The translations under genes and the position numbers were made by a program. The notes beneath the pieces are model-generated. The model was not told where the DNA came from and did no database searches. It saw only the letters and a program-made list of their open reading frames with translations. Positions 1-46,160 of a DNA stretch of 46,160 bases are shown here, one piece after another. Numbering within the stretch: the first letter of the stretch is position 1; each line of letters begins with the position of its first letter. Origin of the DNA: an uncultured Pirellulaceae bacterium (GTDB taxonomy: Bacteria > Planctomycetota > Planctomycetia > Pirellulales > Pirellulaceae); NCBI GenBank assembly GCA_938091115.1, contig CALKNI010000037.1, positions 1 to 46,160 on the forward strand, read 5' to 3'.

Positions 1-2
1 AC

Positions 3-533
3 CTCGAGGAGCTCGCGTTGGTTGATCGTGATCGGAAAAGATTACAACAACTAGGACTTGATTTCGAAAACCTAGCGACCAGTCTTCCAAACGCGGAAGC
101 CTGCCTGACACAACTACAAAAAGCCAGTATGTATCTCGATACACGTGGTTTTGTATCTGGCCGGCTAAATTGGAAATCCAATAGCTCGGCCCTGCAATCT
201 CAAATTCCCCAACAGCCTTCCATTATAGAAAATCAGATTTTCAATAACGGCACTAATTCGATTACCACTTACGAAAATGCGCTTGCCGATCTCGATTGCG
301 CGATTCTGGCGTCTGAATTCATGGAACTTTCACTCAACAGTTCGCTTTACAACACACCTGATTTTTCCGCGCAGCAAATCGCTCGACGGAAGAAAATGGC
401 GACACGCATGACTGCAGTTTTAATTTACCACCGAATGGAAATCCACCAGCTCGCTGGTAAAGAGAAGGCAGCAGATCGAGACCGAGTGTTAATCCAGAAT
501 CTTGGATTTGAGGCAAATGGCAGTCTTTTTTAG
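3..533 (+). CDS. C-terminal part of an unknown protein (start lies before the window)
   Basis: The reading frame is open from the first bases of the window to a TAA at 531-533, so the true start is probably upstream; a TTG at 18 could be read as a start but has no special support. The visible 177 residues are mostly polar and look helical, with many Gln, Asn and Leu and no signal peptide, membrane segment or cysteine cluster. I recognise no family. The tail, rich in Arg, Lys and Met (residues after RRKKM), looks like a helix-forming end. It is followed by about 90 bases without a clear terminator and then a small gene on the opposite strand. Confidence is for being coding, not for any role. 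Confidence 0.6.
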   Translation, partial: LEELALVDRDRKRLQQLGLDFENLATSLPNAEACLTQLQKASMYLDTRGFVSGRLNWKSNSSALQSQIPQQPSIIENQIFNNGTNSITTYENALADLDCAILASEFMELSLNSSLYNTPDFSAQQIARRKKMATRMTAVLIYHRMEIHQLAGKEKAADRDRVLIQNLGFEANGSLF

Positions 534-619
534 GCGAGACGTTCTTTAAACTTTCTACTCCTCGGGTCGGCTGCTGCTCAGTAAATTCGGCTTACCTTAG
601 GTTCTTTGCAACTCTTCGA

Positions 620-784
620 TTAGGAAGTCTTAATCGAATTGCCACTCAAAAAGTACCAGGCAGTAATCAGCAGGGCAATCGAAAGGGTTGCCCTGCCAGT
701 GCCGGTGAGATTTTGCGTTATTCCCCCCATTTCCCTTGAAACTTGTTGGGCAATATCACCAATTGAGTCTGGTAAAGAATGCAT
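620..784 (-). CDS. Very small single-span membrane protein (54 aa)
   Basis: On the minus strand an ATG at 784 is preceded by GGAG with a 5-base spacer (790-793), which is a good ribosome binding site and the reason for choosing this start. The 54-residue product has a polar, amphipathic first half (SIGDIAQQVSREMGG) and one hydrophobic segment near the C-terminus (LSIALLITAWYFLSG, about residues 34-48), then a short polar tail with Lys. The same frame is open further up to 1009 (129 aa), but the upstream part looks less protein-like. I do not recognise the family; a small inner-membrane protein is what the sequence supports. A competing plus-strand frame (639-929) has no ribosome binding site. 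Confidence 0.45.
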   Translation of the reverse strand: MHSLPDSIGDIAQQVSREMGGITQNLTGTGRATLSIALLITAWYFLSGNSIKTS

Positions 785-1200
785 GATTTCTCCATTCCAT
801 TCTGGAACGTTTTCGAAAACTACCTCAGTATTTCGTTTAAATTTAGGTTTTCCGACTGCCGGGGAGTGTTGCCCCCTGTCAACTAAAGAGCAAGTTTCAA
901 TCGCTTCCCCAAATTCCAGCCGATTGTAGGGATATTTCAGCTGAAAAATGGGAGTTTCGCTTGACCGCCAGCGTAAAAAACAGATCCACCCTTTCGCCTG
1001 TAACAACAACAGGAATCTTCCGTCATTCTACAAAGGCGGATTCCAAACTCGAAAAAGTCAAAGATTACTAAAAACTATTGCAGGAAACCCAGCATTTCCT
1101 ATAGTTCCAAATGGATTTCACCGAAATTTACATTACGACTTGCAAACGACGTGGATTCCGGATAATTTTCTATTCCACAGGTGCTCGTCAGAGTATTTCA

Positions 1201-1274
1201 GGCGCTGTAGCTCAATTGGTTAGAGTCCCGGACTGTCGATCCGGAGGTTGCGGGTTCGAGTCCCGTCAGCGTCG
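1201..1274 (+). tRNA. tRNA-Asp (anticodon GTC)
   Basis: The sequence folds into a full cloverleaf. The acceptor stem pairs 1201-1207 with 1267-1273 (one G-T pair), the anticodon stem CCGGA/TCCGG (1228-1232 and 1240-1244) encloses a 7-base loop with GTC at 1235-1237, and the T arm holds the usual GGTTCGAGTCC core. The discriminator is G1274, as expected for Asp. CCA is not encoded (the next bases are CTT), so it must be added after transcription. The gene stands alone and is followed nine bases later by a strong intrinsic terminator. Confidence 0.96.
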
Positions 1275-1282
1275 CTTAAATG

Positions 1283-1310
1283 CCTTGGTAATTTTTACCA
1301 AGGTTTTTTT
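1283..1310 (+). terminator. Rho-independent terminator after tRNA-Asp
   Basis: A perfect 9-bp stem CCTTGGTAA/TTACCAAGG (1283-1291 and 1295-1303) with a 3-base loop is followed directly by seven T (1304-1310). It lies 8 bases after the tRNA and has no other gene to serve, so it ends the tRNA transcript. Confidence 0.9.
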
Positions 1311-1673
1311 ATGCGCGGCCTAGAGAAGGCAACCTAGACGAAAATCTTGGTGGGACTCATCGTGCCGCAAAACTGCACGATCTTAATTCAGTATTTAATC
1401 TAATAACCAAGCGATCTCATATTAGATGATGGACGCAGCCACTGGCGTGCCTTACAATCCGGCGTCGTCTTCGTTACCGCTTGCAATTGACTCAAAGGAT
1501 GATCGATTCAATTGCGTCCGCAAGAGATGTCCAAGATGTCTCCCGATCGCATTATCAGCGACCGACGATTACGGCCGAAGTTTCGCTTGCTTACCTACTT
1601 AAACTGAATCTTTTTTCAGTTGCGCTGAGCGCCTTGCGAAACCGATAAACTTTCAGTTTGCCAGGGAAACGGC
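1311..1673. other. Intergenic stretch with no gene seen
   Basis: About 360 bases between the tRNA terminator and the zinc-ribbon gene. No frame has a convincing start, ribosome binding site or protein-like composition, and no clear hairpin or repeat was found. It presumably carries the promoter for the zinc-ribbon/floA pair, but I could not pick a good -35/-10 pair by eye. Confidence 0.4.
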
Positions 1674-2009
1674 ATGGCAAACGCCCGAACTCGTTTACGA
1701 AAAGGCGGCAAGATGACGAATGGAACTCGGACCTTTGAATACTCGATTCGAAAATCGAAATCGTGTCCCGTCTGCGGAGAATCATCTTACTCCAAGGACG
1801 GAATTCACCCTCAGTGTGCTGTGCAGTTAGCCGACGAATCTAGAAAAGAGCAATTACACGCGGCGCGTAAAGCGAGCCAGGCCGGCGAGCCAAAACAAAA
1901 ATCTTGGAACAAGCAATGCCCTCAATGCAAATCACAACTGCACGTAAGAAGAAAAGAGTGTGATTGTGGACACGTTTTTCGCCAAACCAAAAGTCCATCG
2001 AAAGGGTAA
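1674..2009 (+). CDS. Small protein with two zinc-ribbon-like motifs
   Basis: A 111-residue basic protein with two metal-site candidates: an N-terminal C31-x2-C34 (CPVCG) followed by H45 and C48, and a C-terminal C82-x2-C85 (CPQC) followed by C96-x-C98 (CDCG). A Lys/Arg/Gln-rich helix lies between them (about residues 52-78). Two starts are possible. ATG 1674 has AGGGA six bases upstream (1663-1667) and is used here; ATG 1713 also has a weak AAGG upstream. The gene ends three bases before the GTG of the flotillin gene, so the two are probably co-transcribed and translationally coupled. The specific role is unknown; zinc binding and interaction with protein or nucleic acid are inferred from the cysteine pattern only. 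Confidence 0.75.
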   Translation: MANARTRLRKGGKMTNGTRTFEYSIRKSKSCPVCGESSYSKDGIHPQCAVQLADESRKEQLHAARKASQAGEPKQKSWNKQCPQCKSQLHVRRKECDCGHVFRQTKSPSKG

Positions 2010-2012
2010 GCC

Positions 2013-2990
2013 GTGGCGCCGATTTTGAGCATTTTACTTTGGGTTGGAATCGCTGTCGGCGGCCTATTCCTACTCATCGTTTTCTTTTCGTTCTTAAATT
2101 TCGGCGCTCTTTGGTTTCGCGCGCTCACCTCCGGCGCGCCAGTCAAAATGGTTCATCTAATTGCAATGCAATTCCGACGAGTCGATGCCTCGCGGGTTAT
2201 CAATGCAAAAATCATGGCACACCAGGCAGGTATTCAATCGAATGAGACATCCGAAATCGCGACCCAAAATCTCGAAGCACATTATCTCGCCGGAGGTAAC
2301 ATCGATCGCGTAACGCAAGCCATTATTGCGGCTGAACGGGCAAATATCGATCTCGATTTCGATCGCGCTGCGGCAATCGACCTGGCTGGTCGCGATGTAT
2401 TGGAAGCGGTTAAAACAAGTGTTTACCCCCGGGTTATCGAATGCCCTGACCGCAGCTTCACCGATAAGTCGACTCTAAGTGCAATCTCAAAAGACGGAAT
2501 TGAACTTCGAGTTCGAGCCAGAGTCACGGTTCGAACCAACCTCGATCAGTTGATTGGAGGAGCGACGGAAGAAACCATCATTGCCAGAGTAGGAGAAGGA
2601 ATCATTACCTCGATCGGATCCTCAAAGGATTATTTAGAGGTCATGGAAACGCCCGACCGTATTTCTAAAGCCGTTCTCGATCGGGCACTCGATAGCAATA
2701 CGGCATTTGAAATCGTCTCCATCGACATCGCTGACATTGACATTGGAGATAACATCGGCGCGCGTCTTCAAGCTGACCAAGCCGAAGCCGATACACGTGT
2801 TGCTCAAGCGCTCGCCGAAAAGAGACGCGCTGAAGCAGTCGCGGTCGAGCAGGAGAACAAAGCAAAAGTTGTTGCCAATCAGGCGACCCTTGTCGCGGCC
2901 GAAGCAACCGTTCCTCTAGCAATTGCAGAGGCATTCAGAGAGGGGAATATTGCCAGCCTTGACCCAGAGTCAGAAGACTTCGGCAGGTAA
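2013..2990 (+). CDS. floA: Flotillin-like protein FloA
   Basis: A 325-residue membrane scaffold protein of the bacterial flotillin (YqfA/UPF0365) family, which organises functional membrane microdomains. An N-terminal hydrophobic hairpin (about residues 4-34, with [19 protein letters not shown]) is followed by the SPFH/band-7-like domain with the family signature around [14 protein letters not shown] and [12 protein letters not shown]. The C-terminus is an Ala/Glu-rich coiled coil ([18 protein letters not shown] onwards). Length and order match family members. Start is GTG at 2013, with AAAGGG six bases upstream. It directly follows the zinc-ribbon gene, suggesting a two-gene operon. The last residues ([10 protein letters not shown]) are acidic. 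Confidence 0.95.
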
Positions 2991-3033
2991 TCTCCTTTTC
3001 TAGTCGCCTTCAGCTCGGCAGCATTGTTTTCGT

Positions 3034-3474
3034 TCAACTTGGCGGAGTGCTAGAGTAGGCCGCAGCCAACCCCTTGAGACGTTTGATCATCGAAAATAAA
3101 CCGTTCCGACGCTGCGGACTCAGGTGCTGATCCAGCCCCAATTGCTTTAAAAACTCTCCGACATTGGAATCAACAATCTGAGCCGTCGTCTGGTGAGAAT
3201 AGAAGGCCAGCAGAATGACAATCAAGCCCTTTACAATGATTGAATCGCTGTCTGCCTGAATTGTCATTGGCTGGTCGACTCCATCAGGCAGGGCCGTTAC
3301 CAGCCAAACCGTACTCATGCAGCCTTCTACAATATTCTCTTCGGTTTGCAACTCGACCGGCAGCTTAGGGAGCTCCCTCCCCAAATCGATCATGAAATCA
3401 TAACGCTCATCCCAATCCTGAAGGTCTTCGAAAGTCTCAATAAGTTCTTCAGTGCTGGGCGGGAAATCCGACAT
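3034..3474 (-). CDS. sufE: SufE-family cysteine desulfuration protein
   Basis: A 146-residue protein matching SufE, the sulfur acceptor that takes persulfide from the cysteine desulfurase SufS for iron-sulfur cluster assembly in the cytoplasm. The fold signatures are present: the N-terminal helix with FEDLQDWDERYDFMIDLG, the LPxLP segment, and the active-site loop VEGCMSTVWL with Cys52 as the persulfide carrier. Length is normal for the family (about 140). It converges with floA and stands alone; no sufS, sufB, sufC or sufD is in the window, so its partner must be encoded elsewhere. CsdE is the close alternative name, and the sequence alone does not separate the two. Confidence 0.93.
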   Translation of the reverse strand: MSDFPPSTEELIETFEDLQDWDERYDFMIDLGRELPKLPVELQTEENIVEGCMSTVWLVTALPDGVDQPMTIQADSDSIIVKGLIVILLAFYSHQTTAQIVDSNVGEFLKQLGLDQHLSPQRRNGLFSMIKRLKGLAAAYSSTPPS

Positions 3475-3691
3475 ACCAATGATCCAAAAACAAGTCTATA
3501 AAACGCGATCTCATGCTAACAAGCATTTTAAAAAGAGCGACCCCGGCAAGCTCAAACCGTGTTTTTTAACCAGGCGTTAACTGAGCTCAAGCGGAATCAT
3601 GGCTTAAATCCACGCCGCCCTCATCTACAACCATTTTCCTAACGCACCCACTTCAACACAACACCTGTCTCCGAACAAAAGAAAGTCGGGG

Positions 3692-4573
3692 TTAATAGTG
3701 GAAGTGATTTTCAGGGGCGTAGAAGGGATCGGGAGCGAGCTCCGGCACGTCAAGCGGTGCAGCGGATGCTACCGTTTGCATCGCTGCAGTCTGCTGAATA
3801 ACCTCTTGCGCTAAACTTCGGTAATCTTGAGCGCCATTGGAATCATTCGAATACTGGAAAATTGACTGACCGTAACTCGGCGCCTCTGCCAATCGAATGT
3901 TACGCCTGATTCTCGTGTCAAAACTATAAGCATTGGACCAAATGGAATCGGTCAACCGCTGATCCTCAAAAAACAGTTCGACATCCTCTACAACTTCATT
4001 AGCTAACCTCGTTCCAGTTTCAAACATGCAATACACCACACTCGTTAACTGAAGCACGGGGTTTAAGCGACGACCCACCAATTCGATTGTTCGGAGCAAT
4101 TTACTCAAACCATGAAGCGCAAGAAAATGAGGCTGTAGTGGAAGAAACACTTCATCAACCGTCGTCAGCGCATTGAGTGTCAAAATCCCCAGAGAGGGAG
4201 GACAATCAAAAATAATGTAATCAAACTTTTCGCTCACTTCTGCCATGCGATCACGCAAGATGATCTCTCGCCCAACGGCACCCGCTAATTCCATCTCAGC
4301 AGCGGCAAGATCAATATGAGCCGGACTCAGCCAAAGATTTTCGTCCACCAAATGCCGAACGTCATCCAATCCAACATCCGCAGTCAAAACGTCGTAGACA
4401 GAAAGATAGTCCTCTTCCATTCCGAAACCGAGATGAAGAGACGCATGAGCTTGCGGATCCAAATCAATCAGCCAGACTCGATTGCCTGCTTCAGCCAGCG
4501 CAGCACTTAGATTTACGGCAGTCGTTGTTTTTCCAACACCACCCTTTTGATTGATAACCGCAATACTTCGCAT
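3692..4573 (-). CDS. ParA/MinD-type AAA ATPase (orphan)
   Basis: A 293-residue P-loop ATPase of the ParA/Soj group. It has the deviant Walker A motif KGGVGKTTT (residues 10-18, with the signature lysine at 10), the A-prime motif DLDPQAHAS (37-45), Walker B IIFDCPP (120-126) and the ParA stretch with a conserved LAEAPSYGQSI near residue 230. Such proteins dimerise on ATP and bind DNA or a surface to position chromosomes, plasmids or protein clusters. There is no parB or parS-like neighbour here, so chromosome partitioning is not supported over other cargo. The tail after about residue 255 is a low-complexity Pro/Ala-rich extension ending in NHFHY, which is not part of the ATPase fold. Confidence 0.92.
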   Translation of the reverse strand: MRSIAVINQKGGVGKTTTAVNLSAALAEAGNRVWLIDLDPQAHASLHLGFGMEEDYLSVYDVLTADVGLDDVRHLVDENLWLSPAHIDLAAAEMELAGAVGREIILRDRMAEVSEKFDYIIFDCPPSLGILTLNALTTVDEVFLPLQPHFLALHGLSKLLRTIELVGRRLNPVLQLTSVVYCMFETGTRLANEVVEDVELFFEDQRLTDSIWSNAYSFDTRIRRNIRLAEAPSYGQSIFQYSNDSNGAQDYRSLAQEVIQQTAAMQTVASAAPLDVPELAPDPFYAPENHFHY

Positions 4574-4732
4574 CGTGGAAACTCCTTTTTCCTCGGGCTT
4601 TTACTCGGTAAGAGTTCGAAAGTATACGACGAAACAGTTGCCTGCTCCAAGTCGAATCCGGTTTCCGTTATGCTAGCGGTAAGTTATGCCTGTAATTCCT
4701 ACGAACAAATAAAGCTAACAAAACGAATTCTC

Positions 4733-5539
4733 ATGAAACTCTTTCGATTTCAAAAAGGCTATTCCCCCTTTGTGGTCAGTAATCCGCACAGTGGCGTATT
4801 TATTCCACCTGAAATTGCGGAGAAAATGACCGAAGAAGGCCTCAGGAAAACGGATACAGACTGGCACCTCACGCGACTTTACGATCTCCCCGCGATCGAA
4901 AGCGGAGCAATGATATCTGCCAATACTTCGCGTTACGTCATTGACCTCAACCGATCTGCGGATGATCAGGCCCTCTATCCAGAGCAAATTTCGACTGGCA
5001 TTTGCCCCAACTCTACTTTTCGAGGCGATGCGATCTACCAACCTGGAGAAGAGCCAAGCGAGACCGAAAAGAAAAACCGTATTGAGCACTACTGGAAACC
5101 CTATCACGCTCAACTGGAAGCCGAGCTAAAACGGCTGATCGAAAAGTTCGGTTTCGTGGTTCTTCTCGATGTCCATTCAATTAAACAACGGGTCCCAAGG
5201 TTGTTTGAAGGGGATCTACCTGATTTCAATTTCGGCACGAATCATGGAAAATCGTGTGGAGCGGCATTCCAAGAACTGATTGAGGAATTTGCTGAGACCA
5301 TTAGCGATTACTCACATGTCACTAACGAACGTTTTGTCGGCGGCTACATTACCCGGCATTACGGAGCGATGGAGAACGTTCATGCAGTCCAACTGGAACT
5401 AAATCGTTCAACGTATATGGACGAAGCAACGCTCGAATGGGATTTTGACAAATCGGTTGATGTCATCCCCGTCATCGAGAGATTCGTTATTTCGCTAATG
5501 AAATGGGCGGAGAACCACCCCGCCAAGAAAACTTTTTAA
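4733..5539 (+). CDS. N-formylglutamate amidohydrolase family protein
   Basis: A 268-residue zinc-dependent hydrolase of the N-formylglutamate deformylase (HutG-type) family, which releases formate from N-formyl-L-glutamate in histidine breakdown. Visible signatures are SNPHSGVFIP near the N-terminus, the Arg/Asp pair in YVIDLNRSADD, the LLDVHSI metal loop, and the late ELNRSTYMDE segment. The frame is open back to 4547, inside the start of the divergent ParA gene, but the family match begins at the ATG at 4733, which gives the normal length. No other hut gene is nearby, so the physiological substrate could be another N-formyl amino acid. Transcription is divergent from the ParA gene. Confidence 0.9.
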   Translation: MKLFRFQKGYSPFVVSNPHSGVFIPPEIAEKMTEEGLRKTDTDWHLTRLYDLPAIESGAMISANTSRYVIDLNRSADDQALYPEQISTGICPNSTFRGDAIYQPGEEPSETEKKNRIEHYWKPYHAQLEAELKRLIEKFGFVVLLDVHSIKQRVPRLFEGDLPDFNFGTNHGKSCGAAFQELIEEFAETISDYSHVTNERFVGGYITRHYGAMENVHAVQLELNRSTYMDEATLEWDFDKSVDVIPVIERFVISLMKWAENHPAKKTF

Positions 5540-5593
5540 ACGAAGCGTAATTTAAAAAGCGGTAACTGGCGAAGCTGACGAGTGCAGTAAGCG

Positions 5594-6298
5594 CTAGCCG
5601 GCAAGCCAATTCGTCCAATCCGATTCGCTTTGCTCTGTTTGTTGCGTCAATCGCGTCTTTTTCATTAGTTCTGAGAGATGTTCCCAGCGGTGAACGATGT
5701 AGTCAAAACGCCCGGCTAATTCGAATTTTAGAGTCTTGCAAGCTTCCGATGCGTCCTCTCCGTTTTCTGGATTTAGAATCAACGTCTCAACGGCAGCTCG
5801 CACGGCTTCGTAACTTTTTACAATATCTGATTGCAGCTTCATTAAGTGGAGTTGCTGACAGTTGACCTGAGATGCCTGCTGCGATAGATGCTTTATCCTC
5901 ATTTCAAAATCTTTTTCTTGCAACTCAGTAGCCGCCTCCCACTCGCTGATCCTTAGCTCGAGTAATTCTTCGTTCTGGTAAAGTTCGTCTTCTTTTACCG
6001 AGAGCCGCTCAGCGAGCTGCTGAATCTGGCTTGCAGACTCAACCACCGACTCAAGAATACTCGCATCACTAGAAGAACAATTCGGGGTTGTGCTGGGGTC
6101 GATTCGAAGAGTGATCAACTCCTCTCCTCGATGGGTAGTCCCATCACCTAAACCAGCACTCTCGCTGGCCTCAGGGCTTTCTTTATTGAAATTACTTTGG
6201 GCGAGATCGAATCCATGTCGCGCACAGATCGCTTGCAGGATCGTTCGTGGATTCGTCTCGGGCTGAGGCACATTTTGGGCTGAATTCATTAATTTCAC
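5594..6298 (-). CDS. Coiled-coil protein of unknown function
   Basis: A 234-residue protein I do not recognise. Residues 1-75 are polar and probably disordered (rich in Asn, Pro, Ser and Thr). From about 80 to 175 there is a long heptad-like segment rich in Glu, Gln and Leu (for example QLAERLSVKEDELYQNEELL) that should form a coiled coil. The C-terminal 55 residues look helical and end in DWTNWLAG. There is no membrane segment or signal peptide. Methionines at 1 and 4 are both possible starts. It is convergent with the N-formylglutamate hydrolase and divergent from groES. A structural or scaffolding role is only a guess. Confidence 0.75.
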   Translation of the reverse strand: MKLMNSAQNVPQPETNPRTILQAICARHGFDLAQSNFNKESPEASESAGLGDGTTHRGEELITLRIDPSTTPNCSSSDASILESVVESASQIQQLAERLSVKEDELYQNEELLELRISEWEAATELQEKDFEMRIKHLSQQASQVNCQQLHLMKLQSDIVKSYEAVRAAVETLILNPENGEDASEACKTLKFELAGRFDYIVHRWEHLSELMKKTRLTQQTEQSESDWTNWLAG

Positions 6299-6621
6299 AC
6301 CGCTGTTCTAAGAGCAAGAAAAAGCGTCTATCTCAGTTTTCGGCATTTTCGCCTTAAAACGGTGGAAACAACGTCCGAAGTGGCTTCCAACGATTGTGCA
6401 GACTTTACGGCCTCAAAAGTTAGCAAAACACAGTGAAACCTCGGTAAAACACACCCGCCTCGCTCAGTCTGGCTAAATCCGGGACGATCTCATGGTTATC
6501 GATTTCGATTTCGGGATATCGGCTTGAACCCCAGATCCGCTCATGGAACAATGTCGAACTTGGGTGGCACCTGATTTTTGAAAGGTGTCACATTATTGCT
6601 CGACACTCGTGGATTTTTTTT
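6299..6621. promoter_or_regulatory. Divergent intergenic region upstream of groES with an inverted repeat
   Basis: A 323-base spacer between two divergent genes. Its clearest element is a dyad at 6564-6591: GTGGCACCT and AGGTGTCAC arms of nine bases (one G-T mismatch) separated by 10 bases, ending 30 bases before the groES start. Placement fits an operator for heat-shock control. The layout resembles the HrcA-binding CIRCE element (9-base arms, 9-base spacer), but the arm sequence is not the CIRCE consensus, so the regulator is unknown. A weak GTGGA (6609-6613) is the only ribosome binding site candidate for groES. Confidence 0.45.
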
Positions 6622-6909
6622 ATGAGAATTGAACCTCTAGACGACAAAGTAGTTGTTAAACGTACTGAAGCTGATGAAACAACTGCCGGTGGAATTGTCT
6701 TACCCGATGCCGCCCGTGAAAAACCACAAGAAGGTCGCATTTTATCCGTCGGAAACGGAAGGTTGATGGTAGATGGCAGTCGCTCGGAGCTCCAGGTAAG
6801 TGAAGGAGATCGCGTTCTATTTTCAAGTTACGCGGGTACTGAGATCGAGGTAGATGGGGGACAGTTGCTAATCATGAACGAAACCGACATCCTTGCCGTT
6901 TTAGAGTAA
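6622..6909 (+). CDS. groES: Co-chaperonin GroES
   Basis: A 95-residue Cpn10 protein of typical length. It shows the N-terminal beta strand RIEPLDDKVVVKR, the mobile loop that docks on GroEL (ADETTAGGIVLPD, residues 17-29), the GRILSVGNG strand, and the C-terminal strand ETDILAVLE. GroES caps the GroEL ring for folding of cytoplasmic proteins. No groEL follows; the next gene is an unrelated lipoprotein, so this is a stand-alone copy and either pairs with a distant groEL or is a second groES paralogue. The roof-loop region (LMVDGSRSELQVSEGD) is unremarkable. An inverted repeat in the upstream region may control it. Confidence 0.97.
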   Translation: MRIEPLDDKVVVKRTEADETTAGGIVLPDAAREKPQEGRILSVGNGRLMVDGSRSELQVSEGDRVLFSSYAGTEIEVDGGQLLIMNETDILAVLE

Positions 6910-7100
6910 TCAGCAATAATATGTTTTGACGCTCCGCTTGTTTGCTAATCTGCGGTAATGTCGAAGACAATTAAAAGTACTCCTATTTCGATCAAGCAAG
7001 GGCTCTCTTTCAGAATCTTGCCTGACTGCCCGCTCGGTGCAACGATAGCCATACTCTGGCTTCCCCCGCTGCCGTGCAAACCAAGTGAGGAACGATAATA

Positions 7101-8489
7101 ATGTTGCCACGCGTCAATCGTGACCCCATGACAGTGTTAACTACCTGTGTTCTGGCATTGCTTTGCCTTAATTTAGGCTGCTCTCAGACCGATCAAGAAG
7201 AGCCACTTCTCGTCTCTAAAACATCAATTCCTCCGCTCTCGGCTCAGACTCCCACAAGTGAAAACACCGTCCCTAGTGTCTCATCCGAGGACTCCGATTC
7301 GCCCCCACTGATCAAACCGCCAGTCGAAAAACCCCGCGTGCCCCAACCTACCGCGCAATCCCCCAACCTTCAGCAACCCACAACGTCTCAGGCGACTCTC
7401 AGTGACAGTTCTCAAGTAACCGATGAAACTGTTGAACTGCTCTTTCAAAAAACATCAAAAGCCGGGATTACCTTTTTGCTGGAGAAGGGACAAGCTACCG
7501 ATGGTTCATTTAGCAAACAACTCAGCCCCGCAGTCACCGCGCTGTGCACCAGTGCCTTGCTCGAGCACGGCGTGCCTCAAACCGATCCAAAAATTCAAAA
7601 ATCACTAGCGTTCCTCGAAACACAAATCCGCTCCGACGGCGGAATTTACGGGGAGGGAAGCAACCTCCGGAATTACGAAACTAGTGTTTCTTTAATGTGC
7701 TTCAATCGCGTCAATGGGGATGGGAATTACGATAAAACAATCAAAAAGGCAATCGTTTTCCTCAAAGGCCTGCAATGGGACGAATCAGAGGGATACGACC
7801 TGAACAGCACATTTTACGGTGGGCAGGGGTACGGAACACATAAACGTCCCGATGCATCCAACACCTCCTATTTTCTCGATGCCCTGAAAGCCGTCGCGGA
7901 AGATCCACAAAGCGAAGCGTTTCAGAAAGCAGCAACCTTCATGTCTCGGTGTCAGAATTTATCGACACCACACAACACGGCTGAATGGGTTGGTAAAGCG
8001 TCCGTCGATGATGAAGGCGGTTTCATCTATACCGCCGTTGGAGAGGGTGAGTCTAAGGCGGGCGAAACGCCCGAAGGTGGACTGCGAAGCTACGCTTCGA
8101 TGACTTACGCCGGTTTAAAAAGCCTTCTCTATTCCGGCGTCGACCAAAATGACATCAGAGTCCAAGCAGCGAAGGACTGGATTGGAAGACACTACGATCT
8201 AACCTCCAATCCCGGCATGGGACAGCAGGGTCTGTTTTATTATTACCATATCTTTGCAAAAACACTTGCAGCAACCGGCGACCCCTTCGTACTGACCAAA
8301 GATCAACAGAAACAAAATTGGCAAGCGGATCTTACCCATCGCCTGTCTGAACTTCAGCGGGATGACGGCTCCTGGACCAATCCTGCTGATCGCTGGTTTG
8401 AAGGAGACCCTAACTTAGTGACGGCCTATGCCATGCTGGCCCTCAGTTATTGCGACCCCAATCCTCTCGCCAAAGCTGACCATGAGTGA
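7101..8489 (+). CDS. Lipoprotein with squalene-cyclase-like alpha-toroid repeats
   Basis: A 462-residue exported protein. The N-terminus has a hydrophobic segment ending in a lipobox-like LNLGC (Cys27), so it is probably lipid-anchored, then a Pro/Ser/Thr-rich linker to about residue 108. The rest has helical repeats of the terpene cyclase/prenyltransferase alpha-alpha toroid type: blocks with DGSFSKQLSPAVTALCTSAL, DGGIYGEGSNLRNYETSVSL and DGSWTNP with WFEGDPNLVTAYAMLAL. The catalytic DXDD of squalene-hopene cyclase is not seen, so a binding or structural role is more likely than cyclisation. Start ATG 7101 has GAGG ten bases upstream. Its end overlaps the start of cutC by 8 bases, suggesting translational coupling. 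Confidence 0.85.
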   Translation: MLPRVNRDPMTVLTTCVLALLCLNLGCSQTDQEEPLLVSKTSIPPLSAQTPTSENTVPSVSSEDSDSPPLIKPPVEKPRVPQPTAQSPNLQQPTTSQATLSDSSQVTDETVELLFQKTSKAGITFLLEKGQATDGSFSKQLSPAVTALCTSALLEHGVPQTDPKIQKSLAFLETQIRSDGGIYGEGSNLRNYETSVSLMCFNRVNGDGNYDKTIKKAIVFLKGLQWDESEGYDLNSTFYGGQGYGTHKRPDASNTSYFLDALKAVAEDPQSEAFQKAATFMSRCQNLSTPHNTAEWVGKASVDDEGGFIYTAVGEGESKAGETPEGGLRSYASMTYAGLKSLLYSGVDQNDIRVQAAKDWIGRHYDLTSNPGMGQQGLFYYYHIFAKTLAATGDPFVLTKDQQKQNWQADLTHRLSELQRDDGSWTNPADRWFEGDPNLVTAYAMLALSYCDPNPLAKADHE

Positions 8490-9192
8490 CACACCTCAAG
8501 CTTCTCGAGGATTTATGATCGAAGTATGCTGCGGCTCCCTCGCAGCTGCTAAAACCGCTCAAATCGCTGGTGCTGATCGAATTGAATTGAATTCTGCACT
8601 GGAACTCGATGGCCTTACTCCGTCAGCTGGACTGCTCGAATTGGTAATGCATTCCATTCAAATTCCAATTATCGCGATGGCTCGGCCACGCGCAGGGAAC
8701 TTCAATTATTCCGAGCTTGAGTGGCAAACCCTCATGCAAGATGCCAAATGGCTCCTTGACCAAGGCGTCGACGGCCTTGCCTTCGGCTGCCTCGATGAAA
8801 ACCATGGCATCGCATTGGACCGGTGTAACGAAATGCGAAGGCTCGCAAACGGAAAAAAGCTGGTATTTCACAAGGCTTTTGACGACGTTCGGGACCCTCA
8901 GAAAAGCCTCGAGCAACTAATTGAGGCCGGCATTGACCGCATCATGACCAGCGGCCATCAACCGACCGCTTTGGATGGACTGCCAAACATTGCTTCAGCA
9001 TGTCGGCAAGCCGGAGAAAGGATCGAAATCTTGCCGGCAGGCGGAATTAACGCTCAAAACGCTAAGAAAATCATGGAATCAACCCAATGCCATCAAATTC
9101 ATGGAAGTTTTTCATCGGGTAAATGTGCTAATTTGCGATTTGAGATTGAACAAACCATCTCTGAGTTGACGAACCTATCATTTCACCATTAA
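8482..9192 (+). CDS. cutC: CutC-family protein
   Basis: A 236-residue TIM-barrel protein of the CutC family, historically linked to copper homeostasis although its biochemical activity is uncertain. Characteristic stretches are MIEVCCGSLAAAKTAQIAGA, DRIELNSALELDGLTPS, the AMARPRAGNFNYS segment, VDGLAFGCLDENH, VFHKAFDDV, and IMTSGHQPTALDG. ATG 8482 overlaps the TGA of the preceding lipoprotein gene; an internal ATG at 8515 (MIEVCCG) is where strong family similarity begins and could also be the start. The coupling with the alpha-toroid lipoprotein is unusual and suggests shared expression, although no functional link is known. Confidence 0.93.
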   Translation: MSDTPQASRGFMIEVCCGSLAAAKTAQIAGADRIELNSALELDGLTPSAGLLELVMHSIQIPIIAMARPRAGNFNYSELEWQTLMQDAKWLLDQGVDGLAFGCLDENHGIALDRCNEMRRLANGKKLVFHKAFDDVRDPQKSLEQLIEAGIDRIMTSGHQPTALDGLPNIASACRQAGERIEILPAGGINAQNAKKIMESTQCHQIHGSFSSGKCANLRFEIEQTISELTNLSFHH

Positions 9193-9259
9193 GCCTTGAC
9201 AATCGGTAGAAAATGACGGAAACTCCTCGATTCACTAATTCGAGAAAGCGGCGAGAAAA

Positions 9260-9607
9260 ATGAAGATTCACAACGGCGATACAGTCACAGTCATCAGTGG
9301 TAAAGACAAATCCGTGACAGGTAAAGTCATCTCAGTCGACCACAAGAACCAAATGTTGGTCGTGGAAGGCGTAAACTTGGCATACAAACACGTAAAGCCA
9401 AGCCAAAAAAACCCACAAGGCGGACGGCTTCATAAGGAAACCCCAATTCGAGCCTGCAAAGTAATGGTAGTTTGTCCCAAGACAAACAAGCCAACAAGAA
9501 TTGGCTATCGTTACTTGGATGACGGCACGAAAGAGCGATTTGCTCGCGTCAGCGGCGCATCGCTTGGTGAGATTTCCCCCGCCAAAGCTTCCTACGCAAA
9601 AAAGTAG
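9260..9607 (+). CDS. rplX: 50S ribosomal protein L24
   Basis: A 115-residue L24 (uL24), an assembly-initiating protein of the large ribosomal subunit that binds 23S rRNA. The KOW motif is at the N-terminus (GDTVTVISGKDKSVTGKVISVD), followed by the basic loop (VKPSQKNPQGGRLHKETPI) and the second domain (CKVMVVCPKTNKPTRIGYRYLDDG). Length is normal or slightly long. It stands outside any ribosomal protein operon: upstream is cutC and downstream a strong intrinsic terminator at 9637-9667. Most bacteria carry rplX between rplN and rplE in the spc operon. It has its own short upstream region (9193-9259). Confidence 0.97.
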   Translation: MKIHNGDTVTVISGKDKSVTGKVISVDHKNQMLVVEGVNLAYKHVKPSQKNPQGGRLHKETPIRACKVMVVCPKTNKPTRIGYRYLDDGTKERFARVSGASLGEISPAKASYAKK

Positions 9608-9636
9608 GCATCTTGCTCGTTTATAAATACAGTTTC

Positions 9637-9667
9637 AAAAAGCGTTCCTCTTCGGAACGCTTTTTTT
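9637..9667 (+). terminator. Rho-independent terminator after rplX
   Basis: A 7-bp GC-rich stem GCGTTCC/GGAACGC (9642-9648 and 9654-9660) closes a 5-base loop; flanking A-run and T-run (9637-9641 and 9661-9667) extend the stem and supply the U tract. It ends the single-gene rplX transcript. Confidence 0.92.
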
Positions 9668-9808
9668 ATGCGCCCATGTATGGATTCGATTAAAATCCAG
9701 ATTACTCTGCCGTGCGAAAGTCAAACCAATGCGTTATCAATTTTAAGCTTCGCATCCACGAATCATGCACAATCACTCAAAGAACTATTGAGCAATCAGG
9801 ACAACATC

Positions 9809-10747
9809 ATGCCGCTGACTCGCAGAAAATTTTTCCAATTATCCGCATCCGCAACACTTGGTCTTGCCGCGATCAATGTTTCTCGATTCGCAAAGGGGAA
9901 CGGTGAACTGGAACAAATCAATTCGAAACCAAGTACTAATTCAACTGGCGAATATCGCCTTGGGCTCGCTGCCTATTCATTACGAAAACATTTTAGGTTC
10001 TTTAAGGGTCGGCCACAGCCTACCAACGGACTTCAAGAATTTGATATGTTTTCATTTATTGACTACTGCGCATCGCAACAATGCGCGGCCGAATTGACTA
10101 GCTATTTCTTCCCTCCTGATGCCGATCGGAAATATTATTTAAAAATCAAGCGCCATGCATTTTTATCAGGAGTGCCACTGGTTGGAACGGCGATTGGAAA
10201 TAACTTTACGGTTTCCGACAAAACTAAATTAGAAAAAGAAATTACGCTGGCAAACCAGTGGATTGATCGCGCTTCGATAATGGGTGTTAATCACATTCGA
10301 TTCTTTGCAGGCACAAAGAAACAAATTGAAGCCAATCCCGACGCACTGACTTCTGCCATAGCCTCTTTAAAACGATGCGCCCAACACGCTGCCCAACTCG
10401 GCATATTTATCGGCGTTGAAAACCACGGCCAGTTAACGGCCAATCAAGTCATGGAGATTGTCAATGGGGTAGATAGCCCTTGGCTGGGAGTCAACCTCGA
10501 TACAGGGAACTTCATCTCACCGACCCCTTATCAAGACCTTAAGAAATGTGCGCCTTCGTCCGTAAATGTCCAGTACAAAGTAAAAATGAAACGGCCGTCA
10601 GGCGAAAAGACGACCGTTGATATGCAGAAAGTCAATCAATTACTGACCGAAGCCAAATACAAAGGACATATCGTCCTGGAGTATGAAGAGGAAAATCCGC
10701 TCGAGAATATTCCTCAAGTGCTATCCCAAATGCGATCTGTTTTTTAA
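9809..10747 (+). CDS. Exported sugar phosphate isomerase/epimerase-like TIM-barrel protein
   Basis: A 312-residue protein. The N-terminus has a twin-arginine-type signal, PLTRRKFFQ followed by a hydrophobic stretch (LSASATLGLAAINV), so it is probably exported folded. The body matches the xylose isomerase-like TIM-barrel family (AP endonuclease 2 superfamily): YRLGLAAYSLRKHF, the VENHGQLT strand, NLDTGNF, and a final VLEYEEE, which carry the acidic and histidine residues expected for a divalent metal site. Planctomycetes have many such secreted paralogues with unknown sugar substrates. The frame is open further upstream (to 9668), but ATG 9809 has AGGA with a 7-base spacer and starts the Tat signal directly, so it is chosen. 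Confidence 0.88.
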   Translation: MPLTRRKFFQLSASATLGLAAINVSRFAKGNGELEQINSKPSTNSTGEYRLGLAAYSLRKHFRFFKGRPQPTNGLQEFDMFSFIDYCASQQCAAELTSYFFPPDADRKYYLKIKRHAFLSGVPLVGTAIGNNFTVSDKTKLEKEITLANQWIDRASIMGVNHIRFFAGTKKQIEANPDALTSAIASLKRCAQHAAQLGIFIGVENHGQLTANQVMEIVNGVDSPWLGVNLDTGNFISPTPYQDLKKCAPSSVNVQYKVKMKRPSGEKTTVDMQKVNQLLTEAKYKGHIVLEYEEENPLENIPQVLSQMRSVF

Positions 10748-10785
10748 CCGGATTTTGCACTGCAAAGAAAGAACCCAACAGCGTA

Positions 10786-13482
10786 TTAGTTTTTCGCCTG
10801 TCGAACCGATTCAGCGGGCAAGTCAATCGCTCGCACGGTAACCTCATCCAGCATGGCGGTTCCCGTACCAGTCAGACCAAAGGTCACTTGAACACGGCTA
10901 TCCTCCGCCGCCGCTCGGTATAAAGTGAACTCCTGCCAACCGGCGGTAATCGGAATCCGCTCCATCATTTCCGCACCTCCCAGAGAATCGGTAATGGTCA
11001 ATCCGTCATGCGTCCCACGAATGACCTTGGGAATATTGACCCACCCGTGAATTCGTACCAGTTGCCCCGCCTTAACCAAAGTTTCCGGGGAAGTAATCCA
11101 CAGCGGGGTGGATTCAATCACACCTTGATTGGGCTGTTTCTCAGTTACTGACATCTTCAATCCATAACGGCCATCGACCGCCGCGCTCGCCGCTAATTCA
11201 ACCCGAGTACTGACCAGTTCACTCTCTTTCCGATCGTTTTTCCAACCGTTGGCGAGCATATGCTTTAAATCTTCAAAATCACCACCTGCCAGTCCGTTAG
11301 GCTGCCAATTTCCCTGACTCAATCGCTCGGTGAGTTCCCAGTGTAGAGGGATTAAACTCGAATGGACAGTAAAGGGAGTTGAAGTTTTCGATTGAAACTT
11401 CCCCAATGGCTCAATGATCATGTCGCGACGCACAAAGGCAAGCCGTTCATCTGCTCGATCAAGATAAGGAACTGCCATCAGAGCATTATTGCTCGCAATA
11501 AACCGTGAAGCATTCTGAAACGAATTCACAGCATCATTAAGCGCGGTGCTGCCGGCAGACGAACTGCGCCCCATTCGTCCCATTTGTTTATCAATCAATT
11601 GCATGATCGCCAGCCACTGGCGGGTCAATTCGAGATGCATTTGAAGGATCGATTGCTTTCCAACTCGCTCGTAACTGCTATTTAACTTTTTTATCACTAA
11701 AGGATCTTGTGTCAAAACGATTGCCATCATCGAAGGGCAGTTATTAATCCGGATAACAGCGCCCGAGATATCCCGTGTTTTGGACAACGGCTGCAGCCCA
11801 GTATCGCCAATCAAATACGCCAATTCAGTTGCATTGGCAGTCGGGTCTTTAATCGCCATCGGCTGCACAAGCAAATCACCAGCTAAATATTGCTCGTGGT
11901 GAGTCGGACGCTCAACCAACAACAAACGGGAACGATTTGTTTTAATGACGGCAATTTCAAGCTCGTCATTTGCGTTGGCCAACGAACCCATCAGAGCTCC
12001 TCCGACCGCCCATGGTTCAATTTGATCAACATGAGCTAACGCCCACTGAATGGTCTGAGATCGCAATCGAGTCTCTGGGCTCGGATCGTCCAGACGCGAA
12101 CGCGAACCGAATCTCAGGCCGCGGGCACCCGCTGAAATAGCTTCATAAACTAAAAACTTCACCTGCTGTGGCTCGATCGGTAACGGAGGAGTTTTTCTGG
12201 CCAGTGTTGCTATTTGGGCAAGCAACGATTCAGGAAACTCAGTTTGAATGTTCGCCCAAACCGGCTTGGTTTCGCCAACTAATAGCCGGCGCGCGGCAAT
12301 CCAATCCCGATACTGACTCGCAATGAAACTGGTGCCGATGGGACTCAGCCCCATTGAAACCACATCTACAGCTTGCGACAAACGGGTCCAATTTGAGCTG
12401 ATCTCTGCCAAAATCAGCCGACCGTCTCGACGGTCGGACGCGCGAATTTCGCGAACTTTTCGGTTGAGACTCGAAAGATCAGCGGCAGTTAAATTCTCAC
12501 CCACCTGCCAAACCAGAACACGGTCAAATTTAAGACTGATCGGCTGTAAACCTACTGTGGAAGGGGGAGGGCAGATCAACCACATATCGAGGGACTGAGC
12601 AAGTTGAAGCTGAGCTTCAGTTGCGGTCGACTTTAACTCGATCGTATTAAATCCAAGTGCTTTTAAAAATTCAAACGACTCCCCGTTATGTTGAATAATC
12701 TTAGGAAAGAAGGGCTTCTTTTTAACTAGTAGAACAGATCCCTCTCGCGTCACGAGCGATTTGTGTTTTTCGTCCGATGCCTCAAAACTTGCCGGCTGTA
12801 ACCTAGCGTCCTGAATCACCACCGAATCATTCGCAGCAACTCCCGCTGCAATTGCGTCTGCTGCCACAATTCCATTAAGCTTGAGGTCGTCAATCTGAAC
12901 TGCTGTTTTACCTGGCCCCGAATACAGGTTAACCACCAATTTATCAACATAAGCGTCCCGCTGATCCACACTCGGTCCGTACTTGCGCCGCAGTAGCCAA
13001 ACCCGCTCAGTTAATTGACGATGCAAATCAAAAGATTTCTTTTCAAACGAAAGGGTTTCCCAACGCCCTCTACCTTCATACCTTGGCCCCACCAACATGG
13101 TCGTCAACGGTCCGTCACCCGACGGAGAAGGGGAGTGGGGAAGGACGATTCGCGCCATTAATTGAACTCCAGGCCGCGTCGCCTTAATTCGCACCGATGG
13201 ATTGAGTTCGGAGATCACAAATGCAGGAGAGACCTTATGGGACAAATAGACCTTGGTTCCCGGGCCGCTAGTAAAATGCACACTCTCGCAACCATTATTG
13301 TCATCAGGATCACGAAACCGTCTTTGAACCCAACTTGCTTGAGTAATCGAGCAATCTGTCTCGTGTCGCTGCCACGACGTCTGCCCCGATTCAAATTCCT
13401 CATGGAACTGCCCTCGGACTGCGTCTGTAGGAACCAAGGCCACAAGAGTAAATACAATCAAGTTGGTAAGTCGAGATTTCAT
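10786..13482 (-). CDS. Large secreted protein with beta-rich ends and a TIM-barrel-like core, function unknown
   Basis: An 898-residue exported protein. Residues 1-24 form a signal peptide (basic start, LIVFTLVALVP core, cleavage near VRG-QF). Residues of about 25-205 are beta-rich and resemble a carbohydrate-binding jelly roll (FESGQTSWQRHETDC to the QIDDLKLNG strand). About 240-480 alternate helix and strand in a way suggestive of a glycosidase-like barrel (FEFLKALGFNTIELKST, DMWLICPPPS, WANIQTEFPESLL, EAISAGARGLRFGSRS). Residues of about 740-898 look like a second beta-sandwich ending in MLDEVTVRAIDLP. No catalytic residues could be assigned. It is a single gene, convergent with the isomerase-like gene. 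The role may be polysaccharide binding or breakdown at the cell surface, but this is inference. Confidence 0.85.
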   Translation of the reverse strand: MKSRLTNLIVFTLVALVPTDAVRGQFHEEFESGQTSWQRHETDCSITQASWVQRRFRDPDDNNGCESVHFTSGPGTKVYLSHKVSPAFVISELNPSVRIKATRPGVQLMARIVLPHSPSPSGDGPLTTMLVGPRYEGRGRWETLSFEKKSFDLHRQLTERVWLLRRKYGPSVDQRDAYVDKLVVNLYSGPGKTAVQIDDLKLNGIVAADAIAAGVAANDSVVIQDARLQPASFEASDEKHKSLVTREGSVLLVKKKPFFPKIIQHNGESFEFLKALGFNTIELKSTATEAQLQLAQSLDMWLICPPPSTVGLQPISLKFDRVLVWQVGENLTAADLSSLNRKVREIRASDRRDGRLILAEISSNWTRLSQAVDVVSMGLSPIGTSFIASQYRDWIAARRLLVGETKPVWANIQTEFPESLLAQIATLARKTPPLPIEPQQVKFLVYEAISAGARGLRFGSRSRLDDPSPETRLRSQTIQWALAHVDQIEPWAVGGALMGSLANANDELEIAVIKTNRSRLLLVERPTHHEQYLAGDLLVQPMAIKDPTANATELAYLIGDTGLQPLSKTRDISGAVIRINNCPSMMAIVLTQDPLVIKKLNSSYERVGKQSILQMHLELTRQWLAIMQLIDKQMGRMGRSSSAGSTALNDAVNSFQNASRFIASNNALMAVPYLDRADERLAFVRRDMIIEPLGKFQSKTSTPFTVHSSLIPLHWELTERLSQGNWQPNGLAGGDFEDLKHMLANGWKNDRKESELVSTRVELAASAAVDGRYGLKMSVTEKQPNQGVIESTPLWITSPETLVKAGQLVRIHGWVNIPKVIRGTHDGLTITDSLGGAEMMERIPITAGWQEFTLYRAAAEDSRVQVTFGLTGTGTAMLDEVTVRAIDLPAESVRQAKN

Positions 13483-13723
13483 GCTTAGTGTCGCAAAAAA
13501 ACAACATACTCGGATTGGCGATTCACAAAGCCAACGATCAGGAGAATCGCCTGCGGTGAGGTTTCAACGTTGGTGTTTTGTTGTAAATCGCGAGATTTTT
13601 AGACTTTTAGCAAGATTTTGGTCCAATCGCTACGGCAAAGATGTTGCATTTACACCTCACCAACCTCGATACAATCGAGGCAATTTTTTTTCTTAGAATC
13701 GCTAGCACGGGTTTTTTCAGGGT

Positions 13724-14095
13724 TTGCGTACCAATTCCCCAAAACGATCTCTTTTTGGCACTGGGTTCGCTTTAAGTCGCCTTCAACAGACTCAAACTCA
13801 TACACAAGGCGTTACTCAGATTAACATTAAAACCGATCGAAATACAAATTCTGACCAGCTTCCCATTGACCTCAATGACTTGCTCTCGGCGGTTCAAACA
13901 CTTCCAGAGCAATATCGCCAAGAACTAGAGCGCCCCCTAAACCGGGTGGTAGACTACACCCGTCGGCGGCGAAGAATCCTCAATCTAATTCAAGAGGCTT
14001 TGAGCCAGCTTCGGATGGACATGAAGTACCTGATGTTTGATTTGGAAGCCACACGTCGAGAGCGTGATTCCTACAAGAATGCTTCGGAAGACTAA
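13724..14095 (+). CDS. Small planctomycete-type conserved protein
   Basis: A 123-residue protein with a disordered N-terminal third (rich in Thr, Gln, Asn) and a well-formed helical C-terminal part: a segment with LNDLLSAVQTLPEQYR, an Arg-rich patch (DYTRRRRRILNLIQEAL), and LRMDMKYLMFDLEATRRERD at the end. This architecture looks like short planctomycete proteins of unknown role that I have seen only in this phylum; that recollection is not checked. No ATG precedes the conserved part. TTG 13724 is the only standard-type start in frame, and its AGGG is only 1-2 bases away, so the true start is uncertain. The Arg patch could bind nucleic acid, but nothing shows it. Confidence 0.65.
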   Translation: MRTNSPKRSLFGTGFALSRLQQTQTHTQGVTQINIKTDRNTNSDQLPIDLNDLLSAVQTLPEQYRQELERPLNRVVDYTRRRRRILNLIQEALSQLRMDMKYLMFDLEATRRERDSYKNASED

Positions 14096-14492
14096 TCTCA
14101 CCCAGGCGAATCGACCACCGTTAGAATCTGTCGACGACCTTTAATAACATTGATTTTCGGGCTTTTAGATCTTCACGGTAGTACCGAGGGACAATTCAAT
14201 TACTCGAAACTAATAATTCAGATTGAATGAAATATAGCGGCAAATGCCTAGAATCGGGGGGATTAGAGCTGAATGTGACAGAGGCAGAAGGGTAACAATG
14301 CAAAAAAACATCCTTTGTCCCAGCCCAAACCGTTAAATAGTCGGTAAAAGTTGTTCCAAGCCATTCATTCCAATAATATTATGCAATACTCTTAGTACAC
14401 AGCTCTAAAAATCTCAATTATCCCCTCAGCACCGGATTCACTACGTTCCCATGATCGTGGAGATTCTGACTGAGCCAGAGTTCTAATTCAGT
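14096..14492. promoter_or_regulatory. Upstream region of the kinase gene
   Basis: A 397-base AT-rich stretch without a gene. A perfect 10-bp palindrome ATAATATTAT lies at 14373-14382. A plausible but weak promoter overlaps it: TTGTTC (14351-14356), 17 bases, then TAATAT (14374-14379), about 110 bases before the kinase start. No clear ribosome binding site precedes the ATG at 14493. No hairpin terminator for the preceding small gene was found. Confidence 0.35.
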
Positions 14493-16079
14493 ATGAACGA
14501 TTTATCGGCCGAACAATTTGCTCAACGCATCCACGATTGTGGGCTGATGAGCACAAAAGATCTTGAGGTCACTCTCAGTGAAGCCGGCGGAAGAGGTCGC
14601 GCAAGTTTCAGCGACTTCATCATGAAGTTGCTCGAAAAAGAGCAGATGACCAACTGGCAAATTTCCAGAATCGCTGACGGCCAAAGACGGGGCTACTTTT
14701 ATGGGCAATGGCAAGTCCTTTACATGATCGGGGCTGGAACGTTTGCGAGGGTCTATCGTGCATTGCATCGAAAAACCGGTGACATAAAAGCGATTAAAGT
14801 CCTCCGCCAGAGATACAGCACAGACAACGACACCCGTGAGCAATTTATGCGGGAAGCGAAAATGGTGATGCGGTTGCGACACCCCAACATCGTCCCCATT
14901 AGCGAAGTTGATGAAGACCGTGGTCGTATTTACATGGTGATGGACTTTGTCGAAGGTCAAAATCTCCGCGAATACGTCAAAGCCCACAATCGAATCCCCA
15001 ACCTCACCGCTTTACGAATCTGTAGAGACATTGCCGGAGGGCTCGCCTATGCCGCAGGGCAGGGCATCTATCACAGAGACATGAAACTATCTAATGTCCT
15101 TCTCTCCGCAAAAGGACAAGCGAAACTTGTTGACTTTGGTCTCGCGACGGTAAGTAGCGATCGTGAGGATGATGGCAAAGGAGGCCCGCGAAGTATTGAT
15201 TACGCAGGACTCGAGCGATGCACCGCTGTTCTCCGCGACGACCCCAAAAGTGATATTTATTTCTTAGGTTGCATGCTCTACCAAATGGTTACCGGCGAGC
15301 CTCCGTTATTCGAAACTCGAGAACGAATGAAACGTCTTTCACCTAGACGCTTTCAAGAAGTTGCCCCTGTAACCTTACATGAGCCCAATCTACCCCACCG
15401 GATCGTCATCCTAATCAATCGCTTGATGGATCTCGATCCAAAAAAACGTGTACAAACAGCCGCCCTCGCCCACGGTGAGATCGAAGCCGTGCTCACCGCC
15501 ATTGAATCAGGAGATTTGAAACGGTACGACGAAGAGCTATCTGAAAAAGAAGCTCAAGCCTACTCCTCATTGATGACCAAAAACGAAGAAGGACGCGGCA
15601 AAACAGTTTTACTTATTGAATCAAACGTCAAAGTCCAAGACAACTTAAGGGATCGACTGAAGGACCTAGGCTACCGAGTTTTGATCACAGGCAACCCTGA
15701 ACGCGGACTCGAACGCTTCAACGACCTCGACCCCTTGGATGACTCCCCCGTCGATTGCGTGATCTTCAGTAGCGCCGGACTTGGCAAGGACGCAATCAGC
15801 TGGTTTGAGAAATTTCTCAGTGGAAGTTACACCGCTCAGGTTCCTGCAATTTTAATCGTCACTGGCAAACTCGGGAAACTTGTTCGACAAGATTGGTTCA
15901 ACGAAAAACGCGCGATGCTCAACTTGCCAGTCAAATTTAAGCACATCCAAAGAACGCTCAGAGAGTTATTGAATATCGACATGGAAGCACTGTCGGCACA
16001 AATCTCTGAAACCTACGGCGCGGAACCGGCCACTCCCGTTGACGATAAAATTCAAGACACTGACATCGAGCTGGGTTAG
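14493..16079 (+). CDS. Serine/threonine protein kinase with C-terminal pseudo-receiver domain
   Basis: A 528-residue soluble protein. Residues 1-70 form an N-terminal extension (LSAEQFAQRIHDCGLMS to LLEKEQMTNWQISRI) of the type found before many planctomycete kinases. The Hanks-type kinase domain spans about 72-340: glycine loop GAGTFARVY (80-88), Lys102 in AIK, Glu121, catalytic loop HRDMKLSN (194-201, with MKL in place of the common LKP), and DFG at 214-216. All catalytic residues are kept, so it should be active. Residues of about 370-495 look like a response-regulator receiver (TVLLIESN start, ILIVTG strand), but the phosphoacceptor Asp is Ser426 and the late Lys is Asn, so it cannot be phosphorylated normally. 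There is no membrane span. Confidence 0.93.
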   Translation: MNDLSAEQFAQRIHDCGLMSTKDLEVTLSEAGGRGRASFSDFIMKLLEKEQMTNWQISRIADGQRRGYFYGQWQVLYMIGAGTFARVYRALHRKTGDIKAIKVLRQRYSTDNDTREQFMREAKMVMRLRHPNIVPISEVDEDRGRIYMVMDFVEGQNLREYVKAHNRIPNLTALRICRDIAGGLAYAAGQGIYHRDMKLSNVLLSAKGQAKLVDFGLATVSSDREDDGKGGPRSIDYAGLERCTAVLRDDPKSDIYFLGCMLYQMVTGEPPLFETRERMKRLSPRRFQEVAPVTLHEPNLPHRIVILINRLMDLDPKKRVQTAALAHGEIEAVLTAIESGDLKRYDEELSEKEAQAYSSLMTKNEEGRGKTVLLIESNVKVQDNLRDRLKDLGYRVLITGNPERGLERFNDLDPLDDSPVDCVIFSSAGLGKDAISWFEKFLSGSYTAQVPAILIVTGKLGKLVRQDWFNEKRAMLNLPVKFKHIQRTLRELLNIDMEALSAQISETYGAEPATPVDDKIQDTDIELG

Positions 16080-16727
16080 GGACCCGTAATTTGAAAGGTA
16101 AGCGTTCGCCTTTCAATTCTGCGAAACGACCGCACTGACTCAAACCAGATTAGAACTGGTCCGATCCAATACAAAGGCTTCAGCGGATCTTATTTTGCTT
16201 GCAGTTAAAGTTCGCGTCTAAAGTTCGCAAATGCCGCCCGCCTAATCACTCTACTTAGTTGCTGCGGTCTCCAATTCCACACGCGTGAGTTGATTCAAAA
16301 TCCAACCACAGCTATAACCAAACTAGGAGACTATGGAATTGTTGAAGACAGTGCCGGAAAATCTCTTCAGGCAACTCGTTCAGACTTGAACAAAGCAATC
16401 TCGCATCTTCAGCACAAACTGGAGTACACCGACAAAACAAATCAACAGGTTTACGGCGCTCGCCTGTGGTTAAATGCCAATCCCCATGGGATCATGTTCT
16501 TGTTAGGCCATGATCAATGCGACTCAATTTCGATCCCGCTTCTCTATATTTGGTGTACCACCCCACTAAATGAGCGCGATCCAAGTTCAGTTTCGACGAA
16601 AAGAATGTGAAGTACGTATAACGCACACTGGCAACGATTTGCTAAGATAAAGAACTAAAACGATCGCCCAATTTTCAAACCGTTTGAATTCTCGAATTCA
16701 CATGAACCTTTTTTGTGGAATAAACCG
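16080..16727. other. Intergenic stretch with no convincing gene
   Basis: About 650 bases between the kinase and the first PQQ protein. A 106-codon frame from a TTG at 16290 to 16610 is open, but it has no ribosome binding site and an uneven composition, so I do not call it. A promoter for the downstream gene is expected here; TTTGCTAAGATAAAG near 16640 is a possible -10 region but is not convincing. Confidence 0.4.
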
Positions 16728-18008
16728 ATGACGACTCGCACTTTTTTATCGTATCCAGTAGCCATTTTCTTGTGCTTACTTGTTTCCGCTCAAGCATATG
16801 GGCTACAGGCAAACTGGCCAACGTTTCGGGGTGCCGAACGAACCGGCGTCTCTCCTGATACTGGACTTCTTACGGAATGGCCATCACAAGGCCCAAAACT
16901 AGTTTGGGAAGCTGAAGGTTGTGGTCGAGGGTATGCAAGCATTGCTGTAGATGGCAATCGCCTCTACACACTGGGAGATGGATTATCATCCGAATCAAAT
17001 AAAGATGAATACATGTCCTGCTTTGACCGTGAATCTGGAAAGAGAATCTGGAGAACCAAAACAGGACCTGCTTGGAACCAGGGACCCGATAATTGGCAGA
17101 GTTCTCGCAGCACTCCAACAGTCGATGGTGATCACGTTTATGTCATTACTCCGTTTGGAAAGTTGATTTGTCTTCATACCGATGGTAGAGAACTCTGGAA
17201 GATTGACCTGAAGAAAGAATTTCAAGGTAAAAAAGCAGATAGCTGGGGTTACAGCGAATCAGTATTGATCGATGGTGACCACTTAATTTGCACACCAGGC
17301 GGCACCAAGAATACGATGGTCGCCCTCGATAAAAAGACGGGTAAGCTGAAATGGTCTACCGTTCGCGAAGGTGATCGAGGCGCCGGACACGCTTCAGTCG
17401 TGATCTCCAATATTGGTGGAACAAAAGTCTATGTTCAAACCACCGGAAGCGGTGCACTCGGTGTGCGAGCGTCAGACGGTAAATTACTCTGGTCCTACGA
17501 AATCGACAGAACAACCGCAGTCATTCCAACCCCAATTGTGCGAGATGAACTTGTTTTCTTTTCAGCCGGATACAAAAGAGGTGGCGCCCTTCTAAAACAA
17601 GTTGCCTCAGGTGGAAAAATTGAGCTCGAAGAAATTTACGGACTCAAACCAAGCCTCGCCAACAAACACGGCGGCATCATTCTGATGGGCGATTACTTGT
17701 TCGGCGACTCAGACGATAAAGGACTTCCTTTCTGCGCCGACCTGATGACCGGAGAGATTAAATGGAAATCACGAGGCTCAGGCAAAAAGTCGGCAAGCGT
17801 TGTTGGAGCCGACGGCCACGTCTATGTCCGTTACAGCAATGGTGTGATGACCCTGGTCAAAGCAGACCCTAGCTCGTTTCAAGAAGTAGCAGACTTCAAG
17901 ATACCGGGAAGTGGAGATCGCCCCAGTTGGGCTCACCCCGTAATCGTTGGCGGCCGGCTATACCTTAGAGAAGATGACAAAATCCTTTGCTATTCGATTG
18001 AACGTTAG
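16728..18008 (+). CDS. Secreted PQQ-like beta-propeller repeat protein
   Basis: A 426-residue exported protein: a signal peptide (MTTRTFLSYPVAIFLCLLVS, cleavage near AYG-LQ) then an all-beta propeller. The planctomycete signature NWPTFRGAERTGVSP opens the mature part, and blades carry the PQQ-repeat-like pattern of a Gly-rich turn with Leu-x-Trp, for example DRESGKRIWRTKTG, DGRELWKIDL, DKKTGKLKWSTV and DLMTGEIKWKSRG. Such proteins resemble PQQ dehydrogenases and BamB, but no PQQ- or calcium-binding enzyme residues were recognised, so a scaffold or binding role is as likely as catalysis. ATG 16728 is used; an in-frame TTG at 16713 would only add five residues. The gene is followed by an intrinsic terminator at 18049 and has a paralogue at 19378-20691. 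Confidence 0.9.
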   Translation: MTTRTFLSYPVAIFLCLLVSAQAYGLQANWPTFRGAERTGVSPDTGLLTEWPSQGPKLVWEAEGCGRGYASIAVDGNRLYTLGDGLSSESNKDEYMSCFDRESGKRIWRTKTGPAWNQGPDNWQSSRSTPTVDGDHVYVITPFGKLICLHTDGRELWKIDLKKEFQGKKADSWGYSESVLIDGDHLICTPGGTKNTMVALDKKTGKLKWSTVREGDRGAGHASVVISNIGGTKVYVQTTGSGALGVRASDGKLLWSYEIDRTTAVIPTPIVRDELVFFSAGYKRGGALLKQVASGGKIELEEIYGLKPSLANKHGGIILMGDYLFGDSDDKGLPFCADLMTGEIKWKSRGSGKKSASVVGADGHVYVRYSNGVMTLVKADPSSFQEVADFKIPGSGDRPSWAHPVIVGGRLYLREDDKILCYSIER

Positions 18009-18048
18009 CCAGCTAATCGACGGTAGTCCAGCATTTCCATAACCCTTT

Positions 18049-18089
18049 AAACCCTAACTGCAGAACTTGATGCTGGAGTTTGGGTTTTT
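18049..18089 (+). terminator. Likely intrinsic terminator after the first PQQ-like gene
   Basis: AAACCC-T-AACT (18049-18059) pairs with AGTT-T-GGGTTT (18077-18087) with one T-T mismatch; the loop contains a small inner hairpin (GCA/TGC). The 3' arm runs into a T-rich tract. It lies 40 bases after the stop codon. Confidence 0.7.
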
Positions 18090-18420
18090 ATTTTGGATGC
18101 GTTATAAATCCCGATGAAAATGGGCTGTCTCCCTGGTTCAGGCCGAGACAACAGCGACTATTAAGCTATCAATTCGCTCAGCATTCTGCTCAGATGCCCT
18201 CTATAATAATCGTTCAGATTTTAGAATTTCATTCGGGATGTATTCCAACCGACCCAGTATTTCCAGCCATGAATTATTGAACAAAGATTCCATGGCTGGA
18301 CTGCGTTGGCTGGCTCAATCAAAATCGGTGAAGATCGACTGTTAAGTAAATTTTTCCGAACAGATTGATTGCCCTGAGCTTGCTTAAAATATTTTATTGT
18401 CGGTAAACAGGGAGAGTTAT
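18090..18420. other. Intergenic stretch upstream of the zinc-ribbon protein
   Basis: About 330 bases. No frame with a credible start was found; a 66-codon frame at 18080-18280 overlaps the terminator and is rejected. An AT-rich segment (TTAAAATATTTTATTG, 18384-18399) just before the next gene is a possible promoter region, with TTGATT at 18365-18370 as a weak -35. Confidence 0.35.
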
Positions 18421-19002
18421 GTGATTGCCGTCTGTTTTCAATGTGGATCGCCTAAGTCAGGTCCTATGACGAAATGTGAATTCTGTGAAAAAAAACCGTT
18501 GCACCATCGCGATCGCGTTGTTTCGATGGCACTTTCGAATGAATGTCTCAGCGAGAAAAATTTAAAAATTGGCAGCCAGTACATCAAAGAAAAAAAACGG
18601 ATCCCAAAATTTCACAAGAAAGTTGCACTGAAAGCAGCTCAATTGATGGAGTCTTATATCGACGTCGATGACGGGCGAAACTCAGACTCCATTGACCTGT
18701 CGTCTGCATTTTTTCAGTTTGAATTCGAAGCCGGTGAAAAAGGCCGCCCAAAATTTGTCACCGCTCACTGCATCGGGAAACCGGCGAATTTATCAAATGA
18801 TGAGTTCAGCCAATTCTTTAAGAAAAAAACTTACCATACGCTGCAATGGGAAGTCGGCAATGAAATTACCCCGGAGCAGGTATCGGCCAATCAAGACGAT
18901 GAAGGAGATGTCTACATTTGGTATCGCTGGATTAGCGATAGCTGGCACGGCAAATTTGTTCCCAAGGCCGAATTTGAACAAATCAAAAGTCTAGAGTTGT
19001 AA
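18421..19002 (+). CDS. Unknown protein with N-terminal four-cysteine zinc ribbon
   Basis: A 193-residue protein starting at GTG 18421, chosen because GGGAG lies six bases upstream (18410-18414) and because the zinc ribbon begins at once. C5-x2-C8 (CFQCG) and C19-x2-C22 (CEFC) form a four-cysteine metal site. The rest is unassigned: a basic helical middle (EKKRIPKFHKKVALKAAQLM), an acidic stretch (SYIDVDDGRNSDSIDL), and a C-terminal part with many aromatics (DVYIWYRWISDSWHGKF). There is no signal peptide or membrane segment, so it is cytoplasmic. It sits between two paralogous PQQ-like genes but carries its own translation signals. I do not recognise a family for the C-terminal part. Confidence 0.8.
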   Translation: MIAVCFQCGSPKSGPMTKCEFCEKKPLHHRDRVVSMALSNECLSEKNLKIGSQYIKEKKRIPKFHKKVALKAAQLMESYIDVDDGRNSDSIDLSSAFFQFEFEAGEKGRPKFVTAHCIGKPANLSNDEFSQFFKKKTYHTLQWEVGNEITPEQVSANQDDEGDVYIWYRWISDSWHGKFVPKAEFEQIKSLEL

Positions 19003-19377
19003 TGCTAAACAAGGCTTTTAATTTAATTATCAATACTAAATATTTCTACTTGGCTGGAAAGGCAGCCTCTAATGAGCCGCAGCCGAACCGGAATGGCCAG
19101 GCTGGTTTTTGTAGTTTCTCCTTGCATCAGTGCACCCAAGGCTAAGTTGCCACCAATCTGTCCAAACGGTACAGTTTTTAAGCGAGCCCATTGATACCGC
19201 CCGCAGATTGAAACTAAAGGTGAACTGACGCCTATTTTAATGAGGACAGGTCTCAAACCACTGTTTTGCAGTTCCCAACTCTCTTCAATTGAAAACCTGT
19301 CGGCAATAGGTTATCTCCCTATTGTTTTTGCGGGATTTGAAAAAATGAAAACGTTCACTCTCTTAGAAAAGATCCTC
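19003..19377. other. Intergenic stretch upstream of the second PQQ-like gene
   Basis: About 375 bases. A minus-strand frame (19023-19256) is open but has no ribosome binding site and is not called. The plus-strand frame of the next gene is open back to 19240, but the added residues do not resemble a signal peptide, so this is treated as non-coding. No terminator or repeat was recognised. Confidence 0.35.
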
Positions 19378-20691
19378 ATGAAAACCAAATTTCTCGCTTT
19401 TTTGTGCTTTCTTAGCTTGGGAATCAACGCGAGCATGTATGGGCAGTCAACCGACTGGCCTCAGTTTCGAGGGCCAGACGGCAACGGAGTAGTCGGCAAT
19501 CTGAATTTTCCAGAAACCTGGAGTGAGAGCGAAAATATTGCTTGGACCGTCGATTTACCAGGCGGCGGTCTATCTTCACCAATTGTCTCGCAGGGACAGA
19601 TTTTTCTCACAACTGCAGTCGGAGCAAAGCCTCCGGTAAGCTTCATGGAGGGCGTGGGGGACATGCGGCCTAAAAAACCAGATACAAAAGTTAAATTCAG
19701 AATTGTTTCGTACAACCTAGAAGATGGTAAAAAACTCTGGGAATCAACCGTCGTTGAGCAGCAACCCGAGTTTCCAATCCATGGTTCAAATTCTTACGCC
19801 ACAGAATCTCCTGCAACCGATGGAAAGCGCGTTTTTGTTTATTTCGCGGCAGTCGGCATCGTCACTGCATTTGACTTGGATGGTAAAGAAATTTGGCGAC
19901 AAGAGATCGGTGCTTACCCGACCGGCAATGGGTTCGGTACGGGTAGCTCACTGACCCTCGGAGACGGAAATGTATTTGTCCAATGCGATAACGATAAAAA
20001 ATCTTTCATCGTCGCATTCGATGGGGCAACGGGAGAAATTCGCTGGCGAAAAGAACGAGAAGGGCGAACTTCTTGGTCAACGCCTCTGTTCTGGAAAAAT
20101 AAAAATCGAAATGAACTGATCGCCTGTGGCTCCGGTTTTGTTCGGTCTTATGACCCAAAAACCGGGGATGAGCTATGGAGCATGACAGACGTGGGAATGT
20201 CGTTCAGTGCTTCGCCTGCCGCTGATGACCAGAAGATTTATTTTGGAAACAGTGGCCCTAGAAGTAACGGCCCCTTGATTGCCATCAACGACTCAATGTC
20301 CGGAACCAACGCCTTCGCAGCGGATCTAAAAACCCAAGGGCTGGAGTGGATGGTCATGCAAGCTGGCCCGGGGCTCGCGTCCCCCGTCGCGGTCAGTGGC
20401 AATGTCTACATTCCCGGTCGAGGAAAACTGACTTGTTATTCGACGGCAGATGGCTCAGTCAGTTTTAAAGAAAGAATGAGCCTTGGTTCGATGGCTGCTT
20501 CCCTTTGGGCAGCCGGTGACCGAATCTTCATGATGGATGAAACTGGCAAAACAGTCGTTTTTGAGGCAACTGACAATATGAATATCATCGCAACCAATCA
20601 AATTGCGGACGACTTATTCTGGTCAACACCTGCAGTTGCTGGTAATTCGTTACTGCTTCGCGGTGTAAAAAAACTGTATTGTATCCGTTAG
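19378..20691 (+). CDS. Secreted PQQ-like beta-propeller repeat protein (second copy)
   Basis: A 437-residue exported protein. ATG 19378 begins a clean signal peptide (MKTKFLAFLCFLSLGINAS, cleavage near MYG-QS); ATG 19345 in the same frame is an alternative. The mature part opens with DWPQFRGPDGNGVVG, the counterpart of the NWPTFRG opening of the gene at 16728, and continues with propeller blades such as LEDGKKLWESTV, DLDGKEIWRQEIGAY, DGATGEIRWRKERE and DPKTGDELWSM. The two proteins look like divergent paralogues. A periplasmic or outer-membrane binding role is inferred; no enzymatic residues are recognised. Confidence 0.9.
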   Translation: MKTKFLAFLCFLSLGINASMYGQSTDWPQFRGPDGNGVVGNLNFPETWSESENIAWTVDLPGGGLSSPIVSQGQIFLTTAVGAKPPVSFMEGVGDMRPKKPDTKVKFRIVSYNLEDGKKLWESTVVEQQPEFPIHGSNSYATESPATDGKRVFVYFAAVGIVTAFDLDGKEIWRQEIGAYPTGNGFGTGSSLTLGDGNVFVQCDNDKKSFIVAFDGATGEIRWRKEREGRTSWSTPLFWKNKNRNELIACGSGFVRSYDPKTGDELWSMTDVGMSFSASPAADDQKIYFGNSGPRSNGPLIAINDSMSGTNAFAADLKTQGLEWMVMQAGPGLASPVAVSGNVYIPGRGKLTCYSTADGSVSFKERMSLGSMAASLWAAGDRIFMMDETGKTVVFEATDNMNIIATNQIADDLFWSTPAVAGNSLLLRGVKKLYCIR

Positions 20692-20807
20692 TTTTAATTT
20701 CAAAAAGCCTCATCGCGGTAGAGATTTTTGCTACCTTAGCCTGCTGAAATTCACCTCTCTAATTTTCACTGCCTGACGCAAGCAATTAAATTCCATTTGG
20801 TAAACCT

Positions 20808-21302
20808 ATGAAATACTATCAACACCAATTCGATGATGTGAAAAGATACCTCCACCATCGCCCCCCTTATTTATTGGTCGACGAGGTCGTCTCAGTTTCA
20901 CCAACCGAGGCGGTCACGCAGAAAACAGTAACCGGTGAAGAGGGATTTATTAAAGGCCATTTCCCTGGTGCTCCGATTTTCCCCGGGGCAATGATGCACG
21001 AATTGACGACGCAATCGGCAGGCATTTTAATCGCTTCTCACTACAATCCGATGGAAGAATTCAACACCGAGGATCCGTTTTTTAACAAATATGCGTTAGG
21101 CGTTCTCGTAAAAACCAAACACGCCAGATACAAAGGATTTGCAAGACCTAGCGATGTATTAATCACAACCGTCTCGCTGAATGAACAAGTCAGCGAGGTG
21201 TTTGATTTCTCTGCGGTCGTCAAAGTCAACGGAAAAACAATTATGAAAAACGGATTTCAGTTAATGAACATTAAATCCACGGTTCTTCAAGGTACAGACT
21301 AA
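20808..21302 (+). CDS. FabZ-like 3-hydroxyacyl-ACP dehydratase family protein
   Basis: A 164-residue hotdog-fold protein. It carries the FabA/FabZ landmarks: HHRPPYLLVDEVVS near the N-terminus, the catalytic histidine in KGHFPGAPIFPGAMMHE (His51), and the glutamate position in MMHELTTQSAG (Glu65) on the central helix. FabZ removes water from 3-hydroxyacyl-ACP in fatty acid elongation. Length is close to FabZ (about 150), with an insert near NPMEEFNTEDPFFNK. No other fatty acid gene is nearby, so it may be a paralogue used for a special acyl chain rather than the housekeeping copy. Confidence 0.88.
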   Translation: MKYYQHQFDDVKRYLHHRPPYLLVDEVVSVSPTEAVTQKTVTGEEGFIKGHFPGAPIFPGAMMHELTTQSAGILIASHYNPMEEFNTEDPFFNKYALGVLVKTKHARYKGFARPSDVLITTVSLNEQVSEVFDFSAVVKVNGKTIMKNGFQLMNIKSTVLQGTD

Positions 21303-21861
21303 TCGAGTTCCACTAAACGTCGAAAGTTCAACGCTAAGAATCATTCATTAAGCGGCACTGCTAAGATGAAGCTCTGCACAGTCTGAATCGCTCAATATCG
21401 AATCGGCTGTTTTTAACTCTTCAACATCTGCATTGATCACCACGAGTTATCGCCCAGCCTTAAGATGATCTTCATATTTAAGGATGTGCTTTTTCTCAAC
21501 TCCCAAGGCACTCAATCATTCGCTTAACACCCGCATCGAAAGGCTTTCCCGCGGTAGAACTCAAACTCAAAACAAAAGGCGTGCAACCAAAAACTTTGTG
21601 CAGCGTCCAAGCAACTCCCCTGAAAGGGGGTGGATCGAACCAGCGTTGCAACCTAAAAACCGCCAGCACAATCGCCCGCAGATGACCATTTGCTTCCTTT
21701 TAACGCGAAATAACTAGGGAAACCTGAAATTACGCTACGACTGCCGTCTTTACCGCCGAAAAGTGAATCTAAGCAGTTTTAGTTCGATTTTTGTTGTTTT
21801 AAAGGCGATGTTTCTTTAGCATAAACGAAGATTTCCGGAAGCTTTCTTGGGAGACAGTTGG
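21303..21861. other. Intergenic stretch with no convincing gene
   Basis: About 560 bases. A 77-codon frame at 21484-21717 starts at an ATG, but its only AAGG is directly adjacent, and the Arg/Asn/Gln-rich product looks like an out-of-frame reading. A short GC hairpin (CCCCTGAAAGGGG, about 21616-21628) has no T tract after it. GGGAG at 21849-21853 belongs to the next gene. Confidence 0.4.
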
Positions 21862-22542
21862 ATGCTCTACAATTCGAAAGTGTTTTTATTCTGTTACTTG
21901 GCCGCTTCGCTTGCTTGCAGCCATTGTCTTGCAGACGTGGAAGTCAGTAAAACCGATTCCAAAACATCGGTCGCGGTTCCCAAAGCAGAAAACGTGCCTC
22001 GTCAGCAAACAAGTAATCTGACGGCTCCCGATATCGGGTTGGTCGTTACACAACCAAGGCAATTTTCGACACCAACCACGCTGTCAACGCCTCGCCTTAA
22101 TTCTTCCAACCTTCAGGCCTCGGTGGGAATCAATTCGTCTTCACCTCTTTTTGAGGATACAAAGCAACAACAAAGATATGAGTCCGTACTAAATGGAATT
22201 CGTAAACTTAAGCTGAACGATGGAAACGAAGGTACGAGCAGTGATTGGTTCGTCGTTGGCGGGATCGTTGGAAATCAAGCAAACTTTGAAGCCTTTCAAG
22301 GCGAAGAAGATGTCGCCCGGCGAGTGGTTGAATTTCTTGACCAAACCGACAATCGCTGTCAATGGAAGATCTTTTCTCGCGAAACTGATGCTTATACCGC
22401 ACAAGAGAATGTTTCCAAGGTGAAATCTGAATATCAACAGTGGCGGCAGGCGCAGATCAGTCGCCAAAATGCCATCTGGCGGTCACAACAGCAAGCTGCC
22501 GCCAATGCCTATCGCAGACGCTGCTCTTCGGGAAGCGGCTGA
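21862..22542 (+). CDS. Secreted protein of unknown function
   Basis: A 226-residue protein. ATG 21862 is chosen because GGGAG (21849-21853) sits eight bases upstream. Residues 1-25 form a signal peptide (YNSKVFLFCYLAASLACS, cleavage near CLA-DV). A long Ser/Thr/Pro-rich linker follows to about residue 95, then a compact domain with YESVLNGIRKLKLNDG, DWFVVGGIVGNQANFEAF and DVARRVVEFLDQ, and a Gln/Arg/Ala-rich basic helix at the end (YQQWRQAQISRQNAIW). Two cysteines at the end of the signal region and one near the C-terminus show no pattern. I do not recognise a family. Confidence 0.75.
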   Translation: MLYNSKVFLFCYLAASLACSHCLADVEVSKTDSKTSVAVPKAENVPRQQTSNLTAPDIGLVVTQPRQFSTPTTLSTPRLNSSNLQASVGINSSSPLFEDTKQQQRYESVLNGIRKLKLNDGNEGTSSDWFVVGGIVGNQANFEAFQGEEDVARRVVEFLDQTDNRCQWKIFSRETDAYTAQENVSKVKSEYQQWRQAQISRQNAIWRSQQQAAANAYRRRCSSGSG

Positions 22543-22685
22543 CGCTAAACCTATCCTCTGCCGTCGGCAGATCTCTCAAAAGAATCTACAGCCTCATATC
22601 GAATTGAACAAATCAAATCGATTGCTTGCGGACTGCGGACCGTTACTGACGCTGACGATAAAGGAGCCCGCTTCGGGTTAAAGAA

Positions 22686-24296
22686 ATGAAATCACTTGGA
22701 CTTCCTATCCAACGAATCTTGTTCATGTTGAGTCAGCTTTTCAGAACGACACGTGAGCATTCTCGAGCAGTAGCTCGAATTGGTCCGAGGCCCTGCCTCG
22801 TTAGATACCTGTTCATCGCGATTCTATGCGGACTGCCTGCGGAGAACGTGTTGTCAGAAGAAAAACCTAACATCATCTTTATCCTCGCCGATGATATGGG
22901 CTACGGGGATTGTTCATGCAATAACCCTGAGTCAAAAATCCGTACCCCAAATATTGACCAACTGGCAAAGGGTGGTGTCCGTTTCACCGATGCGCATTCT
23001 GCGGCAGCAGTGTGCACGCCTTCGCGCTATGGCTTACTCACCGGCACCTGCCCGGCACGGACGGATATCAACAATTTCACCGCCGGCAGAGGGCCTGTCA
23101 TCGCCTCTGACGAAGTGACCATAGCTGATCTGCTTAAGGAGCAAGGTTATACGACTCACATGATCGGTAAATGGCATCTCGGCTTTGAAGGGGGGACGCG
23201 CAAAATCGTCTTCTCGAAGCCTCTGGCCGGCGGCCCACTCGACTGCGGTTTTGATTCTTACTTTGGCGTCAACAAAGCACCAAGCAGCCCTCCTTATTTC
23301 TACATCATGGGGCGCGAGCCCGTCGCAAAGCCGGATGGATCTATCGAGGGTAATGATGAGAAAGGCAAAGACAGGCGGGAAGTATACCGCGCAGGCGAAG
23401 CCGCACCGGGATTCAGACCCGAAGACGTAACCGAAACGCTCTGCAACGAAGCGGTCCGGATTATCCGCGACTATGGGGCGTCGGATAAGAAACAGCCGTT
23501 CTTCCTTTACTATGCCCTGACGTCACCGCATTCACCCTGGTTGCCACCCGAAAAATTTAAAGGCAGGAGTGAGGCGGGAACGTACGGCGATTTTAATGTG
23601 CAACTCGACGATGAAGTGGGCAGAGTGGTAAGAGCTTTGGAGGAAACCGGACTGGCAAAGGATACGCTGATTATCTTCACCAGTGATAACGGCCCCATGT
23701 GGATGAACGGGGACAAGGAGAAATTCGATCACCACGCTTGTGGTGTTTTGAAAGGACACAAGGCCTCGCCGAACGAAGGCGGTCACCGCGTTCCATTCAT
23801 CGCCACATGGCCGGGCAAAATTGCGTCGGGGACGGTATCCGAATCAACCATCAACTTCACCGACTTTTTTGCCACACTGGCGGAGATGTTTGATGTGAAA
23901 TTCCAAAAAGTGTACCCGGGCATGGCCAGGGACAGTCTCAGCTTTTACCCCGCGCTGTTTGAACCGGAGAAGAGAATTCCGCGGCCGGCGATGATCGTTG
24001 GCAACTACAGTTTGAGGATGGACGACTGGAAACTGGTTGCGCGCAAGGTGGGAAAGAAAGCGAAAACTCCTGCAATCACGGACATCAAAATCTACAACCT
24101 CGCAGAAGACCTTTCCGAACAGAATGATCTCGCACAATCCAAGCCGGAACGCCTGCAGGCGATGTACGAACACTATAGAAACTTTATGGAAAGCCGGGAG
24201 TTAAGACCGGAGCGGGCAGCGAAGACCGCAGGAAAACAGAGAAAGCCAAAACCACAACGCAAATCTACAAAGCCGGGCAAAGGCCATAGAAAATGA
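22686..24296 (+). CDS. Sulfatase (formylglycine-dependent, S1 type)
   Basis: A 536-residue exported sulfatase. The N-terminus is long and basic before the hydrophobic segment (LVRYLFIAILCGLPAENVLS, about residues 38-57), so a later start such as Met14 is possible. The metal-binding start PNIIFILADDMGYGD (Asp69, Asp70) and the modification site C110-TPSR, where the cysteine becomes formylglycine, are intact, as are GKWHLG, LTSPHSPW and IFTSDNGP. It hydrolyses sulfate esters, probably of sulfated polysaccharides; the substrate cannot be read from the sequence. The C-terminal 25 residues are an unusual Lys/Arg/Pro-rich tail. It is followed after 15 bases by a second sulfatase gene. An anaerobic maturase or FGE must act from elsewhere. 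Confidence 0.94.
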   Translation: MKSLGLPIQRILFMLSQLFRTTREHSRAVARIGPRPCLVRYLFIAILCGLPAENVLSEEKPNIIFILADDMGYGDCSCNNPESKIRTPNIDQLAKGGVRFTDAHSAAAVCTPSRYGLLTGTCPARTDINNFTAGRGPVIASDEVTIADLLKEQGYTTHMIGKWHLGFEGGTRKIVFSKPLAGGPLDCGFDSYFGVNKAPSSPPYFYIMGREPVAKPDGSIEGNDEKGKDRREVYRAGEAAPGFRPEDVTETLCNEAVRIIRDYGASDKKQPFFLYYALTSPHSPWLPPEKFKGRSEAGTYGDFNVQLDDEVGRVVRALEETGLAKDTLIIFTSDNGPMWMNGDKEKFDHHACGVLKGHKASPNEGGHRVPFIATWPGKIASGTVSESTINFTDFFATLAEMFDVKFQKVYPGMARDSLSFYPALFEPEKRIPRPAMIVGNYSLRMDDWKLVARKVGKKAKTPAITDIKIYNLAEDLSEQNDLAQSKPERLQAMYEHYRNFMESRELRPERAAKTAGKQRKPKPQRKSTKPGKGHRK

Positions 24297-24311
24297 AGGA
24301 TCACAATTGAG

Positions 24312-26918
24312 ATGAAGTTTTACATTCCCTTTCTATTCATTGCCGTATCTAGCGTTGTGCCACCCATCGGCGCTGCTGAACTTCCAAACATCGTTCTCAT
24401 AATGTCCGATGATCAGGGCTGGGGCGAGACGAGCTACAACGGTCATCCGCAATTGAAGACACCCGTCCTCGACAAGATGGCGGCCACGGGCTTGCGGCTG
24501 GATCGCTTCTACGCCGCCTCGCCGGTGTGCTCCCCAACCCGGGCCAGTGTGTTGACCGGGCGTCACGCCAACCGAATGGGCGCCTTCGGAGCGAACTGGT
24601 CGATTCGCCCGGAGGAAATCACCTTGGCGCCACTGCTGAAGGCCGCTGGCTACCGGACGGCTCACTACGGCAAGTGGCACATCGGTGCGGTGAAGAAAGA
24701 CTCGCCGCTCTCGCCAAAAGCGTTGGGCTTCGACGAATCACTTTCACACGACAACTTTTTCGAGATGAACCCGACGCTGAGTCGAAATGGAAATCCGCCC
24801 GAGCAAGTCAACGGAGAGGGTTCCGAAATCCTGGTGAAAGAAGCTCTGGACTTCGCGCGTCGATCAGCGAGTGAAGATGCACCGTTCTTCTTGGTGATTT
24901 GGTTTGGCTCACCCCATTCTCCCTACGAATGCGCCGAGAAAGACAGCGCACCCTACCGCGAGCTGGGTGAAGATCTGAGCTGGCGCTTCGGAGAGATCGC
25001 CGCGATGGACCGCGCAATCGGGCAGTTTCGCGACGGGCTCGATCGAATCGGTGAACGTTCCAACACGCTGATCTGGTTCAATTCCGACAACGGGATGACC
25101 ACCGAGATGATTCCCAAGGAGCAGCAGGCGAACATGTTCAACGGCGGCCTCCGCGGCACCAAGTCACACATGACCGAGGGCGGCCTGCGCGTTCCGGCCA
25201 TAATCGAGTGGCCCGCTGTAATCACCAAAGCGAGGAGCAGTTCCGTCCCTGGTGTCACCTCCGATATTTTGCCAACCCTGCTGGACATCGTGCAAATCGC
25301 CCACCCAAAGCCGGAGCGGCCGCTCGACGGAATCAGCCTGAAAACCTTGATTGTGTATGGCAGAATGAAACAGCGCCCGAAGCCGATCGGATTCTCCGGA
25401 TACAACTGGAAAGACGAGCAGCAAAACGCACCGTGGTTGGCAGATCAACGCCTCAACGAATTCATCACCGAGATTGCGAAGAAGAAAGAGACGGACAGAA
25501 AACGCAAGACCTACTTCAAGAATCACCGGCATCCAGTGGCGGGAACCGAGTTTGAAAAAACTAGGGCGTGGATCGACAACCGATACAAGTTGTTGTTTCC
25601 GAAGAGCAAAAACGCCAGTTACGAACTCTACGACATCGTCGCGGACAAGGAGGAGAGCCACGACATCGCCTTGGAGCATCCCGAAATCGTCGAGCGAATG
25701 GCGGCGGAACTGAAGGCTTGGCAACTGTCGGTCGAGCGCAGTCTCACCGGCGCCGACTATGGGAGTCGTACCGGCGCGACTGGGCAAAAGGCGGCTCCAG
25801 CGGCACGCAGGAACCAATCGAAAATGCGCGAGAAGGCTGTGACTCGGGGCGACCTGCTTGAAGCTGTACGCGAAGCCAGCCCTGATACAATCGCTGACAC
25901 GTCCGCTACGGACGCAATGCAATTCAAGCGTCTCTGCCACATGCGCGTCGCATATCACAAACGTTACGCTGCAATCGTGCAAACGATCCATGATGAGTCG
26001 ACGGCGATTGCTGCAGCGAAGTCATTCGCAGACTTGCTTCCGCTGAAGTGCGAAACGAATCACTTGGGACGGATGCTCCGCCGGTACAAAATGAAACCCG
26101 AACAGACTGTCCTGCTTGAGGAAACGCAGCAGAAAATCGATTCCATCAATCAAGACATCATCAGTGCCACTCTCAAAGTTCGTGACGAGCCGTTCTTCAA
26201 GATCTTTGGAAGGGCGTTTCAGGATCTGAACACGTTATCACGCGCACTGAAGCCTGTTCCAGTACCTGAGGGGCATGCTCAACGCGGGGATGGGCCGCAA
26301 ATCGTGGTTTGGCTGCCACCAAGCGGGAAAGGAGAAATCGACCTAAGCGATGAAAAAGGTATGCTTGAGGTCGTCGTCGTAAACGAACTGACAGGAGAAC
26401 TCAAGAGGCAGCGAGAGCACATCTCGTGTGGGGGAAAGGCGATGCTCCCCACGACTGGCTCGAAATACGGCACTCTCCTTTGGCTTCGACCGCTTGCTGA
26501 ATCGGTTGCTGCAGAACTTGAACCGGTTGAGGAAAGCATCAATATTCACATGGCGTTGCTTTTTAAGCCCTCGTACATACGGTTGAAGACGCTAATGCGT
26601 GAAAGCCCCAAAGAGGCAGTAGGTTGGAAAGCAATACAGGCTGAGGCACTGCTGTTGGCAGAAAGCGGGAGCAATTTAAAGGATCGTCGCCCATCCGAAG
26701 TGAGTGTCCGCGATGGAAAGGAGTATTGGGCAAAAAACAGTAGTGAAGTGCAGACGTTCGGCGCAGAACTGTATCACGCTGCAAAGGAGAAAGATTTCGC
26801 GGCGGCGACTCGTAGTTACAAATCAATGACCAAGAGCTGCAATGCTTGTCATCAGGCGAACGTTTTCCTGGGAGGCCCTCCAGTACTGAATCCCTTTGGA
26901 AAGGGAGTCACCGATTAG
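24312..26918 (+). CDS. Sulfatase fused to a C-terminal haem-binding cytochrome c-prime-like region
   Basis: An 868-residue exported protein, much longer than usual sulfatases (about 450-550). Residues 1-22 are a signal peptide. Residues of about 24-485 are a complete sulfatase: PNIVLIMSDDQGWGE, the formylglycine site C73-SPTR, GKWHIG, FGSPHSPY, WFNSDNG and the closing YELYDIVADKEESHDIA. After an Ala/Arg/Gln-rich linker (about 486-505), some 360 more residues follow in frame with no family I can name, ending in a helical segment with C843-NACH-847 (CXXCH) 21 residues from the end, the arrangement of class II cytochromes c. Covalent haem attachment would need export, which the signal peptide provides. 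It follows the first sulfatase by 15 bases, probably in one operon. Confidence 0.9.
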   Translation: MKFYIPFLFIAVSSVVPPIGAAELPNIVLIMSDDQGWGETSYNGHPQLKTPVLDKMAATGLRLDRFYAASPVCSPTRASVLTGRHANRMGAFGANWSIRPEEITLAPLLKAAGYRTAHYGKWHIGAVKKDSPLSPKALGFDESLSHDNFFEMNPTLSRNGNPPEQVNGEGSEILVKEALDFARRSASEDAPFFLVIWFGSPHSPYECAEKDSAPYRELGEDLSWRFGEIAAMDRAIGQFRDGLDRIGERSNTLIWFNSDNGMTTEMIPKEQQANMFNGGLRGTKSHMTEGGLRVPAIIEWPAVITKARSSSVPGVTSDILPTLLDIVQIAHPKPERPLDGISLKTLIVYGRMKQRPKPIGFSGYNWKDEQQNAPWLADQRLNEFITEIAKKKETDRKRKTYFKNHRHPVAGTEFEKTRAWIDNRYKLLFPKSKNASYELYDIVADKEESHDIALEHPEIVERMAAELKAWQLSVERSLTGADYGSRTGATGQKAAPAARRNQSKMREKAVTRGDLLEAVREASPDTIADTSATDAMQFKRLCHMRVAYHKRYAAIVQTIHDESTAIAAAKSFADLLPLKCETNHLGRMLRRYKMKPEQTVLLEETQQKIDSINQDIISATLKVRDEPFFKIFGRAFQDLNTLSRALKPVPVPEGHAQRGDGPQIVVWLPPSGKGEIDLSDEKGMLEVVVVNELTGELKRQREHISCGGKAMLPTTGSKYGTLLWLRPLAESVAAELEPVEESINIHMALLFKPSYIRLKTLMRESPKEAVGWKAIQAEALLLAESGSNLKDRRPSEVSVRDGKEYWAKNSSEVQTFGAELYHAAKEKDFAAATRSYKSMTKSCNACHQANVFLGGPPVLNPFGKGVTD

Positions 26919-27207
26919 CCGGGAGCTCTCATGATAACCCGCGTTGACAACAATTCGGACGCAGACGAAGCAATTTCTTAGCTCCGAAGCCCGTGATTCT
27001 TGCAATGGAGCAGGAAAACACACGATTCCTGGCAAACTCACCACAATTGAACGTTGCCGAGCCTCACCTTTCGCGGTTAAATCAACGCATCGGCGACGAA
27101 GATTCGCTTTTTTGAACCACATGTTTTCCAAAAGTGGAAACTATGGCTCAGCAACCGAGTTATAGCATTCAGTGTGGCTGCAACCAATTCAATTCACTCA
27201 ACATTTG

Positions 27208-27813
27208 ATGGGCAGCATGTCTGGAACCAAAATGACCTTCTGGATAACAACTTTCGCAATCACGGCATTTCTGTTTATCGGGTGGAAATTGACGGCAAGA
27301 GGAAACTATGAGACAGCAGCCTACGAATTAATCAAATCTGACGGCCCCTTCGAGCTACGAGATTACCCTGACATCATGCTCGTCACGACTGATATGGCGA
27401 CGAACTCTAATGGCAACGACGGCAGTTTTGGTCGGCTTTTTCAATATATCAGCGGCAACAACGAAGCTGGCCAAAAAGTCAAAATGACAACCCCGGTCTT
27501 TATGGAGTCCAACTCCACGGGAGCGAATGGCACGATGGGCTTTGTTATTCCTCAAAAGGTCGCCGAATCATCCATCCCACAACCGACGGGCGCCCGAGTA
27601 GAAATCGAAAAGAGGACGGCTGGCAAGTACGCTGTAATGCGTTTTGACGGGTGGTTAAACGAGCGCACTCAGTCGGATAGCGAGGCAAAACTTATCGATT
27701 GGATCGAAAAGCAAGGCTGGGAACGAGAAGACCAAACGGAATTTGCCGGATACGATCCGCCGTGGACCCCGAAGATTTTACGAAGAAATGAGACATTGAT
27801 CCGCCTTAGGTAA
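27208..27813 (+). CDS. SOUL-family haem-binding protein
   Basis: A 201-residue protein with one N-terminal membrane segment (FWITTFAITAFLFIGWKL), then a SOUL/p22HBP domain: YETAAYELIKSDGPFELRDY, SFGRLFQYISGNN, VKMTTPVFME and RFDGWLNERT are typical of the family, which binds haem or related tetrapyrroles. ATG 27208 is used; ATG 27217 and 27232 also precede the hydrophobic segment, and no clear ribosome binding site decides between them. The protein is probably anchored with its domain in the periplasm. It lies at the start of a region that also holds TspO and CtaA, two other proteins of haem or porphyrin handling. Confidence 0.9.
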   Translation: MGSMSGTKMTFWITTFAITAFLFIGWKLTARGNYETAAYELIKSDGPFELRDYPDIMLVTTDMATNSNGNDGSFGRLFQYISGNNEAGQKVKMTTPVFMESNSTGANGTMGFVIPQKVAESSIPQPTGARVEIEKRTAGKYAVMRFDGWLNERTQSDSEAKLIDWIEKQGWEREDQTEFAGYDPPWTPKILRRNETLIRLR

Positions 27814-27872
27814 CGAAGGAATTTATGAGACTCGTTACAAAAAGTTGCATTGAAAAGCAGAAGGAGAACCCC

Positions 27873-28037
27873 ATGTTTGGTTTCGGCAGCAAGACAAGAA
27901 AATTGGAAAAAAAGTATGCAAAATTGCTCGAAGAGGCGTTCCAACTCTCAACGTCGAATCGTGCGAAAAGTGATGAGAAAACGGCTGAGGCAGAAAGGGT
28001 CCGAATCCAGCTAGAGGCTCTGAAGGAAACAGATTAG
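27873..28037 (+). CDS. Small helical protein, DUF6435-like
   Basis: A 54-residue protein starting at ATG 27873, chosen for the AAGGAG ribosome binding site eight bases upstream (about 27859-27864). It begins MFGFGSKTRKLEKKYAKLLE and continues as an amphipathic, highly charged helix pair (QLSTSNRAKSDEKTAEAE, IQLEALKE). This pattern matches small DUF6435-type proteins found in several marine bacteria. The function is unknown. The frame is open upstream to 27825, but those residues lack support. Confidence 0.75.
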   Translation: MFGFGSKTRKLEKKYAKLLEEAFQLSTSNRAKSDEKTAEAERVRIQLEALKETD

Positions 28038-28207
28038 GTTTTGATTAAGAACTGAACTAAAAGACATAATTCTGCTTCTTAATGGCCGCGAAAAAATCAA
28101 ATCGGTCAGATGAGCGTTCGCTAAAAGAATGTAGTTAATCTGGAGTTGGAAATTCAGTAATCAAAATACTGATCGTATTTATTTACCTGATTTGGCAAGA
28201 ATCTATC

Positions 28208-28465
28208 ATGTCTTCTATCAACCGCTTCTCCCTAAATCGCCCTGATTACATTTTGACCTTCGTCAAAAAGCCCGCAGGCTGGAAGCCAAGAAATTATTTT
28301 GAAAAACCGAGACAAGCAGTCATTTTATCAAGGCACCCAGTAGCCAGTTACGCGGAGGCGCACGACGATCTGGTTCGATGCAATCGCTTGGCTCTCCGAC
28401 ATTCTCTTGGGGAATGGGCCGTGATTGAAACCGCTGACGCTGAATCACGCCAAGAGGCAGAGTAA
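28208..28465 (+). CDS. Small unknown protein
   Basis: An 85-residue soluble protein starting at ATG 28208, with no clear ribosome binding site. The composition is protein-like: NRPDYILTFVKKPAGW, PRQAVILSRHPVASYAEA and a helix DDLVRCNRLALRHSLGEWAVIE. There is no known motif. It ends 12 bases before the stop of the convergent FAD oxidoreductase gene. The opposite strand is also open here (28348-28650), but the plus-strand reading looks better. Confidence 0.55.
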   Translation: MSSINRFSLNRPDYILTFVKKPAGWKPRNYFEKPRQAVILSRHPVASYAEAHDDLVRCNRLALRHSLGEWAVIETADAESRQEAE

Positions 28466-28477
28466 GTCCAAAAATCG

Positions 28478-29743
28478 TTAAATAGGGGCGAGCGAGTGGA
28501 CCAGACGCTCTGCTGTAATCCGCCCTGACACCATAGCTCCCTCAAGTGAAGCGGTTTCCAGATAGTCACCGCAAACAAATACGCCGTCACACTGAGTGTT
28601 GCCAAACTCCCTACGATTGAAGAACGCTGGATTTTTTTGAGGGAGCGCATAGGGTATCGAGTAAGTCCTCAGATGCGTCCATTGCTCGACCGATTCACCA
28701 AACCAGGTTGTCGCCTGAGAGAGCACCTTCTGCCTCAAATCTTCTTCGCATTTATCTTCTGTCGCACCCAAGCAGCTTATTGAAATCAATGATTTCCCAA
28801 CTGGTGCACAATTAGGATCAACCAAGCTTGGTACACTCATATTATTGATCGGGCCACTTCCCTCACCATTCAAAATGAGCATAGGCTGATCCACGGGCGC
28901 CGTGTTCGAAGCAAAATAGAAACAGGTTACACCGTGCGCGTCAGATTCCTCTAATTCTACGTTTAGTAATTTACTGGCCACTTGCTCTGTGCAAGCCAGC
29001 ACCAAACGAGAGGCGGTAAATTTTTCGCCGCTTGCCAATTCAACGGTGTTCGTTGCCGGATCAACGCTTTTTACCTGAGCGTTGACTCGAATTGCCTCGC
29101 TTGGTAATCCTGCAGCGATCTGGCGTGGTATCGCCTCCATTCCCCCGGCAGGCACGACCGCTTCACCAGAGGAAAACATACGAAAAACCAAATCAAATTT
29201 TCGAGTCGATGTAACTAAGTCAGTCTCTAAAAAAACACCCCCAAGAAAAGGTCTAAAAAAACGATGGATGAAACCATCAGAAAACCCTTCTGATTTTAAT
29301 CGCTCAAGAGTTGAAGTTTCTGGGCGCGAATAAATGTCTTGAATTTCTCCACGACAAGATCTAATCTTCAGCCTCGCTAACCGCAGTTTATCGCCAAAGG
29401 TGGCAATCGGAGATCTCAATGTCGAAAACATCTTCGCCGGTCGGCGCAGTGGATCGACGAACGGATGAAACTTTCCCTGATATCGGACCAAAGCACCTGG
29501 CTCGTAGGCTTTTAGTCGAAGTGCTTGAAAATCCAGTAGCTTCCGAGCTTCGGGGTAGGCAGAAAGCAAAATCTGAAAACCTCGATCGAGAGAAAAACCA
29601 TCAACGTAGTCGGTCCGAATCCGCCCGCCGACCGAATCCGCTGCCTCTAAAACTAAACTTGAAACGCCAGCACTTTCCAAATGCTTCGCACACGAGAGCC
29701 CGGAAACACCCCCTCCGATAATGATAACTTGCGGTGACGACAT
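28478..29743 (-). CDS. FAD-dependent amine oxidase/phytoene desaturase-type oxidoreductase
   Basis: A 421-residue flavoprotein of the NAD(P)/FAD-dependent amine-oxidase superfamily. The Rossmann dinucleotide motif VIIIGGGVSGLSCAKHLE is at residues 6-23, followed by the family's second signature DSVGGRIRTDYVDGFSLDRGFQ. A C-terminal FAD contact GVFVCGDYLETASLEGAMVSG closes the flavin site. The protein most resembles protoporphyrinogen oxidase/phytoene desaturase relatives of unassigned substrate. It is transcribed after the sigma factor gene (100 bases downstream) and could share that transcript. It is not the same lineage as the renalase-like domain at 35332. Confidence 0.9.
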   Translation of the reverse strand: MSSPQVIIIGGGVSGLSCAKHLESAGVSSLVLEAADSVGGRIRTDYVDGFSLDRGFQILLSAYPEARKLLDFQALRLKAYEPGALVRYQGKFHPFVDPLRRPAKMFSTLRSPIATFGDKLRLARLKIRSCRGEIQDIYSRPETSTLERLKSEGFSDGFIHRFFRPFLGGVFLETDLVTSTRKFDLVFRMFSSGEAVVPAGGMEAIPRQIAAGLPSEAIRVNAQVKSVDPATNTVELASGEKFTASRLVLACTEQVASKLLNVELEESDAHGVTCFYFASNTAPVDQPMLILNGEGSGPINNMSVPSLVDPNCAPVGKSLISISCLGATEDKCEEDLRQKVLSQATTWFGESVEQWTHLRTYSIPYALPQKNPAFFNRREFGNTQCDGVFVCGDYLETASLEGAMVSGRITAERLVHSLAPI

Positions 29744-29842
29744 TTTGATCTACAGGTGAAAAAATAGCACGTTTGTTTAACGATCAACCAGCCTTGCCCG
29801 GCTAAACACAAAATAATATCGACGTTCTAACGATTGTCTCAA

Positions 29843-30493
29843 TTAGTTTAATTCAGTCTGTGATAATTGCTCGGGTTGCATTAGCTCGCGCAACCGGCGG
29901 ATAGCCCGCAAGTAACGCATCGATGCTGCCGGTTCGGATAGATTTAAAATTTTACTGATCTCCTGATTCGTCAAATGCTCATAGTGCCGCATGATAATTA
30001 TCTCCGAATCTTTCTCCTCGAGTTGAGAAATTGAGTTCTCAATTTTCTTTGCAAGTTCCTTTTGCAAAGCCGCCGCAGCGGGCGTGATTTTTGAGTCTCC
30101 TAAAAGCGAGGCCAGTTGGATCGAAGATTGATCATGCCCTCGGGGAGCGAAAAGTTGCTGCTCCCGATCCACGGATCGTTTCGCTGAAACTCGATGCCTC
30201 CGATGGGCATCAATGATCCGATCTTTAGCAATCTGTCTTAGCCAAAGATGAAACGGCATCACGGGAGTTTCAAGGTAACGATGGAGCCGGCGATTTGCTT
30301 CAACCAATACATCTTGAACCACATCGCTCACATCAACTCGATTTTGAACCTTTTTGTCCAGTCGCATCCTGACCAGATGGTTCAGCGAATTCCGATGGCG
30401 ATCCATAAGTTGGTTCACTGCAGAGTGGTCGCCGGCCTTGGCGTTCGCAATGAGTTGTTCAGTCTGAGGAGATTGGGGCCACATGGTTTTCAC
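29843..30493 (-). CDS. RNA polymerase sigma-70 family factor (planctomycete type)
   Basis: A 216-residue ECF-like sigma factor. Region 2 spans about residues 20-105 (LMDRHRNSLNHLVRMRLDKK, VDVSDVVQDVLVEANRRLHRY, PFHLWLRQIAKDRIIDAHRRH), and region 4 about 145-205 with the helix-turn-helix HYEHLTNQEISKILNLSEPAASMRYLRAIRRLREL. The Gln/Ser-rich linker between them and the overall style match planctomycete-specific sigma factors (TIGR02984-like). Start is GTG 30493 or ATG 30484. No anti-sigma factor of known type is adjacent; the gene upstream on the same strand encodes the M48-like membrane protein, which could fill that role. Confidence 0.92.
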   Translation of the reverse strand: MKTMWPQSPQTEQLIANAKAGDHSAVNQLMDRHRNSLNHLVRMRLDKKVQNRVDVSDVVQDVLVEANRRLHRYLETPVMPFHLWLRQIAKDRIIDAHRRHRVSAKRSVDREQQLFAPRGHDQSSIQLASLLGDSKITPAAAALQKELAKKIENSISQLEEKDSEIIIMRHYEHLTNQEISKILNLSEPAASMRYLRAIRRLRELMQPEQLSQTELN

Positions 30494-30555
30494 CGGGTTA
30501 AGGGTTTAATTCGATCCGAACTCTTACAAAGGAAAAATGTTGGTCGATTCTATAA

Positions 30556-31713
30556 CTAGTCAATTGGCAGCATTGTCCACAATTCGGGACGACCGACATT
30601 ACAGTGCACGGCCCGTGACAAAACTCCAAAACATGCCCACGAAAAGAATAGAGCAGTACGTGCCACATTCCACGCCGCAGGACCTTGCTGAGGCAAAGCA
30701 TCTCGACGCCCAACACTTGGGACAGGATGAAAGATCGTTTCGATCCAGCGAGGACGTGAGCGTTCTCCGTCTTGCATCTGGTCAAACGAATCAGCCGCGT
30801 TAAAAATTAATTCTTTGGGTGTCCCGTGTTGGCTGAGTAAGTGATCAATCTGAAGCGATGCATTACGGCTCAGCGTTGGCAGGGTGAGCAAACCGAGAAA
30901 AGACCAGAGCGTGAAGCCACAAATTGTGTTGACAAGAGCGGCAACCGAATCGACACCCGCGTTGGGCAATTGCGTGCAGAAGATGAAACCTAAGAGATTC
31001 CAAACTCCAGCAAAAGCCAGACCGCGGTAGTAACTTCCACTATTGAATGCGACGGCTCGGCGGGCGATCACGGTGGCCAACTCCGCCTGTGACATTACCT
31101 CGATCCAAGCTTGAGGGATCACAATTGTCGCTCCGTTTCCAAAACCGATAATTCCCCCCGTGAACCCAATGTCTCGATGGCGCACAACAATGATGTTCGG
31201 TACGAAAATTTGCCAAGACTGAATCAATGTTAACGAATCCAGCAACTTATTAGATCCCTCTTGAGACTCGACACGTCGAAATCTCATCGACTGGTTTTGA
31301 AGGATAAAACAGAATCCGATTGCTAATAGAACCATTGAAATTGCACCCCGCAGGCCAAACCAGCGACCAAACACGAGAATCGACCACGCAAATGCGATAA
31401 ACAAAAGGGACTGTCCGATTGCCGCTTTAAGGTAATTCGAGAGCCAGCAGCCGAAAGATTCTTCTGACTTCAGGAAGCTCTTCGGCAAGCGGTAGCCACC
31501 GAGGAAGTCAAACGGAGCCAGCCAAACGATAAAGAGCAGTGCCACCACAGAAAGCTGACCCCAATCTGCGGTCGCGAAGTCGCTAGAATTGGAAAGCAAA
31601 CTCGAAGGTAGGGCCAAGACCAACGCGAGCGTACAAATGATGACGAGTGACCCAACTCCACAAATCCCAAGCCACAGCCGTGCTCGGCCGTAAGTCATTG
31701 CTGTTTTGGTCAT
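30556..31713 (-). CDS. Polytopic membrane protein related to M48 metallopeptidases but lacking HEXXH
   Basis: A 385-residue membrane protein. Hydrophobic segments lie at about 12-36, 53-72, 98-118, 122-140, 228-250, 258-280 and 350-370. The middle part (about 165-230) resembles the catalytic region of M48 peptidases such as HtpX: a domain with IIVVRHRDIGFTGGIIGFG and IVIPQAWIEV, then MSQAELATVIARRAVAFNSG, where M48 enzymes have an HEXXH helix. Here the His, Glu and second His positions are Arg218, Arg219 and Ala222, so zinc catalysis is not possible. It is transcribed 63 bases ahead of the sigma factor gene. A sensing or sigma-binding role is an inference from this linkage. Confidence 0.8.
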   Translation of the reverse strand: MTKTAMTYGRARLWLGICGVGSLVIICTLALVLALPSSLLSNSSDFATADWGQLSVVALLFIVWLAPFDFLGGYRLPKSFLKSEESFGCWLSNYLKAAIGQSLLFIAFAWSILVFGRWFGLRGAISMVLLAIGFCFILQNQSMRFRRVESQEGSNKLLDSLTLIQSWQIFVPNIIVVRHRDIGFTGGIIGFGNGATIVIPQAWIEVMSQAELATVIARRAVAFNSGSYYRGLAFAGVWNLLGFIFCTQLPNAGVDSVAALVNTICGFTLWSFLGLLTLPTLSRNASLQIDHLLSQHGTPKELIFNAADSFDQMQDGERSRPRWIETIFHPVPSVGRRDALPQQGPAAWNVARTALFFSWACFGVLSRAVHCNVGRPELWTMLPID

Positions 31714-32291
31714 CGACGTAAGCTTTCTCGAAGAAAATGGTATTTTTCCTAAAACCGTGAAAAGAGTCCCTACATTAACGGAATTCCCGCTATTGTTTGG
31801 ATAAAACGACTTTAGGCAGACATGCTAGAATTCCCTGATTTGTTGAATTTCGAGAAGATTTCTCCTCCATTTGCCGCGCTGGTGTCTTATTAACCCGATT
31901 CCTCTAATGCGGTGATCTGTTTTTGTAAAAACGCTTCATTTTTACAGTGATTCAGTTAACCAAGGGTCCTGTGGACGGTACGGGCACTTACGCAATTGTG
32001 CGTCCTCAAATCATGGCATTGTTTTAGATCCACACACGTCCCGGTGTTAATGCAGAAGATTGTTCACCCTTGGGTTTGATTCAAGCAATATGCGGTTGCC
32101 GCATCAATTTGTTAGATTAAGACTGTCCACTCTCGTTTCTGAGAGGGGCAAATTTCCCTAGAAATTAAAACCAAACTAATATTTTGATCGAAACCTAGTC
32201 CGGTGATTTGTAGACCATAATATAGAAAACAAGAGCAGATCCTCTCTGTAATAATCGGCGAGGTAGAATTTGTCCTTCGAAGCATTTCAAA
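31714..32291. promoter_or_regulatory. Long divergent intergenic region with several hairpins
   Basis: A 578-base spacer between divergent genes with no credible reading frame. Three perfect or near-perfect hairpins cluster in it: ACGCA-ATTG-TGCGT (31990-32003), ATGCGG-TTG-CCGCAT (32090-32104), and CTCTC-6-GAGAG (32130-32145). None has a following T run, so they are not terminators. They may be regulatory or belong to a small RNA, or be chance. The upstream part, near 31950, contains GTTAACC. Confidence 0.35.
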
Positions 32292-33761
32292 ATGAAAATT
32301 TTACTAACAGGCGCTACTGGGTATGTTGGAGGTCGCCTTCTGCCTTTACTACTCGAGCGTGGTAGCGACATTAGGTGCTTAACCCGTCGTCCTGACGGAC
32401 TAGAAACGACGCTCGATCAAACCGAGGTCGCGGTGGGTAACTTGCTTGACGCGGATTCACTGAGAGACGCTTTAAAAGACGTCCACACCGCGTTTTATCT
32501 AGTCCACTCCATGGGCTCGACAGATGATTTCGAAACAATGGACCGTCGCGCTGCGGAAAACTTTGCTGCTGAATGTACGCGTCAAAACGTAAAGAGGATT
32601 ATCTATCTCGGAGGTCTCGGTAATCCAGACCACAAGCTTTCGAAACACCTTCGCAGCCGTCAAGAGATTGGAGATATTCTCCGAACTTCAACTGCCAATG
32701 TGCTGGAGTTCCGCGCCTCGATCATTATCGGTTCTGGCAGTTTATCTTTCGAAATGATCAGGGCTCTCGTCGAACGTTTACCAGTAATGATCTGCCCAAA
32801 GTGGGTACGGGTGTTAGCACAGCCGATCGCAATTGAAGATGTCCTAGCCTATCTCGTTGAAGCTCTGGATCAACCAGTTGACGAAACACAGATTTTTGAG
32901 ATTGGAGGGCCTGACCAAATTTCTTACGGCGAAATCATGCAGCGGTACGCCAAGCAGCGGGGGCTGAAACGGTGGATGATCCCAGTTCCATTGCTGACGC
33001 CCTATCTTTCGAGTCTCTGGCTTGGTTTAGTAACACCTTTGTACTCTCGGGTAGGACGTAAGCTGGTCGATAGTTTAAAGAACCCTACATTGACCTCTAA
33101 CAATGTTGCAGACAGACACTTCAAGGTTCGGCCAAGATCCGCGGAGAAATCAATCGCCCGTGCGCTCGTCAACGAAGACCGGGAATTTGCTGAAACTCGT
33201 TGGTCAGACGCTCTCTCTTCTGGCGGTCAACCAAAGTCTTGGGGCGGGGTTCGATTTGGCTCGAGACTTGTAGACTCCCGAACTAGACAAATCTCCACGA
33301 CGACCGACGCGGCCTTCCTGCCAATTCGCCGGATTGGCGGCGAAACCGGTTGGTATTACGGTACTTGGCTTTGGCAAATCAGAGGCTTTATGGACTTGCT
33401 GGTTGGTGGCGTGGGCGTCCGCCGAGGGCGACGTGACCCAGATCATTTGCGGGTTGGCGATACTCTCGATTTTTGGCGAGTAGAAAAATTTGTCGATGGG
33501 AAATTACTGCGACTTGCAGCAGAAATGAAAGTTCCAGGACGGGCTTGGCTAGAGTTTGAAGTCACTGAAGAAAATGGAGAAACCGTCGTTCGACAGACTG
33601 CTTTGTTTGATCCAGTTGGACTGTTTGGCATCGCGTATTGGTACGCATTGTATCCGCTCCATCAATTCGTTTTTGAAGGAATGCTGCGGAACCTTTGCAA
33701 AGCTGCATGCTCACAACCATTAGCCACATCAAGTGAAGACAGATCCTCGGTGGCAAACTAA
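32292..33761 (+). CDS. NAD(P)-binding SDR/NmrA-like protein with C-terminal DUF2867 domain
   Basis: A 489-residue two-domain protein. The N-terminal Rossmann domain starts with ILLTGATGYVGGRL (residues 3-16) and continues as an NmrA-like/atypical SDR fold (YLVHSMGS, RIIYLGGLGNPD, LEFRASIIIGSGS, EIGGPDQISYGEI). The C-terminal ~150 residues match DUF2867: RIGGETGWYYGTWLW, DLLVGGVGVRRGRRDPD, RVGDTLDFWRVEK and DPVGLFGIAYWYALYP. Such fusions are found in many bacteria, often in light- or stress-related clusters, with no defined substrate. It is the first gene of the plus-strand side of the photorepair region. Confidence 0.9.
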   Translation: MKILLTGATGYVGGRLLPLLLERGSDIRCLTRRPDGLETTLDQTEVAVGNLLDADSLRDALKDVHTAFYLVHSMGSTDDFETMDRRAAENFAAECTRQNVKRIIYLGGLGNPDHKLSKHLRSRQEIGDILRTSTANVLEFRASIIIGSGSLSFEMIRALVERLPVMICPKWVRVLAQPIAIEDVLAYLVEALDQPVDETQIFEIGGPDQISYGEIMQRYAKQRGLKRWMIPVPLLTPYLSSLWLGLVTPLYSRVGRKLVDSLKNPTLTSNNVADRHFKVRPRSAEKSIARALVNEDREFAETRWSDALSSGGQPKSWGGVRFGSRLVDSRTRQISTTTDAAFLPIRRIGGETGWYYGTWLWQIRGFMDLLVGGVGVRRGRRDPDHLRVGDTLDFWRVEKFVDGKLLRLAAEMKVPGRAWLEFEVTEENGETVVRQTALFDPVGLFGIAYWYALYPLHQFVFEGMLRNLCKAACSQPLATSSEDRSSVAN

Positions 33762-33816
33762 CGAGCCTACTTAAAAACTTTGGAAATTCGAAGAAAGAGG
33801 TTACCTGACTTCAATC

Positions 33817-33829
33817 GGTAACGGTTACC
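33817..33829. promoter_or_regulatory. Perfect 13-base palindrome GGTAACGGTTACC
   Basis: GGTAAC and GTTACC arms are separated by one G, 37 bases before the Nudix-like gene; another GGTTACC half-site is at 33799-33805. It may be an operator. The core ACGGTTA also appears, inverted, in the region upstream of the photolyase fusion (35267-35292), so a shared regulator is possible but unproven. Confidence 0.4.
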
Positions 33830-33865
33830 AGCAGACGCTGTCCGACAAAAACTGGTATTATTTTC

Positions 33866-34321
33866 ATGGAAAAATTATTCCGATCTGTTGCGTTGATTCA
33901 ATCATTTGATGAAGAGAAGACGCAGTTTTTATTGAATCTAAACGCAGAGAGAAATCAGCTAGATTTTGTAGTCGGCGAGCGTCTTGAAAAGGAGAGCTTC
34001 CGAGAGGCGATTACTCGCGAGGTGAGCTGGCAACTGGAACTGGAGAGAAACCAGGATTTTCTTGTTTCCAACATGGCACAGCTTTCGATGGAATACACGG
34101 GGGTAATTCCCGGAGCTGTGAGCGAGCGCAGAATCGCGGTCGCTTTTTACCTCGTCCATCTCTATGGAAAGACTGCCCGTTCTCAGGTCAATGATTCAAA
34201 CACGACGCAATGGGTTAGTCCGGCTGAGATATGTCGGGGCCGCACCGATCTGGGAACTGTGATCGACCCCGTTTCTGTACACTGGATCAACCGCTGGGAA
34301 ATTTTACAGGCCTGGCACTGA
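33866..34321 (+). CDS. Nudix-fold protein with degenerate Nudix box
   Basis: A 151-residue protein. Residues 37-59 follow the Nudix box spacing G-x5-E-x7-R-E-V (Gly37, Glu43, Arg51, Glu52), but the normal EExGU end reads WQLEL, so the two metal-binding glutamates are lost. The length and the flanking strands fit a Nudix domain (AVAFYLVHLYG, TTQWVSPAEICRG). Catalysis on nucleoside diphosphate derivatives is therefore unlikely, and a binding role is more plausible. It lies between two oxidoreductase genes in the photorepair region, downstream of a perfect palindrome. Confidence 0.7.
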   Translation: MEKLFRSVALIQSFDEEKTQFLLNLNAERNQLDFVVGERLEKESFREAITREVSWQLELERNQDFLVSNMAQLSMEYTGVIPGAVSERRIAVAFYLVHLYGKTARSQVNDSNTTQWVSPAEICRGRTDLGTVIDPVSVHWINRWEILQAWH

Positions 34322-34371
34322 ACTCTAGATTCACCACGAGAGCATTCGCATCCACACCAGTTCCCGAGCTC

Positions 34372-35082
34372 TTACTTCCTTAACGTCGACATTCCACCAT
34401 CGACGGCAAGCACTTGCCCCGTCATCCAGCTCGAGTCACTGGAAAGCAAAAACCGGGCAGTTGAAGCGAGGTCCGCTGGCACGCCTGTCCTTCCAAGAGG
34501 ATACTTTAACGCCATTGCTTCGCGGTTCTCGGGAGAGCTAAAAAAACGTGAAGCCAATGGAGTGTCGGTCAGTGCTGGAGCGATGCAATTGACGCGAATT
34601 TTAGGAGCCCACTCTGCTGCGAGAGACCGGGTTAAACCCTCGACCGCACCCTTGGCCGCTGCAACCGAAGCATGCATGGACAAACCCTGAGCAACAGCAA
34701 CAGTGCTAAACATAACCACGCTCGCTCTTTTCTCCATCGACCCTTTCTTAAGGGAGGGCAGACAGCCCTGCAAAAACTTAACCGCGCCGACAAGATTAAC
34801 CTCAAAGTCTGCTCTAAAATCAGCTGGTTTAAGCGCTCGAAACGACCTCAAATTGATCGTCCCAGGGCAATAAACAACTCCGTTCACAACCTCTGGAATG
34901 TCTGAGAAATTTAGATCTGTTCCCGTAAAATCCATATCATGCCGGAATACTTTTTCGTGGTCAGCCAGATCTCCCTGCGAACGGGAAAAGACGTCAATGC
35001 GATCTGCAGACGGTACTAGCTGGTTGACTATCTCAAGACCAATTCCCTTACTGCCACCCGCGATTACAAAATTCCCGCCCAT
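34372..35082 (-). CDS. SDR-fold oxidoreductase lacking the catalytic tyrosine
   Basis: A 236-residue short-chain dehydrogenase/reductase. The cofactor loop GGSKGIG is at residues 9-15, the YCPGTIN (NAG-like) segment at 71-77, and the C-terminal VLAVDGG signature at about 225. In the active site, the expected Y-x3-K reads V140-x3-K144 (HASVAAAKGAVEG), so the tyrosine is missing while the Lys remains; Ser126 is present. A non-redox or altered activity is likely. It is divergent from the photolyase fusion gene and shares the 249-base promoter region with it. Confidence 0.88.
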   Translation of the reverse strand: MGGNFVIAGGSKGIGLEIVNQLVPSADRIDVFSRSQGDLADHEKVFRHDMDFTGTDLNFSDIPEVVNGVVYCPGTINLRSFRALKPADFRADFEVNLVGAVKFLQGCLPSLKKGSMEKRASVVMFSTVAVAQGLSMHASVAAAKGAVEGLTRSLAAEWAPKIRVNCIAPALTDTPLASRFFSSPENREAMALKYPLGRTGVPADLASTARFLLSSDSSWMTGQVLAVDGGMSTLRK

Positions 35083-35266
35083 CTTATTTCGCCTCTTTAT
35101 TCAAAAAAACCTGATTTACCGCGATAGCCTTTAAACGGGACGCCCCATCTTGCCGATCTGTGCCAACGGTCGTTTGGCAAAGTGATTGGGGTATTTTTTC
35201 CGAACCTCAAATCCCCAAATTTATTCACGTGATTTTCAAAGTTTAAAAACGGTTCGGTAAGTATTG

Positions 35267-35292
35267 ACCGTAAGAACAGCGTTAACCGTAAC
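35267..35292. promoter_or_regulatory. Two ACCGTAA direct repeats upstream of the photolyase fusion
   Basis: ACCGTAA occurs at 35267-35273 and again at 35285-35291, start to start 18 bases, in GACCGTAAGAAC and TAACCGTAACGAAC contexts. The second lies within GTTA-ACCG-TAAC, a weak inverted repeat. They are 40-65 bases before the photolyase ATG, in the divergent region shared with the SDR gene, and may be operator half-sites. Confidence 0.35.
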
Positions 35293-35331
35293 GAACAACT
35301 TCTAGCAATTCATAACTACTTCTGATCCATT

Positions 35332-37800
35332 ATGCTTCCTCTTCCAACCCATCTATCCGAGCGCTGCCGTTGGGTCGATTCCGCAATCGATTTCAACACT
35401 CTGAAAACAGGTGGGTTCATTCTGTACTGGATGCGTTATGCACTTCGCACTGAAGAAAACCCTGCGCTCGACGTCGCGATCAACCTTGCAATCCTTCACG
35501 ATTGCCAGTTACTGATTTATCAGGAATTAAACTGCCGAGATGAGTATTCCTCTGACCGCCATTACGCGTTTGCCTTAGAAGGAGCCGCCGACGTCCAAGA
35601 ACAACTGACGAAAAAAGGAATTAGTTATGCTTTTCATCTGACTCCTAAAAAAGACGAAACTTCTCCACTTATGTCGCTCGTTTGCGACGCTGAAATCGTA
35701 GTTACCGAAGAGATGCCGACGACCTTCGCCCGAAAAGAGTTGGATTTAATCAACGCATCAGTTGAGACCTCATTTCTGTCTGTTGACGCCTCCTGTGTTC
35801 TCCCCATGCGACTTTCGAAAGGCTCATTCACCCGTGCTTTCGAGTATCGAAACGCAACCAAAGACAGCTACAGCAATCGGGTTTTGCTGCCGTGGCCAAC
35901 AACACCATCATTACCTCGCTCATTCCCAATTGATGCGTTACCGTTCCAACCAATTGATTTCAAATCAACCAAAATTTCGGATCTCATCGCAGTTTGCGAA
36001 ATTGACCACTCCGTTTCGCCCGTCGCCGATACCTTAGGAGGTACAACCGCAGGCTATCAACGCTGGGAGTCTTTTAAATCAAAACAACTCAGTCAGTATG
36101 CGCACCGTCGGAACGACCCTCTCCTTAAAGGGGCCAGCCGAATGTCAGCTTACATTCATTACGGCATGGTGTCGCCATTGCGTTTGGCAAGGGAAGCCGC
36201 AGAACTTGGAAACACAGGGGCTGAAAAATATTTAGATGAACTGTTGTTTTGGCGAGAACTCGCTTTTGTTTTTTGCTTCCATGAAAAACAGCATGACTGC
36301 TGGGCAGCCATTCCGAGTTGGGCAAAAAAAACTCTTGAAGCCCACGGAGAGGATATTCGACCGGTCATTTACTCTTGGGAAACTCTTGCAAGAGCGCAAA
36401 CTAATGATGAATTCTGGAACGCCGCGCAGCTAACGCTCTTACGACATGGTGAACTCCATAACAACCTCCGGATGACGTGGGGGAAGGCGATCATTAACTG
36501 GACTAAAAATCCTCAAGATGCATTGGATTTAGTTTTTGATTTGAATCATCGATATGCTCTCGACGGTCGTGATCCTTCGTCCGTTGGTGGCATCCTTTGG
36601 TGTTTTGGTCAATTTGACCGCCCGTTCAAACCGGCTCGTCCAATTCTGGGAACTGTCAGAGAGCGATGCACGGATACACACGCGGACCGCCTCCCAGTTT
36701 TAGATTATCGCGAACAATTCGTCCGCCCAAGAATAAAACACCGGCCACGGATCGCCATCATTGGCGCTGGAATCTCTGGTCTCTTCGCTGCAAGAACGAT
36801 CGCCGACTACGGGCTGGACGTTGTTGTTTTTGAGAAAAGTCGAGGTGTTGGCGGTCGAATGGCCACTCGCCGCACGCCGTCTCAGCAAAAGTTCGACCAC
36901 GGTGCACAGTATTTTACGGCAAGGGACGATCGCTTTCTCAGGTATGTTCGCTCTTGGCAAGCACAAGGAGTGGTGGCGAATTGGCCTGACCCTGACCAAG
37001 GCACCAGCGAGCAAATTGCGGTAATTAAGAACGGGAAAATTGAGTCCTATTCAGTCTCCGAGCAAAGGTTTGTCGGCACTCCCGGAATGAACGCAGTCGG
37101 CAAACATCTTGCTGATGGACTCAATGTCCAACTCAAAACAGAAGTTGATTCTATTACGCCAACGCACAACCAGTTGGCCCTAAAAGATTCCTCGAAAAAT
37201 CTGATTGGAAATTTCGACCGCCTGATTGTTTCTGCCCCAGCCGCTCAAACAGCAGAATTGCTTTCTGAGTTCCCGACCATCGCAAGACCGATTTCAGAGA
37301 TCATAATGAACCCGTGCTGGGCCGTGATGGCTGAGCTTCCCAAACCGCTAGACACAGCTTGGGTAGCAGCGTTCGTTCACGACTCACCAATTTCATGGGT
37401 TGCACGCAACCATACCAAACCCGGTCGGCAATCAGCTCATGAGCAATTGGTCCTTCACGCCAACCCTCGATGGAGCACCGACCATTGGAACGAGGACCCT
37501 GAAAAGATATCGGCGATGCTACTCGATGAGCTTTGGCAAGCAACTTCGGTTACCCCGCAAAGCCCTACGAATTCAATCGCTCACAGATGGAAGTACGCTA
37601 TCCCGGTAAACTCAACTAAAATTGAAAGCTACTTTGACGCCGAGGTTGGCATCGCCGCTTGCGGTGATTGGGCAAATGGCTCACGAGTCGAAGGAGCGTT
37701 TCTAAGTGGAATGTCTGCAACGGGTAGAATTTTAGGGTCAATAACTTTGATGACACGCAATGAACTGGCAAAGAGCGGGGGACTCTCGCCAACCTGCTAA
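35332..37800 (+). CDS. Class II photolyase fused to a renalase-like FAD oxidoreductase
   Basis: An 822-residue two-enzyme fusion. Residues 1 to about 465 are a class II CPD photolyase: the antenna part (FILYWMRYALRTEENPALD onwards) and the FAD helical part with LLFWRELAFVF, HNNLRMTWGKAIINW and DLNHRYALDGRDPSSVGGI. From about 472 a second flavoprotein follows in frame: RIAIIGAGISGLFAARTIA (473-491), the GVGGRMATRR signature, FDHGAQYFTARDDRFL, and a closing GIAACGDWANGSRVEGAFLSG, as in renalase/NAD-FAD amine-oxidase-like proteins. Photolyase splits UV-made cyclobutane dimers using blue light; the second domain's substrate is unknown. Two FAD sites in one chain may exchange electrons, but that is inference. 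It is followed 90 bases later by an Nei-type glycosylase gene. Confidence 0.93.
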   Translation: MLPLPTHLSERCRWVDSAIDFNTLKTGGFILYWMRYALRTEENPALDVAINLAILHDCQLLIYQELNCRDEYSSDRHYAFALEGAADVQEQLTKKGISYAFHLTPKKDETSPLMSLVCDAEIVVTEEMPTTFARKELDLINASVETSFLSVDASCVLPMRLSKGSFTRAFEYRNATKDSYSNRVLLPWPTTPSLPRSFPIDALPFQPIDFKSTKISDLIAVCEIDHSVSPVADTLGGTTAGYQRWESFKSKQLSQYAHRRNDPLLKGASRMSAYIHYGMVSPLRLAREAAELGNTGAEKYLDELLFWRELAFVFCFHEKQHDCWAAIPSWAKKTLEAHGEDIRPVIYSWETLARAQTNDEFWNAAQLTLLRHGELHNNLRMTWGKAIINWTKNPQDALDLVFDLNHRYALDGRDPSSVGGILWCFGQFDRPFKPARPILGTVRERCTDTHADRLPVLDYREQFVRPRIKHRPRIAIIGAGISGLFAARTIADYGLDVVVFEKSRGVGGRMATRRTPSQQKFDHGAQYFTARDDRFLRYVRSWQAQGVVANWPDPDQGTSEQIAVIKNGKIESYSVSEQRFVGTPGMNAVGKHLADGLNVQLKTEVDSITPTHNQLALKDSSKNLIGNFDRLIVSAPAAQTAELLSEFPTIARPISEIIMNPCWAVMAELPKPLDTAWVAAFVHDSPISWVARNHTKPGRQSAHEQLVLHANPRWSTDHWNEDPEKISAMLLDELWQATSVTPQSPTNSIAHRWKYAIPVNSTKIESYFDAEVGIAACGDWANGSRVEGAFLSGMSATGRILGSITLMTRNELAKSGGLSPTC

Positions 37801-37890
37801 GTTGCTTTTGGAACCTAGTTGCGGTTTTGGATAAGCCACGAGAGCAAGTTTAATGTTCTAATTCCCCGTTTAACCTGAGATAGTTGAAAA

Positions 37891-38688
37891 ATGCCGGAAG
37901 GACATACAATTCACCGACTCGCGAAAGACCATCAAAAGTGGTTTGCTGGTCAGAAAATGGGAGCACTCTCTCCTCAAGGAAGATTTTCTGAGGAAGCTAG
38001 TCAGATTTCGGGACTAAAATTACTCTCCACATCCGCCCATGGAAAACATCTGTTTTACCACTGGGAAGGTGGGCAAACGATGCACATTCATCTCGGCTTA
38101 TATGGCAAGTTCCGGGTTCATAAAAATCCTGCCCCCGATCCTCGCGGGGCCGTTCGAGTCCGTATGATCGGTAACGAACGGACGTTCGATCTTAATGGAC
38201 CAAACTGCTGTGAACTACTAACGCCCAACGGTTTAGAGACATTGTTAAACCGACTGGGACAAGATCCTCTTCGCAAGGATGCATCTCCCGAAATTGTGTG
38301 GGACAGATTCTCTCGATCTCGCTCCTCCATTGGCACCCTGCTACTGAATCAAGCTGTGATTGCCGGAGTTGGAAATGTGTACCGTGCAGAGATCCTGTTT
38401 CTTCTCGGAATTCATCCGGAAACCCCAACGAATACGATCGACCGCGGCACGTTCGATCAACTTTGGAAACTCACATCGAATCTTTTGAAAACAGGGGTTA
38501 GATACAACCGTATCATCACGGTGGATCGAGAAGAGGGTGGAAAAACACTCAGTCGCCTCAACGCAAGAGAGCGACTCAACATTTATAAACGCTCTCACTG
38601 CCCACATTGCAATCATCGCATTCGAACCTGGGAATTAGGAAACCGAAAGATGTACGCTTGTGAGAAATGCCAAACATTTAAGAATTAA
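37891..38688 (+). CDS. Fpg/Nei-family DNA glycosylase/AP lyase
   Basis: A 265-residue DNA repair enzyme, endonuclease VIII-like. It has the N-terminal catalytic PEGHTIHR (Pro2, Glu3, with Glu3 general acid), the HIHLGLYGKFR strand, the helix-two-turn-helix segment LNQAVIAGVGNVYRAEILF, and the C-terminal zinc finger CPHC with CEKC. It removes oxidised bases and cuts the resulting abasic site. Placement right after the photolyase fusion matches a DNA photodamage and oxidative damage role. The choice between Nei and other Fpg/Nei subfamilies is left open. Confidence 0.93.
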   Translation: MPEGHTIHRLAKDHQKWFAGQKMGALSPQGRFSEEASQISGLKLLSTSAHGKHLFYHWEGGQTMHIHLGLYGKFRVHKNPAPDPRGAVRVRMIGNERTFDLNGPNCCELLTPNGLETLLNRLGQDPLRKDASPEIVWDRFSRSRSSIGTLLLNQAVIAGVGNVYRAEILFLLGIHPETPTNTIDRGTFDQLWKLTSNLLKTGVRYNRIITVDREEGGKTLSRLNARERLNIYKRSHCPHCNHRIRTWELGNRKMYACEKCQTFKN

Positions 38689-38739
38689 CATTTAATAATT
38701 GAAAACGATCAATAGAAAAATACCTCAGCGATTCACACC

Positions 38740-39198
38740 ATGGAATTTTCAGTTTTACTTTTATTGACAAACGCGATGGCGACACTCTACATGACAGGCC
38801 TCATCTGGATGGTGCAGATTGTGCACTATCCATTGTTTGCTGAGGTCGGAATGGAGCAGTTCCCACAGTACGCTCGGAAACATCAATTCCTAACCTCAAT
38901 CGTTGTCGGTCCTCCAATGCTTACCGAGGCGCTTAGCTCAATGCTGCTTGCATGGTATCTCCCGCCAGGCACGTCCCTCTCAATGGTAATTGCTGGATTT
39001 TTGATGGTCATTGGTATCTGGGTATCCACTGCTTTGATCCAAGTGCCTTGTCATGAAAAACTGGAGGAGGGATTCACTAAAACAATACACAGAAGACTCG
39101 TACTGTCGAACTGGTTTCGAACAGTATCCTGGACCGCGCGTGGAGCATTGGTCATCTGGATGTTGACTTTGGTGATCACCGATCTCTCCATCAATTAA
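38740..39198 (+). CDS. Four-helix membrane protein of unknown function
   Basis: A 152-residue integral membrane protein with hydrophobic segments at about 3-28, 48-72, 80-102 and 128-148. Charged loops include HYPLFAEVGMEQFPQYARKH and CHEKLEEGFTKTIHRR. The histidines and the paired acidic residues in the loops are notable but do not form a known motif. It lies 51 bases after the DNA glycosylase gene on the same strand and may be co-transcribed. It looks like the DUF1772-like group of small membrane proteins, but this is uncertain. Confidence 0.7.
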   Translation: MEFSVLLLLTNAMATLYMTGLIWMVQIVHYPLFAEVGMEQFPQYARKHQFLTSIVVGPPMLTEALSSMLLAWYLPPGTSLSMVIAGFLMVIGIWVSTALIQVPCHEKLEEGFTKTIHRRLVLSNWFRTVSWTARGALVIWMLTLVITDLSIN

Positions 39199-39264
39199 GA
39201 AAATTTATCCGCAATCGCCAACACTATTGTCACAGCAAACTTAAAATCTATTGAGGATCTAAGC

Positions 39265-39936
39265 TTGGAATCGCCCAAAAAAACGCAAGAACTCGTGGTC
39301 TTAATCCACGGTCTCGGTGGCACGCGAATCGACATGTTGCCGATTGCACGAAAACTTAAAAAATCTGGATTCCAAACACGGCGGTGGGGTTACCGAAGCC
39401 TCGGTAACCGAATCGAAACTCATGCTAATCGGCTTGGCATTTTTCTTAAGAAAATTGAATCTGATTATCCCGAACAAAAACTCCACCTCGTCACACACAG
39501 TATGGGTGGGATTATCACACGAACCATGCTTTCTCAATTTCAGTTAGACAATCTCGATCGTGTTGTGATGCTCGCGCCTCCTCATCAAGGTTCTCATGCG
39601 GCAAGAAAGCTATCCCCCTTTTTTGGTTGGCTCACACCAAGCCTCAAACAATTGTCCGATGCGCCCGACAGCTTTGTTCGAAACTTGCCTAATCCATTTG
39701 AAAGCAATCAATTTGACTTCGGCATCGTAGAAGCCGAAAAAGACCGTGTCATCAAGAGAGGCAATGTTTTGCTAGAGGGCCACCGAGACTACGCAGAAGT
39801 TCGCGGACACCACGGGATTTTGACTTGGTATTCAACCACCATTCAATTGGTCGACAACTTTTTGAACCACGGCTGTTTCCATTTAAGTAAGGCCGACTCC
39901 CATTCCGAACAACAGCACTCAATCAATGCAATTTAA
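39265..39936 (+). CDS. Alpha/beta hydrolase (lipase-like)
   Basis: A 223-residue cytoplasmic alpha/beta hydrolase. VVLIHGLGGTRIDM forms the oxyanion loop, the nucleophile elbow is THSMGG (Ser79), and a C-terminal His is found in RGHHGILTW. The fold also resembles PGAP1/lipase-type proteins (MLAPPHQGSHAAR). Start is TTG 39265, with GAGG 10 bases upstream; no ATG precedes the conserved part. Its stop codon overlaps the next gene's start by 11 bases, so the two are translationally coupled. The natural ester is unknown. Confidence 0.87.
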   Translation: MESPKKTQELVVLIHGLGGTRIDMLPIARKLKKSGFQTRRWGYRSLGNRIETHANRLGIFLKKIESDYPEQKLHLVTHSMGGIITRTMLSQFQLDNLDRVVMLAPPHQGSHAARKLSPFFGWLTPSLKQLSDAPDSFVRNLPNPFESNQFDFGIVEAEKDRVIKRGNVLLEGHRDYAEVRGHHGILTWYSTTIQLVDNFLNHGCFHLSKADSHSEQQHSINAI

Positions 39937-40693
39937 TAATCATATTGGCATTGACTACAGTGGAGCCGCGACCCCAAAAACTCGCTCGGCCACAATCCAA
40001 GCATACCAAAGCCAATTGAGTGACAACCCCAGTCGCGTTGCATCACCAGCGTCAACGGGCAATCGAAAAAGGAATTGGAATCGCATTGAACTTTTCGATT
40101 GGATTGTTAGTCAATTTGAACAGGCCAACCCAATTATTATCGGGATTGACCACGGCCTTTCATTTCCGATTTCGTACTTTGATCGATACCAGCTAAGTTC
40201 ATGGAATGATTTCCTGGAGGACTTTGCAGTTCATTGGCCAACGGACCAGCCCGAAGCAACCGTCGAACAGTTCAGGAATACGTCGCCTCGAATTGGAACT
40301 AATGACGAAATGCGGATCACCGAAAAATGGACCTCCTCTGCAAAGAGTGTTTTTCAGTTTGATGTGCAGGGTTCGGTGGCGAAATCTACACACGCTGGAT
40401 TACCTTTTGCCTGCCGTCTTCGGAAGGCAGTCCCTAAAGTACATTTCTGGCCCTACGACGGGTGGGAAATACCGCAGGGAACTTCCGCCTTCACTGAGAT
40501 TTATCCTTCGATCTTTCGCAATCGTTATCCACGGGAATCGCGATCTGTTGATCAGCAAGACGCCTATTCTGTTTGCCGGTGGCTTTATGAAATGGATGAG
40601 TCAAAACAGCTACCAGTGTTTTTTAATCCTCCACTCGATCCACCAACAAAAACGGCAGCGGCCAAAGAGGGCTGGATCCTCGGAGTATACTAA
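39926..40693 (+). CDS. DUF429-like protein with RNase H-like fold signatures
   Basis: A 255-residue protein. It starts with IGIDYSGAATPKTR, a strand with an acidic residue as in RNase H-like folds, continues with IIIGIDHGLSFP, and has the FTEIYPS segment and a C-terminal DQQDAYSVCRWLYEM. This order is that of DUF429-type proteins, whose activity is not established; a nuclease or nucleotide-binding role is only predicted. It overlaps the hydrolase gene by 11 bases and therefore probably shares its transcript. Confidence 0.7.
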   Translation: MQFNNHIGIDYSGAATPKTRSATIQAYQSQLSDNPSRVASPASTGNRKRNWNRIELFDWIVSQFEQANPIIIGIDHGLSFPISYFDRYQLSSWNDFLEDFAVHWPTDQPEATVEQFRNTSPRIGTNDEMRITEKWTSSAKSVFQFDVQGSVAKSTHAGLPFACRLRKAVPKVHFWPYDGWEIPQGTSAFTEIYPSIFRNRYPRESRSVDQQDAYSVCRWLYEMDESKQLPVFFNPPLDPPTKTAAAKEGWILGVY

Positions 40694-40757
40694 CTTGCTC
40701 ATTCCCGCCGCAGACTCTCTGAGTCAACAACACTGGACTAGGTAAGGAAAAAGCCAC

Positions 40758-41059
40758 GTGACCATCGAAATTGCTGCAATACCTCGGTATACGTCGGCAA
40801 AATTTACAAAGAATTCCAGTACTCTGCAAAGGATGCAGCGGATTTCTTTCCAGCTTTTGAAGAATGGCTGGAAGCAGCTACCTGCCATAAAACGGCAGCG
40901 AAGGCGAGAGGAGTTCCTATTGACCGTATTCGTATGGATATGCAAACATTTGCGGAGTTTTGCCTTCATTCAGGGAATAAAAACGATGGCTCCGGTAGAA
41001 CCGCGTTCGTCAATGATCGAGCAAATAAATTTCTCGGCAACAACAGCGAGTTCAGTTAG
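40758..41059 (+). pseudogene. Small gene interrupted by a -1 frameshift
   Basis: GTG 40758 has AAGGAAAA a few bases upstream and opens a short frame beginning MTIEIAAIPR. After about ten codons the protein-like reading moves one base back: from 40787 the phase reads VYVGKIYKEFQYSAKDAADF and continues without a stop for 90 residues to TAG 41057-41059, including EEWLEAATCHKTAAKARG, DMQTFAEFCLHSGNKNDG and SGRTAFVNDRANKFLGN. The original frame goes on to 41081, but its product (RYTSAKFTKNSSTLQRMQR...) looks out of frame. Either one base has been lost (or gained) near 40785-40790, or the ribosome shifts there. The family is not recognised. Confidence 0.55.
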
Positions 41060-41086
41060 GTTGAGAACAACATACAAGTGAGCAAA

Positions 41087-42586
41087 TCAAGACTCAAGCT
41101 GGTTTAAGAAGAATTCAGCATTCTTGAGATGCGTTTGCCTTTTCTCTTCGTCCATCTTTTTCGCCATACTGCACATCATCGCCCAGCGTGGATTTTTACC
41201 CAATTCGTTCGTGTGATTCCAGATCCACCGCCAATACAATCCATCCCAGACGTCACACCATTCACCCTTTTTATGATGGCTCATCTTTCGAATATACGAT
41301 GAACCCGAGAAGTATGGTTTAGTCGTGATTAATCCACCGTCCGCGTTCTGGCTCATCGCGTATGCATTTGGAACCATCACCCAATCATAGCTATCAACGA
41401 ATAATTCCATAAACCACTGATAGATCTCGTCTGGATCAAATTCACATAAAAACATGAAACCGCCCAATACCATCAATCGCTCGATGTGATGGCAGTAACC
41501 CGTTTTCAGCAGACGCCGAATGGTATCATCGACAGGAATAATTCCCGTGGTTCCGTCGTAAAAAGAGGAGGGGATTTTTCGGTGGTGCCCCCAATGGTTG
41601 GTCGTCCTCATTTTCACCCCGAGATCGTGATAGGTTGCCCGCATAAACTCACGCCAGCCAATAATTTGTCGTAGAAAACCTTCCACTGAATTGAGAGAAA
41701 CATCGTACTTTTCATAGTGATCAATCGCTGCTTTGACAATTTGATCCGGTGTAAGCAGACCCACATTTAATGCAGGGGTAAGCATACTGTGCCAAAGCCA
41801 TGATTCGCCTTCGACGATTGCGTCTTCATAAGTGCCAAATTTTTCGAAACGGTGTTTTAAAAAATGCTTAAGCCAAGCCTTCGCGTCTTTATGGGAGGTG
41901 GGATAGAAAAGCGTGTCAATCTCACCAAAATTTTCAGCAAAACGTTGTTCGACATATTCCCTCGCTTCTTCGTCAATTTCACCAAACTTGAGTTTCAGCA
42001 AATCAGGAACCTCCGACAACAACTTTTTGGGCACCTTCTTCCTATTCTCCTCATCGAAACTCCACTTCCCACCGATGGGCTCATTCTTTTCCATTAGTAA
42101 GTTCATTCGCCGCCGCTGCCATTTGTAGAAATCGGCCATGAACCAGCGTTTTTTACCGGCACGATACTCAGCATTTTCGCCACTCCCGTTGAGAAACATA
42201 GGGTTAGGCAGATACTTTAATTCGATGCCCGCGTCCTCCGAAAAACGCTGGAGCCTACGGTTGAGTAGATAATCTTCAGGCTCGACGACCATCATTGAAT
42301 CTTGAGCATTCTTTTTCCCCTTACGCAAACTCGCAAGTTGAGCCTGCAGCGCTTGGGGGTCAGAGCAATACTCGATGTAGACGGTCTTAAACCCTTGTTC
42401 CTCGAGGCGGACCTGATAGCGCTTCATCGTCGCGCGGTGCAGCCAAAGTTTCTGCTTATGAAATTTGACGAAATTTTCAGCGTCGCCAAAAAAAAGGCTG
42501 TCTTCAATCAATACTATTCTGTTGGGCTTCCATTTGAGTCCTGGATGATTCTCAAACAATTGATGCGGAAATATGAGCAGATTCAA
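41087..42586 (-). CDS. Cryptochrome/photolyase of the PhrB family without iron-sulfur cysteines
   Basis: A 499-residue protein of the bacterial (6-4) photolyase/cryptochrome group (PhrB/CryB-like). It has the N-terminal antenna part (LLIFPHQLFENHPGL), the FAD helical part, FLRQIIGWREFMRATY, TGYCHHIERLMVLGGFMF and MVPNAYAMSQNADGGLITTKPYFSGSS. PhrB proteins coordinate a 4Fe-4S cluster with four Cys; here the site that normally holds the CXXC reads KMSHHKKGEWCDVWDGLYW with a single Cys444, and the earlier ligand position is V352 in TTGIIPVDD. No CXXC exists anywhere in the protein. A cluster is therefore unlikely. It is convergent with the preceding genes and divergent from ctaA. Confidence 0.9.
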   Translation of the reverse strand: MNLLIFPHQLFENHPGLKWKPNRIVLIEDSLFFGDAENFVKFHKQKLWLHRATMKRYQVRLEEQGFKTVYIEYCSDPQALQAQLASLRKGKKNAQDSMMVVEPEDYLLNRRLQRFSEDAGIELKYLPNPMFLNGSGENAEYRAGKKRWFMADFYKWQRRRMNLLMEKNEPIGGKWSFDEENRKKVPKKLLSEVPDLLKLKFGEIDEEAREYVEQRFAENFGEIDTLFYPTSHKDAKAWLKHFLKHRFEKFGTYEDAIVEGESWLWHSMLTPALNVGLLTPDQIVKAAIDHYEKYDVSLNSVEGFLRQIIGWREFMRATYHDLGVKMRTTNHWGHHRKIPSSFYDGTTGIIPVDDTIRRLLKTGYCHHIERLMVLGGFMFLCEFDPDEIYQWFMELFVDSYDWVMVPNAYAMSQNADGGLITTKPYFSGSSYIRKMSHHKKGEWCDVWDGLYWRWIWNHTNELGKNPRWAMMCSMAKKMDEEKRQTHLKNAEFFLNQLES

Positions 42587-42651
42587 TTTTTTGCGCCTAA
42601 TTTATCACCGGAATAGTCCGTTGGGTGCAACCGCGTTACCCAAAGCAAGCT

Positions 42652-42661
42652 TAACCGGTTA
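42652..42661. promoter_or_regulatory. Perfect palindrome TAACCGGTTA between phrB-like and ctaA
   Basis: A 10-base perfect palindrome in the 206-base divergent region, 66 bases upstream of the PhrB-like start and 132 before ctaA. Its core TTAACCG is shared with the repeat at 35283-35289. It may be a binding site for a common regulator, but such short matches can be chance. Confidence 0.35.
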
Positions 42662-42792
42662 TCTTATAAGCCGAATCTTGGTTTTGGGATTTTTTCAGCC
42701 CCACGCCAACCGTCAAAATCCAGTCAACGTAAGTACATCGCGATTCCAATGTTAACATTTATTGCTCAACGCGTGAGGGAAGGTCTTTCGCG

Positions 42793-43803
42793 ATGATTGT
42801 AAACCGCCTTGCCTGGATCACGCTCGTCTGTCTTATTATCCTGGTTGTCGTTGGCGCCACCGTACGTGTAACGGGCTCCGGCTTGGGTTGCCCGGATTGG
42901 CCAACGTGCTGGGGCTGCCTGATTCCACCAACCCATGTAGACCAAATTGACGTCGACAAGTTGGACATCGAAAAGTTCAAGCGGCACGCTGTAAAAAAAG
43001 GCATTGACCCCGACACGATCACCCGCGAAACCGTACTTGAGAGTTTCGATCCAGTTCATACTTGGATTGAATTCGGCAACCGGCTTACCTCGCTGCCTCT
43101 GGGGCTTTCCTCACTGCTGCTGGCGTTCTTCTCCTTCACTGCCAAGCGGCACAGGGGGTGGATTATTTTCCTCAGTTGGCTTGGGCTAATTGATGTGCTC
43201 GGAAACGCGATCATGGGAGCCCTCGTCGTGAGGAGTGGATTGCAACCAGGAATCATAACACTACACATGGGTTTGGCGTTTTTATTGATCTGCATGATGG
43301 TTTCCGTCGTCTTTTTATCCCGACCGAATGTAGCTTCGCCAGCCAGTCATCGTGTCGATCCAAAACTTAAGAAAAAGCTGCTGTTTGTTTCTCTCCTGTT
43401 TTTTGCTTTTCTTTTTTGTGAAGGTCTCATGGGAAGCCAATTGCGTGAACAGACTGACGAATTCGCGAAAATAGCGGACGGACTTTCTCGAGATCAGTGG
43501 GCAGACAAATTAGGAGAGACTTGGATCTACAAAGTCCACCGAAGCTTCTCGTGGAGCCTGCTAATCACCGCCGGCCTAATTTTTTATTGGGTTAAGAAAC
43601 AGACGAAACTCCAGCTTCGCGAACCAAAACTGATTGTGGCAATGGTAGTGTCCATGATGCTTATGGGAATCATTCTCGCACACATTTCCGTTTATCAAGT
43701 CGTCCAGGTTCTACACGTTGGAATGACGGCGGTTCTCCTTGCGGTGACATGGCATTGGATCATGAGGCTCTACTCGCTTCAAATCAATGCTGAAGAGCGC
43801 TAA
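42793..43803 (+). CDS. ctaA: Haem A synthase CtaA/Cox15
   Basis: A 336-residue membrane enzyme that oxidises haem O to haem A for cytochrome c oxidase. It has eight hydrophobic segments, the N-terminal signature VTGSGLGCPDWPTCWG with the loop cysteine pair, and conserved His positions in helices: FDPVHTWIEFGNRL, LHMGLAFLL, YKVHRSFSW and VLHVGMTAVLL. ATG 42793 has GGAAGG nine bases upstream. No ctaB or cox genes are nearby, so the oxidase genes lie elsewhere. The neighbours are PhrB-like (divergent) and TspO (convergent). Confidence 0.94.
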   Translation: MIVNRLAWITLVCLIILVVVGATVRVTGSGLGCPDWPTCWGCLIPPTHVDQIDVDKLDIEKFKRHAVKKGIDPDTITRETVLESFDPVHTWIEFGNRLTSLPLGLSSLLLAFFSFTAKRHRGWIIFLSWLGLIDVLGNAIMGALVVRSGLQPGIITLHMGLAFLLICMMVSVVFLSRPNVASPASHRVDPKLKKKLLFVSLLFFAFLFCEGLMGSQLREQTDEFAKIADGLSRDQWADKLGETWIYKVHRSFSWSLLITAGLIFYWVKKQTKLQLREPKLIVAMVVSMMLMGIILAHISVYQVVQVLHVGMTAVLLAVTWHWIMRLYSLQINAEER

Positions 43804-43835
43804 GAATTTCCAGCTTAGCCTGCCATTCACACTTT

Positions 43836-44354
43836 TTATCCGATCCGATTAAGCGACCAAATTGCATAGTTCAGGCATGACGCAAAGGTTACCCACGCAC
43901 AGTAGGGAGCCAATAACATCGTCGCGATTTTCGAAAATCGATAATAAACAACCATCGAAATGATGATGGAAATCCATAGCAAAACAATTTCAATCATTGC
44001 TAGATCAAATCGTTTCATTCCGAAAAACAGCAGAGACCATGCCGCATTGAGTAAGAGATGGAACCCAAACCAGGCGAGGGCAGGGCGGGTCACTGAGATT
44101 CGATCCGCCTTCCAAACCAACCACGAAGAAACCGCCATAGTAAAGTAAAGAAAGCTCCATACCGGAGCGAAGATCCAACTGGGCGGATTCCAAGACGGCT
44201 TCGCAATCTCACGATACCAAGAGTCAACAGCTCCGGCAGTCGCAAGCCCTCCAATTGCTGCGACTCCGTAACAGACAAAAAGGGATACTAAAAAGCCAAA
44301 AACGAGCACTTTTGGGGAACGCAGATTCATGGCTACAGTCGTCTCAGTTTCCAT
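43836..44354 (-). CDS. tspO: TspO/MBR family membrane protein
   Basis: A 172-residue five-helix membrane protein of the TspO (translocator, peripheral benzodiazepine receptor) family, which binds porphyrins and haem and is linked to light- and oxygen-dependent regulation in Rhodobacter. Family signatures are KPSWNPPSWIFAPVWSFLYF, LLLNAAWSLLFFGMKRFDLA and LAPYCAWVTFASCLNYAIW. Met1 and Met9 are both possible starts. It converges with ctaA (32-base gap), placing porphyrin binding next to haem A synthesis and photolyase genes. Confidence 0.94.
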   Translation of the reverse strand: METETTVAMNLRSPKVLVFGFLVSLFVCYGVAAIGGLATAGAVDSWYREIAKPSWNPPSWIFAPVWSFLYFTMAVSSWLVWKADRISVTRPALAWFGFHLLLNAAWSLLFFGMKRFDLAMIEIVLLWISIIISMVVYYRFSKIATMLLAPYCAWVTFASCLNYAIWSLNRIG

Positions 44355-44552
44355 TAATTACACACATTTTTTGGTATCAGATTCGTTTGGATGTCGACCA
44401 TCGTAGCAATCGAAAGGCAGATTGCCATCAATACCAAAGTATTATTTCGAGTGTTTGTAGCTACCCGTTAAATTTATTTGTTTCTGGAATGGAAACTGGT
44501 AAGCTGCACCGGCTTTTAAATAACTGAATATTGAATTACCAAGCACATAAAA

Positions 44553-46106
44553 ATGAGAAAAAACAACTCCAAAATTTCAATGGCCTCTTGGGGCGTTTGC
44601 TGCCTCATCGTTCTGAGCTTTAAAACCGCATGTGCTGAGGTCAATGACCACGCTCAATTTAGACCAGCTCTTCCCAACGTCATTGTCGTGATGGCAGACG
44701 ACCTTGGACTGGGAGATGTCTCTCCGACCAACGCAGAATGCAAAATCAAAACTCCTAACTTGCAAGCGATGGCAGATGCGGGGCTTACGTTTCTAGACGC
44801 ACATACCCCCAGTTCTGTCTGCACTCCAACTCGCTATGGCCTGTTAACGGGGCGTTACAACTGGCGCTCTCGACTAGCCAAGGGAGTGCTCAGCGGTCGC
44901 AGCGAGCACTTAATTCCTGCCCAGCGGAAAACTCTCGGGCATCTCATGAAATCGGCTGGATATCACACGGGCATGATTGGCAAATGGCACCTTGGCTGGG
45001 ATTGGCACAAGGTCAATGGAAAAATAGATTTCACGCAGCCTGTCAAAAACGGGCCCGACATTAATGGCTTCGACCAATACTACGCGCATTGTGGTTCGCT
45101 GGACATGCCGCCCTATGTTTGGGTGGACACTGGTAAAGTCACCGCCGTTCCCGATCGCGAGGAGGGGGTAACTTCGGCACAAGATCCCTACGGTTGGTAC
45201 CGCAAAGGGCCCATCGGATCCGATTTTCATATTGATCAGGTTTTGCCTCATTTGTTTGAAAAATCAATGAAATTTATCAAAGAACAATCCAATGCCAAAA
45301 ACTCAGGAAGTCCGTTCTTTCTTTATCTGGCACTTCCCGCACCGCATACACCCATCGTTCCCGTGCCGCCCTTCAAGGACGCCAGTGGAATTAACCCTTA
45401 CGCAGATTTTGTCATGCAAGTCGATTTTCACATGGGTGAACTCATGGAAACGCTGAAACAGTGCGGAGTCGCAAATAAAACACTCTTGATCTTCACCAGT
45501 GACAACGGTTGCTCGCCACAGGGAAACTTTAAAGTACTTAAAGATCACGGACACGATCCCAGTGCAGGATTCCGCGGCCATAAGGCTGACATCTACGAAG
45601 GCGGGCACCGCGTGCCACTCATCGTTCGCTGGCCAGGCCACCTGACAGAAGGCACAACTTCCCAAGCGATGGCTTGCCTAACCGACATTTACCCAACCCT
45701 TGAATCAATCACTGGTCAGACCAAAGCTGACACTGGAGGCGAAGATGGATTTGATTTAAGCCCAGTCTTTCAAGGGGAAAAATCATCCGATCGTGAGACG
45801 CTAATCAGCCACTCGATCGGCGGCTCATTCGCGATTCGCAAGGGCCCTTGGAAACTCTGTATCTCGAGAGGGAGTGGCGGTTGGAGTGCCCCGCGTGAAC
45901 CCGATGCTCGCAAGCAGGGACTCCCGACCATGCAGTTATTTAACCTAAAGCAAGATCGGGCGGAAACAAAAAACCTCATCGAAAAGAACCCTACCAAAGC
46001 CCAGGAACTATTGAAAATTCTTGAGGAGGAAATTGCCGCGGGGAGATGCTCACCCGGAAAACCGGTCCCCAATGACCGCAAAGTCGTCTTCATGCCGAAA
46101 GGCTAA
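44553..46106 (+). CDS. Sulfatase (formylglycine-dependent)
   Basis: A 517-residue exported sulfatase. The signal peptide is short (MASWGVCCLIVLSFKTACA within residues 10-28), the metal start is PNVIVVMADDLGLGD (Asp49, Asp50), and the modification site is C90-TPTR. GKWHLGWD, LALPAPHTP and IFTSDNGCSP are intact. It is most like the sulfatase at 22686, with which it shares the CTP(S/T)RYGLLTG block, and the two are probably paralogues. Substrate unknown, presumably a sulfated polysaccharide. It stands alone after a 198-base upstream region. Confidence 0.94.
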   Translation: MRKNNSKISMASWGVCCLIVLSFKTACAEVNDHAQFRPALPNVIVVMADDLGLGDVSPTNAECKIKTPNLQAMADAGLTFLDAHTPSSVCTPTRYGLLTGRYNWRSRLAKGVLSGRSEHLIPAQRKTLGHLMKSAGYHTGMIGKWHLGWDWHKVNGKIDFTQPVKNGPDINGFDQYYAHCGSLDMPPYVWVDTGKVTAVPDREEGVTSAQDPYGWYRKGPIGSDFHIDQVLPHLFEKSMKFIKEQSNAKNSGSPFFLYLALPAPHTPIVPVPPFKDASGINPYADFVMQVDFHMGELMETLKQCGVANKTLLIFTSDNGCSPQGNFKVLKDHGHDPSAGFRGHKADIYEGGHRVPLIVRWPGHLTEGTTSQAMACLTDIYPTLESITGQTKADTGGEDGFDLSPVFQGEKSSDRETLISHSIGGSFAIRKGPWKLCISRGSGGWSAPREPDARKQGLPTMQLFNLKQDRAETKNLIEKNPTKAQELLKILEEEIAAGRCSPGKPVPNDRKVVFMPKG

Positions 46107-46160
46107 AACTATAAAGTCGCTTACCTATTCCAGAATATGCTTTCAATACCGACGACATGC

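Follow-up and report, generated by a model that had tools for sequence, protein, structure and literature searches.

The window analysed here, the whole stretch of 46,160 nucleotides from an uncultured Pirellulaceae bacterium, carries a forward-strand gene at 24312..26918 that joins a sulfatase to a haem domain. The gene is a single frame of 868 codons with an ATG start and zero internal stops, and its product of 868 amino acids is composed of a sulfatase, a helical stretch, a beta stretch and a class II cytochrome c domain, in this order. The original prediction, made from the letters of the sequence, had claimed such an in-frame join, and this was borne out, as one open frame leads from a PF00884 front to a PF01322-like tail. 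The signal peptide that had also been proposed is likely by hydropathy reading at residues 1–22 (24312..24377, + strand), the top 12 of its 19-residue hydropathy windows all starting at residues 1–14. A basic linker, delimited by eye, follows the sulfatase at residues 485–519 (25764..25868, + strand). The 242 codons of the middle part (residues 485–726) were stop-free in the frame of the fusion and contained 4 to 10 stops in each of the other five frames, and only 1 of 20,000 shuffles of this part remained open.

The drop in base composition that had been noticed within the gene was confirmed by its GC3, which fell from 0.72 (residues 1–484) to 0.59 (485–726) and 0.50 (727–868), a composition of two sources. 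Of the 18 frames in the window with 300 codons or more, the fusion gene showed the largest internal difference (0.16), followed by differences of 0.11 in size, and the outlier was the sulfatase part, the other 17 long frames ranging from 0.43 to 0.58. Elsewhere in the window, an 824-codon ORF at 35326–37797 matched a DNA photolyase (PF00875, residues 33–161) and then an FAD amine-oxidase-type domain (PF01593, from residue 483), and is apparently another fusion; a third sulfatase gene was observed at 44535–46103 (PF00884, E 4.6e-46), and a 925-codon frame on the reverse strand at 10789–13563 had no Pfam match at E 0.001.

Domains of the fusion protein

The S1 sulfatase domain spans residues 25–484 (24384..25763, + strand). 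PF00884 matched residues 25–328 (E 2e-51, 175.6 bits against a cut-off of 25), and the solved carrageenan sulfatase 6prm (chain A) aligned with residues 21–359 and 416–476 at E 6.3e-49. The motif CSPTR at residues 73–77 (24528..24542, + strand), which agrees with the C/S-x-P-x-R pattern, was aligned with CGPSR of 6prm and is presumably the formylglycine-precursor motif, with C73 as the putative precursor, and we take the DDQG, GKWH and DNG motifs to be those of the sulfatase catalytic domain. The expectation of a complete sulfatase up to about residue 485 held, the matches of relatives ending near residue 483 of the fusion. By sequence, the fusion carries a complete S1 formylglycine-type sulfatase, whose activity is predicted.

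The sulfatase frame stopped within 43 residues of the match end in 28 of 29 loci from relatives. The exception was L046 (1384–4200, in genome G021 of the same genus), the closest relative found for the sulfatase domain of the fusion, with 50% identity; it is likewise a sulfatase with a C-terminal extension, which is, unlike that of the fusion, a PhoD-like phosphatase. Neither a CXXCH in the sulfatase frame nor a match to the cytochrome profile was found in 18 further long-frame sulfatase loci, these and the 29 being a subset of the sulfatase places found by genome searches that scored the best candidates per genome. Long sulfatase extensions are therefore not rare, and a cytochrome extension was seen in the fusion alone. 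Among the long frames, one of 952 codons in genome G027 (L203) holds two sulfatase domains in tandem.

The class II cytochrome c domain covers approximately residues 731–868 (26502..26915, + strand). The sole CXXCH of the protein is the predicted haem-attachment site CNACH at residues 843–847 (26838..26852, + strand), 21 residues before the C-terminus, which is the class II position that had been claimed for it; both cysteines and the histidine were conserved in 60 of 61 aligned sequences, with one gap. When residues 727–868 were compared alone, PF01322 (Cytochrom_C_2) matched with E 3.9e-5 and 25.0 bits, below its cut-off of 26.5 bits, which was also missed by two stand-alone cytochrome relatives (23.3 and 25.9 bits); the tail is therefore called class II-like by homology and motif, and not a Pfam member. 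The tail (residues ~727–868) shared 55% identity with a stand-alone protein that this genome also encodes (C60), a second one (C24) showed 34% identity to part of it, and a stand-alone copy in an Opitutia MAG reached 62–63% identity to the cytochrome domain. Moreover, a family profile whose first row was the domain of the fusion (A1) matched the structure 6r6m at E 2.9e-4. The original prediction had described the tail as cytochrome c-prime-like, of which the class II assignment stood, the subtype probably being another one. Met747 (26550..26552, + strand), present in 61 of 61 aligned sequences, lies in the first helix and is presumably the sixth haem ligand, giving the His/Met ligation of the c-556 type. 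Its invariance points to a His/Met-ligated, c-556-like electron carrier and not to a five-coordinate cytochrome c-prime. The Trp and Glu columns of the cytochrome family were also kept in the haem domain of the fusion in the alignment of 61.

The homology with the stand-alone cytochromes began just past their apparent signal peptides, as judged by eye, and all 19-residue hydropathy windows between residues 484 and 740 had means of at most 0.68, against 1.78 at the N-terminus. The haem domain thus lacks a signal-like stretch and would depend on its fusion to the sulfatase for passage to the periplasm. The predicted structure of the tail consisted of helices, with block pLDDT of 77–89 for the greater part of the final two, lower values ahead of them and a model mean of 53. 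No Foldseek match was obtained with this model at E <0.001; PsbQ of photosystem II came first (E 0.072), cytochromes c-prime appeared from E 0.13 and the two-chain Kusta0087/Kusta0088 complex at E 0.18, the matched part of the model being unstated for all of these entries.

The part between both domains had been described as belonging to no nameable family, which remained valid for one of its two stretches. The helical stretch (residues 520–643; 25869..26240, + strand), with predicted helices of block pLDDT 53–72 from about residue 534, had no family match and is still an orphan, whereas the beta stretch (residues 656–727; 26277..26492, + strand) was weakly similar to Collagen_bind_2 (PF12904). 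A custom profile of 27 PF12904 domains matched the beta stretch at E 0.034 for a set of 5000 (12.6 bits), one of 4999 shuffles coming close with 11.2 bits, and the Pfam model of PF12904 gave no match on it. The beta stretch was not filed as a PF12904 member because the match was weak and came from our own profile, with none from Pfam; its resemblance to Collagen_bind_2 is likely but unproven. The ORFs with weak matches to this stretch included L034/L081, L043/L079 and L044, which carry PF12904 above its cut-off, and L037, which scored 20.3 bits against the cut-off of 22; these loci had been chosen by similarity, so that the presence of PF12904 among them is no independent test. For the middle as a whole, no meaningful match was found in Pfam and NCBIfam (up to E 1) or by sequence in the PDB (up to E 10), a 5_nucleotid match at E 0.046 being taken as chance, and the comparison with 147 relatives and 392 sampled genomes of the phylum returned weak matches only. 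Those of the helical stretch that were read, in ORFs of L109 (coiled-coil ATPase-like) and L039 (sensor-kinase-like), named by eye, and in others, look unrelated. The structure model of the middle alone had a mean pLDDT of 45.

A probably inserted cassette and the search for other fusions

The fusion gene is preceded, 15 bases upstream, by a second sulfatase gene (sulfA; 22686..24296, + strand; PF00884 E 5.4e-57), and both form a probably inserted cassette of about 4.3 kb (22632..26911, + strand) whose borders were placed within about 20 bases by the empty syntenic site of genome G022 (L131). The cassette was missing from the syntenic site in six close relatives, in which its flanks, a hypothetical gene (21847–22542) and a gene for a SOUL haem-binding protein (27172–27813), adjoin each other. 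In G022, the alignments of 22501–22631 and 26912–27300 meet with a 10-base overlap; the borders were less sharp in the other five relatives, whose aligned parts were separated by –13 to 314 bases. The simpler reading is that the cassette was gained here rather than lost in six relatives. The SOUL gene (PF04832, E 5.4e-41), on the same strand downstream of the fusion, is a syntenic host gene and probably lies beside the haem fusion by chance. At 21518–21556, between a FabA-like gene and the hypothetical gene, the relatives carry extra DNA that this genome is without; in G022 it amounts to about 4.8 kb and includes two ORFs of phospholipase-D-type appearance, as judged by eye, and the other five show similar distances at that site.

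The fusion gene is a singleton within one draft genome of 232 contigs, and no second fusion was found among the best candidates per genome of 396 sampled genomes of the order (up to 10 candidates scored), 241 of the family (up to 17) and 315 sampled genomes of the class of the Opitutia (about 6). The profile search of the order yielded 80 places in 73 of the 396 genomes, the frame of the fusion being the only one longer than 476 codons. Similarly, 56 places were obtained in 54 of the 241 family genomes, in which the frame of the fusion had 873 codons and the next 288, and 3 of the 315 Opitutia-class genomes matched, with frames of 170 to 197. When the tail was used as a query of 382 residues, 40 of 147 genomes matched, its own included, and all matches outside its own gene started at query residue 233 or later, in or just before the cytochrome. 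Scans of genome contigs, which reach close relatives only, gave no match with the tail and three stand-alone cytochromes with a second profile (A2), and no fusion was found in the viral contigs searched. The possibility that other planctomycetes share the fusion was not confirmed, the homologues being seen only as separate genes. The original prediction had named this finding, coupled with an assembly error at the join, as what would speak against it; of such an error there was no sign, the host flanks being in conserved order. In the phylogenetic tree, the cytochrome of the fusion grouped, with full support, with the Opitutia copy, C60 of its own genome and copies from genomes G1189 and G063; its position inside this group was weakly supported.

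Cytochrome and sulfatase genes as neighbours

Around 31 stand-alone cytochromes, 10 of the 71 flanking ORFs considered (71 of 77 listed) were sulfatases, each of them on the same strand and directly downstream. An earlier, smaller count at a threshold of 1e-12 gave a sulfatase at position +1 in 12 of 51 loci, against 4 of 551 slots elsewhere. When it was extended, with a threshold of 1e-10 for our own sulfatase profile and crudely called ORFs, a same-strand sulfatase occupied the +1 position of a stand-alone cytochrome in 13 of 59 loci and the other slots from –8 to +8 in 5 of 632 cases; no same-strand sulfatase was at +1 in 46 of the 59. The 61 loci taken were 55 of the 56 family places (all but the fusion), five order places outside the family (E 1e-33 or better, 47 weaker ones with E above 1e-21 standing outside the count) and the Opitutia locus L106. 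The cytochrome ORF was present in 60 of them, L200 being dropped because it was not found there, and 59 of the 60 had a +1 gene; L107 was left out as it lies on the same contig as L193.

The 13 downstream sulfatases comprised ten in the genus of the fusion (66–98% identical), two in genus g49 (71–76%) and one in g45, and these three groups showed 25–32% identity to each other and to the sulfatase of the fusion. Three unrelated sulfatase groups and the fusion therefore represent four separate pairings. The sulfA product was 39–41% identical to the sulfatases found downstream of cytochrome genes in its own genus. A tree of 60 cytochrome rows required 4 changes of the label of being sulfatase-linked, and the well-supported branches alone forced 4, the bootstrap of this tree not having settled. 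When collapsed to genera, the pair occurred in 3 of 32, with p of 0.010 or 0.025 depending on how the background was counted, in a test devised after the pattern had been seen and with approximate background cells. The genus-level backing for the neighbour link is accordingly modest.

One row of genes in genome G002 (L102, 5230–12605) contains on one strand, in this order, a PSCyt/PSD gene, a DUF1552 gene, a stand-alone class II cytochrome and a DUF5060-Collagen_bind_2 protein. In Verrucomicrobia, one study reports that sulfatases are often near PSCyt genes (PMC5615132). As far as described there, that system shares with the present one the presence of cytochrome genes near sulfatases, some with carbohydrate-binding modules, and differs in that its cytochromes are of other families and are neighbours of the sulfatases. 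The G002 row and this precedent fit a sugar-oxidising setting, with no reaction implied.

Possible role and comparison with known systems

Planctomycetes carry very many sulfatases and, to our knowledge, the steps that follow desulfation in these bacteria are poorly known. The hydrolysis of sulfate esters requires no electrons, so that the haem domain would most likely act after it, when the sugar or alcohol set free is oxidised. We propose that the fusion protein is exported to the periplasm, where haem would be attached, and that its sulfatase part would remove sulfate from an algal galactan-type sugar, the nearest solved relative being a kappa-carrageenan sulfatase. The tethered c-556 domain might then take electrons from a periplasmic oxidase or dehydrogenase acting on the freed sugar and hand them to the respiratory chain. 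The two stretches in between would serve as a spacer and perhaps as a sugar-binding module. No electron donor or acceptor was identified within the cassette. We assign a probability of about 40% to the reading that the fusion is a genuine, acquired and exported two-function protein, with the haem domain acting as redox partner in the handling of desulfated sugars.

A real and recent join in which the cytochrome has no relevance for the sulfatase, and which is bound to be undone by loss or separation, is a doubtful reading that deserves attention: the fusion occurs in one genome with no second joined form in the genomes searched, its helical middle has no relatives found, and other sulfatases bear long extra stretches without a cytochrome. 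The haem domain has, however, retained Met747, the Trp and Glu columns and CNACH, and cytochrome and sulfatase genes adjoin in three other lineages. Class II cytochromes pair via their helices, and a domain that dimerises the sulfatase or holds it in a complex, with a structural haem, would agree with the predicted helices of the tail and with the cytochrome c-prime and Kusta0087/Kusta0088 entries returned by Foldseek, although PsbQ ranked above them; such a role is improbable, the invariant Met747 and CNACH suggesting a working haem. Cytochromes c-prime bind NO and CO, and such complexes were among the Foldseek entries, which would suit a haem domain that detects NO, CO or the redox state and tunes the sulfatase, but a methionine in 61 of 61 sequences suggests that the sixth site is filled, and we consider a sensor very improbable.

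A contig assembled from the DNA of two organisms, with the junction inside the fusion gene, could be argued from the fragmentation of the draft genome into 232 contigs, from the fall of GC3 inside the gene and from its single occurrence. Against such a chimera, the middle is open in the frame of the fusion only, and host genes stand in conserved order on both sides, so that it would require two joins, including an in-frame one; we regard this origin as quite improbable.

Returning to the proposed redox partnership, the fusion shows that the two parts meet, and the neighbour pattern, with its modest statistics, lifts it above a mere oddity. In a wider form, this proposal would make class II cytochromes the dedicated redox partners of planctomycete sulfatases in this group, with at least four recruitments (three pairs resembling operons and one fusion), and the desulfation of algal polysaccharides would be coupled in place to an oxidation that feeds respiration; we put it forward as a rather unlikely generalization. 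If the neighbour pattern holds, a small haem protein would be a partner of sulfatases and would offer a direct way to search for a missing oxidation step. The fusion of this marine bacterium hints that the desulfation of seaweed-type sugars may be tied to an undescribed electron transfer, and no description of an oxidative route for sulfated sugars through such coupling was found in the literature.

Both kinds of domain are known, and their combination in one protein is new within the scope of the searches; no report of a sulfatase joined to a cytochrome was found in a literature search that mostly covered journals outside subscription. In PVC bacteria, fusions of sulfatase genes with glycoside hydrolases have been described, the partners named there being GH10, GH32 and GH29 and one annotated amylopullulanase (PMC6388578). 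These fusions share with the present one a sulfatase and a second domain in sulfatase-rich PVC bacteria, and differ in that the partners given there are hydrolases and the one found here is a redox protein. Hence, as far as these published cases go, sulfatase fusions join hydrolases, and a haem domain is a different kind of partner. The nearest solved sulfatases, 6prm (exo-4S-kappa-carrageenan sulfatase) and 9fo1 (kappa-carrageenan sulfatase S1_16), share the full catalytic domain with the fusion, which has 384 residues beyond it. Likewise, 6r6m, the small cytochrome of the Kuenenia pair Kusta0087/Kusta0088, shares the helical domain, predicted here, and the CXXCH near the C-terminus, and the class II relatives found are single-domain proteins, whereas the cytochrome of the fusion is the C-terminal domain of an enzyme.
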